NCBI RefSeq assembly: GCF_000317045.1 | Contig: NC_019703.1 | Span: 4,534,934-4,598,933, forward strand | Source: Geitlerinema sp. PCC 7407 | Lineage (GTDB): Bacteria; Cyanobacteriota; Cyanobacteriia; PCC-7407 | Direction: 5' to 3' | DNA length: 64,000 nucleotides | Part shown: in pieces, positions 1 to 64,000 of the stretch | Position numbering within the stretch: position 1 is the stretch's first letter | How the letters are laid out: every line of letters begins with the position of its first letter | Program-made: the position numbers and the translations under genes | Notes under the pieces: model-generated | What the model saw: the letters and a program-made list of their open reading frames with translations, nothing else | The model's database searches: none | Told to the model about the DNA's origin: nothing

Positions 1-492
1 AGTCGCGGCAATCCCCGGGCGCCGATCATGATCGTGGGCGAGGGGCCGGGCCAGAACGAGGACGAAACGGGCCAGCCCTTTGTGGGGAAAGCGGGCCAGC
101 TGCTGGAGAAAATTTTGGAGTCGGTGCGCCTCAACAGCGAGACCGACGTCTATATCTGCAACGTGGTGAAATGTCGCCCGCCCGGCAACCGCACGCCGAC
201 GCCTGAGGAGATGGCGGCCTGCATGCCCTACCTGCTGGAGCAGATTCGGCTGGTGGACCCGAAGATTATTTTGCTGACGGGGGCCACGGCGGTGAAGGGC
301 GTCACGGGCGACAAACGCGGCATCACCAAGATTCGGGGCCAGTGGATGGAGTGGCAGGGACGGCTGTGCATGCCCATTTTGCACCCGGCCTATCTGCTGC
401 GAAATCCGTCTCGCGAAAAAGGCAGCCCGAAGTGGCTGATGTGGCAGGACATTCAGCTGGTGCGATCGAAGCTAGATGAGCTGCGCGCCTAG
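1..492 (+). CDS. Uracil-DNA glycosylase, family 4 (5' end cut off by the window)
   Basis: Removes uracil from DNA as the first step of base-excision repair. The reading frame is open from base 1, so the N-terminus lies outside the window; the ATG at 28 is internal. Visible are motif A (GEGPGQNEDETGQPFVG), the motif B region HPAYLLRNPS, and two cysteines (KCRPP and AACMPYL) that match the last two ligands of the 4Fe-4S cluster of family 4 enzymes. The first two ligands would be in the missing part. About 163 residues are seen of a family usually 200-230 long. It ends 24 bases before a convergent exported-protein gene. Confidence 0.93.
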   Translation, partial: SRGNPRAPIMIVGEGPGQNEDETGQPFVGKAGQLLEKILESVRLNSETDVYICNVVKCRPPGNRTPTPEEMAACMPYLLEQIRLVDPKIILLTGATAVKGVTGDKRGITKIRGQWMEWQGRLCMPILHPAYLLRNPSREKGSPKWLMWQDIQLVRSKLDELRA

Positions 493-516
493 GCTTGAAG
501 ATTAATTAAAGATGAA

Positions 517-1113
517 TCAGGGAGTTTTGCCAGCTCGGCAGTCCGCCAGCCAGAGCTTGACGGCTTGGGCGATCGCGCCGTCGCTGCTGTCCTGGGGCGG
601 CGCAATCGGGCGATCGCGGCCTGGGCCGGAACCCGTGCGCGAAAAGGCCATCGCCAAGCGCCAGCCGTCGTCGGCCTGGGTGAAAAAGAACCAGTGGTAC
701 TGCTGGAGACGCACCAGGCCCTTGGGGCCGTACTGGCGCGACAGCGTTGTCAGAAATACCTGGCGTGGATCATTGGGGACCGGCGCGCCGGGATCGGCGG
801 TCGGGCTCAGGGGCAGGGGCTCAAACTCCGGGCGTCCAGCCACCAGCACGTAGCTAATGGGATAGTCGGGGTTATCAATGCGCGATCGCTGAAAGACCCG
901 GTTGGCGTAGCTCGGCAGGCTGGGCACCAGGCGATCGACCAGGGCCTCGAGGTCGTCGGGGCAGGCCTGGGGCGAGTTATTGGCGGCGGCGGCGGGAGAC
1001 GGCGGACCCAGCAGGGGCGCGATCGCCTCAGTGGGCCGAGCGTGCCCGACGATCCCGGTCGCCAAGAGGGCGATCGCCCGCCATCCGATTTTGGGAAACT
1101 GGGTCAGCCCCAT
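517..1113 (-). CDS. Conserved exported protein of unknown function
   Basis: About 198 residues. The start at 1113 is chosen because a GAGGAG ribosome site lies just upstream and because it falls after the pyrF stop; longer versions would run back into pyrF. The N-terminus has a hydrophobic stretch (IALLATGIVG) that may be a signal peptide or anchor, then a Pro/Ala-rich spacer, then a globular part with YPISYVLVAGRPEF and QYHWFFFTQADDGWRLAMAFS. I do not recognise a characterised family. It is the third gene of an apparent tyrS-pyrF unit, starting 13 bases after pyrF, so it is probably co-transcribed. Confidence 0.8.
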   Translation of the reverse strand: MGLTQFPKIGWRAIALLATGIVGHARPTEAIAPLLGPPSPAAAANNSPQACPDDLEALVDRLVPSLPSYANRVFQRSRIDNPDYPISYVLVAGRPEFEPLPLSPTADPGAPVPNDPRQVFLTTLSRQYGPKGLVRLQQYHWFFFTQADDGWRLAMAFSRTGSGPGRDRPIAPPQDSSDGAIAQAVKLWLADCRAGKTP

Positions 1114-1126
1114 CGCGGCTCCTCGG

Positions 1127-1846
1127 TCACACCGACGCCATCTCGTCGCAGATCCGCCCGAAGGCCTCTGCCGGGTCCGGCGCCGCCGTGATCGGTCGGC
1201 CAATCACCAAGTAGTTGGCCCCCGCCTTGACGGCTTCGGCAGGCGTCATCGTGCGCTTTTGGTCCCCGGTCTCGGCCCAGCTCGGCCGCACCCCCGGACA
1301 CACCAGCAAAAAGTCGTTTTCGCACATGCTGCGGAGCTGCTGTACCTCCTGGGGGGAGCACACCGCTCCATCGATGCCGCTTTCCTGGGCCAGCAGCGCC
1401 ATATTGAGCACATACTCCGGCAGCTCCAGGGGCACCTTCAGGTCAAAGGCGAGGGTGCGGGCGTTGATGCTGGTTAGCAGCGTAATCGCCAGGAGCCGGG
1501 GCGCCAAAACGCCCGTTTCGAGGGCGCCTGCCTCTGCGGCTTCCTTGGCCCAGCGCAGGCCTTCTTTACCGTTGGCCGCGTGGACAGTCAGCAGATCAAC
1601 GCCGTAGCGGCCCGCAGCGTGGCAGGCCCCTTTGACGGTGTTGGGAATGTCGTGGAACTTGAGGTCGAGGAAAATTCGCTTGTCGCGTTCCTTGAGCACG
1701 GTCAGGATGCTGGGACCGCTGCTGACAAAGAGCTCTAGGCCCACTTTCCAGAAGCCCACCTGGGGCAGGCGATCGAGAAGGGCGATCGCCGCGGCCTCCG
1801 TCGGCACATCCAGCGGCACAATGATTCGGTCAGCCATGGACGACAT
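1127..1846 (-). CDS. pyrF: Orotidine-5'-phosphate decarboxylase
   Basis: Catalyses the last step of UMP synthesis, OMP to UMP plus CO2, in the cytoplasm. 239 residues, normal for the bacterial family. The catalytic Lys/Asp signature is intact ([13 protein letters not shown]), with the N-terminal substrate strand IIVPLDVP and the phosphate-binding end ([14 protein letters not shown]). The ATG at 1846 has AAGGAG 6 bases upstream. It follows tyrS by 18 bases and precedes an exported-protein gene by 13, so the three probably form one operon. Confidence 0.97.
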
Positions 1847-1864
1847 AGGCGCTCCTTCCTTGCC

Positions 1865-3109
1865 CTAGGGCACTAAACGCACAAACCGCTTCTTGCCGAC
1901 TTGCAAGACTTTGCCCACCAGCGCTTCGGGGCTCTCGACCACGAGATTCACATCCTCCACGCGATCGCCGTCAATCTTGACCGCCTTATTTTGGATCTGG
2001 CGGCGGGCGTCGCTGCTGTTGCTGCACACCCCGCTGGCTCCCAAGATAAAGAACAGCTTGGCCGGAAACTCCACCGCTCCCAGGGAAAACTCGGGGACTG
2101 CCTCGGCCTCTTGGGCGCGGCCCTGGGTGAGCTCGAGGGCGGCCTGCTGGGCCTGCTGGGCGGCCTCGGGGCCATGATACTGGGTGACCACATCCAGAGC
2201 CAGCAGCTTTTGGCGATCGCGCGGATTGTCAGGCAGACCCTCCAGCGGCAGGCTGGTCAGCAGCTCAAAGTACTGCGGGATCAGCGCGTCCGGCGTCTTC
2301 TCCAGCTTCGAGTACATCGTCAGCGGGTCTTCCCGCAGACCCACATAGTTATTGAGGGACTTAGACATCTTTTGCACACCGTCCGTCCCCAGCAAAATCG
2401 GCATCAGCATGCCAAACTGGGGCCGCTGGCCAAAGTAGCGCTGGAGATCGCGCCCCACCGCAATATTGAACTTCTGGTCCGTGCCCCCTAGCTCCACATC
2501 CGCCTCGATCGCCACCGAGTCGTAGCCCTGCATCAGCGGGTACAAAAACTCGTGCAGGAAAATCGGATTGCCGCGCTCATAGCGCTCTGCAAAGCCTTCC
2601 TTGGCCAGCATCTGCCCCACCGTCATCGTCGACAGCAGGTTCAACACCTTCGACAAGTCCAGGGACGAGAGCCACTCAGAGTTGTAGCGAATCTCTAGAC
2701 GCCCCGGCGTGTCAAAGTCTAAAATTGGGCGCACCTGATCCAGGTAGGTCTTGGCATTGTTGGCCACATCCTCGGGCGTCAGGTGACGGCGTACCTCAGA
2801 CTTGCCCGTGGGATCGCCAATTTGGGCCGTGAAGTCTCCGATAATCAGCACCGCTGTGTGGCCTGCGTCCTGAAACGCGCGCAGCTTGCGCACCGGGATG
2901 CTGTGGCCGAGGTGAATGTCGGCGCCCGTCGGATCGATCCCCAGCTTCACCCGCAAAGGGCGATCGCTCTGGAGCAGACGCTGCTGAAGATTCTCGGCCG
3001 GATCCTGGGAGTCCGGCTGATTGGGAAAAACTTCACTCACCCCCCGGGCGATCGCCGAGAAGTCTTGAAGATTGGATAGATTCTGAGTCTGGGGGTCCTC
3101 GCCAACCAT
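1865..3109 (-). CDS. tyrS: Tyrosyl-tRNA synthetase
   Basis: Charges tRNA-Tyr; class I synthetase. With the ATG at 3109 the protein has 414 residues, close to other cyanobacterial TyrS. An upstream TTG at 3175 would add 22 residues that do not look like family sequence, and neither start has a strong ribosome site. The HIGH-type motif is HLGH (about residue 66-69), KMSKS is at about 247-251, and a C-terminal S4 RNA-binding domain covers the last 55 or so residues ([17 protein letters not shown]). First gene of the tyrS-pyrF unit. Confidence 0.96.
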
Positions 3110-3379
3110 GCTTTGCCAGTCTGTCGATGAGTCAGTTACAGTGACGGAAACAAAAATCGAGATTTCGTTATTCAATGAAAGGCCACTTCATGGCCTAGCA
3201 TCAATAACATTCACCTCGCGAAGTGCAAGTATCGCCAAAGCAGCCTAACATAGGGGCAAAAACCGCACCGACCTCATCGCCAACATCAAGCGTAGAGCTT
3301 CGGTCAGCGAGCGGCCTGAGAGTGCCTGCAGCCTTATCAATGTATCGCTAATTCAGTACTGTTGAGGAAGTGAATCGCC

Positions 3380-5317
3380 GTGTCGTCTAACACCATTCAA
3401 GGGAAGCGGTCGGGAGAGGTTGCTGCACCCACCTCGGGTTTTTTCCAAGGTGTGGCGAAGGTCACAGGCGGCACGCTCCTCGGCATCACAATGCTGGCCA
3501 GTTCTGTCGCGGCCGGGGGCCTTGTGGGTCTAGCCATTAGCCTGCGCAACCTGCCCAACGTCCACGTTTTGCAGGGCTATGTGCCCAACGAGACGACCCA
3601 TATCTACGACATCAACGGTCGTCCCCTCGCCAGCATTCACGATGAAGCCAACCGGGATGTGGTCCCCCTCGAAGAGATCTCTCCGAACCTCAAGCGGGCA
3701 GTCCTGGCCATCGAAGACAGCCATTTCTTTACCCACCACGGCATCAACCCCAGCGGCATCGCGCGGGCGTTCGTCGCCAACCTACAGCAGGGGCGCACGG
3801 TGGAGGGCGGCTCGACCATCACCATGCAGTTGGTGAAGAACCTCTTCCTGACCCCAGAGCAATCGATTAGCCGCAAGATCGCAGAAGCTATCTTGTCCAT
3901 GCGTCTCGAGCAGGTCTTCACCAAGGACGAAATCCTTGAGATGTACCTCAACCAGGTCTACTGGGGGCACAACACCTACGGGGCTGAGACCGCGGCGCGC
4001 AGCTACTTTAATAAGTCCTCTCGCGACTTGACCCTAGCGGAAGCGGCCATGATGGCTGGCTTTATCCAAGCGCCCGAGGAATATAGCCCCTTTGATGGCA
4101 ACTACCAGGTGTCGAGCGATCGCTACCAAACCTCCAAGGTGCGCCAAGCCGTCGTGCTCCGCCGCATGCGAGAGCTGGGCTGGATCTCGTCCGCCGAAGA
4201 AGCCGAAGCCCGCAAGCAACCCATTCGCCTCGGCCAAGTCACGTCCTTCCGCCGCAGCGAGATCCCCTACGTCACCGAAGCCGTCGTCCAGGAACTGTCC
4301 AAGCGCTTCGGCAAAGACGCCGTCATGAAAGGCGGGATGCGCGTGCAGACCACCATCGACTACAAGCTACAGCGCATCGCTGAAGACACCGTCCGACGCG
4401 CCCACGACAATATGTGGGCTCAGGGACTGTACGCAGACCAGATTGCCCTCGCCGCAGTTGATCCCCGCACCCACTTTGTCAAAGCCATGGTGGGCGGTGT
4501 CGACTACAGCGAAAGCCAGTACAACCGAGCCATCCAGGCCCAGCGCCAGCCAGGCTCCGCCTTCAAGCCCTTCGTTTACTATGCGGCCTTTGCCTCCGGC
4601 AAATACGGCCCCGACTCCATCATTGGCGATAATCCGGTCAGCTATCCCGACGGATACGGCTACTACTCGCCCCAAAACTACGATGGCTCCTTCATGGGCA
4701 GCATTACCCTGCGGCGCGCCCTCGAAATGTCCCGCAACATTCCAGCGGTCAAGCTGGGGCAAGAAGTTGGCCTCAACAAAGTGATTGAGATTTCTCGCAC
4801 CCTGGGGATCAAGAGCCCTATGGATCCGGTGGTTTCCTTGCCTCTGGGCTCGGTGGACCTCACCCCCATGGAGATGGCCGGCGCCTATGCGACCTTTGCC
4901 AATAATGGTTGGCACTCAGACACGACCTTCATTGCCTATGTGACCGATAGCCAGGGCAATGTGCTGCTCGACAATACCCCATCTCCTCAGCTAGTGCTCG
5001 ATCCATGGGCTGCCGCTGCTTTGAATGACGTACTGCAAGGGGTGATCACGCGCGGTACGGCAACCAACGCTCGCATTGACCGGCCCGCAGCAGGCAAGAC
5101 AGGCACGACGTCCTCAGAGCGAGACATTTGGTTTGTGGGATATGTGCCGCAGCTCTCGGTGGCGGTCTGGGTGGGCAACGATGACTACCGCCCTCTGGGC
5201 TATGGAGCAACCGGAGGAACCTTCGTGGCGCCGATCTGGCGAGACTTTATGCTCCAGGCCCTGCGAGGAGTCCCGGTGGAGCGATTCCGTCCGGCTTCCG
5301 ACTTTCCACAGCCCTAG
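3380..5317 (+). CDS. Class A penicillin-binding protein (PBP1A-type, bifunctional)
   Basis: Polymerises and cross-links peptidoglycan in the periplasm. 645 residues with a GTG start; GAGGAAG lies about 9 bases upstream. A single membrane anchor spans about residues 27-55. The GT51 glycosyltransferase domain has the catalytic Glu in AIEDSHFFTHHG (E112) and EGGSTITMQ (142-150). The transpeptidase domain has the nucleophile S393 in SAFK, SRN at 451-453 and KTG at 573-575, so both activities look intact. Monocistronic by appearance. Cyanobacteria carry several paralogues, so no precise symbol is given. Confidence 0.95.
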   Translation: MSSNTIQGKRSGEVAAPTSGFFQGVAKVTGGTLLGITMLASSVAAGGLVGLAISLRNLPNVHVLQGYVPNETTHIYDINGRPLASIHDEANRDVVPLEEISPNLKRAVLAIEDSHFFTHHGINPSGIARAFVANLQQGRTVEGGSTITMQLVKNLFLTPEQSISRKIAEAILSMRLEQVFTKDEILEMYLNQVYWGHNTYGAETAARSYFNKSSRDLTLAEAAMMAGFIQAPEEYSPFDGNYQVSSDRYQTSKVRQAVVLRRMRELGWISSAEEAEARKQPIRLGQVTSFRRSEIPYVTEAVVQELSKRFGKDAVMKGGMRVQTTIDYKLQRIAEDTVRRAHDNMWAQGLYADQIALAAVDPRTHFVKAMVGGVDYSESQYNRAIQAQRQPGSAFKPFVYYAAFASGKYGPDSIIGDNPVSYPDGYGYYSPQNYDGSFMGSITLRRALEMSRNIPAVKLGQEVGLNKVIEISRTLGIKSPMDPVVSLPLGSVDLTPMEMAGAYATFANNGWHSDTTFIAYVTDSQGNVLLDNTPSPQLVLDPWAAAALNDVLQGVITRGTATNARIDRPAAGKTGTTSSERDIWFVGYVPQLSVAVWVGNDDYRPLGYGATGGTFVAPIWRDFMLQALRGVPVERFRPASDFPQP

Positions 5318-5344
5318 CGAGGTTCTGGTGAACGGTAAAAGCGG

Positions 5345-5668
5345 CTAGGGAGTCTTTTCGACTTCGGCCCGCATCCGCTCTAGGGTTTGATGCATTTGGT
5401 CAAACATTTGTTGGGGGGTCAGCCCAAACTGGCCCAGGTGAGTCTTGAGCTGCTCGACGGTCATTTGGGCGGAGAAGTCGTCTGATAGCTCAAAGCGCTT
5501 CATGAAAATCCGATAGCGCTCCATCATGTCTTCCATCTTTTCGATGAAGAGCTTTTTGCCTTCGCGATCGAACTTTCCGTAGCTGCCACCGAGCTGCATG
5601 AGGGACTGGTAGTCCTCGAACAGTTGTTTGGCTTCTTGCTGAACGATATCAGAGTCAAAAAATCCCAT
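5345..5668 (-). CDS. DUF1825 family small cytoplasmic protein
   Basis: About 107 residues beginning MGFFDSDIVQQEAKQLF. The start at 5668 has AAGGA about 6 bases upstream; upstream extensions look unrelated. The sequence is predicted all-helical and rich in Met, Glu and Lys (MEDMMERYRIFMKRFELSDDF). It matches my memory of DUF1825 (PF08855), a cyanobacterial family without established function. Convergent with the PBP gene, 27 bases apart. Confidence 0.87.
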   Translation of the reverse strand: MGFFDSDIVQQEAKQLFEDYQSLMQLGGSYGKFDREGKKLFIEKMEDMMERYRIFMKRFELSDDFSAQMTVEQLKTHLGQFGLTPQQMFDQMHQTLERMRAEVEKTP

Positions 5669-6384
5669 TGGCATCCTTGCGTCGCGAATTCGCCCGCGCA
5701 TGAAGGGAACAAACATGAGTGGCTGTCTTCCCAGCAATCTGGCAGATCAACCAGTCCTGTGAGGTTAGGGCAACGGGGCTGCGCTGCTGGGGAAGCGCCG
5801 TAGGCTCATTGTAGTGCAGGGGTTTGGGGCGCTTCAATCGCGCTCTGGGCTGGATTACCGTACTTTTTGGGCGGGCGATCGCCCGATGAAGAAAGTGCAT
5901 GGATGGGGATAGCAGGTCTAGCGCGTCCGGTGCACCGGGGCGATCGCGAAAGAAGGCCAAGACTGCCTCAGAGCCCCTGAGAAGAGCTGAAAAGAAAGGT
6001 GCCTGGAAGCTTGAATCTGCAAACGCTTTGGCCAAATCGCTTGATCCAAAAAGAGTCTGCCCCCTTGAAACCCAAGGCCAGAAACGATTAAAGTTAATAC
6101 AAAGCGCGGCCTTGCGCAAGCTCCTTTGCTTGGATTTTTCCAAAGCTATTCAAGTTGATTTTGGGTGCCAAAGCGCACCTTATCCCTTTCAATCAGATTT
6201 CTTTGTAAGCTCTGAACTCCAACAGAGCAGCATTTTTAATCCCGACCCTTTCTGAGTCCTGTCTCGCGTTTCATTCGGCTTTTATTGTCCGCAGCATTTT
6301 CTAAAGTTGTGTTGCTAGGGGCACTACCGGGCATCGAAACTATCACGCGCTCACTTTTATCAGTAAGCTTACGGGGTTCTACAA
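5669..6384. other. Gene-free stretch between DUF1825 and the anti-sigma gene
   Basis: 716 bases between divergent genes. It must hold both promoters. It contains a HIP1-centred palindrome (CGGGCGATCGCCCG near 5872). Two weakly supported open frames in it lack ribosome sites and plausible composition. From about 6080 the sequence becomes AT-richer than its surroundings. I see no RNA gene. Confidence 0.6.
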
Positions 6385-6834
6385 GTGATTTCCCTTGCAC
6401 CTCGTCCAGTTGGGCGTCGATGGGGCACCATCAGTTTTGCGTCTACGCTGTATCTGTACCCAGTGCTAGACCTGTTGCTATCCGAAGTTCCCCGAGCGTG
6501 GCGAGCTGAGGTTCGTCTGGGCCTTCAGGAGGCGCTGGTGAACGCTGCCAAGCATGGCAATAACCTCGACCCCAGCAAAACGGTTCTGGTCAATTTTTTA
6601 GTAACCGAAAACCACTATTGGTGGGTGATCTCGGACCAAGGTCCAGGCTTTAGTCCACCCGCTTGCTGTCAGGCGGATGCTGATGAGCACTTGCCTCACC
6701 ATGAGGGCGAGTGCGGCCGGGGCCTGTTTATCTTGCATCAGATTTTTGACCAAGTCCACTGGAGTACGGATGGTACCCAATTGCGCCTGGGAAAGCAACT
6801 CAGGGGCACGGCCCGCGTGCCCAAGGTGCGCTAG
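6385..6834 (+). CDS. Anti-sigma regulatory factor-type ATPase (HATPase_c, RsbW/SpoIIAB-like)
   Basis: 149 residues from a GTG start with a weak GGGG site. It has the GHKL fold motifs of partner-switching kinases: N-box QEALVNAAKHGN (E49, N53), G1 box SDQGPGF (D84) and G2 box GECGRGLFIL (about 109-117). Family members bind a sigma factor and phosphorylate a STAS-domain anti-sigma antagonist. No STAS protein, PP2C phosphatase or sigma gene is adjacent, so its partner is unknown. Its stop codon overlaps that of the convergent gene inside a CTAG tetranucleotide. Confidence 0.88.
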   Translation: MISLAPRPVGRRWGTISFASTLYLYPVLDLLLSEVPRAWRAEVRLGLQEALVNAAKHGNNLDPSKTVLVNFLVTENHYWWVISDQGPGFSPPACCQADADEHLPHHEGECGRGLFILHQIFDQVHWSTDGTQLRLGKQLRGTARVPKVR

Positions 6835-7142
6835 AGGTCAGCAGACGCTGAGGGGGCTTTGGTGCCGTGGCTCGGGCAGGGCGGCGCGGAGATGGAGCGA
6901 TCGAGCCAGCCAACGGACTGCTGGAGACGCAGCAGGGCTTCTTCGGGCTGGTCTTTGAGCAGGTAGACGAGGGCCATGGCGGCTTGCTCGCGGGCGCGCA
7001 CGGGGCGGTTGCTCTTGAGGCGGTGCCAGTCTGCGTCGGTGAGGGTGAGGCGCTCGGCGAGGGCCTGGGCCAGCTCTAGGGTGCTGATGTCCTGGAGGGC
7101 TTGGCTGGCGGGGCTGCTGAGGGGGGTGTGAAGTGGCTGCAT
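6831..7142 (-). CDS. Small conserved cyanobacterial protein (DUF6439-like, from memory)
   Basis: About 103 residues from ATG 7142. The core is helical: ELAQALAERL, DADWHRLKSNR, REQAAMALVYLLKDQPEEAL, then RLQQSVGWLDRSISAPPCP. The second half resembles a short helical-repeat segment. I recall this type of sequence as a cyanobacterial small family (DUF6439), but function is unknown. An upstream in-frame ATG-like start at 7193 is less likely because its added residues are low-complexity. It shares the CTAG stop overlap with the anti-sigma gene. Confidence 0.75.
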   Translation of the reverse strand: MQPLHTPLSSPASQALQDISTLELAQALAERLTLTDADWHRLKSNRPVRAREQAAMALVYLLKDQPEEALLRLQQSVGWLDRSISAPPCPSHGTKAPSASADL

Positions 7143-7317
7143 GGTGCTCAGATGCTGCTCGGGCGGTGAATGCTTCGCTCTTGCTGTATGCAAGCCTAGC
7201 GGATCTGGGGCGCTTTGGGGTATGGCGGGGCGATCGCGGTCTGGGAGAAAGCATTGAGGCGATCGCCCGGAGACAGTACACTAGCCGAACAGCGCCGTCG
7301 TGCAGTGGGGAAGGGGT

Positions 7318-7713
7318 ATGGAGCAGCGCCCGAATCCGGATCAATCTCCTGACGAGTCTCGGTTGCCGGAGGATCTGGCGGAGTCCGAGGAAACCTTTGA
7401 GCAGGCGCTGGAGCGTCTGGAGCGAGAGGTCCAGGGACTGCGCGATCGCTACGAGCAGGTCCAGCGCGATCAGGACCGCCAGACCGAGCTTTCCCTAGAG
7501 GCGGCAGATATTCGGCGATCGCTCAAGCGCCATCGATCCCGCGAGCTGCAAGCCACTCTCAAAACCATTAACCAAGAGCTGGCCCAGCTCGAAGTCTCCC
7601 TCGAAAGCCGCCTGCTGTCGTGGCGCAGCGTGCGCGAGCCCTTTTGGCAGATTGTCCGCTACGGCGGCCTGGGGGTGGTGCTGGGCTGGCTGCTGCGATC
7701 GTGCTCGGGCTAG
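7318..7713 (+). CDS. Small coiled-coil protein with C-terminal membrane anchor
   Basis: 131 residues from ATG 7318, which has GGAAGGGG immediately upstream; a GTG at 7300 would place the start before that site. Residues about 20-100 are charged and heptad-like (EQALERLEREVQGLRDRYEQVQ), a likely coiled coil, followed by a C-terminal hydrophobic segment (IVRYGGLGVVLGWLLRSC). This looks like a tail-anchored protein. I do not recognise a named function. Confidence 0.78.
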   Translation: MEQRPNPDQSPDESRLPEDLAESEETFEQALERLEREVQGLRDRYEQVQRDQDRQTELSLEAADIRRSLKRHRSRELQATLKTINQELAQLEVSLESRLLSWRSVREPFWQIVRYGGLGVVLGWLLRSCSG

Positions 7714-7833
7714 TTCGAGGGGCGATCGCCCTTGGCGTGCAGTGTGCCTAGGGTAACTCGCTAGACTGAAAAACACTGGGATACCCGAAATACCCAGCGT
7801 TTCCTTGATTCGTTTTGCAACCCCCATAGCTTT

Positions 7834-9225
7834 ATGACGACGCGACGCATTGCCGACGTTCTGCGAGATGGCCAGCCCGATGACTCCGTCACCCTCCAGG
7901 GATGGGTCCGCACCAAGCGCGAGCTAAAAGACTTTGCCTTCATGGAGGTCAACGACGGCTCGGCCATGAAGAGTGTGCAAGTGGTGATGGACCAGAGTCT
8001 GCCGGACTACGAAACCCTGGTCAAACGCCTCAACACCGGCGCATCGGTGGAAGTGACGGGGGTCTTGGTGCCGTCCCTGGGCAAAGGGCAGCGCATCGAG
8101 GTCAAGGCTGCCAGCGTCACCGTGTATGGGGAAGCGGATCCCGAAACCTATCCCTTGCAGAAAAAGCGCCACTCCTTTGAGTTTTTGCGCACCATCGGCC
8201 ACCTGCGATCGCGCACCAACACCCTCGGGGCCGTCTTTCGGGTGCGCAACGCCTGCGCCCAGGCCATCCACGAATTTTTTCAGGAGCGAGGGTTCTTGTG
8301 GGTCCACACGCCCATGATCACCGCCAGCGACTGCGAGGGGGCGGGCGAAATGTTTACCGTCACCGCCCTGGATCTGGAGAAGCCGCCGCGCAATGACCAA
8401 AACGCCATTGATTTCAGTCAAGACTTCTTTGGTCGCCGCGCCTTTTTGACCGTGAGCGGCCAGCTCGAAGCCGAAATCATGGCCATGGCCTTCGGCAATG
8501 TCTACACCTTTGGTCCCACCTTCCGGGCCGAAAACTCCAACACCTCCCGTCACCTGGCGGAGTTTTGGATGGTGGAGCCGGAGATGGCCTTCTGCGACCT
8601 CGAAGGCGACATGGACTTGGCCGAGGCCTTCCTCAAGCACGTGTTCCGGGTGGTCCTGGAGCGCTGCCCCGAGGACATGGAGTTTTTCAATGAGCGCATT
8701 GATAACTCGGTGCTGGAGACGGCGGACAAGATTATCAACAGTGAGTTTGGCCGATTGACCTATACCGAGGCGATCGCCATTTTGGAGAAGACCGATCGGC
8801 AGTTTGAGTATCCGGTTCACTGGGGCCTCGATTTGCAGTCGGAGCACGAGCGCTATCTGGCCGAAGAGTATTTCAAAAAGCCCATTATCGTGACGGACTA
8901 CCCCACCGAGATCAAGGCGTTTTACATGCGCCTGAGTGACGACGGCAAAACCGTGCGGGCCATGGATGTGCTGGCGCCCAAGGTGGGAGAAATCATTGGT
9001 GGGTCCCAGCGAGAAGAGCGCCTAGACGTGCTGGAGCAGCGCATTCAGGCCCAGGGCTTGAATTTGGATGATTATTGGTGGTACCGCGACCTGCGCCGCT
9101 ACGGCACGGTGCCCCACGCGGGCTTTGGCCTCGGCTTTGAGCGCTTGGTACAGTTCATGACCGGTATGACCAATATTCGCGACGTGATCCCCTTCCCGCG
9201 ATCGCCCCTGAGCGCTGAGTTTTAG
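7834..9225 (+). CDS. asnS: Asparaginyl-tRNA synthetase
   Basis: Charges tRNA-Asn; class IIb synthetase, cytoplasmic. 463 residues, normal length. An N-terminal OB-fold anticodon-binding domain ([18 protein letters not shown], about 18-100) precedes the class II core: motif 2 ([19 protein letters not shown]) and motif 3 ([15 protein letters not shown]). The sequence [12 protein letters not shown] matches AsnRS rather than AspRS. Followed 38 bases later by a DUF1824 gene on the same strand. Confidence 0.97.
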
Positions 9226-9263
9226 CGGCGATCGCCCTGTTGTTTCAAAAAGTGTTGTCTGTC

Positions 9264-9692
9264 ATGTCTGCTTTTCCCAGCTCCGCCGACTTGTCCCTGG
9301 CCGAGGCGATCGCCCTCCTGCGGACCTTCAACTGCACTGCCGGCAAGGTCCTCACCGCCCCCACCGAGAAGGCCCAGGTCCGTCAGGCCCTCTTGCAAGT
9401 GGGCCAGCACTCGGACTACCAGATCTTTGGGATCTGCGCCGAGACCGAGGCCGAAGGCCACCGGGCGCTGTACAGCTACGCCCAGGCCCTCGGCTACGCG
9501 GCCCCGACGCCCACCGGCGGCCCAGCGGCCCCCCTCTACCTCAAGTTCAACCCCAAGACCGGTCTCTGCTACCAAGAGGGCTACAGCGGCCATCATCGGG
9601 GCGTGCTGGTCTCCTGTCAGTCAGCCGAAGAAACGGACGTGAACGAAATGTTCGGGCACCTGCCCCTCGATTTGTTTGCCGACAATTTGTAG
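9264..9692 (+). CDS. DUF1824 family protein
   Basis: 142 residues from ATG 9264; a TTG at 9240 would extend into a region close to the asnS stop and is less likely. The conserved-looking parts are AEAIALLRTFNCT, QHSDYQIFGICAET and YLKFNPKTGLCYQEGYSG, followed by VLVSCQS. This agrees with my memory of DUF1824 (PF08854), an uncharacterised cyanobacterial family. Possibly co-transcribed with asnS, with a strong terminator 60 bases downstream. Confidence 0.87.
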   Translation: MSAFPSSADLSLAEAIALLRTFNCTAGKVLTAPTEKAQVRQALLQVGQHSDYQIFGICAETEAEGHRALYSYAQALGYAAPTPTGGPAAPLYLKFNPKTGLCYQEGYSGHHRGVLVSCQSAEETDVNEMFGHLPLDLFADNL

Positions 9693-9754
9693 GCCAGCTC
9701 TGCGCCCCGAAGGGGCTTGAGCGCCGCTCAAGTTGAGTGGTTTATGCACAAAAC

Positions 9755-9785
9755 AAAAGCACCCCAGTTTTGGGGTGCTTTTCTC
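9755..9785. terminator. Bidirectional intrinsic terminator
   Basis: Perfect 11-bp stem AAAAGCACCCC / GGGGTGCTTTT with a 6-base loop (9755-9765 and 9772-9782). T-runs exist on both strands, so it can end both the DUF1824 gene and the convergent membrane-protein gene. Confidence 0.9.
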
Positions 9786-9803
9786 GTGAGAGGGTAGCCA
9801 AAT

Positions 9804-10148
9804 CTAGAGGTGGACTTCGCAGGGATCTTCTTCTTCCTGGAGGCCAACGGCGATCGCCCCGGCCAAAAAGGCAAACACCAAGGGCATGGGCGACTGCGAA
9901 AAATAGCTCAGGGGAATCGCAGCCAAAGCGACGAAAATGGCCAGCGCATTGAGGCGGCGCGCCAGCGGGCTCAGCTCTCGGGGCCGCAGGTCAGCAGAAG
10001 ACTGAATGGGGACAGGCAGCGGCATCACCGCGTGGGGCGGAAACGCCCAGTAGCGATAGTGCTCAAAAAAGATATCTGTCCAGCCATTGGTCTGGCACCA
10101 CTGTTCGATGAGGTCGTAGGCGATTTTGCAAGGATAACGATTTGCCAT
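9804..10148 (-). CDS. Small membrane protein, conserved hypothetical
   Basis: 114 residues. The N-terminal half is soluble (YDLIEQWCQTNGWTDIFFEH, then YWAFPPHAVMPLP). The C-terminal half has two hydrophobic segments, LNALAIFVALAAIPLSYF and MPLVFAFLAGAIAVGLQ, ending in an acidic tail. No catalytic motif is seen and I do not recognise the family. The gene is single, with a 650-base AT-rich region upstream. Confidence 0.8.
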   Translation of the reverse strand: MANRYPCKIAYDLIEQWCQTNGWTDIFFEHYRYWAFPPHAVMPLPVPIQSSADLRPRELSPLARRLNALAIFVALAAIPLSYFSQSPMPLVFAFLAGAIAVGLQEEEDPCEVHL

Positions 10149-10799
10149 AGGAGGGGCTGAACGAGACGGCGTAAGACAGGACGACTAAGTTTTCAAAGGT
10201 TCACAAAAGCGATCGCAAAAGCTCAGATTCGATATTGATTTGAGCTTAACAAGAAGCCGCGATCGTCAACTTGAGCATCAATAATTTGTAACCTTTATAC
10301 GGCCTTAAGATTTCTAGCTCAATGGGCAAGAATACTCATTTGGTGTTGACATGGACGAAACATCGGTTTTGATCAAGATAGCTTATGCAGAATAGACACC
10401 ATGTTTTTACCTTTTTGTCATGGCTGCAAAATCAGGTAAATCCCTGAAGATTGACGATAAAGCATCAAGAATAAATTTAAAACTAATTTTCAGGTTTATT
10501 TAATTTAAAAAATCTAAACTGAAAAGCTACAAAAAATAGATGATTCTTTAGTGTAAAAACTCCTCGCAAAAGAGTCACGATCCTCAAGGAAGATTTGCGA
10601 GGAAAATATGATCAATTAAGAAATTCTTTCGAAGGTCAACCGCAGCGAGAAATCTGTCATTTTCAAGAGCGCGTCTCTGCCGAGATTCGGAGGATCGAAA
10701 GCGCCATAGGTCTCCTGGTAGAGACAGGGCAGCACCCGAGAGACTGGGTAGATCTGCCCCAAGAATGTTAAATTCGGGGCGATCTTTGAGAGTTGCGCT
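10149..10799. other. AT-rich gene-poor stretch
   Basis: About 650 bases with clearly lower GC than the surroundings, especially 10230-10560. It holds the promoter region of the minus-strand membrane protein and, at its right end, a possible small minus-strand transcription unit that would end at the hairpin at 10561-10603. Tiny frames are present there: MALSILRISAETRS, encoded on the minus strand from about 10712, has a good AGGAG site. None is strong enough to call as a gene. Confidence 0.55.
10555..10603 (-). terminator. Probable intrinsic terminator of an unassigned minus-strand transcript
   Basis: Inverted repeat TCCTCGCAAA (10561-10570) and TTTGCGAGGA (10594-10603), a perfect 10-bp stem with a 23-base loop that itself contains TCCTCAAGGA. 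On the minus strand the stem is followed by GTTTTTAC, as expected for a terminator. No recognised minus-strand gene ends here. Confidence 0.5.
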
Positions 10800-11021
10800 G
10801 TGGTGAATTTTTCTGCTGAAGCGGCGATCGCCCGTTTACTACATCCGGAGCCCGCGACGATCGCGACCCTGGCGATCGCCCACTGTGCGATCGGCCTCGT
10901 CGCCGCCGCCGTTGCCCACCGCAAAGGCCGCAGCCTGCCTCAGTGGCTCGCCATCGGCCTGATCGGCGGCACTCCGAGCTTGGTTGCGGCCCTGCTGCTG
11001 CGGCCCCAGGACAGCGTCTAG
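10800..11021 (+). CDS. Small hydrophobic protein, hypothetical
   Basis: 73 residues from GTG 10800, or 72 from a second GTG. Two hydrophobic segments (ATIATLAIAHCAIGLVAAAVA and WLAIGLIGGTPSLVAALLL) are joined by a basic loop HRKGRSLPQ, the layout of a small two-helix membrane protein. The pattern looks protein-like and familiar from cyanobacteria, but I cannot name it. The ribosome site is weak. It converges on the hydroquinone reductase gene 21 bases away. Confidence 0.6.
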   Translation: MVNFSAEAAIARLLHPEPATIATLAIAHCAIGLVAAAVAHRKGRSLPQWLAIGLIGGTPSLVAALLLRPQDSV

Positions 11022-11042
11022 GCAACCGGCGCGGCGCCCTCG

Positions 11043-12005
11043 CTAAAAGCGATCGCGATCGTGGGGGCTGTCCCAATCCAAAATGGGGCCTTTGGGCACG
11101 ATCTGGGTCGGGTTCACCTTGGGGTGGCTGCGGTAGTAGTGGCGCTTGATGTGATCGAGGTTGCAGGTTTCGCCAATGGCGGGCCGCTGGTAGAGATCCT
11201 TGAGGTAGTTGCCCAGGTTGGGATAGTCGGCGATCCGGCGCAGATTGCACTTGAAATGGCCGTGGTACACCGGGTCGAAGCGCACCAGCGTGGTGAACAG
11301 GCACAGGTCCGCCTCGGTGAGGACGTCGCCGCACAGGTAGCGCTGGTTTTGCAGGACGGCGTCCCAGTGGTCGAGGGCGTCAAACAGCTCCGTGACGGCC
11401 TCTTCGTAGGCGGCCTGCTGGGTGGCGAAGCCAGCCCGATAGACGCCGTTGTTGATCGGCTGATAGATGGCGTCGATGGTTTGGTCGATGACAGCTTCTA
11501 GCTCGGGCGGACAAAGGTCGATGGCGTGACGGGCGATCGCCCCAAATTCACGATCGAGCATCCGAATGATTTCCCGCGATTCGTTGTTGACGATGGTGCC
11601 GGTTTGCTTGTCCCAGAGGATGGGCACGGTCACCCGCCCCGTGAACTGCGGATCGGCCTTGAGGTAGACCTCTCGCAGGTACTGGCTCCCGTTCACGGTG
11701 TCAGGGATGCAGCCCGGCCCCTCCGAGAAGACCCAGCCTTCGTCTAGCATCTCGGGATCGACCACCGAGAGGGAAATCGCGTCTTCGAGGCCCTTGATCT
11801 GGCGCATCAACAAGGTGCGGTGAGCCCAGGGGCAGGCGAGGGAAATGTAGAGGTGGTAGCGATCGCCCTCGGCCGGGAAGCCGCTGGATCCATCGGCGGT
11901 GATGCGCTGCCGAAAGGTGGTCGAAGGCCGCAAAAATCGGCCCTGCGGGTCTTCCTGCTCGCGCTCCTTGACCCAGCGACCGTCAACTAACATGCCCAAA
12001 CCCAT
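11043..12005 (-). CDS. Glutathionyl-hydroquinone reductase (Xi-class GST, YqjG/ECM4-like)
   Basis: Reduces glutathionyl-hydroquinones to hydroquinones plus oxidised glutathione; cytoplasmic. 320 residues, the usual length. The N-terminal thioredoxin-like domain has the catalytic Cys58 in LACPWAH, and TVPILWD and NNESREIIRMLDREF form the glutathione pocket. The all-helical C-terminal GST domain follows. A role in recycling quinones or detoxifying their adducts would fit a phototroph. Single gene; neighbours give no further clue. Confidence 0.93.
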   Translation of the reverse strand: MGLGMLVDGRWVKEREQEDPQGRFLRPSTTFRQRITADGSSGFPAEGDRYHLYISLACPWAHRTLLMRQIKGLEDAISLSVVDPEMLDEGWVFSEGPGCIPDTVNGSQYLREVYLKADPQFTGRVTVPILWDKQTGTIVNNESREIIRMLDREFGAIARHAIDLCPPELEAVIDQTIDAIYQPINNGVYRAGFATQQAAYEEAVTELFDALDHWDAVLQNQRYLCGDVLTEADLCLFTTLVRFDPVYHGHFKCNLRRIADYPNLGNYLKDLYQRPAIGETCNLDHIKRHYYRSHPKVNPTQIVPKGPILDWDSPHDRDRF

Positions 12006-12084
12006 GCGCTCCTCTCTCCTGTGGTGGGGTACCCCTTCAGGGTGACGGAGATTGAGGGCGATCGCCAGTTCCCTCAGCCAGAGA

Positions 12085-12582
12085 TTAGGCCGGAGGCTCT
12101 GAGGGTTTGGGGTCTGCGTTCGGCGGCACGAGGGGATCGTCGATCACTTCTTCGACGCGATCTTCGGCATTCAGCAGGCGATCGCGGGCTGCATCGGCGC
12201 GGGCCTGGGCTTCGTCAGCACGGGCCTGGGCTTCGTTGGCTTGCTCCTGCAGCTGATCGGCCACCGACTGCCTGGAAGGGGCCAGCTCTTGACTGGCAAC
12301 CTGCTGCACGGCGTCGGCCTTTTGCTGCACTTCGTCGGCCTGAATCTGGGCGCGATCGGCCCGGGCCTGGGCAGTCCCGGCCCGCAGATAAGCCAGGGTT
12401 GCCCGCAGCCGAAAGGCATCGGCTTTGAGGCTATCCATACTTTCTTCGGTCGAGAGCGATCGCGCTTTGAGCTTCTCCACCTCGGTTCGCAGCGCGGTGA
12501 CTTCGTCCTTGAGGCGCTCATCTTCAACAATCAGAGCGCCGATCTCAGCCACGATAGAGTCCAACCAGTCCTCAGAGTCCAC
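12085..12582 (-). CDS. Ala/Glu-rich coiled-coil protein
   Basis: 165 residues from a GTG start. The whole middle is a predicted coiled coil rich in Ala, Gln, Asp and Arg, with degenerate heptad-like repeats of the type ADEAQARADEAQARAD near residues 115-135. The C-terminus is Pro-rich (PNADPKPSEPPA). Such sequences are low in information and could be structural or scaffold proteins. I do not recognise a family. Confidence 0.72.
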   Translation of the reverse strand: MDSEDWLDSIVAEIGALIVEDERLKDEVTALRTEVEKLKARSLSTEESMDSLKADAFRLRATLAYLRAGTAQARADRAQIQADEVQQKADAVQQVASQELAPSRQSVADQLQEQANEAQARADEAQARADAARDRLLNAEDRVEEVIDDPLVPPNADPKPSEPPA

Positions 12583-12941
12583 AGCTTCTCGCCATCCTCA
12601 GCGTCGTTCAGCGTGATTGGGGAAAATTCAGAAACGATCTGTACCCCCATCTAGGATATCGAGTCGCTGACGGGCTCGTCTTGGGGTGGCTGCGATCGCC
12701 AAATTGTCGGTCGTTCTGCAAAATACGCCAAGGCAACTCGGTATGATCGCCATAGCCTATCTAGGCAGTGCCTGTGATCCCGAGGGCGATCGCCAAATTT
12801 GGGAGAGTGCGCCATGGCTTTCCCGCTTTTGCCCGCCGCTCCTGACGCAGGCCAGCAACTCAGACTGTCGCTCAACCCGCCCATCAGGGCTCCAGCACCG
12901 TCCAAACTTCATAACACTCGCAGGGAAGACAGCTAATTAAC
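12583..12941. other. Intergenic region upstream of glgA
   Basis: 359 bases between divergent genes. It has three or four HIP1 or near-HIP1 sites and no convincing small gene. It should contain the promoters of glgA and of the coiled-coil gene. I see no clear -10/-35 pair. Confidence 0.5.
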
Positions 12942-14354
12942 ATGCGGATCTTATTCGTTGCAGCCGAAGCCGCCCCGATCGCGAAAGTCGGCGGCATGGG
13001 AGATGTCGTCGGCGCGCTTCCGAAAGTGCTGCGCAGCCTGGGCCATGATGTTCGAGTGTTCATTCCGTACTACGGCTTCTTGTCCGACAAAATCGACATT
13101 CCTGAAGAGCCGGTATGGTGGGGCTACGCCATGTTCCAGGACTTTGCCGTTTACGAAACGGTGTTGCCCGGCAGCGACGTTCCGCTCTACCTGTTTGGTC
13201 ACCCTGCCTTCGATCCCCGGCGCATCTACGGCGGCACCGACGAAGACTGGCGCTTCACCTTCTTTGCTAACGGGGCGGCTGAGTTTGCCTGGAACTATTG
13301 GAAGCCCGACATCATACACTGCCACGACTGGCACACCGGCATGATCCCGGTGTGGATGCACCAGACGCCCGACATTGCCACCATTTTCACCATTCACAAC
13401 CTGGCCTACCAGGGGCCGTGGCGCTGGAAGCTCGAGCAGATGACCTGGTGTCCGTGGTACATGCAGGGCCACAACACCATGGCGGCGGCGGTGCAGTACG
13501 CGGACTTGGTGAATACGGTCTCTCCCACCTACGCGGAGCAGATCAAGACAGCGGCCTATGGGGAGGAGCTTGAGGGACTGCTGTCCTTCATCAGCGGCAA
13601 GCTGAGCGGCATTCTCAACGGCATCGACACCCACGTGTACGATCCGGCCAACGATCCCCACCTGCGGCAGACCTTCACGGCGGACACCCTCGAAAAGCGA
13701 GTCGCCAACAAGATCGCCCTCCAGGAAGAGATGGGCCTGGAGGTCAACTCCAAGACGTTCCTGGTGGGCATTGTGACGCGTCTGGTGGAGCAGAAGGGCA
13801 TTGACCTGGTGCTCCAGGTGCTCGATCGCTTCATGGCCTACAACGACGCGCAGTTCGTGCTGCTGGGAACGGGCGATCGCTACTACGAAACCCAGATGTG
13901 GCAGCTAGCGTCCCGCTATCCGGGGCGCATGGCCTCCTATCTGCTCTACAACGATGTTTTGGCGCGGCGAATCTACGCGGGATCAGATGCTTTCTTGATG
14001 CCGTCTCGCTTTGAGCCTTGCGGCATTAGCCAAATGATGGCGCTGCGCTACGGCTGCGTGCCCATTGTGCGGCGGACCGGCGGCCTGGTGGACACGGTGT
14101 TCCACAATAACCCCACCCAGCAGGCAGGCAACGGCTACTGCTTCGATCGCTATGAGCCGCTGGATCTGTTTAGCTGCATGGTGCGAGCCAGCGAGGCCTT
14201 CCGGTTCAAGGATGAGTGGCAGAGGCTCCAGCAGCGCGGCATGCGGATGGACTTTAGCTGGGACAAGTCGGCCCAGGAGTATCTCAAGCTCTACCGCCAA
14301 GTGAAGGGGCTGCCTGCTGAGGAGACGCCGGATCTGGCAGCGACCCCTAGCTAG
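12942..14354 (+). CDS. glgA: Glycogen synthase (ADP-glucose-dependent), isoform I type
   Basis: Extends alpha-1,4-glucan chains from ADP-glucose; GT5 family, cytoplasmic. 470 residues. The N-terminal ADP-glucose motif is [13 protein letters not shown] (residues 16-28). [16 protein letters not shown] lies in the substrate cleft, and the C-terminal Rossmann domain has [21 protein letters not shown] and [10 protein letters not shown]. The start [20 protein letters not shown] resembles the cyanobacterial GlgA1 group rather than GlgA2. Stands alone on its strand; carbon storage. Confidence 0.96.
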
Positions 14355-14504
14355 CCTGGGTAAAGCTAGTCGATCAGGGTCGGGGGCTCGATCAGTGCCA
14401 CTGGGTAGAGACTTGCACCGGGGGAAGTGAGTACCCTAGAAGGCAGGGGCGGGACGGCGATCGCGCCCCTATTGACCCGTCGCGATGGTTCTAAAAACTT
14501 GGAT

Positions 14505-14816
14505 ATGAGGTCCTTCCAAGGTTGGTGGCGCAGCTTTAGCATGGCGGTCCAGCAAAATCCGCCCCACTGCGTCGAGCTGATTATGCTGGTGATGGCCATG
14601 GTGCTGTTGTCCCTGGCGCTGCTGGGACTGGTGCGAGAGTGGCCCTATTTTGTCTTGAGCTTTAGCTTTGCCATGGGGGCGGCGGTGTCGTGCCTGGTGC
14701 GAGAGGCGATCGCCCCGTCTCCGAATGCCTCGGTGGCCCAGGTATCAGCGACGGTGCTGCTGCTGCTGAGCTGCTATGGGTTTGTGGACTGGTTTCACCA
14801 CGCTCAGCCCTTCTGA
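14505..14816 (+). CDS. Small membrane protein, conserved hypothetical
   Basis: 103 residues from ATG 14505; a GTG at 14427 would add 26 residues of poor quality. Three hydrophobic segments are visible: VELIMLVMAMVLLSLALLGLV, PYFVLSFSFAMGAAVSCLV and VAQVSATVLLLLSCYGFV. No functional motif. Its 3' end overlaps the convergent glycosyltransferase gene by 13 bases. Function unknown. Confidence 0.68.
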   Translation: MRSFQGWWRSFSMAVQQNPPHCVELIMLVMAMVLLSLALLGLVREWPYFVLSFSFAMGAAVSCLVREAIAPSPNASVAQVSATVLLLLSCYGFVDWFHHAQPF

Positions 14817-16000
14817 AGCAGGGTGCGGTAGGCGTCGAGAGTTTGGCGGGCGATCGCGCTCCAGCTATAGATTTTTTGGGCGTAGAGTTGCCCCTGGCGG
14901 CCCCGCTCAGCCCGGTTGGCGGCGGGATCTAGGGCGCTTTTGAGGTTCGCGATCAGATCTGGCACCGTGCAGGGGGTGATCCAGCCCGCTCCGGCCTGCT
15001 GGACGGCGGGCCAGATGTGCACCTGGTCAGAAATCACCACCGGAATTCCCATGGCCATGGCCTCGGCGACGGCAATGCCGAAGTTTTCGTAGTAGGACGG
15101 CAGCACAAAAAGATCGGCAGCCCGCAAAAGGCCCAGCTTGTCGGGGCCGGTGACAAAGCCGGTGAGGGTCGTGTGGGGGGCGATCGCCGACTGCTGGATC
15201 TGCGCGCGAATCTGGGCTTCGTAGGCGGGGTCTTGGGGATTGGAGCCAGCCACCACCCAGTGAAAAGGCAGCCCCTCGGCGGCGATCGCCTCTAGGGCCG
15301 GAATCAGCAGCTCTAGGCCTTTCTTGGGGTCAAGGCGGGACATAAACAGGACCAACGGGCGATCGCTCGGCAGGCCATACTTTGCCCGCATCGCCTCCGG
15401 GCTGGGCGCGGTCTCCGGATCCGGCAAGCTCACCCCCAACGGGATCACCCAGTCGCGCGTTTGCGCCCCAAAGCGCTCGGAGATCTTGGCCTCCTGGTCG
15501 CTCGTGAAGTGCACCGCTGCGGCCCCGGCCAAGTTGGGCCGCTCCAGCAGGCGACCGTAGATCTGCTTGAGCCAGCGTTTTTTGCGCAGGTCAGCGGGGT
15601 CGAGGGTGCCCAGGGGCCGCAGCAGGTAGGGCAGCCGCCGCGATCGCGCCACCGTGGCCGCAGCGGTGCTGATGGGCGAAAACAGGGCGTGAATGTGGGC
15701 AATGTCAAAGTCCTGGGCGTGGGCGGCCAGCCAGGTCAGCAAATCCAGCGAAAACTTGTAGCGGCGAAAGGGAGCACAGCGGAAATAGCGCACGTGGTAG
15801 CCCGCCTCGGGAATGGGCTGATTGAGGGGCACATCCAAAGGGGCTTGGCCGCGATCGCCGTTGGCGTTGGTCGTGAGGATGGTCACCTCCGCCCCCGCAG
15901 CGGCCTGGGCGGCGGCCAGTCCCCGCACCATCTGGCTGGGGCCGCCGTAGACCAGGGAGATCGACGGCACGATGTGGACGATGCGCAGCGGCGAAGTCAT
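14804..16000 (-). CDS. hpsP: GT4 glycosyltransferase, hormogonium-polysaccharide type (HpsP-like)
   Basis: 398 residues; GT-B fold retaining glycosyltransferase using nucleotide sugars at the inner membrane face. N-terminal VHIVPSISLVYGGPSQMVRG is the GT4 acceptor-domain start. The donor domain has FMSRLDPKKGLELLIPAL and the E-x7-E-like element SYYENFGIAVAEAMAMGIPVV. The start at 16000 overlaps the stop of the preceding gene by 4 bases (ATGA), which implies translational coupling. The symbol follows my memory of the Nostoc hpsL-P gene order and needs a profile search. Confidence 0.85.
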   Translation of the reverse strand: MTSPLRIVHIVPSISLVYGGPSQMVRGLAAAQAAAGAEVTILTTNANGDRGQAPLDVPLNQPIPEAGYHVRYFRCAPFRRYKFSLDLLTWLAAHAQDFDIAHIHALFSPISTAAATVARSRRLPYLLRPLGTLDPADLRKKRWLKQIYGRLLERPNLAGAAAVHFTSDQEAKISERFGAQTRDWVIPLGVSLPDPETAPSPEAMRAKYGLPSDRPLVLFMSRLDPKKGLELLIPALEAIAAEGLPFHWVVAGSNPQDPAYEAQIRAQIQQSAIAPHTTLTGFVTGPDKLGLLRAADLFVLPSYYENFGIAVAEAMAMGIPVVISDQVHIWPAVQQAGAGWITPCTVPDLIANLKSALDPAANRAERGRQGQLYAQKIYSWSAIARQTLDAYRTLLQKG

Positions 16001-17172
16001 GGGGCCAGCTCCTGATAAAAGGCCAGCAGCTCTTGGGCCAGAGCGCGGTTGGTGTAGTGCGTCAGGCAGCGCTGATAGCCTTGCTGGCCGAGGGATTGGG
16101 CGTACTCCCGGCTGTCCATCAGCTTGGCGAGGCACTGGCCCAGGGCCGCCCCGTCTCCCTCCGGGAAAGTCAGGCCGCGATCGCCGATCACGTGGGGAAT
16201 TTCTCCCGAATCGGAGCCAATGACCGGCACCTGGCAGGCCATCGCCTCGATCAGCACGTGGCCAAACTGCTCCTTCCAGCCCGCCGCCGTGAGGGTCTTG
16301 AACTGGTAGGTGGTCTCCGAGGGCAGGACCAGGGTGCTCATCAGGTTGATGTAGCGGGGAACGTCGTCGTGGGGCACGCTCTCGATCCAGCGAATGCGAT
16401 CGCCGATGCCCGCCGCCTCGGCGCTGGCCGCCAAGGTTTCTTTGAGGGGGCCGCGACCCAGGAGCAGCAGCTTCCACGGGCGATCGCCCAGGCCAGCCAG
16501 CGCCTGGATCAGCGTCCCCAGACCCTTTTCGGGGACAAAGCGCCCCACGTAGCCCACCACAAACTCGCCTGGGTCGATGCCCAGGCTGGCCGCCAGCTCC
16601 GGCTGGGGCTGGGGCCGAAAGAGCTGCTCATCGACGCCCAATTGGGGCATGACCCGCATCGGCCCCTGGTAGCCGCGATCGCGCAAAATGTCCGCCCCGT
16701 CCTGGTTGCCCACCACCACGCCATCGGTGTGGCCCAGGTTGTAGCGCTCCAGCAGCGACACCGGAAACTTCAGGTCGTAGGGCAGGTTCCACCAGGTGAA
16801 AAACAGGTTTTTGGCCTTCAGGCCCAGCAAGCGGTTGAGGGTGATGAACTGGCTGTAGGCGATCGCCTTAGACCCCTGCTCCACCTGAATAATGTCTGGC
16901 CGAAACTCTCGCAGCAGCGTCACCAGATCCCAGCCAAAGCACAGCAGCCCCTGATTGTTCTCGCTGAAGTTTGCCACTGGCACCACCCGAAAGTTGCCCT
17001 CCTGGCGGGCCACCGGCTCGATGATTTTGTTCTGGACGCCGCCCGGCCGCCAGCGCCGCGGAACCACGATGGTCACCTCGTTGCGCGGGTCCAGGGCCGC
17101 CAGCGATCGCAGCTTTTCGCAGTTCAGGTCAACGATGTAGGTGTGGCTGGCAACAAGAATCCGCATGGACAA
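15997..17172 (-). CDS. hpsO: GT4 glycosyltransferase, hormogonium-polysaccharide type (HpsO-like)
   Basis: 391 residues, GT-B fold. N-terminal MRILVASHTYIVDLNCEKL is characteristic of this subgroup. The middle carries GVVVGNQDGADILRDRGY. The donor domain has VGYVGRFVPEKGLGTLIQAL and EQFGHVLIEAMACQVPVIGSDSG, including the conserved Glu pair. Transfers a sugar onto a lipid-linked exopolysaccharide intermediate, by family inference. It lies 17 bases after the GT2 gene and overlaps the next glycosyltransferase by 4 bases. Symbol from remembered synteny; reaction specificity unknown. Confidence 0.85.
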   Translation of the reverse strand: MSMRILVASHTYIVDLNCEKLRSLAALDPRNEVTIVVPRRWRPGGVQNKIIEPVARQEGNFRVVPVANFSENNQGLLCFGWDLVTLLREFRPDIIQVEQGSKAIAYSQFITLNRLLGLKAKNLFFTWWNLPYDLKFPVSLLERYNLGHTDGVVVGNQDGADILRDRGYQGPMRVMPQLGVDEQLFRPQPQPELAASLGIDPGEFVVGYVGRFVPEKGLGTLIQALAGLGDRPWKLLLLGRGPLKETLAASAEAAGIGDRIRWIESVPHDDVPRYINLMSTLVLPSETTYQFKTLTAAGWKEQFGHVLIEAMACQVPVIGSDSGEIPHVIGDRGLTFPEGDGAALGQCLAKLMDSREYAQSLGQQGYQRCLTHYTNRALAQELLAFYQELAP

Positions 17173-17189
17173 ACACCAAGATCAAAGGG

Positions 17190-18218
17190 CTACACAGAAG
17201 CGGTGGGGCTAGAGCGATCAGCGGGATCAGTCGGCTGCATCTCCCGCAGCGCGTCCCGCCGCGAATAGAGCTGGCCATCGTCCCACAGCGATCGCACCGC
17301 CGTTTTCAGCGCGCTCAAGAAACCCAGCCCATAAAAGCAGCCCCGCGTCAGGATCTTGATCGGGGAGCCGCTCTTGTGGCAGGGCGGGCGGCCCAGCACG
17401 TGGCAGTCAAACAACCGCCCAAACAGCCGCAGCGCCTGGAGAGCCGTGAGATTTTTGAGGCCGAGCCAAAAATGGTTGTGATAGAAGGTGATCTGGTACT
17501 GGAGCGATCGCGTGCTGATGTCGTGGCAGCCCCCCGTCTCCTCCCCCAGGTGCACCAAGTGGGCCTCCGGGTCGTACCAGACGATGTAGCCCGTCCCGCG
17601 AATGTGCAGGCAAAAATCCGACTCCTCCCGCACCGCGCTCCCCCGAAAGCGCTCGTCAAAGCGCAGGCCGTGGCGCTCTAGCAGCTCCCGCCGAAAGGAC
17701 ATATTGCAGCCCCGGGCCGTCAGCACCTGCTGGGCTTTGACCGTGTGCACCAGGTCAATGTAATACCAGGCGATCCCGGGATCCATGGCCTGGGGCGGCA
17801 GATCCTCGATGGTCAGGCCGGGCTGGGCATCCGCCAGCTTCATGCGGTCAAACACCCGTCCCGCCACCGCCCCCACCTCCGGGCGATCGCGGTAGTTGCG
17901 GGCGTGGGCCTCCAGGAACCCCGCTGGCAGCAGCACATCATCATCGAGAAACAGCAGCACATCTCCGGTGGCCCGCCGGATCGCGTAGTTGCGCGCCCCC
18001 GGCAGGCTCGCCCACGGCAGCCGATGCCACTGGATCAAGCCATCATTGGCCAGCTCCGTCAGGTAGGCCATCGTCTCCGGCTGATGGTGGGCCGTCTGGT
18101 CCACCACGATCACCTCGAAGCTGGGGTAGTCCTGGGCCAGGATGTCCCGCAGAGAGTCGCACAGGGGCTCCTCGCGGCCATAGGTGGGGACAACAACGGA
18201 GATTTTGGGCCAAATCAC
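17190..18218 (-). CDS. hpsN: GT2 glycosyltransferase, hormogonium-polysaccharide type (HpsN-like)
   Basis: 342 residues from a GTG start (MIWPKISVVVPTYGRE); GT-A fold inverting enzyme. The nucleotide-sugar strand is ISVVVPTYGR, the metal-binding motif is LLFLDDDVLLP, and the acceptor region holds GCNMSFRRELLERHGLRFDERF. No long C-terminal membrane domain is seen, though LTALQALRLFG is mildly hydrophobic. It sits between the polymerase-like hpsL homologue and two GT4 genes. Assignment to HpsN is by context and memory. Confidence 0.85.
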   Translation of the reverse strand: MIWPKISVVVPTYGREEPLCDSLRDILAQDYPSFEVIVVDQTAHHQPETMAYLTELANDGLIQWHRLPWASLPGARNYAIRRATGDVLLFLDDDVLLPAGFLEAHARNYRDRPEVGAVAGRVFDRMKLADAQPGLTIEDLPPQAMDPGIAWYYIDLVHTVKAQQVLTARGCNMSFRRELLERHGLRFDERFRGSAVREESDFCLHIRGTGYIVWYDPEAHLVHLGEETGGCHDISTRSLQYQITFYHNHFWLGLKNLTALQALRLFGRLFDCHVLGRPPCHKSGSPIKILTRGCFYGLGFLSALKTAVRSLWDDGQLYSRRDALREMQPTDPADRSSPTASV

Positions 18219-18275
18219 GGTGTGGGGCTCCTTCAGGGTTGGTTCGCTATGGATTTGCTTCGCAGGATCTCAATT

Positions 18276-18308
18276 GCTTTTACGCGGCTTTTACGCGGCT
18301 TTTACGCG
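18276..18308. repeat. Three tandem 11-bp repeats at the 3' end of the hpsL-like gene
   Basis: Exact copies of GCTTTTACGCG at 18276-18286, 18287-18297 and 18298-18308. The last part encodes the C-terminal residues RVKAA of the hpsL-like protein, and its stop codon lies inside the repeat. Because 11 is not a multiple of three, gain or loss of a unit would change the C-terminus or leave the stop unchanged, depending on position. Confidence 0.9.
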
Positions 18309-20006
18309 GCGCGATCGCCGTTTGGGGGGCGGCAGGTCCGTTTCAGAGGCGATCGCATTCAGCGCCTCCTGGCGATCGAGCTCCGGCAGCTTCAAGATCG
18401 CCCCCGCCATCAGCCAGTAGTAGACCGCCACCGGATCCACGTCCAGCGGATAGTAGTAGGTGTTGTAGCTGATAAACAGCAAAAACACCCACAGACAGCC
18501 CCCATAGCTGCGGAAGTTCTTGTCCTTCACCGAGCGATAGGCCTTGAAGGTCACCACCAGGAGCGTCGTCACCAGCGCCAAAAACGCAAACACCCCCAGC
18601 GGCCCAATTTCGTGCAGCATCTTGGGATAGTAGGTCTCCAGCAAAATCGTCTTGCCGAAGGTGCGCGCCGAATTGGTCGCCCGCCCCAGACCATTCCCTA
18701 GAATGCCCTCCTGCATCCGGTAAACATCAATAAATTGCCAGTAAATAAAATTGTAGGGAGGCGACGCGTTCCAGCGGCTCACGAAGCTGTCGATCCGTTC
18801 TTGGACGATCGCCGGATTCTGGGCGGCAGCCACCCCCAAAATGCCCCCCAAACCCACCCCGATGGGAATAAACCGCTTCAGGTTCGTCACCTGCCCCGTC
18901 AAGATCGCCAGCACGCCGAAAATAATCGGCACCAGCACCAGGGCGATCCGCTGACCGGAGATCACCGCCGCCACCGACACCGAAGCCATCGACACTAGAC
19001 CCACCGTGCGCCAGCCAAACTTGGGGTCGCTGAAGGCGGTGCCGAAGGTGAAGAAAGCGCTGGAAATCAGAAACCAGCCCCACTGCCAAGGCGCCACAAA
19101 GGTGCCCGGCAGCCGGATCTGGTTTTGCTCCGGGGTGTAGAGCAGCGACCCGCCCACCAGACATCGCGCCTCCAGAGACGCCTTGAACAGCTCCGAGCCG
19201 GTGCCCACGGTGCCCTTGCAGCGACCCGTTTTCAGGAAGATGTACTGCATCAGGCACAGGGCGCAGCAGATGATCACCAAGATGGCAATGGAGCGCATCA
19301 GAAATAGAAACTCTTTTTTGGTGCGCAGCAAGTAGAACGTGCAGGTGATCAGGGGAACGTAGCCAATCAGGACCTTCAGGCCCAAGATCCCCAGCAAAAT
19401 CGGCTTTTCGGGCTTGCCTTCGTCAGTGAAGATAGCGCCGCTGGCGGCTTCCATGGCCTGGGAGCCATTCACAAACATCAGCGTCATCAGCGACAGAGCA
19501 AAGAGGATGCTCAAAGGCGCGATGATCTGCTTGGGAATCAGGATGGGCAGGCGATCGCGCCGACAGGTTTGGACGATGCCAATCAGCGCCGGAATGTAGA
19601 AAGCGTCTTTGGCGAGCTGCAGCAGGGCGTTGCCGCCGAGGGCGTAGACGACGGTGCCGCTGAAGGGCATGTAAATCAAAAATGCCCACAGGGCCTGCCG
19701 CGGATACTTGAAGGATAAAGAGAGAACCAGCAGGGCCAAAGTGACGCCAATGCCGATTTTGGGGTCGCCCTGGAGGGCGCCGAGGCCGATACCGACGGTG
19801 CAGGAACCGAGGGCCGCAAAGATCGTGAAGTTGATCAGCTTTTTGCGCTCGAGGGCCGCCCGGCGCTTGATAATGCTTTGCTCTTTTTTGCTGAGGACGG
19901 GCTCGTCGGGGGCCGGGGTCGCGTTTTTGGAGCGGCCTTTGCGCCCCTTGGTGGCTTTGGCGCTTTTAGAGCCGCTGGTTTTGGCTTTGGCTTTGGGTTT
20001 GGGCAT
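18291..20006 (-). CDS. hpsL: HpsL-like polysaccharide polymerase/ligase membrane protein
   Basis: 571 residues from ATG 20006; an upstream in-frame start adds unlikely residues. A highly basic Lys/Ala N-terminus (KPKAKAKTSGSKSAKATKG) precedes about ten to twelve membrane segments, for example FTIFAALGSCTVGIGLGAL, QIIAPLSILFALSLMTLMFV and EFLFLMRSIAILVIICCALCL, the layout of O-antigen ligase/polymerase proteins. It probably joins or exports polysaccharide units at the inner membrane. First gene of the minus-strand block with three glycosyltransferases. The C-terminus is basic (PPPKRRSRRVKAA). Confidence 0.85.
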   Translation of the reverse strand: MPKPKAKAKTSGSKSAKATKGRKGRSKNATPAPDEPVLSKKEQSIIKRRAALERKKLINFTIFAALGSCTVGIGLGALQGDPKIGIGVTLALLVLSLSFKYPRQALWAFLIYMPFSGTVVYALGGNALLQLAKDAFYIPALIGIVQTCRRDRLPILIPKQIIAPLSILFALSLMTLMFVNGSQAMEAASGAIFTDEGKPEKPILLGILGLKVLIGYVPLITCTFYLLRTKKEFLFLMRSIAILVIICCALCLMQYIFLKTGRCKGTVGTGSELFKASLEARCLVGGSLLYTPEQNQIRLPGTFVAPWQWGWFLISSAFFTFGTAFSDPKFGWRTVGLVSMASVSVAAVISGQRIALVLVPIIFGVLAILTGQVTNLKRFIPIGVGLGGILGVAAAQNPAIVQERIDSFVSRWNASPPYNFIYWQFIDVYRMQEGILGNGLGRATNSARTFGKTILLETYYPKMLHEIGPLGVFAFLALVTTLLVVTFKAYRSVKDKNFRSYGGCLWVFLLFISYNTYYYPLDVDPVAVYYWLMAGAILKLPELDRQEALNAIASETDLPPPKRRSRRVKAA

Positions 20007-20119
20007 GGCGCATCTCGATGGGCGATCGCCCTTGAGGTTTGGGCGGGGCGTCGCGGGGGCTACAACCGGTGAGGCGAGACTCAAGGCCAGAGTTCCCCCA
20101 TTGTGCCACCGGCTTTCAG

Positions 20120-20154
20120 GGCTCGGTGAAGTTGATGCGGGACTTCACCGAGCC
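20120..20154. terminator. Strong hairpin between glmM and hpsL-like genes
   Basis: Perfect 13-bp stem GGCTCGGTGAAGT (20120-20132) / ACTTCACCGAGCC (20142-20154) with a 9-base loop. There is no T-run on either side, so it may be a factor-assisted terminator of glmM or a transcript-stabilising hairpin. Confidence 0.5.
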
Positions 20155-20270
20155 TTAATAGGACTAAAAGAGAGCCTAAAGCCCCGATGAAAAGGCCCCC
20201 CGAGGGCGCGATCGCGCTCCAGCGGGAGGCCCATAGCTCAAACTCTCACCGAAATCGAAAACGCAAACGC

Positions 20271-21755
20271 CTAGTCAGCCAGGTGCTGGGAGACCGTCTG
20301 GACCAGAGTTTCGGTCCAGTGAGCGGTCATCTCAGCGCTGACGGCCTCGACCATCACCCGGATCACCGGTTCGGTGCCCGAGGCGCGCACGAGGATGCGG
20401 CCCTGATCGCCCATGGCGGCCTCGGCGGCCTCAATGGCCTGCTGCACCGGAGCGCAGTCTTGCCAGTTCAGGCGGCGATCGCGGTCTTCTACCCGCACAT
20501 TGCGCAGCAGCTGGGGATAGGTCTGGAAGCTATTGGCCACCAGCTCCGCCAGCGACAGCCCCGACTGACGCACCAAGAGCGCCACGTGCAGGGCCGTCAT
20601 CAGGCCATCGCCGCTGATGCCGTAGTGGCGGCAAATGATGTGACCCGACTGCTCCCCGCCCAAAACGGCATTGTGGCGCATCATCTCGGCGTGAACGTAC
20701 TGATCGCCCACGGACGCCCGCACAAACTTGCCGCCGTGGCCGGTCCAGGCGCGCTCGAAGCCCAGATTGGACATCACGGTGGCCACGAGGACGTCGCCGT
20801 GGAGCTGCTGGTTGGCCCGCAGGCGCTGACCCCACAGATAGAGAATGTAGTCCCCGTCGACCGGCTGCCCGGCGGAGTCCACGGCCAAAACGCGATCGGC
20901 GTCGCCGTCAAAGGCAAAGCCCACATCTGCCCGGTGCTCCAGCACGGCGGCCTGGAGGCTGGCCAGGTGGGTGGAGCCGCAGTGGACATTGATGCGATCG
21001 CCGTCTGGCTGGGCGTGGAGGCAAATCACTTCCGCTCCCATGGCCTTAAACACCTCGGGCGCCAAATTGGCCGCTGCGCCCCAGGCCAGATCCAGCACCA
21101 CGCGCAGGCCGCTCAGGCCCCCTGCGGCGGCCAGCGGCGTCTGGAGGAATTCGGCATAGCGCTGCACCAGCTCCGGTCGGTAGTGCTGCTGGCCCCAGAC
21201 TGTCTGGGTGGGCAGCAGGACCTCCAGGTTGCCCCGGACCGCCGCCTCGATTTCCTGCTGGAGGATCTGCGAGAGCTTGGTGCCCTCCCCGCCAAAAAAC
21301 TTGATGCCGTTGTCCTCGGGCGGATTGTGGCTAGCGGAAATCATGACGCCGCCGGTCGCCTGGGAAATGCTGGCTAGGTAAGCCACGGCTGGGGTCGGAC
21401 ACAGGCCCAGATCCCACACCTCGAGGCCAGCGGCCGTCAGGCCCGCCGAGAGGGCCATTGCCAGCATGCTGCTGGAGTTGCGGGAATCTTGGCCGACGAT
21501 GACCGGGCCAGGATTACTCGTTTGCGATCGCAGCACTTGACCGGCGCACAGCCCCACATGAAGCGCGAGGGGAGCTGTTAGCAAGTCGCCAGCCTTGCCC
21601 CGAATACCATCGGTGCCAAACAGCGGCGATCGCGGCAGATTTGGGAGCGGTCCCCAGCCCGCGTGGGTATGGAGGCGCTTGGCGGGCTCGGGCGATCGCC
21701 CCAATAAAGCTTCAGCAGCGCCCGCGCTCTGGGGGCGCGTAGACGATGAAACCAT
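20271..21755 (-). CDS. glmM: Phosphoglucosamine mutase
   Basis: Converts glucosamine-6-phosphate to glucosamine-1-phosphate for UDP-GlcNAc and hence peptidoglycan and polysaccharide. 494 residues. Motifs: [11 protein letters not shown], the phosphoserine loop [13 protein letters not shown] (Ser about 142), metal loop [12 protein letters not shown], and phosphate-binding [14 protein letters not shown]. The roughly 45-residue N-terminal extension is low-complexity. ATG 21755 has GGAGTGG upstream; a GTG at 21776 is an alternative. Upstream of the exopolysaccharide block on the same strand, supplying amino sugars. Confidence 0.96.
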
Positions 21756-21975
21756 AAACTTTTCCACTCCACACACTCACATTCACTGTGGAGAATATCA
21801 CCTTTCTCCAGTTCCCTCTTCCGTCGAATGGCGCCTTCGTCCAGTCCAAAAACTGGCGATCGCCCTTCCACTCAGGAACTGCTTCTAATAGGCAGCCCGC
21901 CCCTCGCCCAATCCGGACAAATCCTAGACGCTCATCCCCAACTTTTCACCAACTTTTGGCCGCTGCCCAGCGTCG

Positions 21976-22275
21976 CTAGACTCCCACTTCGTCCAGCAGC
22001 GCCGCCATCTCAGGCCACGACAGTCCCTGGGCGATGTACCGCGGCTGCTGGGGATCGTAGGGACCCTCCACCCGATCAATCTGGACAATCACTGCCTCGT
22101 CCGGCAGCACCGGCACATCGGGATCAAAGGCCGTCGGACGCACCAGCGAACTGGAAAACCCCCGAAAAATCATCACCTGGTCGCTCTCGCCCTCGACCTG
22201 CGCAGCCACCACCAGCACTTCCTGGGGGCGCTTGATCGTGTATTGCTCGAGGCGGCGATTGATAGAAGCGCTCAT
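21976..22275 (-). CDS. Small conserved protein (DUF7734-like, from memory)
   Basis: 99 residues. Predicted beta-rich: RRLEQYTIKRPQEVLVVAAQ, QVMIFRGFSSSLVRPTAFDP, VLPDEAVIVQIDRVEGPYDP, then a helical tail GLSWPEMAALLDEVG. I recall similar sequences shared by cyanobacteria and plastid-targeted plant proteins, but no function is established. Starts 27 bases after the DUF3177 gene on the same strand, so the two may be co-transcribed. Confidence 0.78.
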   Translation of the reverse strand: MSASINRRLEQYTIKRPQEVLVVAAQVEGESDQVMIFRGFSSSLVRPTAFDPDVPVLPDEAVIVQIDRVEGPYDPQQPRYIAQGLSWPEMAALLDEVGV

Positions 22276-22302
22276 ACTCGCGGCTCCAGAAACGGGCGAT
22301 CG

Positions 22303-22902
22303 CTACTGCTCCGTTGCCGATCGCCCCTGGCGCGACAGCCGGAAAAACACAAAATAGCCCAGGTACAGCACATAAATCACCAGGCCCATAATGCCCAGAA
22401 AGCCCAAAAAGCCTGGCTTCGTATTCGCGTGGAAAAACGCCCGGAATCCCCAGGGCGCATCCAGCCACACCCGGCAAAACGGATCCGCCAAAATGGTGGC
22501 CTGAGGACTCACCGCGCACTTGAGCGAAGGAATCGCCAGCAGCAGCCCCAGCCCGTTGTACACCGTTATCGCCCAGCGCCACGACAAGAACGAGAGCTTG
22601 AAGGAATTCATGGGCTGATCGTCGATCTCCTCATTGAGATCCACCCAGAACCAGAGAGACAGCGGGATCAGCACCCGCGCGGCCACCCCGGTCAGATACC
22701 CAATGGGAAACGCCCCGATCAGCAGGTACACCGTAATGCCCAGTAAACTCGCCACCCGCCAATAGATGATGAGCACCCGCAGAATGGCCTCCGAGTTTTT
22801 CACAAAGGCCCAGATTAGCCCGATCAGCGGCAAGATCACCGTCAAGAGCACAGCAAGTCTGTAATCGGTCCAAACCAGCGATCGAAAAAGCTCAAATTCC
22901 AT
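22303..22902 (-). CDS. DUF3177 family membrane protein
   Basis: 199 residues from ATG 22902. Five or so hydrophobic segments: LAVLLTVILPLIGLIWAFV, LGITVYLLIGAFPIGYLTGVA, VLIPLSLWFWV, WAITVYNGLGLLLAIPSL and LGFLGIMGLVIYVLYLGYFV. Conserved-looking polar parts include FVKNSEAILRVLIIYWRVAS and WVDLNEEIDDQP. Matches DUF3177 as I remember it; function unknown. Likely an integral protein of the plasma or thylakoid membrane. Confidence 0.85.
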   Translation of the reverse strand: MEFELFRSLVWTDYRLAVLLTVILPLIGLIWAFVKNSEAILRVLIIYWRVASLLGITVYLLIGAFPIGYLTGVAARVLIPLSLWFWVDLNEEIDDQPMNSFKLSFLSWRWAITVYNGLGLLLAIPSLKCAVSPQATILADPFCRVWLDAPWGFRAFFHANTKPGFLGFLGIMGLVIYVLYLGYFVFFRLSRQGRSATEQ

Positions 22903-23061
22903 AGCGGTCAATAGCAGCAGTGACTGAAAGTCAATGGGCGTGAAACGGCGCGATCGCCTTCCTGAGCGTCCCAGAAAATCCTGAAAAATCTCTAGGAGAA
23001 ACGCTTCGCAGGCGCAGTGCCCCGAACGTCGTACCTATCATCTCAGGATTTGCCAAATTTG

Positions 23062-23110
23062 CGCCAAAAAAAGAAGCAACACTATCGCCTCAATGGGAAG
23101 GGTTGCTTCT
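23062..23110 (-). terminator. Intrinsic terminator of the CP12 gene
   Basis: On the minus strand the arms AGAAGCAAC (23102-23110) and GTTGCTTCT (23072-23080) form a 9-bp stem, followed directly by a run of seven T. It lies 57 bases after the CP12 stop codon. Confidence 0.82.
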
Positions 23111-23166
23111 GGGCAAAGCAGCCGTTATCGACTGCGATTTTGGGTCGTTGAGAAAAATCGGAAAAA

Positions 23167-23388
23167 CTAGTCGTCGTAAACGCGGCACTCTGCGGCTTCC
23201 GGGTTAGCGTCGCAGTACTGCTCTAGAGAGTTCTTAGGCTTGACATCGCGCTGGTGAGCCGCCTCAGCCTGAAGTTCTTCAACCGCGTCCCAAGCTGCAG
23301 CGCACTCTTCGGAGTTCGCACCGCTAGAATCGCAAGCCATCCGGGCTTGCTCGCGCTCTTTTTGAATCTGATCGTGAATATCACTCAT
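23167..23388 (-). CDS. cp12: CP12, Calvin-cycle redox regulator
   Basis: 73 residues from ATG 23388; a longer frame upstream is not family-like. CP12 is a largely disordered protein that bridges GAPDH and phosphoribulokinase in darkness or oxidising conditions and switches off the Calvin cycle. The diagnostic elements are present: N-terminal Cys pair (ACDSSGANSEEC), core AAWDAVEELQAEAAHQ, and C-terminal Cys pair with GAPDH-binding tail (YCDANPEAAECRVYDD). Both disulphides can form. Single gene with its own terminator and a palindrome upstream. Confidence 0.97.
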   Translation of the reverse strand: MSDIHDQIQKEREQARMACDSSGANSEECAAAWDAVEELQAEAAHQRDVKPKNSLEQYCDANPEAAECRVYDD

Positions 23389-23777
23389 GGGTCTTAACCG
23401 TGTTTGCCACTGATTCACACTAAATCTGCGGAAGATCAGGCGGTTTGCGCCAGCCCACCACAGGATAGCTATCCTATGGTCTTCCTCCATTAGTACACAG
23501 AGCTGAATGTCCCCTAGGGGTTGGTTCCTATTTCTTAAGATTGAGTGCTTAAGACGTCAGAAGACTTCAGACTTTCGTCAGCGTTCAGCTCAACATCCGC
23601 TATGCGTTGCTTGGGGGCAAAGCCAGCGGCGCTTATGTAACACCATGTTAACGTACAGGGCGATGCTCTGTAGTAGCTGCGCCTTTGCGCTCAGGAGATA
23701 TCTGCCCTACGGCTTGGCGTCCGAGATTTCGCAGCCCCAGAGGCAGCGCGACAGCCGTCCCTCGCAGCAGCAGCGAG
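23389..23777. other. Region upstream of CP12
   Basis: 389 bases with no convincing gene. It contains a perfect 14-bp palindrome AGGATAGCTATCCT at 23462-23475 and an inverted repeat TCTTAAG/CTTAAGA at 23531-23537 and 23546-23552. The palindrome lies 74-87 bases upstream of the CP12 start and could be a regulator site. Confidence 0.55.
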
Positions 23778-24158
23778 TCACAGGGTACTGTTGCGGCGGC
23801 CGAGCTCGAAGATGCCGCAGCCGACGACGGCCAGGATGCCGGTGCTGATGGACCAGCTGCGGCCTAGGCTCCACTCTAGGCCGTAGTGGCAGGCGATGCC
23901 GGTGACTAAAAACGGCAGGATGCTGAGGATAGAGGCGTAGAAGGCGTTTTGGTTTTCGCTGGTCTGTCGCTCTTTCTCGAAGGCCTCGGCAGAGGTGTAG
24001 AGCGATCGCTCGGCGAAGTTGAGCCAGCGGTTGATTTGCTCAGTGATCCAGGTGCCCACAGGGGAGAATCCAAGGTAGAGCGCCAAGGCCCACAGCGTGC
24101 TGCCTGCGATCGCCGTTTTGTCGATCGCGAGCAAGAAGGGAAAGAAATCAGTCAGCAT
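23778..24158 (-). CDS. Membrane protein, hypothetical
   Basis: 126 residues from ATG 24158. Hydrophobic segments IAGSTLWALALYLGFSPVG, FYASILSILPFLVTGIACHYG and ISTGILAVVGCGIFELG flank a polar loop (NRWLNFAERSLYTSAEAFEKE). The pattern is that of a three-helix membrane protein. I do not recognise the family. It follows the DUF1823 gene after 85 bases on the same strand. Confidence 0.65.
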   Translation of the reverse strand: MLTDFFPFLLAIDKTAIAGSTLWALALYLGFSPVGTWITEQINRWLNFAERSLYTSAEAFEKERQTSENQNAFYASILSILPFLVTGIACHYGLEWSLGRSWSISTGILAVVGCGIFELGRRNSTL

Positions 24159-24243
24159 CTCAGACACCGCAAAGCACTCCCCGGGTTGTATCAAAAACAG
24201 CAAACTGACGTCGTGCAGCCGCCCAAAGACGCCAAAGGCTGGC

Positions 24244-24624
24244 CTAGAGCGTTTCTAGCTGCCCCTGAACTTGTAGATGGCTCAGGAGCCAGTTGGTCAT
24301 CGTGGCCCGCCGGGTGAGGCGTGGGACCAGCTCATTGACCTTGTAGCCGCCAAAGCCCAGCGTTTCCTTGAGGAGCTGCTTGTTTTCGGCGGGGATCGAG
24401 CGGGTCAGCTTGACGGTTGCTGGGCGGCTCTCAATAAAGTCAGGCGGCGTGGGATAGGTCTCGCGCCACTCTGGGGCCACAGCGCTGGTGTCCCAGGCCT
24501 CAGTGGCGGGGTCGTAGCGATACCCGAGGGCATCCCATACCAGGCGATTGGTGGTGTCATCGTCGAGCTGATCGTTCAGAATTGCCCAGAGCGTTTCTGA
24601 GGTCAAAGGTGGCAAATCAGGCAT
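24244..24624 (-). CDS. DUF1823 family protein
   Basis: 126 residues from ATG 24624. Family-like sequence: LTSETLWAILNDQLDDDTTN, LVWDALGYRYDPATEAWD, WRETYPTPPDFIESRPATVK, then SIPAENKQLLKETLGFGGYK. Agrees with DUF1823 (PF08853) as I remember it, a cyanobacterial and plastid-lineage family without known function. The transposon right end lies just upstream, so its promoter may lie within or next to the insertion. Confidence 0.85.
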   Translation of the reverse strand: MPDLPPLTSETLWAILNDQLDDDTTNRLVWDALGYRYDPATEAWDTSAVAPEWRETYPTPPDFIESRPATVKLTRSIPAENKQLLKETLGFGGYKVNELVPRLTRRATMTNWLLSHLQVQGQLETL

Positions 24625-24699
24625 GGGTTTGGCAAACACTCAACCGGGAGATTGCTCCGTTTGGCGGGCGATCGCCCCATGGTTCAGACTACTGCCTTG

Positions 24700-24870
24700 G
24701 GGAGCATTTTCCTAGCACCGCCTTCGGGAGGGTCAGGCGTGACGACACAAGCAATTCATCCCAAGCTGAATTCATTGCGGCACCGACGCTTCGGGGACAG
24801 CGTGAGGCTTTTGTCGCGTCAGGTGACATACTCCTACACCGATACTGACGTATCCGGTGTAGGCTTCTCA
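24700..24870 (-). ncRNA. Candidate reRNA/omega RNA at the tnpB 3' end
   Basis: The guide RNA of TnpB normally overlaps the 3' end of tnpB and the right end. Here the first hairpin has arms CCTACACCGATAC (24833-24845) and GTATCCGGTGTAGG (24850-24863), 13 pairs with one bulge, and overlaps the last codons of tnpB. Further complementary segments follow toward 24700. The guide would be the bases beyond the right end; the exact boundary is not determinable here. Confidence 0.5.
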
Positions 24871-26066
24871 GTGACCCCTGGTAACCCATCGGGCGTTTTC
24901 TGAGCTTTATTGACGGAATGCCCTACCGCCAAATACTTGATGTTGATCGCTGCATTGTGGTCACGGTCCATCGTCAGCCCGCACTCAGGACAGGTATGAA
25001 TCCTGTCCTGAAGTGTTTTTGGCACCTTGACCCCGCAACCAGAGCAGCTCTGAGACGTGCCGCTGGGATTCACCGCAATCGTTAGCAACCCGGCTCTTTC
25101 AGCCTTGATTGCCAGAATTTGCAGAAACTGGCCCCAGCCAGCATCATGGGTCGATTTTGCGAGTCGCGTTCTCGCAATACCTCGAATGTTCAGCTTTTCG
25201 TGAGCGACATGCTTCCTTTGGAATAAAAGCTTGTTTGCGACCTTGTGGTGAAAGTCCTTGCGCTGATTTGAGACTTTTAGGTGCGCCTTGGCAACTCGTT
25301 TAATCGCCCTCTTTCGGCGATTGGAGTCTTTCTTCTTTCGAGACAGTGAACGCTGCAACCGCTTCAGGCGCCTTTCGGCTTTGCGGTAGTGCTGGGGAAT
25401 AGGTTCTTCCTGTCCTGAGTCGTCTACCAAGAAAGATTTCAAGCCCATATCAATCCCAGTCGTGTTCTCAAGACTTGGAGCGTCAGGCGTGAGGATGGGA
25501 ACCGATGCGTCCTCAAGACTCAGGGTCACATACCAGCCATCGACTTTGTAGCTGACGGTAGCGGTCTTGATCTTGAACCCTTCCGGTAAGGGTCGATGCT
25601 GAATCAGTTTCACCCAGCCCATCTTGGGCAGGTTGATCTGCTTGCCCTGGATGCAGTCCTGTTTGATCTGCGGGAAAGTAAATGAGCGGTAGCGTCCAGC
25701 GCTTTTGAATCGAGGTTTACCGCTTCGCTTGCCGCTACAGTCTCCTTTGAGCCAGCGGTCAAAGGTCTTCTTCACCCGGCCAATGCAGTCTTGTAGGACT
25801 TGAGAATGAATCTGCTGGTACTCCGGGAATAAAGTCTTGGAGTTGACCAGGTCTCGTTTCTGGGAGTAGAAGTCAGGATTTTCTCGCAGTTCTGGCAGAT
25901 GACAAATTAAGGGACAGGCATTGATGTCACAGCGATTTTGTTCATGCCAAGAGAACCGCTCACCGAGACGGTAGTTGTACTGTCTGCGCAGCAATTCCAG
26001 CCATTCGCTCATCAAGGCGACTTGACTAGATGCTGGGCGCAATCGGTACTGGTAAGCAGTTCTCAC
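24834..26066 (-). CDS. tnpB: TnpB, RNA-guided endonuclease of an IS605-type element
   Basis: 410 residues, full length. The RuvC-like nuclease is intact: D206 in GIDMGLKSF, E290 in HEKLNIRGI and D369 in DRDHNAAINI. The zinc ribbon has both pairs, CSGC (341-344) and CPEC (359-362). The N-terminal helix-turn-helix-like part (YQYRLRPASSQ) is present. TnpB proteins use an RNA from the element's right end to cut DNA, which helps the element persist. Without tnpA it would need a TnpA in trans to move. No frameshift is seen, so it is probably functional or recently acquired. Confidence 0.95.
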   Translation of the reverse strand: MRTAYQYRLRPASSQVALMSEWLELLRRQYNYRLGERFSWHEQNRCDINACPLICHLPELRENPDFYSQKRDLVNSKTLFPEYQQIHSQVLQDCIGRVKKTFDRWLKGDCSGKRSGKPRFKSAGRYRSFTFPQIKQDCIQGKQINLPKMGWVKLIQHRPLPEGFKIKTATVSYKVDGWYVTLSLEDASVPILTPDAPSLENTTGIDMGLKSFLVDDSGQEEPIPQHYRKAERRLKRLQRSLSRKKKDSNRRKRAIKRVAKAHLKVSNQRKDFHHKVANKLLFQRKHVAHEKLNIRGIARTRLAKSTHDAGWGQFLQILAIKAERAGLLTIAVNPSGTSQSCSGCGVKVPKTLQDRIHTCPECGLTMDRDHNAAINIKYLAVGHSVNKAQKTPDGLPGVTEKPTPDTSVSV

Positions 26067-26150
26067 TTCAACATTTTACTAGGTGAGATTTTTCAGCATA
26101 CGTCCATTGAGCTGGAGAGTATGATTTTCTGATTTGAGGCGAAAGAGGGG

Positions 26151-26213
26151 GTTCATGACGGGGCTGGTAGGCTCTCGCGTCAAACATAGTTCACCGACCG
26201 TCCCGCCATGAAC
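26151..26213. repeat. Inverted repeat overlapping a small reading frame start
   Basis: GTTCATGACGGG (26151-26162) and CCCGCCATGAAC (26202-26213) pair with one mismatch, enclosing 39 bases. The right arm contains the ATG of the 37-residue frame at 26208. It may be an RNA stem controlling translation or the edge of the neighbouring insertion. Confidence 0.6.
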
Positions 26214-26321
26214 GCGCCTTCGTCTCAAGCCAAATCAGAGATTATGGACATGAGGCTTCTGGCTGAACTAGCTAAGATCGAAAAAGCCCAGCAGAATTTT
26301 TTGGGCGTTTGGGAGTTGTAG
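26208..26321 (+). CDS. Candidate 37-residue small protein or leader before the TonB-like gene
   Basis: The peptide is MNAPSSQAKSEIMDMRLL followed by AELAKIEKAQQNFLGVWEL. Its stop codon TAG (26319-26321) is directly followed by the GTG start of the TonB-like gene at 26322, with no spacer. The helical charged middle looks like real protein. There is no ribosome site before ATG 26208, which lies in an inverted repeat. It could be a translationally coupled leader or a chance frame. Confidence 0.4.
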   Translation: MNAPSSQAKSEIMDMRLLAELAKIEKAQQNFLGVWEL

Positions 26322-27593
26322 GTGATAGAAACGCCGTCCTCAGCCTCGTCCCCGCAGGCTGCTCTGATGTTGGGCGATCGCCGTCATCAAGATCCGCCGC
26401 AGTTGTGGCCTGTCGTGGTAGCAGGCTCCGTGGTGCTGCACTTGGTGGCGCTGGTGGCGATGCGGTTTTATTCGCTGGAGATGCGCAGTCGCTCAGCCGC
26501 CCTGCCAGAGACACCCATGGCCATCGAGCTGCTGGAGGTGACGCCTGAGGCCGGTGAACCAGTGACCGCTGCACCGCCAGCCGCCGCTCCGAACCCAGAC
26601 ATTTCCAGCGCTGCCCCACCGCCCCAGACCGCCCCCGCAGACACAGCAGCCCCCCAGCCCCTCCTGGGCGACGAGGGAGAAGAGATCGCCCTTCCGTCTG
26701 ACCGGCAGGGGGCGATCGCCCAAGCGCCAGCCCAGCGTCCATCGCCTCCCACACCCGCCCCGACACCAACCCCCCCTCCCCGATCGGAGGCACCGGCCCC
26801 AGCCCCCACACCGACGCCGTCTCCAAGCCCTACCCCCTCGCCAACTCCACCCCCAACGCCCGACCCCCCCAGCCCCACCAATTCCCCCGAAGCCCCACCC
26901 GCTGACGCTCCCACGCCTAGCGATGGGGAAGGAGATCTGCCTAGCAGTGGGGAAACCTCGACAGAAACAGAAACGCCCGCAGACGCTGAGACTCCGGGAG
27001 AGGCCAGCAGCGAGACGCCTCCCGAAAGCGCAGAAGCGCCTGAGCCCGAGCCCACCCAGCCCGAAGAACCACCGGCGCCTGAGCCTGATTTGGGACCTGC
27101 CACTTCGGACACCCGCCTGCCCGATCCGGGCGAGGTGATCGATCCGGGCGACGTCGCCCAGGCCCCACCCGAATCCCAGCCAGAAGTCGACGTAGAAGAA
27201 GAAATCGCTCCCGCGCAGATCTCGGCCACGCTGACGACGATCAGCCAAGTCCCCAGCGGCCCTGGTGGGGTCCAGCGAGACGTCCCGACCGAGCTGCCGG
27301 AGCCCGTGGCCGGCCGCCAGCAGATCTTCACGCTCGATCCGTCTGCCGGGACCTGCGCCCTCACGCCCCAAGTCGTCGGCATGTTCGGCCAGGGTCAGCC
27401 GGTGGGGATGATCGTCACCGTCGACAACCAGAGCGGCCGCGTCCTCACCGAGTACACCCGCATCGCCACCCCCAGCGGCAACGATGCCTATGACCAATTT
27501 GCCGCCTGCATCATCGGCAACTGGGAATTTCGCTCAGCCGCCACTAGTCCCTGGAGCGAGGCCTACGTCGAGGTGGTGGTCGATCGCTCCTAG
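26322..27593 (+). CDS. TonB-like proline-rich envelope protein
   Basis: 423 residues from GTG 26322 with GGGAG 8 bases upstream. A single N-terminal membrane anchor (WPVVVAGSVVLHLVALVAMRF, about 29-49) is followed by about 270 residues of Pro/Ala/Glu/Thr-rich low-complexity sequence, then a globular C-terminus of about 90 residues (VNQSGRV-type core VDNQSGRVLTEY, IIGNWEFRSA, EAYVEVVVD) resembling TonB C-terminal domains. TonB transfers proton-motive energy to outer-membrane transporters. No exbB, exbD or TonB-dependent receptor is nearby, so the partner complex is elsewhere. Confidence 0.78.
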   Translation: MIETPSSASSPQAALMLGDRRHQDPPQLWPVVVAGSVVLHLVALVAMRFYSLEMRSRSAALPETPMAIELLEVTPEAGEPVTAAPPAAAPNPDISSAAPPPQTAPADTAAPQPLLGDEGEEIALPSDRQGAIAQAPAQRPSPPTPAPTPTPPPRSEAPAPAPTPTPSPSPTPSPTPPPTPDPPSPTNSPEAPPADAPTPSDGEGDLPSSGETSTETETPADAETPGEASSETPPESAEAPEPEPTQPEEPPAPEPDLGPATSDTRLPDPGEVIDPGDVAQAPPESQPEVDVEEEIAPAQISATLTTISQVPSGPGGVQRDVPTELPEPVAGRQQIFTLDPSAGTCALTPQVVGMFGQGQPVGMIVTVDNQSGRVLTEYTRIATPSGNDAYDQFAACIIGNWEFRSAATSPWSEAYVEVVVDRS

Positions 27594-27672
27594 CCGAGAG
27601 GTCGTGCATTTGCCCCAGGTATGCTAATCTAGTCGGAGTCGGCGCAAAAACGCCTGTCGTTTCTGTGTCTGT

Positions 27673-27743
<71 letters not shown>

Positions 27744-27762
27744 TTCCAAGCATGAGCACTGC

Positions 27763-27799
27763 AAAAGCCCTGAGAATAAACGTCTCAGGGCTTTTGGCT
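27763..27799 (+). terminator. Intrinsic terminator after tRNA-Gly
   Basis: Perfect 13-bp stem AAAAGCCCTGAGA (27763-27775) / TCTCAGGGCTTTT (27783-27795), loop 7. Suitable for the tRNA and, on the opposite strand, for the convergent gene ending at 27840. Confidence 0.88.
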
Positions 27800-27839
27800 A
27801 TTTCAAGACGATGGGGCGAGTGCCGCGATCGCCCGCCTT

Positions 27840-28346
27840 TTAACGAGCAGAAAGGGGGCTCGTGCGGCGAGGATACTCGATGAGGAGCGGCTCTTCGGGC
27901 ACGAAGGTCTCGCGGTAGGGCGATCGCTGCTTGAGGCCCCGGAAAGAGGCGATCGCCAGCGGGCTGCTCAGGCGCGTGAGGCCTTCGAGCACCCAGTACA
28001 CACCCCAGCCGCGCTCGTTCTCGGTGGATGGGGGCCGCAGGGACGGGATTTCGCGGCGATCGCGGGGTTTTGCGGGATCCAAACAGCGGACGTACAAGCC
28101 TTGCCAGGTGACCGAGGGCGGCGTGATGTGCTCCTCTGGGTCATCTCCGGGCAGCCAGGACGCGTACAGATACACCTGGACTCGCTTCCCGGCCCGCAGT
28201 TGCTCAGCTTCAAAAAAGGTGTCGTAGACCCGACTCCCGAAGGCAACAGGGTCAAGCTGCTCCGCTTGAGCAGACTTTAGGTGGGCCAAGGGAACGGGGG
28301 CAAGGATGGCGAAGGAACGGGTAATAGAGTCCAAGTTGCTGGGCAT
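27840..28346 (-). CDS. Conserved hypothetical cyanobacterial protein
   Basis: 168 residues from ATG 28346; the longer upstream extension is not protein-like. Soluble; contains AHLKSAQAEQLDPVAFGSRVY, FEAEQLRAGKRVQVYLYASWLP, TWQGLYVRCLDP and ERGWGVYWVLEGL, and ends basic. I do not recognise a domain or catalytic motif. Faces the tRNA-Gly gene. Confidence 0.72.
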   Translation of the reverse strand: MPSNLDSITRSFAILAPVPLAHLKSAQAEQLDPVAFGSRVYDTFFEAEQLRAGKRVQVYLYASWLPGDDPEEHITPPSVTWQGLYVRCLDPAKPRDRREIPSLRPPSTENERGWGVYWVLEGLTRLSSPLAIASFRGLKQRSPYRETFVPEEPLLIEYPRRTSPLSAR

Positions 28347-28568
28347 TAAAGTTCGTCGATGTACGCTGCCCTGCAATTTTAGAGGAATCCCTTGCCCAAA
28401 AGGTTGCCTCACTGGCTAAGGAGCGCCGAAAAGGGGCGATCGCCCAAATTTCTCTAGCTTCTGACTAAATCTGACATTTTCTCGTTCCGCAACCAAAAAT
28501 CAGGGAACACTGGTTTAAGCCTTGTTTACCTATTACATCCCAAGCAACATGTTAGGGGGTAGATAGGC

Positions 28569-28811
28569 GTGGCCAGAAAAACAGTTTTTAAGAAGGTAGA
28601 GAAAACAATGACAATTGGATTATTTTTGGTAGCCCTTACCAGCTTGATTTATCTAGTTTCTCGTGGCATTCATGATCAGATGAATGCTGGCAAGAAACTC
28701 AGAAAATCAACTCAAAAACCTCTAATCAGAACCAGCTTCATGGATACCGTTGCTATTTTGATGCTTATATGGAGCGGCTACAATCTGATTGTATTAATTT
28801 TGGTCAGCTAA
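28569..28811 (+). CDS. Small membrane protein, AT-rich gene
   Basis: 80 residues from GTG 28569, with a G-rich stretch about 10 bases upstream. Two hydrophobic segments: MTIGLFLVALTSLIYLVS and TVAILMLIWSGYNLIVLILV, joined by a basic loop (HDQMNAGKKLRKSTQK). Its base composition is much more AT-rich than the average here, which may mean recent acquisition. No family recognised. Confidence 0.65.
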   Translation: MARKTVFKKVEKTMTIGLFLVALTSLIYLVSRGIHDQMNAGKKLRKSTQKPLIRTSFMDTVAILMLIWSGYNLIVLILVS

Positions 28812-28933
28812 TTTATTAAATCTTAGACTGATTTTTTTAATCAAGAAATCAGAGCTAAAACTAGATCGAGAAAATTACAAAACTATTGTTATCAGTCAAA
28901 AGCTCTAGACTTTCTTCAAACTTTTAAAAAATT

Positions 28934-29533
28934 ATGCCCGATTTAATTATTGGCACATTACAAGTTGTTATTTGGGCATGCGGAATCATTGCAAGCCTAT
29001 ATGTCATAGTTCCAGTATTATTGTTTATCTATTTTTTTATTCAAGAACTTCTAGGGAAAGGAAGTAAATCCCCAGAGACAGAATTTTCGGATGATTCCTA
29101 TACTGTTCGCAGGACCACGGTGAACTACAGCAGTCGACCGCTTGCGCGATCGCCCGCTCCGCGGTCTGCCCGCACTGTGCCCGTCCAAACCCCTGCTCGA
29201 AAGCCCGTCACGCACCATCGCTACAGCGCGGCCTCGCCACCGCCGCCGCCACCGATGCCAAAAGTGATTCCCAAGGCGCGATCAAAAGTTCCGAATTCGC
29301 CTCAGGAACTCCTGCAGCGTCAACAGTCGAAAAAAACCAAAACCCGCGTGCCGAAAACAGGCCAAAGGGTGCCGGTAAAACGGGCGCTTTATCGACAGCT
29401 TGTAAACTTGACCAAGGATGAGGCAACGGCGGATCGGCTGCTGACTTTGGCGATCTTGAAATACCCTGAGCGATCGCCCGACTGGTGCTGCGAGAAAGTA
29501 ATTTTTGATCTAGAGCGCGATCGCCGTGCATGA
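28934..29533 (+). CDS. Membrane-anchored protein with cyanobacterial C-terminal module
   Basis: 199 residues. N-terminal anchor VVIWACGIIASLYVIVPVLLFIYFFI, a Pro/Arg/Ser-rich linker (SPPPPPPMPKV), and a C-terminal helical module VKRALYRQLVNLTKDEATAD, RLLTLAILKYPERSPDWCCE, KVIFDLERDR. Similar C-terminal modules occur at the ends of many unrelated cyanobacterial proteins, as I recall. The first 190 bases are AT-rich and the rest matches the genome, so the gene looks like a mosaic. Function unknown. Confidence 0.75.
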   Translation: MPDLIIGTLQVVIWACGIIASLYVIVPVLLFIYFFIQELLGKGSKSPETEFSDDSYTVRRTTVNYSSRPLARSPAPRSARTVPVQTPARKPVTHHRYSAASPPPPPPMPKVIPKARSKVPNSPQELLQRQQSKKTKTRVPKTGQRVPVKRALYRQLVNLTKDEATADRLLTLAILKYPERSPDWCCEKVIFDLERDRRA

Positions 29534-29688
29534 TGAGGCGTCGCTCTCAAGGCTAGGCATTGCAGGTTTTCTAGCGGTTTCCGTAGTTCTCAAGCCCTAG
29601 GTTCGCGTGTTTCTTTGTGTCGTTCGCGATCGCTTTTTGAGCAGATTTGCTAGGGTGTGCTCGCTATTTGAGATGAGACTGGGGTGTT

Positions 29689-30270
29689 ATGTCGATGCGA
29701 TGGCACAGTGCTTGGTCCGCATTGCTAGCTTTGCCTCTGGTGATGGGGGCAGCTCGCGGGGCGATCGCGGCGCCTGATGGCTTCTTTAGCCCTTACATGG
29801 CCCAGATTCAGGAAGGGTTGCCCGCAGGGTTTGTCATGCGGCTGCCCGCCGAAGTGCTGCTGGGCGGCCCGGCCAGCTTTGCCCCGGAGGAAATGACCGT
29901 GCGGATCCTCAGCTCTCAGGCCCCGCCAGATCTGACCGTGGGACTGTTTACCTGTACCAGCGGCCCCATGCCCTGTCTGGTTGGCAGCTTCTCTGCGGAT
30001 CGTCAGGGAGACCCCGACGCCGAGGCAGCCTACCGCCGCCACGTGGCCGCTGCTGCCCCTTTGACCCTGAGCGGCAACATCAAAGGCTATCTGCTCGAAG
30101 GCGGAGGCGATCAGCCATCGCCCTTTTCGTCCCTGATGTGGAAGCAAGACAGCATGATCTACACGGCCAGCTTCCTAGCCAGCGAGCGCCAAAACCTGCT
30201 GCGCATGGCGGTCTCCATGGCCAACAGTCCGCCGATTCGCCCGAGAGCGCGATCGGCTGCGGCCCAGTAG
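29689..30270 (+). CDS. Exported protein of unknown function
   Basis: 193 residues with a good signal peptide (WSALLALPLVMGAARGAIAA, cleavage after AIAA near residue 28). The mature part has GFVMRLPAEVLLGGPASFAP, DLTVGLFTCTSGPMPCLVGSF with two cysteines that could form a disulphide, and LSGNIKGYLLEGGGDQPSPF. No known domain. A hairpin of terminator type follows. Confidence 0.75.
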   Translation: MSMRWHSAWSALLALPLVMGAARGAIAAPDGFFSPYMAQIQEGLPAGFVMRLPAEVLLGGPASFAPEEMTVRILSSQAPPDLTVGLFTCTSGPMPCLVGSFSADRQGDPDAEAAYRRHVAAAAPLTLSGNIKGYLLEGGGDQPSPFSSLMWKQDSMIYTASFLASERQNLLRMAVSMANSPPIRPRARSAAAQ

Positions 30271-30295
30271 GGACTCTCTAGAACCCATGCCCCAT

Positions 30296-30334
30296 GCACC
30301 CCAGAGCGTCAGCACCAGAACGCTTTGGGGGTGC
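30296..30334 (+). terminator. Possible terminator hairpin
   Basis: GCACCCCAGAGCGT (30296-30309) and ACGCTTTGGGGGTGC (30320-30334) pair with one mismatch and one bulge. No clear T-run follows, so confidence is moderate. It separates the exported protein from the convergent CHAT gene. Confidence 0.45.
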
Positions 30335-30360
30335 TCCAGTCATTTCGCCGATCGCTCGGG

Positions 30361-33009
30361 TTAGTCCTTGAGCTGGGCGATCGCCTGCCACTCGCGAATC
30401 ATGGTTTCCGTCCAGAGCCAGTCCTTGGCCAGAGCGTCCGGCTGGAAGCGCACCGGGTCCTCCAACATCACCATCTGATACAGCTTGGCGGCCTTGCTGC
30501 GCAAATTGGCCTGCTGGTCGGGGGACTCATTTTGGGCGGCCTTGGCCAGGGTGAGGGCGAGACCGGCGTAGGCGTTGAGGGTGGCGGGGGAGAGGGTCGC
30601 CGCCTTGTCTCCGGCGGCCCCAGCGGGCGCAGACTCATCTACGGCAAGGGTGGCCAGCCACACATCATTGGCCCGATTGAGGTTGCCTTCGAGGTAGTAG
30701 GCAAAGCCCAGGGCGTTTTGGTAGAGGGGGTTCTCAGCGTCGGCTTTGGCGGCGGTTTCCCAGTAGCGGCGCGCGTCGTCGATGCTGAAGGTTTTGTCGC
30801 CAGACTGGAGAGACTGCCACGCGAGACGCCCCCGCAAGAAGCTCACGCCGGGGTCATCCAAGGTTTGATTGGGGACGGTGGCTAGGGCAGCCTTGGCCTG
30901 GGCAAGGGCTCCCCGGTCGAGGAGGGCCGCCACGGCGGCGTTGCCGCGATCGAGATTGGGCTGGGAGAAGCTTTCGATGGCGATCGCCGTGACCGTGGCG
31001 GTCTCGGCCTGGGCCAGATCCTCGGGGGCAACACTGCTCGTCGAAGCCTGGTCTGTGCGGGCTTCGATACCGGGCGGCAGCTCACCCAGATCGCGGCTCA
31101 GGCGGACATCGCGCACCCACAGCCCCACAGCGGCGATCGCCCCTAGGCCGACGATACTTCCCATGGCGATCAGCACTGCCAAGCGCGATCGGCTGGAGGC
31201 CAACAGTGACGGCTTCGGGGTCGTTTTCTCAGGGGGCACAGGAACGACTGGCAAGGCAGGCGCTGGCTCGGCGGGCGCGGCCGCCACTGCTACAGGCACC
31301 GGCTCGGGCGCTGGTGGCGCAGAACTAGGCGCTTCGGCGGGCGGCTCGGACGTGGTGATCTGGCGAAACAGGTCCGCAACCACGCTGGCATCATTCTCGT
31401 AATCCGCTTCGTTCTGGTCCCAGCCCTCTACATCTCCCGAAAAGCCGCCGAAATCCTCGTATTCTCCAAGATCGTCAACGAATTCACCCAAATCCTCTTC
31501 ATCGAAGTCGCCGTAGTCTTCGGGGTTGTAGTCCTCGGCGTCGTAGTCTTCGGGGCCGTAGATTTCATCGTTGTCTGCCCCTGGCCGCTCCGGGGCCTCT
31601 GCCTCCCAGGGCAAGCTGCTCGAGGGCGATCGCCCGGGGGCTTGATCCGCTTGGGGTTCTGCGGCCTGCTCCGTTTCCGGCTCAGCGTCTTCCACGGCGA
31701 TCGCCCCATTGAGCAGCTCGGCCCCCTCCAGGCGATCGCTCGCCCAGTCGATTTCGCCCGGATCGATGACCGCGTCGCCCTCCTCCACCGGCAAAATCCC
31801 CGTCCAGGGCAGCCAAGGCGCATTGGCCACGTCGGCTAGCCCTTCGCCCTCACTGTCCGGAGGCGCTGGCAGGAGACGCCCATCAAACTCGGGCTGCAAA
31901 TACAGAATGGGCAGTGCCCAGTAGAGCTGCTTGGAGCCATAGGCAGAAATGAGGCCCTGCCGCGCCCGGCTGAGGCTCAGGTCGATGGCGTAGCGCTGCT
32001 TGAGATTGCGATAAAACAGGCGGGTCAGGGTCAGCGCCACCTCATCGGGAATGCGCTCTGCCATGGCCAGCACCGCCGGGACGCCCCGCTGCACCAGGAC
32101 ATCGGCCAGGTTGCGGCTCATGGCCTGATCGATCGCGGCCAGAGGGCTGTGGGCGCCACGACAGGAGTTGAACACGGCCATGCGAATGCCGTTGTTGGCC
32201 AGCAGGCCCGCCAGGTCGTCACCGCTGAGGGTTTCGGTGAGGCCGGTGCGGCCGTTGACCAGGTAGAGGTGCCCGCCGGAGAGACTAAATTCGCTGTGAC
32301 CGGCGTAGTGCAGGACCTGGTAGCGGCCCTGCTCCAGGGCCTGGGTGAGCTGCTCGCGGCCGGGCTGCTCGAGGATCGTCAGCTCGATCTCGGGGCCGCT
32401 GGTTTCGGCGTCTTCCTGGAGCGCTTGCAGCTCAGCCTGGAGCTGCAATGCTTCTTGCTTGAGGGCCAGCCCGACCTGATCGGCGGGGGTGGCGATCGCC
32501 ATCAAAATCTGCAAAGGCCGGTCTGAATCGGGCGCCCAGTTTTGCTGCACCTGGGCCGGGGGCCGCCCGGCGTAGATGGCCCGGTAGCGCGAAAACACCA
32601 CATCCATCCCCGTCGCCAGAGGGCGATTGCCAGCGTAGAGGACCTCCCAGGGCACCGCCCACACCCGGCTGTCCTTGGGGCCGAGGCCTAGGCGCAGACG
32701 CAGGACGGCCTGACGGTGCTGGGCCACGCCCTGGGCGGTCACCCAGCTATCGCGAATGGTGCCCTGGAACAGGGCGTTGTAGAGCTGCTGCCCCAGCTGC
32801 ACCAGATCCGGCGACGCGGGCTCTGTGCTACCCTGCAAGACCCCGGCGATGGGCTCATCCATCAGCCGCCCCGCCAGCCGTAGCCACTGCTCCACGGGCC
32901 ACACAACCTGCTCCTCAGCCAGGGGCACCCCCGGAGCGACCTGCTCCGTGCGCACGAGATATTCGTCCCCACCAATGGGGGTGACAGAAATATGAAATTC
33001 CTGAATCAC
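30361..33009 (-). CDS. CHAT-domain protease-like protein with acidic linker, membrane segment and TPR-like C-terminus
   Basis: 882 residues from GTG 33009, chosen for the AGGAG 11 bases upstream and because VIQEFHISVTPIGGDEYLVR is a natural beginning; the frame extends further up without protein-like sequence. The CHAT (caspase-like) domain has the catalytic pair H238 (HYAGH) and C283 (NSCRGA), so it may be active. Residues about 470-525 are very acidic with EDYDAEDYNPEDYGDFDEED-type repeats. A membrane segment follows at about 607-630 (LAVLIAMGSIVGLGAIAAV). The C-terminus, about 660-870, is helical and TPR-like (NPLYQNALGFAYYLEGNL). Topology would place the protease in the cytoplasm and the repeats outside. 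Confidence 0.86.
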   Translation of the reverse strand: MIQEFHISVTPIGGDEYLVRTEQVAPGVPLAEEQVVWPVEQWLRLAGRLMDEPIAGVLQGSTEPASPDLVQLGQQLYNALFQGTIRDSWVTAQGVAQHRQAVLRLRLGLGPKDSRVWAVPWEVLYAGNRPLATGMDVVFSRYRAIYAGRPPAQVQQNWAPDSDRPLQILMAIATPADQVGLALKQEALQLQAELQALQEDAETSGPEIELTILEQPGREQLTQALEQGRYQVLHYAGHSEFSLSGGHLYLVNGRTGLTETLSGDDLAGLLANNGIRMAVFNSCRGAHSPLAAIDQAMSRNLADVLVQRGVPAVLAMAERIPDEVALTLTRLFYRNLKQRYAIDLSLSRARQGLISAYGSKQLYWALPILYLQPEFDGRLLPAPPDSEGEGLADVANAPWLPWTGILPVEEGDAVIDPGEIDWASDRLEGAELLNGAIAVEDAEPETEQAAEPQADQAPGRSPSSSLPWEAEAPERPGADNDEIYGPEDYDAEDYNPEDYGDFDEEDLGEFVDDLGEYEDFGGFSGDVEGWDQNEADYENDASVVADLFRQITTSEPPAEAPSSAPPAPEPVPVAVAAAPAEPAPALPVVPVPPEKTTPKPSLLASSRSRLAVLIAMGSIVGLGAIAAVGLWVRDVRLSRDLGELPPGIEARTDQASTSSVAPEDLAQAETATVTAIAIESFSQPNLDRGNAAVAALLDRGALAQAKAALATVPNQTLDDPGVSFLRGRLAWQSLQSGDKTFSIDDARRYWETAAKADAENPLYQNALGFAYYLEGNLNRANDVWLATLAVDESAPAGAAGDKAATLSPATLNAYAGLALTLAKAAQNESPDQQANLRSKAAKLYQMVMLEDPVRFQPDALAKDWLWTETMIREWQAIAQLKD

Positions 33010-33429
33010 GGCGTTAGCGCACTCCTGCTGAGGTCCCAAAACGTTACTCCCCCTAGCGTGGTTTTGCGATCGCTCCGAAGGCAAGGGTCGCAAGCGCTGG
33101 CGATCGCCCCTTGCACGGCCCTTTTGAGACGATTGTAGGCTGCCAACTGGCTGAGCGTTTCGCGGAGGACCCATCGAGACTGAGCAAAACGCGATCGCCC
33201 ACCGCAGGACGCTACTCGCAGCCTCTGACTGTGTTTCCCACTGGGGTTCTACCCGATCAGACTGATTTTGGTGAGGAAAAGTTACCGGTTTTTGGCGATT
33301 TTTTGGAGGCGATCGCCCCAAAACTCTCCGGATCTCCTGGGCCTCTCCAGAAAAAAGAAGTGGTAGATGCACCCTGATTAATTTCCCCAGCCCACCCGGA
33401 CTGGGGATTTTTTTTGCTCAGATAATGGC
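33010..33429. other. Region between CHAT and HxlR genes
   Basis: 420 bases. It carries the CHAT promoter. A plus-strand hairpin CCCCAG/CTGGGG (33385-33390, 33401-33406) is followed by a run of eight T, a terminator-like signal, yet no plus-strand gene ends here. A plus-strand reading frame of 88 codons exists but has no ribosome site and no protein-like features. Confidence 0.5.
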
Positions 33430-33822
33430 TCACCCAACCGAGTCCTGAGTTTCGCTGTCGAGGCGCTTGAGCTGAGCGTAGGTGACGCCCCAGTCATGCA
33501 TCGCTTGCAGCAGGGGCCGCAGGGTTTCTCCCAGGGGCGTCAGGGAATATTCGACCTTGGGCGGCACCTGGGGATAGATTTCGCGGTGGATGATGCCGTC
33601 AGCTTCCATCTCTCGCAGCTGCTGGGTCAGCATTTTTTGGGTGATGCCGGGGAGCGATCGCTGGAGTTCGTTAAAGCGCCTCACGCCGGTCAGCAGCTCC
33701 CGAATAATCAACACTTTCCAGCGCCCGCCCAAAATATCGAGGGTGGTTTCGACCGCGCAGCTCAAGAGCGTGTGGCCCTCAGCCGACAAATCCAGCATGG
33801 ACGGAGAATCGGGAGAATGCAT
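33430..33822 (-). CDS. HxlR-family transcriptional regulator
   Basis: 130 residues; winged helix-turn-helix. Diagnostic sequence: CAVETTLDILGGRWKVLIIR, ELLTGVRRFNELQRSLPGIT, QKMLTQQLREMEADGIIHRE and VEYSLTPLGETLRPLL. The conserved N-terminal Cys (C22) lies where several family members sense electrophiles, quinones or oxidants. It is divergent from the dual-CDGSH gene and pirin, the likely targets; see the operator candidate at 33904. Confidence 0.93.
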   Translation of the reverse strand: MHSPDSPSMLDLSAEGHTLLSCAVETTLDILGGRWKVLIIRELLTGVRRFNELQRSLPGITQKMLTQQLREMEADGIIHREIYPQVPPKVEYSLTPLGETLRPLLQAMHDWGVTYAQLKRLDSETQDSVG

Positions 33823-33903
33823 GGCGATGGCGTCGTAATTTGCAGCCGTTACTGATTAATAATCTAGTCAATTCAAAAACTTGTGAAGCTCTCAATCGGG
33901 GGA

Positions 33904-33943
33904 TAGTTACTTTTTGGAAACTACCTTACTAAAAAGTGCATAC
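33904..33943. promoter_or_regulatory. Candidate HxlR operator
   Basis: TAGTT (33904-33908) and AACTA (33919-33923) form one dyad. TTACT recurs at 33907 and 33926, 19 bases apart. ACTTTTT (33909-33915) is complementary to AAAAAGT (33931-33937). The site lies 82-118 bases upstream of HxlR and about 120 upstream of the CDGSH gene. TTAC-type dyads upstream of redox genes are usual for this regulator family. Confidence 0.5.
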
Positions 33944-34059
33944 TTCTCAAGAACTGACGTTTTTCTTAGAATTGAAATCAGCAAGAACAAAGCGAGAATC
34001 AAATACAAAAAAATTGATTTCACGCTTCAAAACTCCCGCGATTTCATCATCAAATTATC

Positions 34060-34296
34060 ATGTCCAACGCCAATATCGCCGACACCAAGCCCGCTGTTCT
34101 AAAAGTCGAGCCTGGAACCTACTACTATTGCAGCTGCGGGCTTTCCAGCAATCAGCCGTTCTGCAATGGCGCTCACAAAGGCAGTGATTTCACGCCGATC
34201 AAGGTGGAAATCGAGGAGGCCAAAACCGTGGCTTTCTGCAACTGCAAGCAGAGCCAAAATGGCGCTTTTTGTGATGGCAGCCACACCAAGCTTTAG
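34060..34296 (+). CDS. Dual CDGSH iron-sulfur protein
   Basis: 78 residues with two CDGSH-type 2Fe-2S sites: YYCSCGLSSNQPFCNGAHKG (a variant, CNGAH in place of CDGSH) and FCNCKQSQNGAFCDGSHTKL (canonical). Each has the 3Cys-1His ligand pattern. Such small proteins hold redox-active, labile clusters and are thought to act in redox or cluster transfer. Divergent from HxlR and followed by a pirin gene 68 bases later. Confidence 0.95.
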   Translation: MSNANIADTKPAVLKVEPGTYYYCSCGLSSNQPFCNGAHKGSDFTPIKVEIEEAKTVAFCNCKQSQNGAFCDGSHTKL

Positions 34297-34364
34297 GACC
34301 TGATTTTCGTTTATTCTGAGGGCGATCGCCCTGCACCCATCCACGTTTTGGACCGGAGGCTTCT

Positions 34365-35069
34365 ATGTTGACCCTGCGCAAAGCTCACGAACGCGGTCAC
34401 GCCAACTATGGCTGGCTCAACACAAACTACACCTTCTCCTTTGCCAACTATTATGACCCACAGCACATGGGCTTTCGGGCGCTGCGGGTGATCAACGAAG
34501 ACTACGTGGCGCCGGGCCAGGGCTTCGGCACCCACGGCCACCGGGACATGGAGATCATCACCTACGTCCTCGAAGGGGCGCTGGCTCACAAGGACAGCCT
34601 CGGCAATGGTGCCCAGATCGTGCCGGGAGAGGTGCAGCGCATGACGGCGGGCACCGGGATCCAGCACAGCGAGTTCAACGCTTCGGACTCCGAGCAGGTG
34701 CACCTGCTGCAAATCTGGCTCTTGCCCGAGACCCAGAATCTGCCGCCGAGCTACGAGCAGAAGGCCTTTTCTCTGGTCGAGACGCCCAGCGACCTCAAGC
34801 TCGTGGCCTCTCGCGACGGCCGCGACGGCTCGGTGACGGTGCATCAGTCGGTGGATCTCTACGCAGCGGTGCTAGAGCCCGCCAGCGAAGTGGTGCACGT
34901 CTTGCAGCCCGGTCGCCACGCCTGGGTCCAGGTGGCGCGGGGCCAGGTGACGGTGAATGGTCAGCCGATGGAGGCGGGGGACGGGGCCGCCATCAGCCAA
35001 GAAGAAAAAGTGGCGATCGCCACTGGGCCTGACCACAGCGCCGAGTTTCTGCTCTTTGATCTGGCCTAG
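34365..35069 (+). CDS. Pirin-family bicupin (YhhW/quercetin dioxygenase type)
   Basis: 234 residues, the length of YhhW. ATG 34365 has GGAGG 5 bases upstream. The first cupin has the metal ligands in GFGTHGHRDMEIITYVLEGA and the partner GIQHSEFNAS; the second cupin carries ATGPDHSAEFLLFDLA. YhhW-type pirins bind a metal and can have quercetinase activity; others act in redox-linked regulation. Part of the HxlR-CDGSH-pirin group. Its stop overlaps that of the convergent response regulator within CTAG. Confidence 0.94.
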   Translation: MLTLRKAHERGHANYGWLNTNYTFSFANYYDPQHMGFRALRVINEDYVAPGQGFGTHGHRDMEIITYVLEGALAHKDSLGNGAQIVPGEVQRMTAGTGIQHSEFNASDSEQVHLLQIWLLPETQNLPPSYEQKAFSLVETPSDLKLVASRDGRDGSVTVHQSVDLYAAVLEPASEVVHVLQPGRHAWVQVARGQVTVNGQPMEAGDGAAISQEEKVAIATGPDHSAEFLLFDLA

Positions 35070-35749
35070 GCCTCCCCAAAGCGATAGCCCTTGCCGTAGA
35101 TGGTGTGGATCAGCACCTTCTCGCCAGGGGCTTCGATCTTGCGGCGCAGGAGACGCACCTGGGCCGCCAGCACGTTGCTGCTGGGGCGGTTGGTGTCGCC
35201 CCACAGATAGCCGTGGATCTGCTCGTGGGTGAGCAGCTGCCCCCCGTGCTGCATAAAGTACGCCAAGAGCTTTTCTTCTTTTTCAGATAGCTCGATGGTG
35301 CGGCCCTGGCGGTAGGCCACTTGGTTGTCGCGATCGAGCACGAGATCTTCGAGGGTCAGGCGCTGGCTGGGGGTCGGGGACTCCAGGGTCGCTGGGCGTC
35401 GCAGCAGCGCCCGCACCCGCGCCAGCAGCTCTCGCAGCTCAAAGGGCTTGACCAGATAGTCATCGGCCCCGGCGTCTAGGCCCTCGACGCGATCGTCCAC
35501 GGTGTCCTTGGCCGTGAGAAAGAGCACCGGGGTCGTGTCTCCGCGCGATCGCCGCTCTTGGCAAATCTCGATACCCGATCGCTGGGGCAGCATCCAGTCC
35601 AAAATCAGCAGATCATACTGGCCCTGGGCCGCCAAAGCGCCGCCCGTCGAGCCGTCGTAGGCCACATCCACCGCGTAGCCTTCCCGCATGAGCTGGCGAC
35701 TCAGGGGGTCTGCCATGGCCGCTTCGTCATCAACCAAGAGGATGCGCAT
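35066..35749 (-). CDS. rppA: OmpR-family response regulator, RppA-like
   Basis: 227 residues. Receiver domain with acidic pocket MRILLVDDEA, phosphorylatable Asp in LLILDWMLPQRSG and Lys in DDYLVKPFELRELLARV; then a winged-helix DNA-binding domain (LSEKEEKLLAYFMQHGG, VRLLRRKIEAPGEKVLIHTIYGKGYRFG). The phrasing closely matches cyanobacterial RppA/NrsR, which acts on photosynthesis genes or metal stress with kinase RppB. No histidine kinase is next to it here, so it is an orphan by position. Symbol from memory of the family. Confidence 0.86.
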   Translation of the reverse strand: MRILLVDDEAAMADPLSRQLMREGYAVDVAYDGSTGGALAAQGQYDLLILDWMLPQRSGIEICQERRSRGDTTPVLFLTAKDTVDDRVEGLDAGADDYLVKPFELRELLARVRALLRRPATLESPTPSQRLTLEDLVLDRDNQVAYRQGRTIELSEKEEKLLAYFMQHGGQLLTHEQIHGYLWGDTNRPSSNVLAAQVRLLRRKIEAPGEKVLIHTIYGKGYRFGEA

Positions 35750-35867
35750 GATTTCAGGTGCGATCGCCGTTTTTCGGGGAGCCCGCCGCCAAAATTCCGG
35801 GTGAGGACAGGCCTATTAACAGCTTATTATGGTCCTGCTCAGTGCCGAAGGCCGCCGATCCACCACC

Positions 35868-36512
35868 ATGATTACCATCGCCCTCCCCAAAGGTGCCCTG
35901 CTCAAAGACAGCATTCGCCTCTTCCAACAGATTGGCCTCGACTTCAGCACCTTCCTGGAGTCAGGCAACCGCCAGCTACAGATCACCGACCCCACCGGTC
36001 AAGCCAAAGCCCTCCTCGTGCGGGCCCAGGACGTTCCGGTCTACGTCGAATACGGCCAGGCTCAGCTCGGCATCGTAGGCTACGACGTTCTCAAAGAAAA
36101 GTCGCCCAACGTCGCCCAGGTCATCGACCTCAAATTTGGCTACTGCCGCCTCTCCGTCGCCGTCAAAGCCTCCAGCCCCTACCGCTCCGCCCTAGAGATC
36201 CCGGTGCACGGCCGCGTCGCCTCCAAGTTTGTCCACTGCGCCCAAGAATACTTTGAGAGCCTGGATCTGCCCGTGGAAATCGTGCCCCTCTCCGGCTCCG
36301 TGGAGCTCGGGCCGATCACCGGCATGTCCGAGGCGATCGTGGATTTGGTGTCCACTGGCCGCACCCTCCAAGAAAACGGCCTGATCGAAACCGACATTCT
36401 CTTTGACAGCACCGCCCGCCTGATCGCCCATCCCCTCAGCTACCGCCTCAACCCCGACAACATGAACGCCTGGGTCGAGCAGCTGCGGGAGCTGACCCTC
36501 GCCGCCGCCTAG
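35868..36512 (+). CDS. hisG: ATP phosphoribosyltransferase catalytic subunit, short form
   Basis: First step of histidine synthesis, joining ATP and PRPP. 214 residues from ATG 35868 ([20 protein letters not shown]); an ATG at 35829 would add 13 atypical residues. Contains [17 protein letters not shown] and the PRPP loop [18 protein letters not shown]. The short form lacks the C-terminal regulatory domain and needs HisZ, which is not in this window. A terminator follows. Confidence 0.95.
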
Positions 36513-36537
36513 GCCGCGAAAGCTCGCCCCAGCCTTA

Positions 36538-36571
36538 GCGTCCTTCGCTACAGTGGGAAGGACGCATTTTG
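36538..36571 (+). terminator. Terminator of hisG
   Basis: GCGTCCTT (36538-36545) and AAGGACGC (36558-36565) form an 8-bp stem with a 12-base loop, followed by ATTTTGTT. Confidence 0.6.
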
Positions 36572-36601
36572 TTGTCCCCATTACCGTTTTCTTGAACCTG
36601 C

Positions 36602-38422
36602 ATGGCTGCACCCTCCCTGGCCGAGCCGCTGACCAAACGGCCACCGCGCGAGAATGATTGGCGCTTATTTCTGCGCCTTGTGCCCTACGCCCGCCGTCAC
36701 GGGCGGCTGCTCACCATTTCCATGGTGCTGCTGGTGCCGCTGGCGCTAGCGGGCGCTGTACAGCCGATTTTGATTGGCCAGGCCATCTCGCTGATTCGCC
36801 AAGAGGAGGTCTACGCCTTTCTGCAAAGCCGCCCTCTCAATGAGAGCCTCACCATCGTCAGCGGCATCCTGATGTTCACGGTGGTACTGCGGCTGCTGTT
36901 GCAGGGCTTTCAGGGCTATCTGGTGCAGAAAGTGGGTCAGCAGATCACGGCGGACATCCGCAATGACCTGTTTCACCACGTGACGTCCCTGGCGATGAGC
37001 TTTTTCGATCGCACGCCCGTGGGACGGATGATCACGCGGTTGACGAGTGATGTGGAGGCGCTGGGGGACGTCTTTTCGACCGGGGCGATCGGCATCATTA
37101 GCGATCTGTTTTCGATCTTGGTGATCGCGGTGACGATGTTCCTGCTGCAGTGGCAGCTGGCGCTGATGCTGGTGCTGATGCTGATTCCGACCAGCGCCCT
37201 GATTATCTATTTCCAGCGCAAGTATCGCATCGCCAACTACGCGGCCCGGGAGGAGCTGTCAGCCCTCAACTCCAACCTGCAAGAAAACATTGTCGGGATC
37301 AATATTGTCCAGCTGTTCCGGCGAGAGCGCTTCAACTCGGAGCTGTTTCGCCAGACCAACCAGCGCTACATCGAAGAGGTCGATCAGACGATTTTCCACG
37401 ACTCAGCGATCTCGGCGACCCTGGAGTGGGTGGCGCTGGTGGCGATCGCCGTTGTGCTGTGGGGTGGCGGTGCCATGGTCATGGGAGACACCCTGAGTTT
37501 CGGCACCCTGTCGGCCTTTATTCTCTACGCTCAGCGGCTGTTTGACCCCCTGCGGCGCTTCGCGGAGAAGTTCACCATGCTCCAGGCGGGCTTCACCGCT
37601 GTCGAGCGCATTCGCGACATCCTGGCAGAGCCGGTCGAGATCCGCGACCCCGAGCAGCCCCAGTCCTTACCCGCCTATACGCCGGGCGATCGCGTGGGGG
37701 AAATTCGCTTCGAAAAAGTTTCTTTCTACTACAAGCCGGGCGAGTACGTCCTCAAGGACCTCGACTTCGTGATCCGGCCCGGGGAAAAAGTCGCCCTCGT
37801 CGGCCCCACCGGCGCTGGCAAAAGCTCCATCATTCGGCTGCTGTGCCGACTGTATGAGGCCAAGGAAGGCCGCATTCTCGTGGACGGCGTGGACATTCGG
37901 CACCTCACCCAGGAGGACCTGCGCCGCCACATGGGCGTGATTTTGCAGGAGAGCTTCCTGTTTGCGGGCGACGTCAAGAGCAATATTTCCCTCGGCGAGA
38001 CCTACACCCTGGAGCAGATTCGGGATGCTGCCGAAAAGACCAACGTTGCGTCTTTTATTGAGCAGCTGCCCTACGGCTACGACACCCTGCTGCGGGAGCG
38101 CGGCACCAACCTCTCCGGCGGCCAAAAGCAGCTTCTGGCCTTTGCCCGCGTCGCCATCCGCAATCCGCGCGTGCTGATCCTCGATGAGGCGACCGCCAGC
38201 CTGGACGTCGGCACCGAAGCCCTGGTCCAAGAGGCGCTGGAGAACCTGCTCGAGGGCCGCACGGCGATCATCATTGCCCACCGCCTCTCGACGATTCGCA
38301 ACGTCGATCGGATCTTGGTGCTCAAGCGGGGCCAGCTAGTGGAGTCGGGCCGCCACGAAGATCTTTTGGCCCAGGACGGCCTCTACGCCAGCCTCTACAA
38401 GCTGCAAATGCTGGGCACTTAG
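36602..38422 (+). CDS. ABC exporter, permease fused to ATPase (MsbA/HlyB type)
   Basis: 606 residues from ATG 36602. The N-terminal half has six membrane segments (TISMVLLVPLALAGAVQPIL to TLSFGTLSAFILYA) with the intracellular helix VGRMITRLTSDVEALGD. The ATPase half has Walker A GPTGAGKSS, Q-loop VILQESFLFAGDV, signature LSGGQ, Walker B VLILDEATASLD and His-switch IAHRLST, all intact. It may export a lipid, peptide or drug. No accessory genes are adjacent, so the substrate is unknown. Confidence 0.94.
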   Translation: MAAPSLAEPLTKRPPRENDWRLFLRLVPYARRHGRLLTISMVLLVPLALAGAVQPILIGQAISLIRQEEVYAFLQSRPLNESLTIVSGILMFTVVLRLLLQGFQGYLVQKVGQQITADIRNDLFHHVTSLAMSFFDRTPVGRMITRLTSDVEALGDVFSTGAIGIISDLFSILVIAVTMFLLQWQLALMLVLMLIPTSALIIYFQRKYRIANYAAREELSALNSNLQENIVGINIVQLFRRERFNSELFRQTNQRYIEEVDQTIFHDSAISATLEWVALVAIAVVLWGGGAMVMGDTLSFGTLSAFILYAQRLFDPLRRFAEKFTMLQAGFTAVERIRDILAEPVEIRDPEQPQSLPAYTPGDRVGEIRFEKVSFYYKPGEYVLKDLDFVIRPGEKVALVGPTGAGKSSIIRLLCRLYEAKEGRILVDGVDIRHLTQEDLRRHMGVILQESFLFAGDVKSNISLGETYTLEQIRDAAEKTNVASFIEQLPYGYDTLLRERGTNLSGGQKQLLAFARVAIRNPRVLILDEATASLDVGTEALVQEALENLLEGRTAIIIAHRLSTIRNVDRILVLKRGQLVESGRHEDLLAQDGLYASLYKLQMLGT

Positions 38423-38428
38423 AAATCT

Positions 38429-39043
38429 CTAGCGAGAAGACTGGCGCTGGTAGCGCCGCCAGATCCAGCCAATCAGCAGCAGGGGCAGGGCGATCGCCAG
38501 ACCCCGAGAAATCGGGGACAAGATGGCCTTGACTTGGTCGTAGTTGCTGCCCAGCACGAAGCCCGCGTAGGTCAGCAGCGCCACCCACAGCAGCGTGCCC
38601 ACCGTGGAGTACAGCAAAAATATCGGCAGGGACATGGCGTAGGTTCCTGCCGGTACCGAAATCCAGGTGCGAATCCCGGGAACCAGGCGACACAACAAAA
38701 CGGCGATCGCCCCTCGCTTGGCAAACCAGCGCTCGGAGCGGGTAATGTCTTCGCTCGACAGGGTGATCCAGCGACCGTAGCGATCGGCCAGGGCCTTGAG
38801 GCGATCGCTCCCCAGCCAGCGCCCCAGGGCGTACCACGGCAGGGTTCCCAGCACCGTCCCCAGCGTGCCCATCGCCACCACCCAGCCAAAGCGCATTTCT
38901 CCCTGGGACACCGTGAAGCCAGCCAGGGGCATGATCAGCTCCGACGGAATGGGCGGGAATAGATTTTCTAAAAACATCAGCCCCGCAATGCCGCCGTAGC
39001 CCAAGGCCTCGATGGTCTGAATCACCCAGTCGGTAATCGCCAC
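38429..39043 (-). CDS. DedA-family membrane protein
   Basis: 204 residues from a GTG start. Family signature FLENLFPPIPSELIMPLAGF, then LGTVLGTLPWYALGRWLG, and RLVPGIRTWISVPAGTYAM, with four to five membrane segments. DedA/SNARE-associated proteins are implicated in polyprenyl- or phospholipid-head-group transport and in membrane homeostasis; bacteria usually hold several. Convergent with the ABC exporter, 6 bases apart. Confidence 0.93.
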   Translation of the reverse strand: MAITDWVIQTIEALGYGGIAGLMFLENLFPPIPSELIMPLAGFTVSQGEMRFGWVVAMGTLGTVLGTLPWYALGRWLGSDRLKALADRYGRWITLSSEDITRSERWFAKRGAIAVLLCRLVPGIRTWISVPAGTYAMSLPIFLLYSTVGTLLWVALLTYAGFVLGSNYDQVKAILSPISRGLAIALPLLLIGWIWRRYQRQSSR

Positions 39044-39139
39044 AGATTTCTCCCATTCCTAGCACTGCTGACCCCAGTGTGTCGTCCCAGCCTTCCCGGG
39101 TCATCACCCCTAGCAAAGATTTTGCCAAGGCTCACAGCA

Positions 39140-39171
39140 AAAGCGCGCGTTCCTGAAGGAACGCGCGCTTT
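39140..39171. terminator. Strong hairpin between ahcY and DedA
   Basis: Perfect 14-bp stem AAAGCGCGCGTTCC (39140-39153) / GGAACGCGCGCTTT (39158-39171) with a TGAA tetraloop. Located downstream of ahcY on the minus strand. No long T-run, so it may act as a bidirectional or processing hairpin. Confidence 0.65.
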
Positions 39172-39273
39172 GCGATATCGGCATCTATTTAGGCCGCTGG
39201 CTACGCCGAGCGGTCAGTAGCCGCGATCGCTTTCAGGCGCTTCGTCCTGGCGATCGCTCGGATCAGGGGTCCC

Positions 39274-40755
<1,482 letters not shown>

Positions 40756-40793
40756 CTAGAAGGGACGGCCCATTCACACGCTTCAAAACAGCC

Positions 40794-41945
40794 ATGCTCA
40801 AACATCTCTGGCAACGCTGGCGCGGTGGCGACACCGGCCCTTCTTCTGAAACCGAGTCTGAGGCTGCCTTGCCGCCCCTGAGCGATGCCGACCATGAGCT
40901 GCTGTTTGACCAGGTGACCGAGGGCGTCCTCCAGGGCTGGAATCAGCCCCGCGTGCAGAAGTTTTTTGCCCAGATGGGCGATCGCGGCAATACAGAGCGC
41001 TGGGTGGCCTGGCTCCAGCGCTACGGCGATCGCGTCCTGGCCAGCTCCCCCGACTACAACCTGGCCGCGCGCCTGCTGAAGTATGCAGAGGCGGACCCCA
41101 GCGCCCTGGGTGACGCGGCCAAAGTCCTGGGCCAGCGCATCTTGGCCCAGCAGCAGACTCCCCTGGCGGAGTCTGTGCCCATGACCGACGCCATTGAGGC
41201 GCTGTTTACGGCTGGCAATGAGCTGTACCAGCAGGGCTCGGTGGTCAAAGCCATCGAGGCGTGGGATGAGGCGATCGCCCTCAAACCCGACTTTTACCAA
41301 GCCTGGGCCAATCGCGGCGTCGCCCTCGCCTCCTCAGGCCGCTACACCGAAGCCCTGGCCAGCTACGACCAGGCCCTGGCGATCGCCCCTGACGCCCACG
41401 ACACCTGGTCCAACCGCGGCATTGCCCTGCGCAACCTCGATCGCAACGAAGACGCCCTGGCCAGCTACGACCAGGCCCTCGCCCTCAAACCCGACTACCT
41501 AGAAGCCCAAATCAACCGTTGCGTGGTGCTCGTCGCCCTCAAGCGCCTCCAAGAAGCCCTCCAGGGCTACACCCAGGTGGTTTCCCTGGCCCCCCAGCGC
41601 TACGAGGTCTGGCTCGGCTACGGCAACGTTATGCACCAGCTCCAGGACCTCGAAGAGGCCGTCGCCGCCTGGGATCGCGCCCTGAACCTCCAGCCGAACG
41701 CCGTCTTGATCTGGGAGCAGCGCGGCCAAGCCCTGCTCAAGCTCAAGCGTTACGAAGAGTCCCTGGCCAGCTTCGACCAAGTGCTGGCGGTGCAGCCCTT
41801 CCGCAACGATCTCGTCGCCATCAAAGACTTCTTGCTCGAAGAGATCGAGGGCCGCGCCAGCCGCCAGGCCTACGCCGAGGCCCAGGCCGAGGCAGAATCC
41901 GCCGCCAATCTGCCCCAGGACGCGCCGGACACGCCCGCCGAATAA
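40794..41945 (+). CDS. TPR-repeat protein
   Basis: 383 residues. The N-terminal ~130 residues are a helical region without known motif (LLFDQVTEGVLQGWNQPRVQ). From about residue 135 there are six TPR units: AIEALFTAGNELYQQGSVVK, YQAWANRGVALASSGRYTEA, AHDTWSNRGIALRNLDRNED, then three more. These scaffolds mediate protein contacts. The C-terminus is Ala/Glu-rich. Divergent from ahcY; no partner can be inferred. Confidence 0.88.
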   Translation: MLKHLWQRWRGGDTGPSSETESEAALPPLSDADHELLFDQVTEGVLQGWNQPRVQKFFAQMGDRGNTERWVAWLQRYGDRVLASSPDYNLAARLLKYAEADPSALGDAAKVLGQRILAQQQTPLAESVPMTDAIEALFTAGNELYQQGSVVKAIEAWDEAIALKPDFYQAWANRGVALASSGRYTEALASYDQALAIAPDAHDTWSNRGIALRNLDRNEDALASYDQALALKPDYLEAQINRCVVLVALKRLQEALQGYTQVVSLAPQRYEVWLGYGNVMHQLQDLEEAVAAWDRALNLQPNAVLIWEQRGQALLKLKRYEESLASFDQVLAVQPFRNDLVAIKDFLLEEIEGRASRQAYAEAQAEAESAANLPQDAPDTPAE

Positions 41946-42015
41946 ACGCTGTCAACGGCCCCAGGAGTCCCTGGGGAATCTGCTAGCCTAGGGACTCGTT
42001 GCGTGGAGAGATGGC

Positions 42016-42864
42016 ATGGGAGCCCTGATTACGACGATTTACACCGATGGCGCTTGCTCTGGCAATCCTGGCCCGGGGGGCTGGGGGGTCGTCGTGAATT
42101 TTGCTGATGGTACGGTCCAGGAACTGGGCGGCCACGAGGCCCAAACCACCAATAACCGCATGGAGATGCAGGCAGCGATCGCGGCTCTCGAATTTTTGCG
42201 CGATCGCCCCCAAAGCGAACCCATCGCGCTGCACACCGACAGCGAGTACGTCAAAAAGGGCGTCACCCAATGGCTGGCGGGCTGGAAGCGCAAAGGCTGG
42301 AAAACCAGCACCGGCAGCGCCGTTCTCAACCAAGACCTCTGGGAGACCTTGGATCGGCTCAACAGCTCCAAGGTCAGCTGGCACTACGTGCGGGGCCATG
42401 CAGGTAACAAAGATAACGAGCGCTGCGACGCGATCGCCCGCGTTTTTGCTCAAGGGAAAGCACCCAACTTGCGCCAATCCTCCGAAATCGCACCCAGAAG
42501 TTCTGTGGCAACCGACAGGAAAAATGACAACTCGGTAGAATCCATAAGTAATCTCGCTGCCCCTCCTATCATCGAAACTCCTATGGTCGAATCTACAGCC
42601 GCGACAAATCAGGACAGCCTGGACAGTGTCCCGCGTGAGGTGCGAGTTACACAACTTCGCAACCTAGTTGAGACCTTGCATATGGCCGATGAGATTGCCA
42701 AGCAGGGCTACTTGATCAGCAGCTCAGAGCTGGCCGATCTGATGGACGTCAATGCCAGTGCCGTGACCAGTCGAGGCGACAACTGGGTCTGGCGCAACTG
42801 GGTTGTATCGCGCGTGCGCCGAGAAGGCAACCAAATTCTCTGGCAGCTAGAGCGCGTCGATTAG
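42016..42864 (+). CDS. rnhA: RNase HI fused to a C-terminal helix-turn-helix-like domain
   Basis: 282 residues; classical RNase HI is about 155. Residues 1-150 are a complete RNase HI with catalytic D11, E50, D75 and D138 and H128 (VRGHAGNKDNERCD). A linker of about 65 residues rich in Ser/Thr/Asn follows, then 60-70 residues that look like a helical DNA-binding module: QLRNLVETLHMADEIAKQGY, LISSSELADLMDVNASAVTS, WVWRNWVVSRVRREGNQILW. The ATG at 42016 has GGAGAG 7 bases upstream. It removes RNA from RNA-DNA hybrids. The extra domain may target it to DNA or a partner. Confidence 0.93.
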   Translation: MGALITTIYTDGACSGNPGPGGWGVVVNFADGTVQELGGHEAQTTNNRMEMQAAIAALEFLRDRPQSEPIALHTDSEYVKKGVTQWLAGWKRKGWKTSTGSAVLNQDLWETLDRLNSSKVSWHYVRGHAGNKDNERCDAIARVFAQGKAPNLRQSSEIAPRSSVATDRKNDNSVESISNLAAPPIIETPMVESTAATNQDSLDSVPREVRVTQLRNLVETLHMADEIAKQGYLISSSELADLMDVNASAVTSRGDNWVWRNWVVSRVRREGNQILWQLERVD

Positions 42865-42884
42865 TCAAGGTTTCAGGTTTTGTT

Positions 42885-42915
42885 TTGGGACAGGCGATCG
42901 CCTGTCCCAATTTTT
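42885..42915 (+). terminator. HIP1-centred intrinsic terminator
   Basis: A perfect palindrome of 26 bases (42885-42910) centred on GCGATCGC is followed by TTTTT. It can fold as a 9-11-bp stem and terminate rnhA; thiD ends 12 bases further on the other strand, so it may serve both genes. Confidence 0.82.
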
Positions 42916-42921
42916 CTGTGT

Positions 42922-43755
42922 CTAGCCTTTGGGGCTGCTAGCGGAGCGCAGCAGCGGGAAAAAGTGTCCCACCGGTCCTTGGCCACGGCCCAGGGCCAAA
43001 GCGTGGTGGAGCGCCGTTGTCACGTAGGTTTTGGCGTCGCGCACGGCCTCTAGGGGCGTTTTGCCCAGGGCCAGATTCGCGGCGATCGCCGCCGAGAGGG
43101 TACAGCCCGTCCCGTGGGTGTGGGGCGTGTCCACGCACTCCGTCGTCAGCGTTTCCATCTGCTGCCCATCGAACCACACGTCAATGCCCCGCAGCGCTCC
43201 CGGCATCCCGCCTCCCTTCACCAGGACCGCCGGACCGCCGCTCTTTTGCCAAATCATCTCCGCCGCCGCCTGCATATCGCTCAGGGTTTCCAGGGTCAGG
43301 CCGCTCAGGATCTGCGCTTCGTAGCGGTTGGGGGTAACCAGGGTCGCCTGGGGAATCAGGTCGGTCCGCAGAGTGGCGATCGCCCCATCGTCGATCAGCT
43401 GCGCCCCGGTCCGCGACACCATCACCGGGTCCACCACCAGCGATCGGATCCCCCACTGCGTTACCTGCTGAGCCACCGCCGCAATGATCTCTTGGTTCAG
43501 CAGCATTCCCGTCTTGGCCGCCTGCACCCCAATGTCGCTGACCACGGCCTCGATCTGAGCCGCCACCGCCACCGCTGGCAGGGCATCGACCCGCGTGACG
43601 CCTACGGTGTTTTGGGCCGTCACGCAGGTCAGCGCGCTGGTGCCGTGGACACAGTGAAAGGCAAAGGTCTGCAAATCTGCCTGAATGCCAGCTCCCCCCC
43701 CGCTATCCGAGCCTGCGATCGTCAATGCCACCGGAATTTGCGCTTGATCGGTCAT
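42922..43755 (-). CDS. thiD: Hydroxymethylpyrimidine/phosphomethylpyrimidine kinase
   Basis: Phosphorylates HMP and HMP-P for thiamine synthesis; ribokinase fold. 277 residues from ATG 43755. Motifs: LTIAGSDSGGGAGIQADLQT, VVDPVMVSRTGAQLIDD, LVTPNRYEAQIL, and the catalytic region THGTGCTLSAAIAANLA. A TTG two codons upstream is less likely. Monocistronic; no other thiamine genes nearby. Confidence 0.97.
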   Translation of the reverse strand: MTDQAQIPVALTIAGSDSGGGAGIQADLQTFAFHCVHGTSALTCVTAQNTVGVTRVDALPAVAVAAQIEAVVSDIGVQAAKTGMLLNQEIIAAVAQQVTQWGIRSLVVDPVMVSRTGAQLIDDGAIATLRTDLIPQATLVTPNRYEAQILSGLTLETLSDMQAAAEMIWQKSGGPAVLVKGGGMPGALRGIDVWFDGQQMETLTTECVDTPHTHGTGCTLSAAIAANLALGKTPLEAVRDAKTYVTTALHHALALGRGQGPVGHFFPLLRSASSPKG

Positions 43756-43861
43756 CGTCAATATCCACGTCGAGCCACTAGCAACAGGGCAGCCCCACGG
43801 GAAACCGGCGAAGGCGGTATGGTGGGGAACAAGAGACCCTCAAGAAATCTTGCAACCTAGT

Positions 43862-44644
43862 ATGCAGCTTACCTTCATCGACCTCAACAGCTGGATTTTT
43901 CGGATCGGCGATCGCACGCTGCTGGTCGATCCGTGGCTGGTGGACCCCATGGTGTTCTACGGGATTCCGTTTCTGTTTACCGCCTACCACCGGCAGGCCC
44001 CGGCCTTCACGCCCCAGACCCTGCCCCCCATCGACGCCATTTTGCTCTCCCAGGGCCTCGATGATCACTGCCACATTCCCACCCTCGAGCGCCTCGATCG
44101 CAGCATCCCCGTCCTTGCGTCCCCCAGCGCCGCCAAAGTAGCCCGCAAGCTGGGCTACCAGCAGGTCCAGGCCCTGTCCCCTTGGGAAAGTTACGCCCTG
44201 GGTGACGTCAGCGTGCTGGCGGTGCCGGGCGCATCCATTCAGGGTCAGCTCGAAAATGGCTATGTCCTGGAAGACACTCGGCAGCGCACCCGTCTGTACT
44301 ACGAGCCGCACCAGTTTCGGCCCGAAACAGGCATTGCCGAAAAGGTCGGTCGCGTCGATGTCGCGATCGCCCCGGTGATCGGGCAAATTTTTCCGCTTTT
44401 GGGCGAAGTCATCATGGGTCCCCAGCAGGCCCTCGCCCTGGCCCAAGCCCTGCGGCCCCAAGTGTACGTTCCGACCACCCACGGCGAAATCAACGCCAGC
44501 GGTCTCCTGCCCAAGGTGATTCGCTCGGTGGGCAGCCTCGCCGAATTCGAAGCGCTGCTTGCTCAGCACTGCGCTTCAACGCGTCTGCAAACCCCGGCCC
44601 CCGGGGAGACGCTCGATCTGTCCGCGCTGGTCAAGACTGCCTAG
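43862..44644 (+). CDS. Metallo-beta-lactamase-fold hydrolase-like protein
   Basis: 260 residues from ATG 43862. Beta-lactamase fold of the UlaG/L-ascorbate-lactonase-like kind: [40 protein letters not shown], and a C-terminal VYVPTTHGE. The usual HxHxDH motif is replaced by SQGLDDH, so the first metal site looks changed and catalysis is uncertain. Stop codon overlaps that of ftsZ within CTAG. Confidence 0.85.
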
Positions 44645-45924
44645 CGGTTGGGCCGCCGACGCTGCAGAAATTCGGGAATATCGAGACCGCCCACAGAGGG
44701 CTTCGCCGATCGGGGGTCCGCAGCGGGTGAGGAAGTTGGAGGCGGCGGCGTCACAGGTCGCTTGACCGGGGTCACGCGAGCTGCGGGCGGTTGCTGAGGC
44801 ACCTCGCCCGAAAAGCCCGTCGCGATCACCGTGATGCGGATTTCTCCCTGCATGCGTTCGTCGATCACCGCGCCAAAGATGATGTTGGCGTTGGGATCCA
44901 CCACTTCGTAGATGATTTCAGCGGCGGAGTTGACTTCGTGGAGGGTGAGATCGTGGCCACCCGTGATGTTGAAGACAACGCCTTTAGCACCGTCGATGGA
45001 GGACTCAAGGAGCGGAGAGGCGATCGCCGCCATCGCGGCTTCTCGGGCTCGAGACTTACCGGAGCCCACGCCAATGCCCATGAGCGCCGAGCCCGCGTCG
45101 GCCATTACGGCCCGCACGTCGGCAAAGTCCACGTTCACCAAGCCGGGGATCGTAATGATGTCTGAGATCCCCTGAACCCCTTGGCGCAGAATGTCATCGG
45201 CAACCCGAAAAGCCTCCTGCACCGGCGTCTGCTCAGAGATCACCGACAGCAGCTTGTCATTGGGGATGATGATCAGCGTGTCTACGCGGCCCTGGAGGGC
45301 GGCGGTTCCTTCTTCGGCCTGGTTGGTCCGGCGTCGACCCTCAAAGGTAAAGGGACGCGTCACAACGCCGACGGTCAGGGCTCCGGCTTCCTTGGCGACC
45401 TCGGCCACCACAGGCGCTGCGCCCGTGCCGGTACCGCCGCCCATACCAGCGGTGATGAACACCAAGTCTGCGCCTTCGATGGCGGCAGCTAGCTCATCGC
45501 GGGACTCTTCGGCTGCTTTTTGGCCAATGGCAGGGTTTCCACCGGCCCCGAGACCTCGGGTCAGCTTTTGGCCGATCTGGAGGTGCTGGGACGCCCGGGG
45601 CACATTGGTGAGGGCCTGGGCATCGGTGTTGATGGACCAAAATTCCACCCCAGACACTTCACTGGCGATCATGCGGTTGACGGCATTGCAACCACCGCCA
45701 CCAACGCCAATTACCTTGATTCTGGCGATGCTGCTCGGCACAATATCACGACCTCTGGGATCTTCACGCGGAAGATCGCCTCGGCTGTGGGGCGTGCTGG
45801 TGCTCAGCCCTGCGTTACCAAACGGATTTGAGGTCGTATTGTTATCCACTGGCAGCGAAAAGGTAGATTGCGCTTGGGGGTGGGCGTTTTCATGATCAAG
45901 CCCTAGTTTACTATCAGATGTCAT
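44641..45924 (-). CDS. ftsZ: Cell-division protein FtsZ
   Basis: Tubulin-like GTPase forming the division ring. 427 residues. The GTP-binding signature is [20 protein letters not shown], with [16 protein letters not shown] at the start of the core and the T7 loop [15 protein letters not shown]. An N-terminal extension of about 65 polar residues precedes the core, as in other cyanobacterial FtsZ. The C-terminus ends with [14 protein letters not shown], the conserved tail for partner binding. Downstream of ftsQ by 219 bases. Confidence 0.98.
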
Positions 45925-45957
45925 TAGGGTTGGAAATGTTATATAAACAACTTTCTT

Positions 45958-45972
45958 AAGCTTCGCGAGCTT
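45958..45972. promoter_or_regulatory. Dyad upstream of ftsZ
   Basis: AAGCTTCGCGAGCTT is a near-perfect 15-base dyad (arms AAGCT/AGCTT), 34-48 bases upstream of the ftsZ start. It may be a regulator site or a leader hairpin; no direct evidence. Confidence 0.35.
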
Positions 45973-46143
45973 CCGTCAACTTCTAGTCAACTATAGGGTA
46001 AGGCGGTCAACAAATCCAAGGAAATGGTTCATGGGATTGGGAAGCTTAGAAGGCAAGATTAGAAAAATCTCTGGGTCGTCTTCAAGGGACTTTCTAATGG
46101 CTTTAAGGTCACAAATTTGACCAGCCCTTGAGCGCAGTATTTG

Positions 46144-46953
46144 CTAGTTTTTCCCTTGTTTTGTTTGCACGAGGGGCGATTCTGGATTGGTGATATTGAT
46201 GTAGTCAATTTGCTTAAGATCGAGCTGCTTGGGAAGCTGACGCATGCGATCGAGGGCTTGGAGCTTTTCGTCAAATCTCGAATTATAGGAACCAAAGTGA
46301 ACGATCCCCAGGTCGGTCTTGAGAATTAAATTGCTCGGATCGCGCCAATCAATTTCTGAGACTTTGAGGGGCGATCGCCGCACGGACTCATAGAGCGCAG
46401 ACCAATCGGTATGGTACTGCGACCAGTCGCCAATGACGACCAAGGCGGGTTTTTGGAACGATTGTTCTAGAGCGGTAAAACTCTCTAAGGGCATCCACGT
46501 TCCATCGGCGTCGAGGAGGCCGGATGAGGCACTGCTCGAGCTCTGGGGAGTGGACTGGGCGATCGCGACAGGCTGGCGCTCCTGGATTTGCACCGTGAGG
46601 CTCGGCGGCAGGAGCTGGCGGGTCACGATCGCGTCGGCAATGGGCGGCTTGGCCTTGAGCTGGTCGGCAATCTCTTGGGGCTCGAGGCGCAGCAGGGATT
46701 CAGGATAATTCAAGGGCAGCAGGGTGCGGACCGTTTGGGGCGAGAGGCGCTGATGGCCTTCGATTTGCACCTGCTCTGGCTTGCGGATGACCCAGGCTGG
46801 CAGGGTGATCACCCACAGGAGGCCGCCTGCTAGCCCGCAAATGGCCAGGAAGCGCCACCCAGTTTGTAGGCGCCGGACCTGCCGCTGACGCCGGAGCTGC
46901 TGACGGCGCTGCGCTAACTCTGTTCGAGAAACTGAAGCGATACCACTAGCCAT
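46144..46953 (-). CDS. ftsQ: Cell-division protein FtsQ/DivIB
   Basis: 269 residues. Cytoplasmic basic N-terminus (QRRQQLRRQRQVRRLQTGW), one membrane segment FLAICGLAGGLLWVITLPAWV, then a POTRA domain (VQIEGHQRLSPQTVRTLLPL) and the beta domain with SLTVQIQERQPVAIAQ. It links the division ring to septal wall synthesis in the periplasm. Order ftsQ-ftsZ is as in other cyanobacteria, without ftsA. Confidence 0.94.
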   Translation of the reverse strand: MASGIASVSRTELAQRRQQLRRQRQVRRLQTGWRFLAICGLAGGLLWVITLPAWVIRKPEQVQIEGHQRLSPQTVRTLLPLNYPESLLRLEPQEIADQLKAKPPIADAIVTRQLLPPSLTVQIQERQPVAIAQSTPQSSSSASSGLLDADGTWMPLESFTALEQSFQKPALVVIGDWSQYHTDWSALYESVRRSPLKVSEIDWRDPSNLILKTDLGIVHFGSYNSRFDEKLQALDRMRQLPKQLDLKQIDYINITNPESPLVQTKQGKN

Positions 46954-47228
46954 CCTAAGCTCTCTGCGATAGGGAGTTTTGTTGAGACACGCGCTGTCAC
47001 GTGCTGGCCCTAGAGCCTTTGCCGTCCAGCATCACTTTAGACCACGCTACCGGTTTCTGAACCACTGCGGATAATTCAAATTCTTTCGCAGGACACAGGA
47101 GATACCCGGAAAATTTAAGCGTGGCTCTAGAAATGGGGGTGGCTAATTGCTCCGGCAGTCGGCAAAGCTGGAGACGCTCCGCTGCTGGTGCAAAGCAGGA
47201 ATTATTGTACGGCAAGGGCTGGAGCACA

Positions 47229-47663
47229 CTAGGGGCGATCGCCCGCAAACTTCGATCGCTCTCGCTCTAGATAAGCAGCCCACTGGCCGGCCATCTCTAG
47301 GTCTGTGAACGGCACCAAGACCGATGCGGCGGGCGATCGCTCCAAAACCAGCTCCAGGGCGATCTTGCGGGCTTTCTGGGGCAGGCTCTCGGCGGCAACG
47401 GGCTGGCCGTCCACCTGGAGCCGGATCTCGCGCACCTCTCCCAAGGACACCTGCTGGAGATTCACCGGGCCTTGGCGCGTCGGCAGCCCCCAGGTGAGCT
47501 GATCGCCCTGCTGGCCCAGCACTGCGTAGAGATCGTACTTGGCCTTGTCATAGTCCGCCGCCCAGCGCCGATAGGCCTCGACCTTTTGATACTCGTTCCA
47601 GCCCGACCACGCCAGCCAAAAAAACACCGCCAGCAGCGGCAGCCACAGAAGACCTCGCTCCAT
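47229..47663 (-). CDS. Conserved single-span membrane protein
   Basis: 144 residues from ATG 47663. N-terminal membrane segment (LLWLPLLAVFFWLAWSGW), then a soluble region that is probably periplasmic: YDLYAVLGQQGDQLTWGLPT, EVREIRLQVDGQP, VLVPFTDLEMAGQWAAYLE. No motif I can name. Upstream is a divergent subtilisin gene 168 bases away. Confidence 0.72.
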   Translation of the reverse strand: MERGLLWLPLLAVFFWLAWSGWNEYQKVEAYRRWAADYDKAKYDLYAVLGQQGDQLTWGLPTRQGPVNLQQVSLGEVREIRLQVDGQPVAAESLPQKARKIALELVLERSPAASVLVPFTDLEMAGQWAAYLERERSKFAGDRP

Positions 47664-47831
47664 GCCCCTTCTCAATCCTTGCCGAGGAACGGCACCATCG
47701 TCTCATAGAGCGCCCCATCCCGACAGCCCTCCGTAGCCAAGGTTCAGGTAACTAGCCTGCAATACGGGGGCGAGCTCCCAAAGTCCTGGGCTATGGTGGT
47801 GAACAACCTTGCCGGATACGGGCACGTCGAC

Positions 47832-49610
47832 ATGAAGAAATTGGTTCTGGTCCTCCTCTTCTTCTTGGGGCTTGGCTGGGCTCTGGGAAACTATTCAGGA
47901 TTGGCCCATCGAGGCACCTACGACAGCCTCATCTTGGATTTCCGGGAAGACCGGGCAGCAGAAATTGGCGAGGTGCTCGACACCCTCAGCCAGCGCTACG
48001 GCAAGACGCCTCAGCTCAACAGCGCCTTTTCAACGAGCGACAATATCTACATCGTGACGGGCGATCGCGCTTTGCTCAAGACGCTGCGCCAGTCCGACCT
48101 CAAGCCTTACCTGGAATACATCGAGCCCAACTATCAGTACCAGGCCCTCGCGGTCCCGAATGACCCTGACTACGACAAGCAGTGGAACCTGCGCAGCATC
48201 AACGTCGAGGCCGCCTGGGATGAGACCCAGGGAGACGGCGTCACCGTCGCCATCATCGACACCGGCGTCAGCCGCGTCCCCGACCTCGAAGACACTGAAT
48301 TTGTCGAGGGCTACGACTTCGTCAACGATCGCGCCCAGGCCAACGACGACAGCGGCCACGGTACCCACGTCGCTGGCACGATCGCCCAAGCCACCAACAA
48401 CGGCTACGGCGTCGCCGGGATCGCCTACAGCGCCCGCATCATGCCGCTGAAAGTCCTGGGGGCTAGCGGTGGGGGCTCCGTGGCTGACATTGCCGAAGCA
48501 ATTCGCTTTGCGGCGGACAATGGGGCCAGCGTGATCAATATGAGCCTGGGCGGCCCGGGCGAGAGCCAGCTGATGGCCGAAGCCATCGACTACGCCCACA
48601 GCAAAGGGGTCGTGATCGTCGCCGCCGCTGGCAACGCCAGTCAGAACGCAGCGGGCTATCCCGCTCGCTATCCCCACGTGATCGGCGTGTCAGCCCTAGA
48701 CGCGACCGGCGCCAAAGCCCCCTACTCCAACTTCGGGGCAGGGGTGGATCTGGCGGCTCCGGGCGGCTCCAAGCAAGATGGCGATCTGGGCGGCATTTTG
48801 CAGAACACGATCGATCCCCAGACGGGCAATGCGGTTTTTGCCTCCTTTGAGGGCACCAGCATGGCCGCGCCCCACGTGGCGGGAGCAGCGGCGCTGGTGA
48901 AAGCCATGGGGGTCGAGAACCCCGATGAAGTCCTCAGCGTGCTGAAGGAGTCGGCGCGGGCCGTGACCAGCGATCCCCTGAACCACTACGGCGCGGGCCA
49001 GCTAGACGTGGGCGCAGCGGTGAAGCTGGCGGGTCAGCAGCAAATTTCGCCGCGAGATTTCTTCCGATGGCTGCGGGATAACGGCTATCTCAATCCCCGC
49101 TTCTGGATCGATGGTGGCGCAGTGGCGATCGCCCCCAAAATCGCCATGGTTCTGGGCTCCTATCTGCTGGCCTGGATTCTGCGGCGCTACTTCCCCTTCC
49201 GGTGGAGCTGGGGCATGGCCAGCGGATTGGTCGCGGGTAGCTCGGGTCTCTTTTTCCTGCGGGGCCTGTATCTATTTGATGCGCCCCAGTGGCCTTTCCG
49301 GGTGATGGGCAGCTCGATCCCCGAGCTGGGCAATGCCATTCAGGGCACCAGCGCCCTGAATCCGATTTTTGCCAGCGTCTTGATCCCAGGGTTTTTGATC
49401 CTGCTGCTGCTGGGCCATCCCCAGGCCCGCTGGTTCGCCATCGGCACGGCCCTGGGGATCAGCGTGTGTCTGGCTACCAGTGCGGCGATCGCCCCTAGCC
49501 TGATGTGGCTGGGTAGCGGCCTAGGCGCTCGTCTCTTTTTGGGGATCAACGCCCTGCTGTGTCTGGGCTTGGCCCGATTGGCTCTGCGCACCGAGGACGC
49601 GATCGCATGA
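47832..49610 (+). CDS. Subtilisin-like serine protease (S8) with C-terminal membrane domain
   Basis: 592 residues from ATG 47832 (MKKLVLVLLFFLGLGWALG, signal peptide or anchor). An inhibitor I9-like propeptide region is followed by the S8 domain with intact catalytic D143, H176, N268 (oxyanion) and S343 (GTSMAAPHVAG). From about residue 440 there are four or so membrane segments (IAPKIAMVLGSYLLAWIL, VLIPGFLILLLLGH). The protease would be anchored and face the periplasm or thylakoid lumen. The next gene overlaps by 4 bases. Confidence 0.92.
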   Translation: MKKLVLVLLFFLGLGWALGNYSGLAHRGTYDSLILDFREDRAAEIGEVLDTLSQRYGKTPQLNSAFSTSDNIYIVTGDRALLKTLRQSDLKPYLEYIEPNYQYQALAVPNDPDYDKQWNLRSINVEAAWDETQGDGVTVAIIDTGVSRVPDLEDTEFVEGYDFVNDRAQANDDSGHGTHVAGTIAQATNNGYGVAGIAYSARIMPLKVLGASGGGSVADIAEAIRFAADNGASVINMSLGGPGESQLMAEAIDYAHSKGVVIVAAAGNASQNAAGYPARYPHVIGVSALDATGAKAPYSNFGAGVDLAAPGGSKQDGDLGGILQNTIDPQTGNAVFASFEGTSMAAPHVAGAAALVKAMGVENPDEVLSVLKESARAVTSDPLNHYGAGQLDVGAAVKLAGQQQISPRDFFRWLRDNGYLNPRFWIDGGAVAIAPKIAMVLGSYLLAWILRRYFPFRWSWGMASGLVAGSSGLFFLRGLYLFDAPQWPFRVMGSSIPELGNAIQGTSALNPIFASVLIPGFLILLLLGHPQARWFAIGTALGISVCLATSAAIAPSLMWLGSGLGARLFLGINALLCLGLARLALRTEDAIA

Positions 49611-49834
49611 CCATCGAAGTCTCCGGCACCATCGATCGCAAGGGCTTTGGCATGGGCGCCTGGGCCCTCGTCAGCGACGCCGAAACCTACGAGCTCCACA
49701 GCAACACCCCAAAAGACCTGCTACAAGCGGGGATCACCGCCAAAGTCCGGGGCAAGGTGCGCCAAGACATCATGACCTTGGCCATGATTGGTCCTGTTTT
49801 GGAGGTTGAAACCTACGAAATCCTGGGGGGCTAG
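49607..49834 (+). CDS. Small conserved protein coupled to the subtilisin gene
   Basis: 75 residues from ATG 49607, overlapping the protease stop by ATGA, so its translation is probably coupled. Predicted beta-rich OB-like: VSGTIDRKGFGMGAWALVSD, YELHSNTPKDLLQAGITAKV, RGKVRQDIMTLAMIGPVLEV. It lacks a signal peptide. Function unknown; the coupling suggests a partner of the protease or a simple operon. Confidence 0.78.
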   Translation: MTIEVSGTIDRKGFGMGAWALVSDAETYELHSNTPKDLLQAGITAKVRGKVRQDIMTLAMIGPVLEVETYEILGG

Positions 49835-49986
49835 GCATCGGGCGATCGCTCGATGGGTGCGTTTGGTTACCAAAACTGCAACCCAAGCTAATCGGTAATT
49901 CCGGAGCTTTAAAGTGAAGAAGGAACTTGAGAGCGATCGCCCATCGTCCTGAACTCTCGCCTTCTGCTGTCTTGGAGACTGCCATC

Positions 49987-51423
49987 ATGCGTCCGGCCCT
50001 CTTCACCCTCCTGTGTCTTACTAGCCTCAGTATTGCCGTCACCCAGCCCTGGCAGAGTGTCAATGCGAGCGATCTCCCCTGGGGCATCCAGCCCGCAGCC
50101 TCTCCTGCCGTCGAGAACACTCAGCCCATGAGCACCCCGCGTTCTTCGTCCCCTGGCCAAGCCGCCTACGCAGCCTATCGCCAAGTCGTCGAGCGGACGG
50201 TCGCCATGGCCGCAGACCCCCAGGCTCAGGCTCTGGCCCAGCGCCTTGGTCTCAATATTCTCAACATCACCTGGGAAGACACCGGACGCTACAAAAACTC
50301 CAGCGTTGGCCCCAACATCAGCGACATGAGCATCCAGGTCCAGCAGCGCGATCCCCGCACCGGCGCCTACGACCTCAGCCTCATGCCCGTGATTCGTCAT
50401 CCCAACTTTGCAGACGTGTCGGCTGACGTGCCCCTGGATCAGTTCTTTGTCCTGGTCGGCAACGAAAAAGGGAAAGACCTCCGGCGCGTGTCGCTGCGCG
50501 AACTCCTGGGCAACCTCCGGTCCTACCTGAGCGAACCGAATTCCTGGAAAGGCCGCGAAACCTCGCTGCTAGCAGACCGCGACACCCATGCCCTAGTCAG
50601 CGCCCAGGCCTGCTTTTTGCCGATTCCGAAGGGCGGCATTGCCGAATTCAACCCCGTTCTTTTCAACTATCAGTCTTCGGCGGGCAATCCGGCAGTGCTG
50701 ACGATCTTGGCGACGCGGGAAGGCAGCAGCGTCACGATCATCGACAACCAGCGAGACGGCTTCGCCGCGGGCCGAACCTGGGGACAGCGGCTTTTCTTTA
50801 ACAAAAATGGTGAGCGGGCCAGTCTCACGGGGCAGCGGATCAGCGATTTCGAAGCTAGCGGGAACGAGGGTAGCTCGACGGCCTCTTCTAGCGCTGAGGG
50901 GCTGAATATGGTGATGCTGATCCAGGTGCCGCTCAAGTACCGCGAACCTGACTATTCCCAGTTCAACACTGGGGTGCCGATGGCAGCGCCCTTGGCAGCT
51001 GAGTCGATGGGCACCCGCGGCCCCAGCGACGTGGAGGCGGCGGTGATTGGCCACGGTGCGGTGGAGGGTCCCTTCACAGAGATCGACAATCAGCCCATCG
51101 AGCGGGATCCGCGCTTCCCGATTCGGGTGACGGTGCAGTTCTACAAGGGCACCAGCAATGGCGTGGTCTCGGAGAAAGATTTGAAAGAGATCAGGGCTCA
51201 GATTGATCGGGTCTATGCCGATGCCGACTATGTCGGGAGCCTAGTGGTAGAGGGCGAGACGGGCCGCCCGACGGAGTACGACGGCTCGAAGCAGCAGCCT
51301 GGGAGCTGGTGGGGAGCATTTTGGCAGCGCCACGAGCAAAACACCGGACAGTCGCGCTCAGACGCCCTGGGAATGCTGGACCGGTTGCTGGGTCATCGCA
51401 GTGAGTCGGAGCGCGAAGATTAG
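49987..51423 (+). CDS. Large exported protein of unknown function
   Basis: 478 residues from ATG 49987, with a signal peptide (LFTLLCLTSLSIAVTQPW). A long globular part has DTGRYKNSSVGPNISDMSIQ, RDPRTGAYDLSLMPVIRHPN and FADVSADVPLDQFFVLVGNE. The C-terminal third includes TEIDNQPIERDPRFPIRVTV and DADYVGSLVVEGETGRPTEY. I recall similar cyanobacterial exported proteins but no function. Single gene. Confidence 0.78.
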   Translation: MRPALFTLLCLTSLSIAVTQPWQSVNASDLPWGIQPAASPAVENTQPMSTPRSSSPGQAAYAAYRQVVERTVAMAADPQAQALAQRLGLNILNITWEDTGRYKNSSVGPNISDMSIQVQQRDPRTGAYDLSLMPVIRHPNFADVSADVPLDQFFVLVGNEKGKDLRRVSLRELLGNLRSYLSEPNSWKGRETSLLADRDTHALVSAQACFLPIPKGGIAEFNPVLFNYQSSAGNPAVLTILATREGSSVTIIDNQRDGFAAGRTWGQRLFFNKNGERASLTGQRISDFEASGNEGSSTASSSAEGLNMVMLIQVPLKYREPDYSQFNTGVPMAAPLAAESMGTRGPSDVEAAVIGHGAVEGPFTEIDNQPIERDPRFPIRVTVQFYKGTSNGVVSEKDLKEIRAQIDRVYADADYVGSLVVEGETGRPTEYDGSKQQPGSWWGAFWQRHEQNTGQSRSDALGMLDRLLGHRSESERED

Positions 51424-51622
51424 GGGCGTCGATCGCGAGTTTGGGGCGATCGCCCGGAATCAGGCCAGCCAGCCCTGTAGAAACAGAGCATAAGGCTGGA
51501 CCCCTGAAACGTCACTGAACGCATCTAAAAATTTTCACCCTGTACCCTGGCAAAGGACGCGTTTCCCTTGCCAGTTTTTTTGGGCATTTTGGGGGGCTGG
51601 CGGGCCGGTATTAGGGCCAGTC

Positions 51623-51985
51623 CTAGCGCCAGCCGGTCTGGGCGCGATCGAGGACGTAGGCGGATACGGCCTGGATTTCTTCGGGGGTGAGGCGATCGCC
51701 GTAGGCAGACATGTTGTTTTTGCCGTGGGTGACCAGATCGGCGATCGCCTCCTGGGTGTCGACGCCGTTGCGCTGGAGAGCTCGGAGCTGGAGAGTTTTG
51801 CCGCGCCGCACGATGTTGCCGCCCTTGAGGTGACAGCCGACGCAGTGCACCTCAAAGACTTTTGCGCCGAGATCCAGGTCAGCGGCGATCGCCCCGGGCA
51901 CGCTCCAGGTGAGCGCCCAAAGGGCACAGAGGATTCCCAGCCAGACTTTGACACTCCAGATTTTGCGGCCTTTGATCGGTCCCAC
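51623..51985 (-). CDS. Cytochrome c6-like protein
   Basis: 120 residues from a GTG start with GAGGAA 9 bases upstream. Signal peptide (VWLGILCALWALTWSVPGAIAA), heme motif C48-V-G-C51-H52, and axial Met92 in KNNMSAYGDRL. Class I c-type cytochrome in the lumen. The phrase CHLKGGNIVRRGKTLQL differs from classical PetJ and looks like the low-potential c6B/c6C group, so a role other than plastocyanin replacement is likely. Confidence 0.9.
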   Translation of the reverse strand: MGPIKGRKIWSVKVWLGILCALWALTWSVPGAIAADLDLGAKVFEVHCVGCHLKGGNIVRRGKTLQLRALQRNGVDTQEAIADLVTHGKNNMSAYGDRLTPEEIQAVSAYVLDRAQTGWR

Positions 51986-52117
51986 GATTGTGATTCCTCG
52001 GTATTTTCTTCATCTTGCCAGAGGCCGCGGACAGGCGCGATCGCCCCAAAAGCGTTTAAAACTTGAGCGAACCTGATAGCGTCAAACAGAGAAACCCTTT
52101 GTTCAGGACGCGCCGCC

Positions 52118-53845
52118 TTGAAGATCCGCTCCAACTACCAACGACTCATTCCCTACCTGAAACCCCACCAAAGCACCATTGCTCAGGCCTTGAGCTGCAC
52201 CCTGGGTTTCACGGTGTTTTGGCCGATTTTGGCGTGGCTCGCCGGGCGAGTGGGCGGCTTCATCGGCGAGGGCAATGTGGAGGCGATCGCCCAGTTCGCG
52301 GCGCTCGGGGCGGTGATTTTCCTGATACGGGGCCTGGTGCAGTACGGCCAGGATGCCCTGATGGCCAAGGCCGCCTTCGCGATCGCCCTTGACCTGCGCA
52401 ACCGCGTTTACCGGCACCTCCAGAGTCTCAGCCTCAGCTACTTCGAGTCGGCGAAGGTCGGCGACCTGTCCTACCGCCTCACCGAAGACATCGATCGCAT
52501 CGGCGAAGTCATTAACAAAGTCTTTCACCAGTTCATTCCCTGCGTGCTCCAGCTGATCGTCGTGCTGGGCTACATGGTCTATCTCAACTGGCAGCTCACC
52601 CTGGGCACCCTGATTATTGCGCCGCTGATGGCGGGCTTGATCGGCTGGTTTGGCGAAAAGCTGCGGGTCGTCTCCCAGCGCAGCCAGAACCGCATCTCGG
52701 ACCTGGCATCCCTGCTCACTGAGGTGTTTAGCGGCATGCGGCTGATTCAGGCCTTCGCCGCCGAGGACTATATGGGCCAGCGCTTTGGCCAGGAGGCCGA
52801 GCGCAACCGCCGCGCCCGCTACCGCACCGAGCAGCTCAAGGCAATTCAGTTTCCCGTGGTGGGCTTCCTGGAGGCCATGAGCGTGCTGCTGCTCTTTTTA
52901 TTGGGGGGCTGGCAGATTTCGGAGGGCAACCTGACCGGGGCGGAGTTCATCAGCTACATTGCCGCCGTGGCGCTGCTGATCGACCCCATTTCCCTGACCA
53001 CGAGCAACTACAACGAGTTCAAGCAGGCCGAGGCCTCGGTGGACCGGATCTTTGAGCTGCTGGAGCTGCAGCCTACCGTGATCGAAGCGCCCGACGCGAT
53101 CGCCCTCAGCACCGTCAGCGGCAGCGTGGAATATCGGGGGGTTCGCTTTGGCTATCAGGCGGATCAGCCAGTGCTCCAGGATCTCAACTTGCAGGTGAAG
53201 CCGGGGGAAATGATCGCCCTAGTCGGAGCGTCTGGGGCAGGCAAGACGACCCTAGTGAATCTTTTGCCGCGCTTTTATGATCCGGAGGCTGGCTCCATCT
53301 TGATTGATGGCGTCGATATTCGTCAGGTGACGCTCCAGAGCCTGCGGCGACAAATTGGCATCGTTCCCCAGGAAACCATTCTGTTTTCGGGCAGTATTGC
53401 CCAAAATATCGCCTTTGGTCAGGCGGACTTTGACCAAAAGGCCGTGGAAGAGGCCGCCAAAATTGCCAACGCACATCAATTTATTAGTGCTTTCAGCAGC
53501 GGCTACCAGACCTGGGTGGGCGAGCGCGGCGTGAATCTCTCGGGGGGTCAGCGTCAGCGATTGGCGATCGCCCGCGCCGTTTTGCTCAATCCCCGCATCT
53601 TGATCCTCGATGAGGCGACTTCGGCCCTCGACTCGGAGTCCGAAGCCCTCGTCCAAGAAGCCCTTGAGCGGCTCATGCGCGATCGCACGGTGTTTATCAT
53701 CGCTCACCGTCTAGCGACAGTGCGGCGAGCCAACCGCATCTTGGTGATCGAGCAGGGCCAGATCGTGGAAGCAGGCACCCACGAGGAACTCATTGAGCAG
53801 GGCGATCGCTACGCCCGCTTTTATGCTCAGCAGTTCAGCCTTTGA
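52118..53845 (+). CDS. ABC exporter, permease fused to ATPase
   Basis: 575 residues from a TTG start (MKIRSNYQRLIPYLKPHQST); no strong alternative. Six membrane segments, the intracellular helix VGDLSYRLTEDIDRIGEV, and an intact ATPase: Walker A GASGAGKTT, Q-loop VPQETILFSGSI, signature LSGGQ, Walker B ILILDEATSALD, and H-loop IAHRLAT. Resembles the HepA/MsbA-type exporters of cyanobacteria, which move glycolipid or polysaccharide. Substrate not inferable from neighbours. Confidence 0.93.
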   Translation: MKIRSNYQRLIPYLKPHQSTIAQALSCTLGFTVFWPILAWLAGRVGGFIGEGNVEAIAQFAALGAVIFLIRGLVQYGQDALMAKAAFAIALDLRNRVYRHLQSLSLSYFESAKVGDLSYRLTEDIDRIGEVINKVFHQFIPCVLQLIVVLGYMVYLNWQLTLGTLIIAPLMAGLIGWFGEKLRVVSQRSQNRISDLASLLTEVFSGMRLIQAFAAEDYMGQRFGQEAERNRRARYRTEQLKAIQFPVVGFLEAMSVLLLFLLGGWQISEGNLTGAEFISYIAAVALLIDPISLTTSNYNEFKQAEASVDRIFELLELQPTVIEAPDAIALSTVSGSVEYRGVRFGYQADQPVLQDLNLQVKPGEMIALVGASGAGKTTLVNLLPRFYDPEAGSILIDGVDIRQVTLQSLRRQIGIVPQETILFSGSIAQNIAFGQADFDQKAVEEAAKIANAHQFISAFSSGYQTWVGERGVNLSGGQRQRLAIARAVLLNPRILILDEATSALDSESEALVQEALERLMRDRTVFIIAHRLATVRRANRILVIEQGQIVEAGTHEELIEQGDRYARFYAQQFSL

Positions 53846-53956
53846 CGCTCATCCAGCTAACGCTTTGCGTATGGCTGGAGATTCCCCGTTCACAAACGCG
53901 TAGGAACGGTTGCCCAAACCTCGCGAGCCTCTACGGGCAAACCCGATCGGGGCTCC

Positions 53957-54349
53957 TTAAAGCTTTTCGAGATATTCCAGCAGGTCAGCCATGGTTTGGG
54001 GGCTGGGCTGAAACTTCGGCATCGGGGGCGTTTTGCCGCTGATCACCTGCTGAATCAGGCTGACACGGGACTTGCGAGTCGAGATTTCTTTTAGGCTGGG
54101 GCCGATCCGACCATCTGCTTCTAAGCCGTGGCAGCCTGCACAGTTGATCTGAAAGATGGCGTGCCCCTGCACCGGATCTCCCGGCGAGGTCAGCACGGCT
54201 TGGATGTATGGATCAGAGGCCTGAAATCGCTGCCAACCGAAGATTCCTAAGAGGATCGCCAGCCCCATCGCAATGACTGCGATCGCGATCCGCTGGATCG
54301 GCAGCTCAATATCGGTTTTGGCAAGCTGATTATCCAAATTTCTGGCCAA
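53957..54349 (-). CDS. cytM: Cytochrome cM
   Basis: 130 residues from a TTG start; starts a few codons downstream are possible. An uncleaved N-terminal membrane anchor (IAIAVIAMGLAILLGIFGW), heme motif C70-A-G-C73-H74 and axial Met110 in PPMPKF, with LEADGRIGPSLKEI between. CytM is conserved in cyanobacteria and linked to the switch between photosynthesis and respiration or to stress. Divergent from petG with a repeat-bearing region between them. Confidence 0.9.
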   Translation of the reverse strand: MARNLDNQLAKTDIELPIQRIAIAVIAMGLAILLGIFGWQRFQASDPYIQAVLTSPGDPVQGHAIFQINCAGCHGLEADGRIGPSLKEISTRKSRVSLIQQVISGKTPPMPKFQPSPQTMADLLEYLEKL

Positions 54350-54394
54350 AAAGTAGCAACGGACTGGAAATATCAGAGTTTCGCTCAGCCAAGG

Positions 54395-54518
54395 GAGCTA
54401 TGGTTATCCAAATCAAAGCTTGAGCGTTTCAGACGGGCGGGCACTAATGCCTTGGCTGACGGGAGTTTTCGGGATCGACGCCGGATAACATAGCTTATTA
54501 ATTTGATAACATAGCTTA
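54395..54518. promoter_or_regulatory. Repeated 14-bp motif between cytM and petG
   Basis: GATAACATAGCTTA occurs exactly at 54484-54497 and 54505-54518, a 21-base spacing or two helical turns. A third, inverted copy with one inserted base (GGATAACCATAGCT on the minus strand) lies at 54396-54409, 46 bases upstream of cytM. The copies are consistent with operators on one face of the helix. Confidence 0.65.
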
Positions 54519-54772
54519 AAAGTTTTTAGGGATGTTTCTTGGGCAATCCCTCGGTATTTTGTTGTCTAGATGACAGCAGTCTAACAAGTTTGAAATTTTC
54601 TTAAGTTTTCCTCTCATTTTCTTCGAGGGTCAGCGTTACCGGTCAGGACGCTGAGCCGAGCACAAGACCGGCAGGATTCATCCCCCCACAGCAGCGGCAC
54701 GAGAGCAGGCGATATCCAAAGTCCTACAATCAATGTCAAACTGTTGATCAATCGTTCACAAGGAGATCTCCC

Positions 54773-54886
54773 GTGGTAGAACCTCTGCTCTCAGGCATTG
54801 TTTTGGGCCTGATCCCTATCACCCTGGCAGGGCTGTTTGTTGCGGCTTACCAGCAGTACCGTCGCGGCAATCAATTCAACCTCTAG
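54773..54886 (+). CDS. petG: Cytochrome b6-f complex subunit PetG
   Basis: 37 residues from GTG 54773, with AAGGAG 7 bases upstream. The sequence [20 protein letters not shown] then [17 protein letters not shown] is almost the textbook PetG. Single transmembrane helix; small subunit needed for b6-f assembly in thylakoids. A TACAAT at 54724-54729 could be its -10 box. It is divergent from cytM and convergent with rsmD. Confidence 0.96.
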
Positions 54887-54948
54887 CATTTGGCGATCGC
54901 GCCCCGTACCAAGAGCTGCGGCCCCCACGGCCCAGCTCTTGATTGTTT

Positions 54949-55500
54949 TTAGGGGGTTTCAGGATTCTGAAAGAACGTGAGCGCGGTGTTGCCGTAGAGC
55001 TTGACCCGGCACACGACGAGCCCCGAACTCGCTTGAAAGTCTTGGCGCTGGGGGCTGTGCTCCACCGCCAGTTCACCGCCCGCAGCCAGGAGCTGATGCT
55101 GGGCGATCGCCCCTAGCACCGGCTGATAGAGATCGCTGGCGTAGGGCGGATCGAAATAAATGCGATCAAACTGCTGACCCGCCAAGCTGCGCAGGCGCTG
55201 GGCCACATCTCCCTGGATCACGCGCCAAGATTGCTCCGGGGTGGCCACCTGCCGCCAGTTGTCGCGCACAATGGCACAGGCGCGCCCCGACTGCTCGATC
55301 CCCACTGCGGCGATCGCCCCTCGACACAGGGCCTCCGCGCCCATTACCCCGCTGCCCGCGCACAGATCCAGCCAGCGGCAGCCCACAACGTCGCCCTGCC
55401 AAATGTTGAACAGTGCCTCCCGCACTCGCGCTGGCGTTGGCCGCGTCATCTGTCCCGGCAGGGTTTTGAGTTGTCGGTTACCGTAGATTCGCAGCCCCAT
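54949..55500 (-). CDS. rsmD: 16S rRNA (guanine(966)-N2)-methyltransferase, RsmD
   Basis: 183 residues from ATG 55500 (MGLRIYGNRQLKTLPG). Rossmann-fold SAM-dependent methylase: SAM motif WLDLCAGSGVMGAEALCRGA, VGIEQSGRACAIVRDN, and catalytic FDPPYASD in motif IV. The start is set by family; upstream extension is not RsmD-like. Next to a divergent antiporter gene. Confidence 0.94.
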   Translation of the reverse strand: MGLRIYGNRQLKTLPGQMTRPTPARVREALFNIWQGDVVGCRWLDLCAGSGVMGAEALCRGAIAAVGIEQSGRACAIVRDNWRQVATPEQSWRVIQGDVAQRLRSLAGQQFDRIYFDPPYASDLYQPVLGAIAQHQLLAAGGELAVEHSPQRQDFQASSGLVVCRVKLYGNTALTFFQNPETP

Positions 55501-55659
55501 TTTCGCCCGCACCACGCCGAAAAACCTGTTGCCGGAATAGATTCTGCTGGGATAATGCTCGCTGAAAGCGCGATCGCACTTTTCCAGACTCAATCCGGCT
55601 TTCCATTGTGGCACGCGATCGACAGACGCCGCAGATGCTAGCGATGCGAGGAAGACAGC

Positions 55660-57753
55660 GTGAACCTTTTGTTTGATTTCCTATCTGGGGCCCCCAGCCT
55701 AGCCTGGGTTGCGACTCCCGTGATCGGCCAGCTTGGCCAGCCCATCACCGACCCTGTTCTGATTTTTTTGATGATCATGGCGATCATGCTGATCGCCCCC
55801 TTGGTGTTTGAGCGGCTCCGGATGCCCGGGATTGTGGGCCTGATTCTGGCCGGGGTTCTGGTCGGGCCGTCAGGCCTAGGCGTCCTCGAGCGCGACAGCA
55901 CTATCGTTCTGCTAGGCACCGTTGGCCTGCTGTTTTTGATGTTTTTGGCCGGCCTAGAGACCAGCCTGGACGACCTCAAATACAACGCCGACAAGGCCGT
56001 CATTTTCGGGCTGGCCACCTTTGCTCTGCCCATGGTGATCGGGACAGGGGCCATGCTCCTGATGGGCTACAGCGTTTTGGCATCCATCTTGGTCGCCTCC
56101 TGTTTCGCCTCCCACACGCTGCTGGCGCTGCCCATTCTAACGCGGCTCGGCATCATGCGAGCCCAAGCCGTGACGGCTACCCTGGGCGCGACCTTGATCA
56201 CCAACGTGCTGGCGCTGCTGGTGCTGGCGGTGGTGGTGCGAGCCAACCAGGGCAACCTCACCTTGGGCTTCTGGCTGACGTTGATTCCGTCCCTGGCGAT
56301 CTATACCTTTGCAACGCTGTGGGGCGTGCCGCGACTGGGGCGGTGGTTTTTTCGGCGCTTCGGCCACGATGAGGGGGCGGAGTTTACCTTTGTGGTGGCG
56401 ACGCTGTTTGTGGTGTCTTACATTGCGAGTCTGATCGGGGTGGAGCCCATTGTGGGAGCGTTTTTGGCGGGGATTGCCATCGCCCAGATCGTGCCCCAGC
56501 TCAGCCCGCTGATGAATCGGATTCAGTTCATTGGCAATACGCTGTTTGTGCCGATTTTCTTGATTTCGGTGGGGATGCTGGTGGACCCGCTGATTTTGAT
56601 CAAGCAGCCCCAGGCCCTGGCGATCGCAGGGGTGATGATCGGGGCAGAGGTGATCAGCAAGTTTGCGGCGGCGTGGGGACCGGGCAAGTTTTTTGGCTTC
56701 AAGTTTCCCAGCATCATGGTGATGTTTGGACTGTCGGTGGCCCAGGCGGCTTCGACCCTGGCGGCGATCACGGTGGCCTTTGACATCAAGCTGGTGGACC
56801 AAGCAACGGTGAACGGCACGATCGCAATGATTTTGGTGACTTGCGTGGCTTCGCCCTGGATCACCGATCGCTGGGGTCGCCAGCTCAAGCCCGAAAGATC
56901 AACTCCCGTGAGCAGCAGTACGCTGCCGCTGGGCGATCGCGTGCTGGTGCCAGTCGCGAATCCCAGCACCGAGGACAATTTGCTCAATCTGGCCCTGATC
57001 TTGGCGAAGGTAGCCCAGGGGACGCTGCTGCCTCTGCACATTCTCCAAGATCGCGGCGACAATCTCAGTGAGGCAGACCGGATTCGCCAGACGCAGCTGC
57101 TGACGACGGCCGAAACCCTGGCCCACGCGGCGGTCACCCAGGTCGAAACCATTGGCCGGGTCGACAGCTCTATCGAGCAGGGCATTTTGCACAGCGCCCA
57201 AGAGCGCAACGCCAGCCTGATTATCTGCGGCTGGAAGGGCTACTCGAACTATCGAGAAAATTTCTTTGGCAGCGTGATCGACAAGGTGGTGAGCCGCGCG
57301 AGTGTGCCGGTGCTGATCAGCCGCTTTTGTCAGCCGCTGCAAAACACGACGCGAATTTTCTTGGCGATCGCCGAGCCGGTCGAGCCGTCACCAGTCCTGC
57401 GGCAGACGCTGTCCCTAGCCAAGACCCTCTCGACAGAGCTCAAGGCCCCCTTACACATCGTCTTTGCTCAAACCCAGTCGGTGCGAGAGCACCGCGATCT
57501 AGAGGACTTTGGGCTGGAGAGCGACACCCCAATCCAGCGGGTGCGGGGCAATGCGGTTAGCCGGCTGGTAAAAATACTGCGCACCGATGACTTGCTGATT
57601 TTGACGGCCAGCACCCAGGCGAATTTTATGGGGGTTCACGCGCTGGGGGCGGAGCCGGAGGCGATCGCGCGGCGGCGGCCCGATGTGTCGGTGATGGTGC
57701 TGCACTATCCGGCGACGGAGCGCAGCGCCCTGTCCTCGGTTCTGAATGCGTGA
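55660..57753 (+). CDS. Cation/proton antiporter (CPA2) with C-terminal universal-stress-like domain
   Basis: 697 residues from GTG 55660 with GAGGAA 6-7 bases upstream. About twelve membrane segments to residue 415, including VLIFLMIMAIMLIAPLVFE, GVEPIVGAFLAGIAIAQIVP and the ion-pathway region NTLFVPIFLISVGMLVDP. Residues about 425-690 are two Rossmann-like halves of UspA type (VLVPVANPSTEDNLLNLALI, SLIICGWKGYSNYRENFFGS). Exchanges Na+ or K+ for protons in the plasma or thylakoid membrane; the Usp domain may sense nucleotides. Confidence 0.93.
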   Translation: MNLLFDFLSGAPSLAWVATPVIGQLGQPITDPVLIFLMIMAIMLIAPLVFERLRMPGIVGLILAGVLVGPSGLGVLERDSTIVLLGTVGLLFLMFLAGLETSLDDLKYNADKAVIFGLATFALPMVIGTGAMLLMGYSVLASILVASCFASHTLLALPILTRLGIMRAQAVTATLGATLITNVLALLVLAVVVRANQGNLTLGFWLTLIPSLAIYTFATLWGVPRLGRWFFRRFGHDEGAEFTFVVATLFVVSYIASLIGVEPIVGAFLAGIAIAQIVPQLSPLMNRIQFIGNTLFVPIFLISVGMLVDPLILIKQPQALAIAGVMIGAEVISKFAAAWGPGKFFGFKFPSIMVMFGLSVAQAASTLAAITVAFDIKLVDQATVNGTIAMILVTCVASPWITDRWGRQLKPERSTPVSSSTLPLGDRVLVPVANPSTEDNLLNLALILAKVAQGTLLPLHILQDRGDNLSEADRIRQTQLLTTAETLAHAAVTQVETIGRVDSSIEQGILHSAQERNASLIICGWKGYSNYRENFFGSVIDKVVSRASVPVLISRFCQPLQNTTRIFLAIAEPVEPSPVLRQTLSLAKTLSTELKAPLHIVFAQTQSVREHRDLEDFGLESDTPIQRVRGNAVSRLVKILRTDDLLILTASTQANFMGVHALGAEPEAIARRRPDVSVMVLHYPATERSALSSVLNA

Positions 57754-57892
57754 TTTTGGCAAGAATCGCGGCGGAGAGATGGGGCGATCGCCCAGGTTCT
57801 AACTCCAGAGGCTTTTGGCGATCGCCCTTGGCGCAGTACACCAGAGGAGTCAAACGCTTTTTGATTTCATACTTCTCGAAAGGACAGGCACC

Positions 57893-58177
57893 ATGCAAGC
57901 CCCCAGCGGCGCAATTCCGGTCATCTTTTCCTTTCACTACCTCAACGGCACAGTCGAGAGCTTCAACGTTCCCCTCGAAACCGTTTCGACCACCAACGAT
58001 CTTCAGCAGATGGTGCGCCGGATTTTGGAGCATCCCTGGTGGACGCTGCACACCGAAACCGAGACGATTTTTGTCAATCTGGCCACGGTGACTAAAATCG
58101 AAGTCCATCCGGCGATGGCGGAGTTGCAAGGGGAGGCCATCTTTGGCGGGGTGCAGCGCGTCAAGCCTATCGGCTAG
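57893..58177 (+). CDS. Small conserved protein
   Basis: 94 residues from ATG 57893, with AAGGA 8 bases upstream. Predicted beta-sheet then helix: IPVIFSFHYLNGTVESFNVP, LQQMVRRILEHPWWTLHTET, ETIFVNLATVTKIEVHP. No known motif. Follows the antiporter by 139 bases on the same strand, with separate transcription likely. Confidence 0.75.
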   Translation: MQAPSGAIPVIFSFHYLNGTVESFNVPLETVSTTNDLQQMVRRILEHPWWTLHTETETIFVNLATVTKIEVHPAMAELQGEAIFGGVQRVKPIG

Positions 58178-58426
58178 CGATCGCCCCCGCAGCGGCAATG
58201 GCCTCAGACGGCGATCGCTGGTCTCCCGAGGACCGAGACGGTGGACACCGTTTCCTGGCAGGAACGGGTCTGGGAAAATATCCAAGTCAACTGCAACTGC
58301 CCGGGGCAGACATGCGTCTTGAAGTCTTGCCCGCGGTCAGAAGTTTGCGGTAGACCATCGGCGCAATGCGCTGGCGCGCTACCCTCGGGTTGGGTTGGCC
58401 CGTTCACTGTTTGTTCCTCGAATTTC

Positions 58427-60292
58427 ATGAAAATTAGCCTTGATCGTCCAATTCATCGATTTTTTCAGTCTTGGGAGCGCCATCCCACGGCCCTCTGGAG
58501 CTTTTCGGTTCTGTGGCTCGTTGGGATAGGCTTTGTGGCCTTTTTTCTGAAGCTCGGCAGCATTGGCTTGGTGGACGAAACGGAGCCGCTATTTGCGGAG
58601 GCGTCTCGCCAAATGACAGTGACGGGCGACTGGATCACGCCGTACTTTAACGAGGAGACGCGCTTTGATAAGCCGCCCTTGGTGTACTGGTTTCAGGCGA
58701 TCGCCTACACCGTGCTCGGGGTCAATGAGTGGGCCGTCCGCCTGCCGTCGGCGATCGCGGCCTTTGGGCTGATGGCCTTTGGCTTCTACGTCCTGCGCCG
58801 CTTCGGCTATCCCAATCCTCGCCTGGGCAAAGAGGAGGCGGCCGACGCCACGGCGGCCCCGCTCTACACCCGTCCCCTCTGGCTCTCCGCCTGGATCGGC
58901 AGCGCCCTGATCGCCCTCGCACCCGAGACGATCGCCTGGGCCCGGGTGGGCGTCTCGGACATGCTGCTGTCCGGCTGCATGGGGACAGCGCTGCTGGCTT
59001 TTTTCGTCGGCTATGCCCAGCCTGAGCGGCCCCAGGTCCAGCGGGGCTGGTTTTTGGCCTTTTATCTGCTGATTGCCCTGGCCGTCCTGACCAAGGGACC
59101 GGTGGGCATTGTGCTCCCAGGCCTGATCGTTTTGGCCTTTGTGGCCTACATGGGGACCTGGCGCGTGCTGCGGGAAATGGGCCTGATCTGGGGCTTGCCC
59201 CTGGTGCTGGGCCTGGTTTTGCCGTGGTACATCGCGGTGATCGCCGCCAACGGAGAAGCCTACATCGACTCGTTCTTTGGCTATCACAACCTGGAGCGCT
59301 TTACGAGCGTGGTCAACAACCACTCCGCGCCCTGGTATTTCTACTTCATCGTGGTGGGCTGGGGCTTTGCGCCATGGTCGATCTTTTTGCCGGTGGCGAT
59401 CGCCCGTTTGCGCTTCTGGAAACGGTCCCAGTGGGTTTTGCAGCCGCGCCATACCCACCTGGGCATGTTCGCCCTCTTTTGGTTTGCCGGCATTTTTGGC
59501 TTCTTCACCATTGCCGTCACCAAGCTGCCTAGCTACGTGCTGCCGCTGATGCCCGCCGCCGCGATTTTGGTGGGGCTGCTGTGGAGCGAGCGCATGATCG
59601 CGCCGCCCGTTTCTGCCAGCCGCGACGCCGCTGGGGACTCCGAGCCCGCACCCCAAAGCGGCCACCGCTGGGGCTTTCTGGTCAGCGCCTGGCTGAATAT
59701 CCTTGTGATGGGTCTGCTGGCTGGGGGCCTGGGCTACGGCCAGACGGTGGTCGATCAAATCAAAGATCCGGCCATGCCAAACTTCCCGATCTTGCTGCAG
59801 CGATCGGGTTTGGTCACCCTGGGCTGCGGTCTGTGGGCGATCGCCGCCTTGGTGGGGATTTTCTTGCTCTGGCGGCGCCAGGGCCGCTGGCTCTGGAGCG
59901 TCAACCTCGCGGGGCTGGTGCTGTTTATCCTGCTGGTGCTGCTGCCCGTCGCCACGCTGTTTGACACCGAGCGTCAGCAGCCCCTGCGTCAGCTCTCCGA
60001 GACCGTGGTGCAGCTGCGCCAGCCCAACGAAGAGCTCGTCATGGTGGGCTTCAAGAAACCCAGCGTGGTGTTCTACACCCGTAGCCCAGTCAAGTACTTT
60101 GCCCGCACTCAGTCGGCCCTAGAGTACCTTGCTCAGACCGCCGCACCCCCTGGCAGCTCCGACACTGTACTGGTGCTGGCCTATCCCGAGCGGATGCGCC
60201 AGCTCGGTCTCCGGGTAGGTGACTACCAAGAGCTCGATCGCGCGGGTGCCTACCAGCTCGGCCGCGTCCCCAAAAGCCGCTTTCGCAGCTAG
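58427..60292 (+). CDS. GT39-family glycosyltransferase (ArnT/PMT type), integral membrane
   Basis: 621 residues from ATG 58427. Transfers a sugar from a polyprenyl-phosphate carrier to lipid or protein at the outer face of the inner membrane. The catalytic loop is DETEPLFAEASRQMTVTGDW followed by PYFNEETRFDKPPLVYWFQA, and about eleven membrane segments follow (e.g. FYLLIALAVLTKGPVGIVLP). Tail contains PGSSDTVLVLAYPERM. The substrate is not inferable; wall-glycan or lipid modification fits the neighbourhood. A terminator follows. Confidence 0.93.
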   Translation: MKISLDRPIHRFFQSWERHPTALWSFSVLWLVGIGFVAFFLKLGSIGLVDETEPLFAEASRQMTVTGDWITPYFNEETRFDKPPLVYWFQAIAYTVLGVNEWAVRLPSAIAAFGLMAFGFYVLRRFGYPNPRLGKEEAADATAAPLYTRPLWLSAWIGSALIALAPETIAWARVGVSDMLLSGCMGTALLAFFVGYAQPERPQVQRGWFLAFYLLIALAVLTKGPVGIVLPGLIVLAFVAYMGTWRVLREMGLIWGLPLVLGLVLPWYIAVIAANGEAYIDSFFGYHNLERFTSVVNNHSAPWYFYFIVVGWGFAPWSIFLPVAIARLRFWKRSQWVLQPRHTHLGMFALFWFAGIFGFFTIAVTKLPSYVLPLMPAAAILVGLLWSERMIAPPVSASRDAAGDSEPAPQSGHRWGFLVSAWLNILVMGLLAGGLGYGQTVVDQIKDPAMPNFPILLQRSGLVTLGCGLWAIAALVGIFLLWRRQGRWLWSVNLAGLVLFILLVLLPVATLFDTERQQPLRQLSETVVQLRQPNEELVMVGFKKPSVVFYTRSPVKYFARTQSALEYLAQTAAPPGSSDTVLVLAYPERMRQLGLRVGDYQELDRAGAYQLGRVPKSRFRS

Positions 60293-60320
60293 CGATCGCC
60301 CTTAGCGTCTTCCTTTTGCC

Positions 60321-60353
60321 AAAGCCCCGGAACTGCAATAGTTCCGGGGCTTT
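60321..60353 (+). terminator. Terminator of the GT39 gene
   Basis: Perfect 14-bp stem AAAGCCCCGGAACT (60321-60334) / AGTTCCGGGGCTTT (60340-60353), loop 5. Only a short T-run follows. Confidence 0.75.
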
Positions 60354-61293
60354 GGCGTAGGGCGGGCCAGCGAGCACGTATCAATGGCTGCGGTAGGCCC
60401 GCTCTGCCTCCCACCTGCCAAAGACCTAAATCAGTCCGCAGGCGATCGCGATCGCCGCCAGAGCCTCTCGGGGATCAGCAGTCCCCCTTTTAGAGAGCTT
60501 CAAATCATCAGCCTGATGGGTTAAAAATCATACCTATTTCTGTCCGTAGGCCCATATTTTTGGCACCCTGTCATTGACTCAAGCCAGGTTTTAGAGTTTA
60601 TTTTGATAGATTTTCTTATCCCTCATTTGGCATACAATTTCCAGAACATTAGCATCACCCTAAATTATTTCTAAACAGTCTTTTTAAGTTTAATTTCTCC
60701 CCGTTGATAGATCAGCAAAACCTTTTTCCTGTGGGATTCTAGAAGCAGACCACATCCTCATTTCTCTTCCTCGAATTCAGAATCAAATCCTGCGGTATAC
60801 GCTTTTAACTTCAGCATGAATAGACCTGCGCAAACCCATTCTCTTGGCACTTTTCTATGGCAATTGTTCAGTTGCTTAGCCCGTCCCAAACGAGAAATCT
60901 TAAGGAAATCCTAATCTTTATTCATGAAATCCTGAATAACGGCTCAGAGCGTTACTGATGACGCCGAATCCAGCACGACTGACGGAAATCTAGAGCATCT
61001 GGCTTTTTAAAATGCTTGTTTTTGTACTTAGAAGGCTCCTAGGCCTCCAAAATCTCAAAATTTGCCTGATATCATCAAGCAAAATCAGTTTTCTTCACCT
61101 GAGCACACTTTCAGCACTCTTTAGAAGCCCTCAATCTACGCCAGATCTGAGCCTTCATTGACAACCGCTTTGATTCAAGCTCAGACCATTATTTGATTCG
61201 CGATCGCTCTTCCTCCTATCCCAAGCCCCCAGGAGAAAAGCGACCCTTTTTGAGTTTCAGCTCTTTTCAGTTCCGATTTAGTATTTGACGGCT
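60354..61293. other. Long AT-rich region upstream of the sigma factor gene
   Basis: About 940 bases without a gene and clearly more AT-rich than the flanks. A TTGACT (60574-60579) with TTTATT (60597-60602), 17-base spacing, is a candidate promoter; it would give a leader of about 690 bases. A perfect hairpin TTATTCA (60918-60924) / TGAATAA (60933-60939) is present. No long reading frames. Long leaders are plausible for stress-regulated sigma genes, and an unrecognised RNA gene could sit here. Confidence 0.5.
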
Positions 61294-62391
61294 ATGGACA
61301 CTGACACAACGCTTCGCCATCCCCCAACCGAAGACGCTCCTAGCACTTTTGAAGACCGTTTAACCGAAGACCATTTGACCGAGGAGTCAGCCATGACCTC
61401 CCTTGCCCCCAGCACCCGCACCAGCAGCTATCGCAAAGATGCCTCCGACGACGCCGTCGGCGCCTTCTTCAAGGAGATGGCTCGCTACCCCCTCTTGAAG
61501 CCAGACGAAGAAGTCGAGCTGGCGCGCCACATTCAGCAGCTCAACGAGATCGAGGAGCTGCGAGCTCAATTTGAAGAAGAGCACGGCCGCCGCCCCAACA
61601 AGGCAGAACTCGCCGACGCGCTGGGCCTGACCGAGCGCCAGCTAGAGCAGCGGCTGCACCGCAGCCAGGTCGCCAAGCGCAAAATGATCCGCTCGAACCT
61701 GCGGCTGGTGGTCTCCATCGCCAAGCGCTACCTCAATCGGGGGGTGCCGTTTCTAGATCTGATTCAAGAAGGAGCCATGGGCCTCAACCGGGCCACGGAG
61801 AAGTTTGACCCCGACAAGGGCTACAAATTTTCGACCTACGCCTACTGGTGGATTCGTCAGGGCATTACCCGCACCATCGCCAACGATGCCCGCACGATCC
61901 GGCTACCGATCCACATCGTCGAGAAGCTCAACAAGCTCAAGAAGGCCCAGCGAGAGCTGCGCCGCGACCTCAAGCGCCCGCCGACGGAGGCGGAGCTGGC
62001 AACGGTCCTAGAAATCACGGAAGAGCAGCTCCAGCAGCTGTTGCAGGTGCGCCGCCAGTCCCTGTCGCTGAACGTGCGGGTGGGCCGCGAAGAGGATACG
62101 GAGCTCGTAGATCTACTGGAGGACAACAATTCGCGATCGCCCGAAGCCCAGATGAGCGAGCGCATGATGCGCCAGGAAATCGCTGAGGTGCTCAGCGAGG
62201 TCCTCACGGAGCGCGAAAAAGAGATTGTGTGCCTGCGCTACGGCATTGAGACCGGCGAAACCCATACGCTGGAGGAGGTCGGCAACATTTTCAATTTGTC
62301 CCGAGAGCGGGTCCGCCAGATCCAGACTCGAGCGATGCGCAAACTGCGGCGGCCTCAGGTCGCCCGACGCTTGCAGGGCTGGCTGAAATAG
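61294..62391 (+). CDS. Group 2 RNA polymerase sigma factor (SigB/SigD-like)
   Basis: 365 residues from ATG 61294. Regions: 1.2 DAVGAFFKEMARYPLLKPDE, 2 SNLRLVVSIAKRYLNRGVPF and FSTYAYWWIRQGITRTIAND, region 3 LPIHIVEKLNKLKKAQRELR, region 4 EREKEIVCLRYGIETGETHT and LSRERVRQIQTRAMRKLRRP. The lack of a large acidic N-terminus separates it from the primary SigA. Group 2 factors are nonessential and act in light, nutrient or stress responses. The exact paralogue cannot be set by eye. A later ATG (MTSLAPSTRTSSY) is a possible start. Confidence 0.93.
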   Translation: MDTDTTLRHPPTEDAPSTFEDRLTEDHLTEESAMTSLAPSTRTSSYRKDASDDAVGAFFKEMARYPLLKPDEEVELARHIQQLNEIEELRAQFEEEHGRRPNKAELADALGLTERQLEQRLHRSQVAKRKMIRSNLRLVVSIAKRYLNRGVPFLDLIQEGAMGLNRATEKFDPDKGYKFSTYAYWWIRQGITRTIANDARTIRLPIHIVEKLNKLKKAQRELRRDLKRPPTEAELATVLEITEEQLQQLLQVRRQSLSLNVRVGREEDTELVDLLEDNNSRSPEAQMSERMMRQEIAEVLSEVLTEREKEIVCLRYGIETGETHTLEEVGNIFNLSRERVRQIQTRAMRKLRRPQVARRLQGWLK

Positions 62392-62610
62392 GAACGGCGC
62401 TGCATCCTCGCTGATCGATGAAGTTTTTGGTCGGTTTTTGAGCGATCGCTGACATTCTGAGGTCGTGAACCTTAAGGCTTCCTAGAAAATCCTGAGATTT
62501 TTGGGATTTCAAGGTAAAGACGGATGCAGAATTTTAGTGATTGTGCGTGTAGGATTGGGTGGGTATATGTCTGTGCAAGTTTAGTGACTGAAGGGAATTC
62601 GAGGAGGGCA

Positions 62611-63093
62611 ATGTCTGCAAATTTTCTGATACGTCCGGCTGTCTCGACGGATACAGGGGCAATTTTCGGACTCATTCGGGACTTGGCAGACTACGAGCGC
62701 CTGCTCCCAGAAATGGTGGGGACTGAGGCGGACTTGGAGCGCCACTTGTTTGGCGATCGCCCCTATGCCGAAGTGCTAGTGGCTGAAGTCCGTCACCAGC
62801 TGGTGGGCTTCGCCCTCTTTTTTCCAACCTATTCCACGTTCCTGACTCGTCCCGGTTTGCATCTTGAGGACCTCTTTGTGCGCTCGGACTATCGCGGTCA
62901 AGGGATAGGCAAAGCGCTGATCCAGGGGGTCGCCCAGGTGGCCCGCGATCGCGGTTATGGCCGCCTAGAGTGGAATGTTCTCGACTGGAACGCACCGGCC
63001 ATTGAGTTTTATCAGCGGATCGGGGCAACTTTGCTACCCGATTGGCGAATTTGTCGGGTCACTGATCCGGCTTTGAGTACTTTGGCCCCGTAA
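62611..63093 (+). CDS. GNAT-family N-acetyltransferase
   Basis: 160 residues from ATG 62611, which has a perfect GAGGAGGG site. Acetyl-CoA-dependent transferase of the spermidine/thialysine-acetyltransferase kind: IRPAVSTDTGAIFGLIRDLA, LHLEDLFVRSDYRGQGIGKA with the acetyl-CoA loop R-G-Q-G-I-G-K, and WNVLDWNAPAIEFYQRIGA. Substrate may be a polyamine or amine, not proven. Single gene. Confidence 0.92.
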   Translation: MSANFLIRPAVSTDTGAIFGLIRDLADYERLLPEMVGTEADLERHLFGDRPYAEVLVAEVRHQLVGFALFFPTYSTFLTRPGLHLEDLFVRSDYRGQGIGKALIQGVAQVARDRGYGRLEWNVLDWNAPAIEFYQRIGATLLPDWRICRVTDPALSTLAP

Positions 63094-63395
63094 AAAGGAG
63101 TAGCAGCCTTGCGGACAGTGGGTTGAAATTGATGGTCCGCTACTCAGTTATCGGATCTGCAAGTACGATGGATGTGCAAGAAGCTTTGTGATCTGAGTCA
63201 CTCATTATTCCTGATTTGGGCACAAGGGTCAGGGGTTTTAGTCACTCGCAAAGGACCCCAACATCACGCTTGTAGTGGATGGGCTATCACATCCTTGGGG
63301 GTGGAGAGTACGGCATAGTATCATCAACGTCCCCCGCTCGCTCGCCCTCACTTTCCGGCTTTCGTCCATTTGTTCCCCAGCCTCGGTTACTGCTG
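63094..63395. other. Intergenic region, no gene seen
   Basis: 302 bases with no reading frame I trust and no clear RNA. The short repeat-like segments near 63110-63145 (AGTAGC/GGAC and GTCCGCTACT) could form an imperfect stem. Confidence 0.45.
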
Positions 63396-63584
63396 ATGAA
63401 CGCCTCTCTAGCCTCGAGTTTTCAGTTTAGGCTTAATCCTCCAAAAACAGCGATCGCGCTGCTGATGAATGGCTTGATGGTTGTGATGGTTGTAGGCCTG
63501 TGGTTTCAGCCCGCGTGGGCGGAGGACTACACGCCCACCGTCGATGGCGGCCCAACCACAAGCGACAGCGGCGGCACGCGCTAG
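63396..63584 (+). CDS. Small exported peptide
   Basis: 62 residues from ATG 63396. A strong signal peptide (IALLMNGLMVVMVVGLWFQP, cleavage near AWA-ED) leaves a short mature peptide of about 20 residues rich in Asp, Gly and Thr (EDYTPTVDGGPTTSDSGGTR). No known family. Could be a small lumen or periplasm peptide; real but unproven. Confidence 0.55.
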   Translation: MNASLASSFQFRLNPPKTAIALLMNGLMVVMVVGLWFQPAWAEDYTPTVDGGPTTSDSGGTR

Positions 63585-63702
63585 AGGCCTAGCGGGCTTT
63601 GTGTGAACAAAGGTCTTTCGCCCCTTGCTCCCCTCAGCACTTCGGTAGACCATGGAAGCGGCGCAAGCCTGAGTCTGCCGACACGATTTTTAGGGGGAGA
63701 CC

Positions 63703-63909
63703 ATGACAATCTGGGTAAATGAGCAGATTGATCCGATCGGAATTTTGTATTCCTGCATTGCCAGCAAGAGCGAGGCTCACGCGAAGGAATGCCACAAGTC
63801 CTTTGAGCAGAATCTGACGCCCCAGCAAAAAGCCGAAGGCTGGGTGGCGCGGATGCGCACGGTCGAAACCTGGGACGAGGTGCCCGTGAATGCGCTGAAG
63901 CTGGACTAG
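63703..63909 (+). CDS. Small conserved cyanobacterial protein
   Basis: 68 residues from ATG 63703 with GGGGAG upstream. Sequence features: MTIWVNEQIDPIGILYSCIA, SKSEAHAKECHKSFEQN, RMRTVETWDEVPVNALKLD. Soluble and mostly helical. I do not recognise a function. Two cysteines (YSC, KEC) are visible. Confidence 0.72.
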   Translation: MTIWVNEQIDPIGILYSCIASKSEAHAKECHKSFEQNLTPQQKAEGWVARMRTVETWDEVPVNALKLD

Positions 63910-63921
63910 GGGCGATCGCCC

Positions 63922-64000
63922 TTAGCTCGAACTCGAACGAGGCAGGCGCAGTTTTTTTCCCTGCCTCGGGCTGAGGATTTGGTTGAGGCTGCGGAGCTGC
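63922..64000 (-). CDS. C-terminal end of a probable LysM-domain protein (cut by window)
   Basis: The minus strand reads open from the window edge to a TAA at 63922-63924, ending ...QLRSLNQILSPRQGKKLRLP then RSSSS. The pattern LRSLNQ-x3-P-x2-G-x-KLRLP is that of the last part of a LysM repeat, which binds peptidoglycan. Only 25 codons are visible, so the assignment is tentative. Convergent with the small gene at 63703, 12 bases apart. Confidence 0.55.
   Translation of the reverse strand, partial: QLRSLNQILSPRQGKKLRLPRSSSS

Follow-up and report, generated by a model that had tools for sequence, protein, structure and literature searches.

Bacterial core promoters of the sigma-70 type carry a -35 hexamer (TTGaca) and a -10 hexamer (TAnnnT) separated by 16-18 bp, with transcription beginning 6-8 nt beyond the -10 hexamer. 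A second kind of site that bears on the present locus is the HLR1 element, KTTACAWW-N2-KTTACAWW, which is bound by RpaB and acts repressively where it lies over a transcription start (PMC13421787, excerpt). Transcripts of cytM increase under high light, cold, and salt (PMC3468840, excerpt), and in Anabaena, where the gene is all1365, they drop 4.67-fold when furA is turned off, FurA itself being negative in an EMSA on cytM (PMC4788461, excerpt). The gene product, cytochrome cM, affects heterotrophic growth, so far without a good explanation (PMC10515406, excerpt). In the literature that we searched on cytM, petG, and RpaB, with most subscription papers outside the search, no title or abstract opening described the conserved block reported below, nor did the excerpts cited here refer to it, and those dealing with the cytM promoter or transcription start described no mapped start. 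No paper treating cytM together with petG was found in that literature, and PMC5785211 contained no match to petG, cytM, 1478, or 1479. Promoters as such are familiar elements; what is notable here is the depth of conservation at one gene.

The repeated motif between cytM and petG

The window, i.e., the whole 64,000-nucleotide stretch of Geitlerinema sp. PCC 7407 that was analysed, holds cytM and petG as divergent neighbours, with the following features in and between them:

53957-54337, minus strand: cytM (cytochrome cM; Pfam PF13442 and PF00034), with a likely TTG start codon at 54337
54396-54408, minus strand: motif copy 3, diverged, inverted, and with one inserted base, GATAACCATAGCT, matching at 12/12 bases apart from the insertion
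54484-54497, minus strand: motif copy 1, an exact repeat that supplies a further -10/start-like unit, shifted by 21 bp toward cytM, with TAAGCT at 54492-54497
54506-54525, minus strand: conserved block, predicted cytM promoter, ATAACATAGCTTAAAAGTTT on the plus strand, overlapping motif copy 2 (54505-54518)
54513-54518, minus strand: TAAGCT of copy 2, predicted cytM -10 hexamer, which would place the transcription start near 54505-54507
54541-54546, minus strand: TTGCCC, which may be a -35 box out of its usual place, 22 bp from the -10 hexamer of copy 2 (17-18 bp in most block-bearing relatives)
54773-54886, plus strand: petG (cytochrome b6f subunit 5; Pfam PF02529, E 3.5e-25), divergent neighbour and not a likely target

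An earlier note on this DNA had described two exact direct repeats, 21 bases apart, in the region separating the two genes. Both genes were confirmed by their Pfam domains, and GATAACATAGCTTA was indeed found exactly twice on the plus strand, at 54484-54497 and 54505-54518, with a start-to-start distance of 21 bp and with similarity extending to a 21-bp unit of 86% identity. These are the only two exact matches in the 4,681,111-base (4.68-Mb) genome, so the suspicion that the motif simply occurs at background rate does not hold. When up to 2 mismatches were allowed, 11 places were found in the genome vs. 5 for the pattern read backwards. The exact double motif was searched in its own genome, whose family and order have no other member in the genome set, and the single 14-mer was found in 5 of 388 genomes, tblastn giving no cytM match at the 4 loci from other genomes. 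We also noted TAAGCTATGTTATC in a similar, non-cytM context at three loci (L091, L092, L093) from three genomes of one genus (family f23), which might mark another promoter built in the same way. A regulon within the own genome was looked for with TAACATANCTTAAA and discarded, since 27 matches (up to 2 mismatches) compared with 61 for the reversed control showed no enrichment.

The same note had reported a third copy, inverted, with one inserted base and 46 bases from cytM. This copy is present, and the distance agrees with a TTG at 54349; measured from the likely cytM TTG at 54337, it lies 58 bases upstream. Its similarity to the motif continues beyond the core (TTGATTTGGATAACCATAGCT vs. TTAATTTGATAACATAGCT), and a score as high was rare both in 5000 Markov shuffles of the remaining intergenic region (P = 0.0016) and among real 388-bp chunks of the window (1 of 162). 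Although diverged, copy 3 is therefore unlikely to have arisen by chance. The repeat finder reported no inverted pair, presumably because its extension is ungapped. Copy 3 also shares a 13-bp direct repeat (12/13 bases) with the cytM start region, 54401-54413 repeating 54327-54339 at a distance of 74 bp, an offset that puts the two out of frame. This second resemblance may be due to chance; because of it, more than one origin of copy 3 is conceivable.

As for the genes themselves, the apparent start codon of cytM is TTG at most loci. Among the 80 loci nearest to that of the window, the start residue was TTG in all 79 that could be counted, 68 of which had no other ATG, GTG, or TTG before a stop; among 90 diverse loci, the 50 that could be counted gave 35 TTG, 9 GTG, 1 ATG, and 5 other codons. 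On the other side of the region, a TACAAT at 54725-54730, 42 bases upstream of petG, was picked out by eye as a possible petG -10 box. Rfam models searched over 53800-55000 with E up to 1 matched no RNA element.

Conservation and gene association of a 20-bp block

Alignment of the intergenic region placed copy 2 within a 20-bp block, ATAACATAGCTTAAAAGTTT. Cytochrome cM matches were found in 369 genomes, and from the places listed 90 loci were hand-picked for spread over genera and scored; 7 more (f2 and f14) were scored separately, and the 97 loci counted below include 7 hand-picked from the 80 nearest (L009, L012, L047, L050, L058, L070, L084). Each locus was scored with a weight matrix trained without its own group and compared with 500 Markov shuffles. 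By this leave-one-group-out test, the block was present at p <= 0.01 in 40/97 loci and 17/38 family groups, a count that may be 16/37 since the groups are family labels except for the 7 nearest loci, which we grouped ourselves as five f32 and two 'coleo', and the 'coleo' pair resembles f38 and may belong to a labelled family. All 40 significant sites lay on the strand opposite cytM, and the block in the window scored p 0.002. It was not significant in 57/97 loci and 21/38 groups, including f16 (0/11 loci), f5, f12, f17, and f26; among the further loci it was found in 0/4 for f2 and was borderline in 2/3 for f14 (p 0.010 and 0.012).

From the block to the start-codon residue, 20 of the 28 measurable significant loci gave 36-64 bp and the other 8 gave 102-181 bp, the window falling into the latter group at 168 bp, and among the 80 nearest loci the distance was 38-48 bp in 75 of the 77 measured. 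The exact 14-mer ACATAGCTTAAAAG was found 26 times in 388 genomes; 16 of these matches adjoin cytM, and the other 10 are what the background would give, the reversed control having 11 matches.

The conservation of the block among relatives strongly supports a functional cis element, as the earlier note had supposed. That note had further suggested that the site may coordinate cytM and petG. The divergent arrangement, with petG inside the locus in 65/90 diverse loci, is indeed common, as a shared operator would lead one to expect. However, the block lies ~247 bp from petG in the window, and genomes in which the two genes are separated speak for cytM. We examined 25 genomes for a separate petG, no petG being located in 2 of them (G009, G386), and found 18 with petG outside the cytM upstream region. 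Upstream of petG the block was absent in all 18, the best matches having 6-10 mismatches; as much as 450 bp was covered per genome, with 88 bp in G037 and about 300 bp in G050. It is retained at cytM, with p 0.002, in three of these genomes, G017, G050, and G019, the last having both genes on one strand, petG following cytM at a distance of ~1.1 kb. The other 15 have it at neither gene (p <= 0.01 not being reached at cytM) and are uninformative, so that this test rests on three genomes. The separated genes, together with the ACATAGCTTAAAAG matches adjoining cytM, identify the block as a cytM element; joint control of cytM and petG finds no support, and a shared operator is highly improbable.

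The doubling of the motif, unlike the block, is particular to this genome among the significant loci. Whereas copy 2 has counterparts in many orthologous regions, a search for further direct copies of the core (up to 2 mismatches, within ~110 bp) gave nothing at the other 39 significant loci; two of them have inverted core matches with 2 mismatches each. It is accordingly quite possible, if somewhat short of an even chance, that only copy 2 matters and that copies 1 and 3 arose from local duplication as by-products without a function of their own, an explanation to which the resemblance of copy 3 to the cytM start region would also lend itself. Against this stands copy 1, which is exact over 14 bp and must therefore be either recent or under selection.

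Conserved in nearly half of the sampled family groups, the block offers a direct handle on cytM, both as a 20-bp bait and as a target for mutation. Such a handle could show what controls cytM and under which conditions the gene is needed.

A predicted core promoter of cytM

The best-supported role for the core of the block is that of a promoter -10 region on the cytM strand. Read on that strand, the relatives' sites have the TAnnnT form in 36 of 39 cases, the three exceptions being f19 loci with TGAGCT, and most of the variation among them falls on the middle positions (TAAGCT, TAAGTT, TAAGAT, TAAACT, TAAAGT). A spacer of 17 or 18 bp separates the -10 from an upstream hexamer that starts with TTG in 28/39 loci and 11/16 groups (perhaps 10/15, should the 'coleo' pair belong to a labelled family). 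When offsets of 0-58 were scanned, pairs that did not include 17 or 18 gave TTG in at most 4 groups. This -35 signal falls outside the 20-mer on which the matrix was trained; at 17-18 bp it is missing in five of the 16 groups (f3, f4, f18, f19, f20). Directly observed in the relatives' sequences, then, are how well the block is conserved, on which strand it lies, that it goes with cytM, and that its spacing is promoter-like.

In the window itself, TAAGCT has T1, A2, and T6 of the -10 consensus in both copies. Neither copy has a TTG -35 box at canonical spacing, TTGCCC standing at 22 bp and not at 16-18 bp; the window promoter is for this reason not canonical, and a scan of 53840-54960 with sigma-70 and terminator consensus patterns detected nothing. 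Considering the relatives and the window together, we predict, with a probability of roughly two in three, that cytM has its core promoter, on the minus strand, in the block to which copy 2 belongs. The motif would then most likely be part of the start-of-transcription signal of cytM, kept nearly unchanged in many cyanobacterial groups.

On this prediction, the copy 2 block read on the minus strand would consist of the -10 hexamer TAAGCT and a conserved start region, ATGTTA, with the TTGC -35 box of the relatives 17-18 bp upstream of the -10, and cytM transcription would begin at ~54505. In the present genome, the -10/start segment would have been copied 21 bp toward cytM, giving copy 1 and hence, on one face of the helix, either a stacked pair of start regions or a doubled operator, both of which fit the arrangement. 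Given the 22-bp spacing of its -35 box, cytM may need an activator here or may be weakly expressed.

A plain promoter does not account for all of the conservation. Outside the hexamer, C4, A5, A13, and T17 of the 20-mer are near-invariant in the relatives, with frequencies of 0.98-1.0. These frequencies come from 37 rows picked by similarity to the block (up to 5 mismatches, 8 of them by hand), a choice that inflates the information within the 20-mer and leaves its flanks unaffected. With that qualification, the bases beside the hexamer match the -10 box in conservation and exceed the needs of a plain promoter, against which they therefore count. Near-invariance to the left and right of the hexamer suggests that binding imposes an additional constraint, and a regulator sitting over the start might hold these bases, perhaps RpaB or another response regulator of the OmpR type.

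One form of this idea is that the block is the operator of a dedicated regulator with cytM as its main target, the repeats being tandem sites two helical turns apart, the spacing that the earlier note had called typical of regulators binding as tandem dimers. Near-invariance over 20 bp that reaches beyond the promoter hexamer, the exact duplication 21 bp apart in the window, and the occurrence of the block at cytM and elsewhere at background rate would all agree with such an operator. However, the core is already explained by promoter grammar, the other 39 significant loci lack the second direct copy, and FurA, one known candidate, was set aside on its published negative EMSA with Anabaena cytM (PMC4788461, excerpt). 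We consider a dedicated operator unlikely. A broader proposal can be entertained only tentatively and is probably too strong, namely that a near single-target operator has lain on the cytM start since before many cyanobacterial families diverged, that it serves a regulator with no previous connection to cytM, that cytochrome cM is tightly controlled, and that in this genome the operator has become a tandem pair at the expense of a canonical -35 box.

Possible RpaB sites and comparison with known systems

An RpaB regulon is likely in this genome, judging from the HLR1 grammar: 93 HLR1-like sites with up to 2 mismatches were found, vs. 39 for the reversed pattern. Among the 21 best sites, those at L211, L214, L215, L220, L224, L226, and L230, with 0 or 1 mismatch, precede genes that we named by eye as petC, a PSI subunit, a prenyl synthase, carotenoid desaturases, and ftsH. 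The 93 do not include the cytM block. Within the 350 bp upstream of cytM in the window, the best HLR1-like site matched 11/16 positions (p 0.955), i.e., with more than 2 mismatches, and we rejected an HLR1 identity for the window site on this consensus.

A more permissive proposal is that the block is an RpaB operator, namely an HLR1 direct repeat that has diverged and lies across the start of cytM, repressing the gene in low light and releasing it in high light. The poor match in the window and the position of the block outside the 93 sites weigh against this proposal. Nevertheless, among half-site registers on the plus strand, the three that fit HLR1 best fall at 0, -10, and +10 around the block; a period of 10 scored best and the half-site triple gave P 0.042, register 9 tying with 10 when the window was excluded. 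The test of half-site pairs, however, gave P 0.18.

Block-less loci provide a second line of evidence. HLR1 matches upstream of cytM reached 14/16 in f9 (1/1 locus) and f11 (2/3), 15/16 in f5 (3/3) and f17 (1/3), and 13 and 14/16 in f31, and families lacking the block had a mean HLR1 score above that of all 300 column permutations. Yet the reversed half-site scored nearly as well as the real one (12.59 vs. 12.73), the number of such families with a score of at least 14/16 was not significant (P 0.087), and some matches lie far from the aligned cytM gene, the f5 match being 224-263 bp upstream of its aligned part, where the start codon is unsettled. The induction of cytM by high light, cold, and salt (PMC3468840, excerpt) would fit a release by RpaB, and sites overlapping a start are the ones that repress (PMC13421787, excerpt). 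On balance, an RpaB operator at this position seems doubtful.

Set beside the two described systems, the predicted cytM promoter resembles a sigma-70 promoter in most block-bearing relatives, which pair a TTG -35 box at 17-18 bp with a TAnnnT -10 hexamer. It differs from one in that its start region and flanks are nearly invariant across families and, in the window, by the 22-bp distance of the TTG box and the doubling of the -10/start unit. With HLR1 the block shares a weak, 10-bp periodic resemblance to the half-sites, a position that, like that of HLR1 sites with a repressing effect, would lie across the start, and a gene that is light-inducible in other strains; it departs from HLR1 in that 5/16 consensus positions mismatch in the window, where the second half-site reads TTAAAAGT instead of KTTACAWW.
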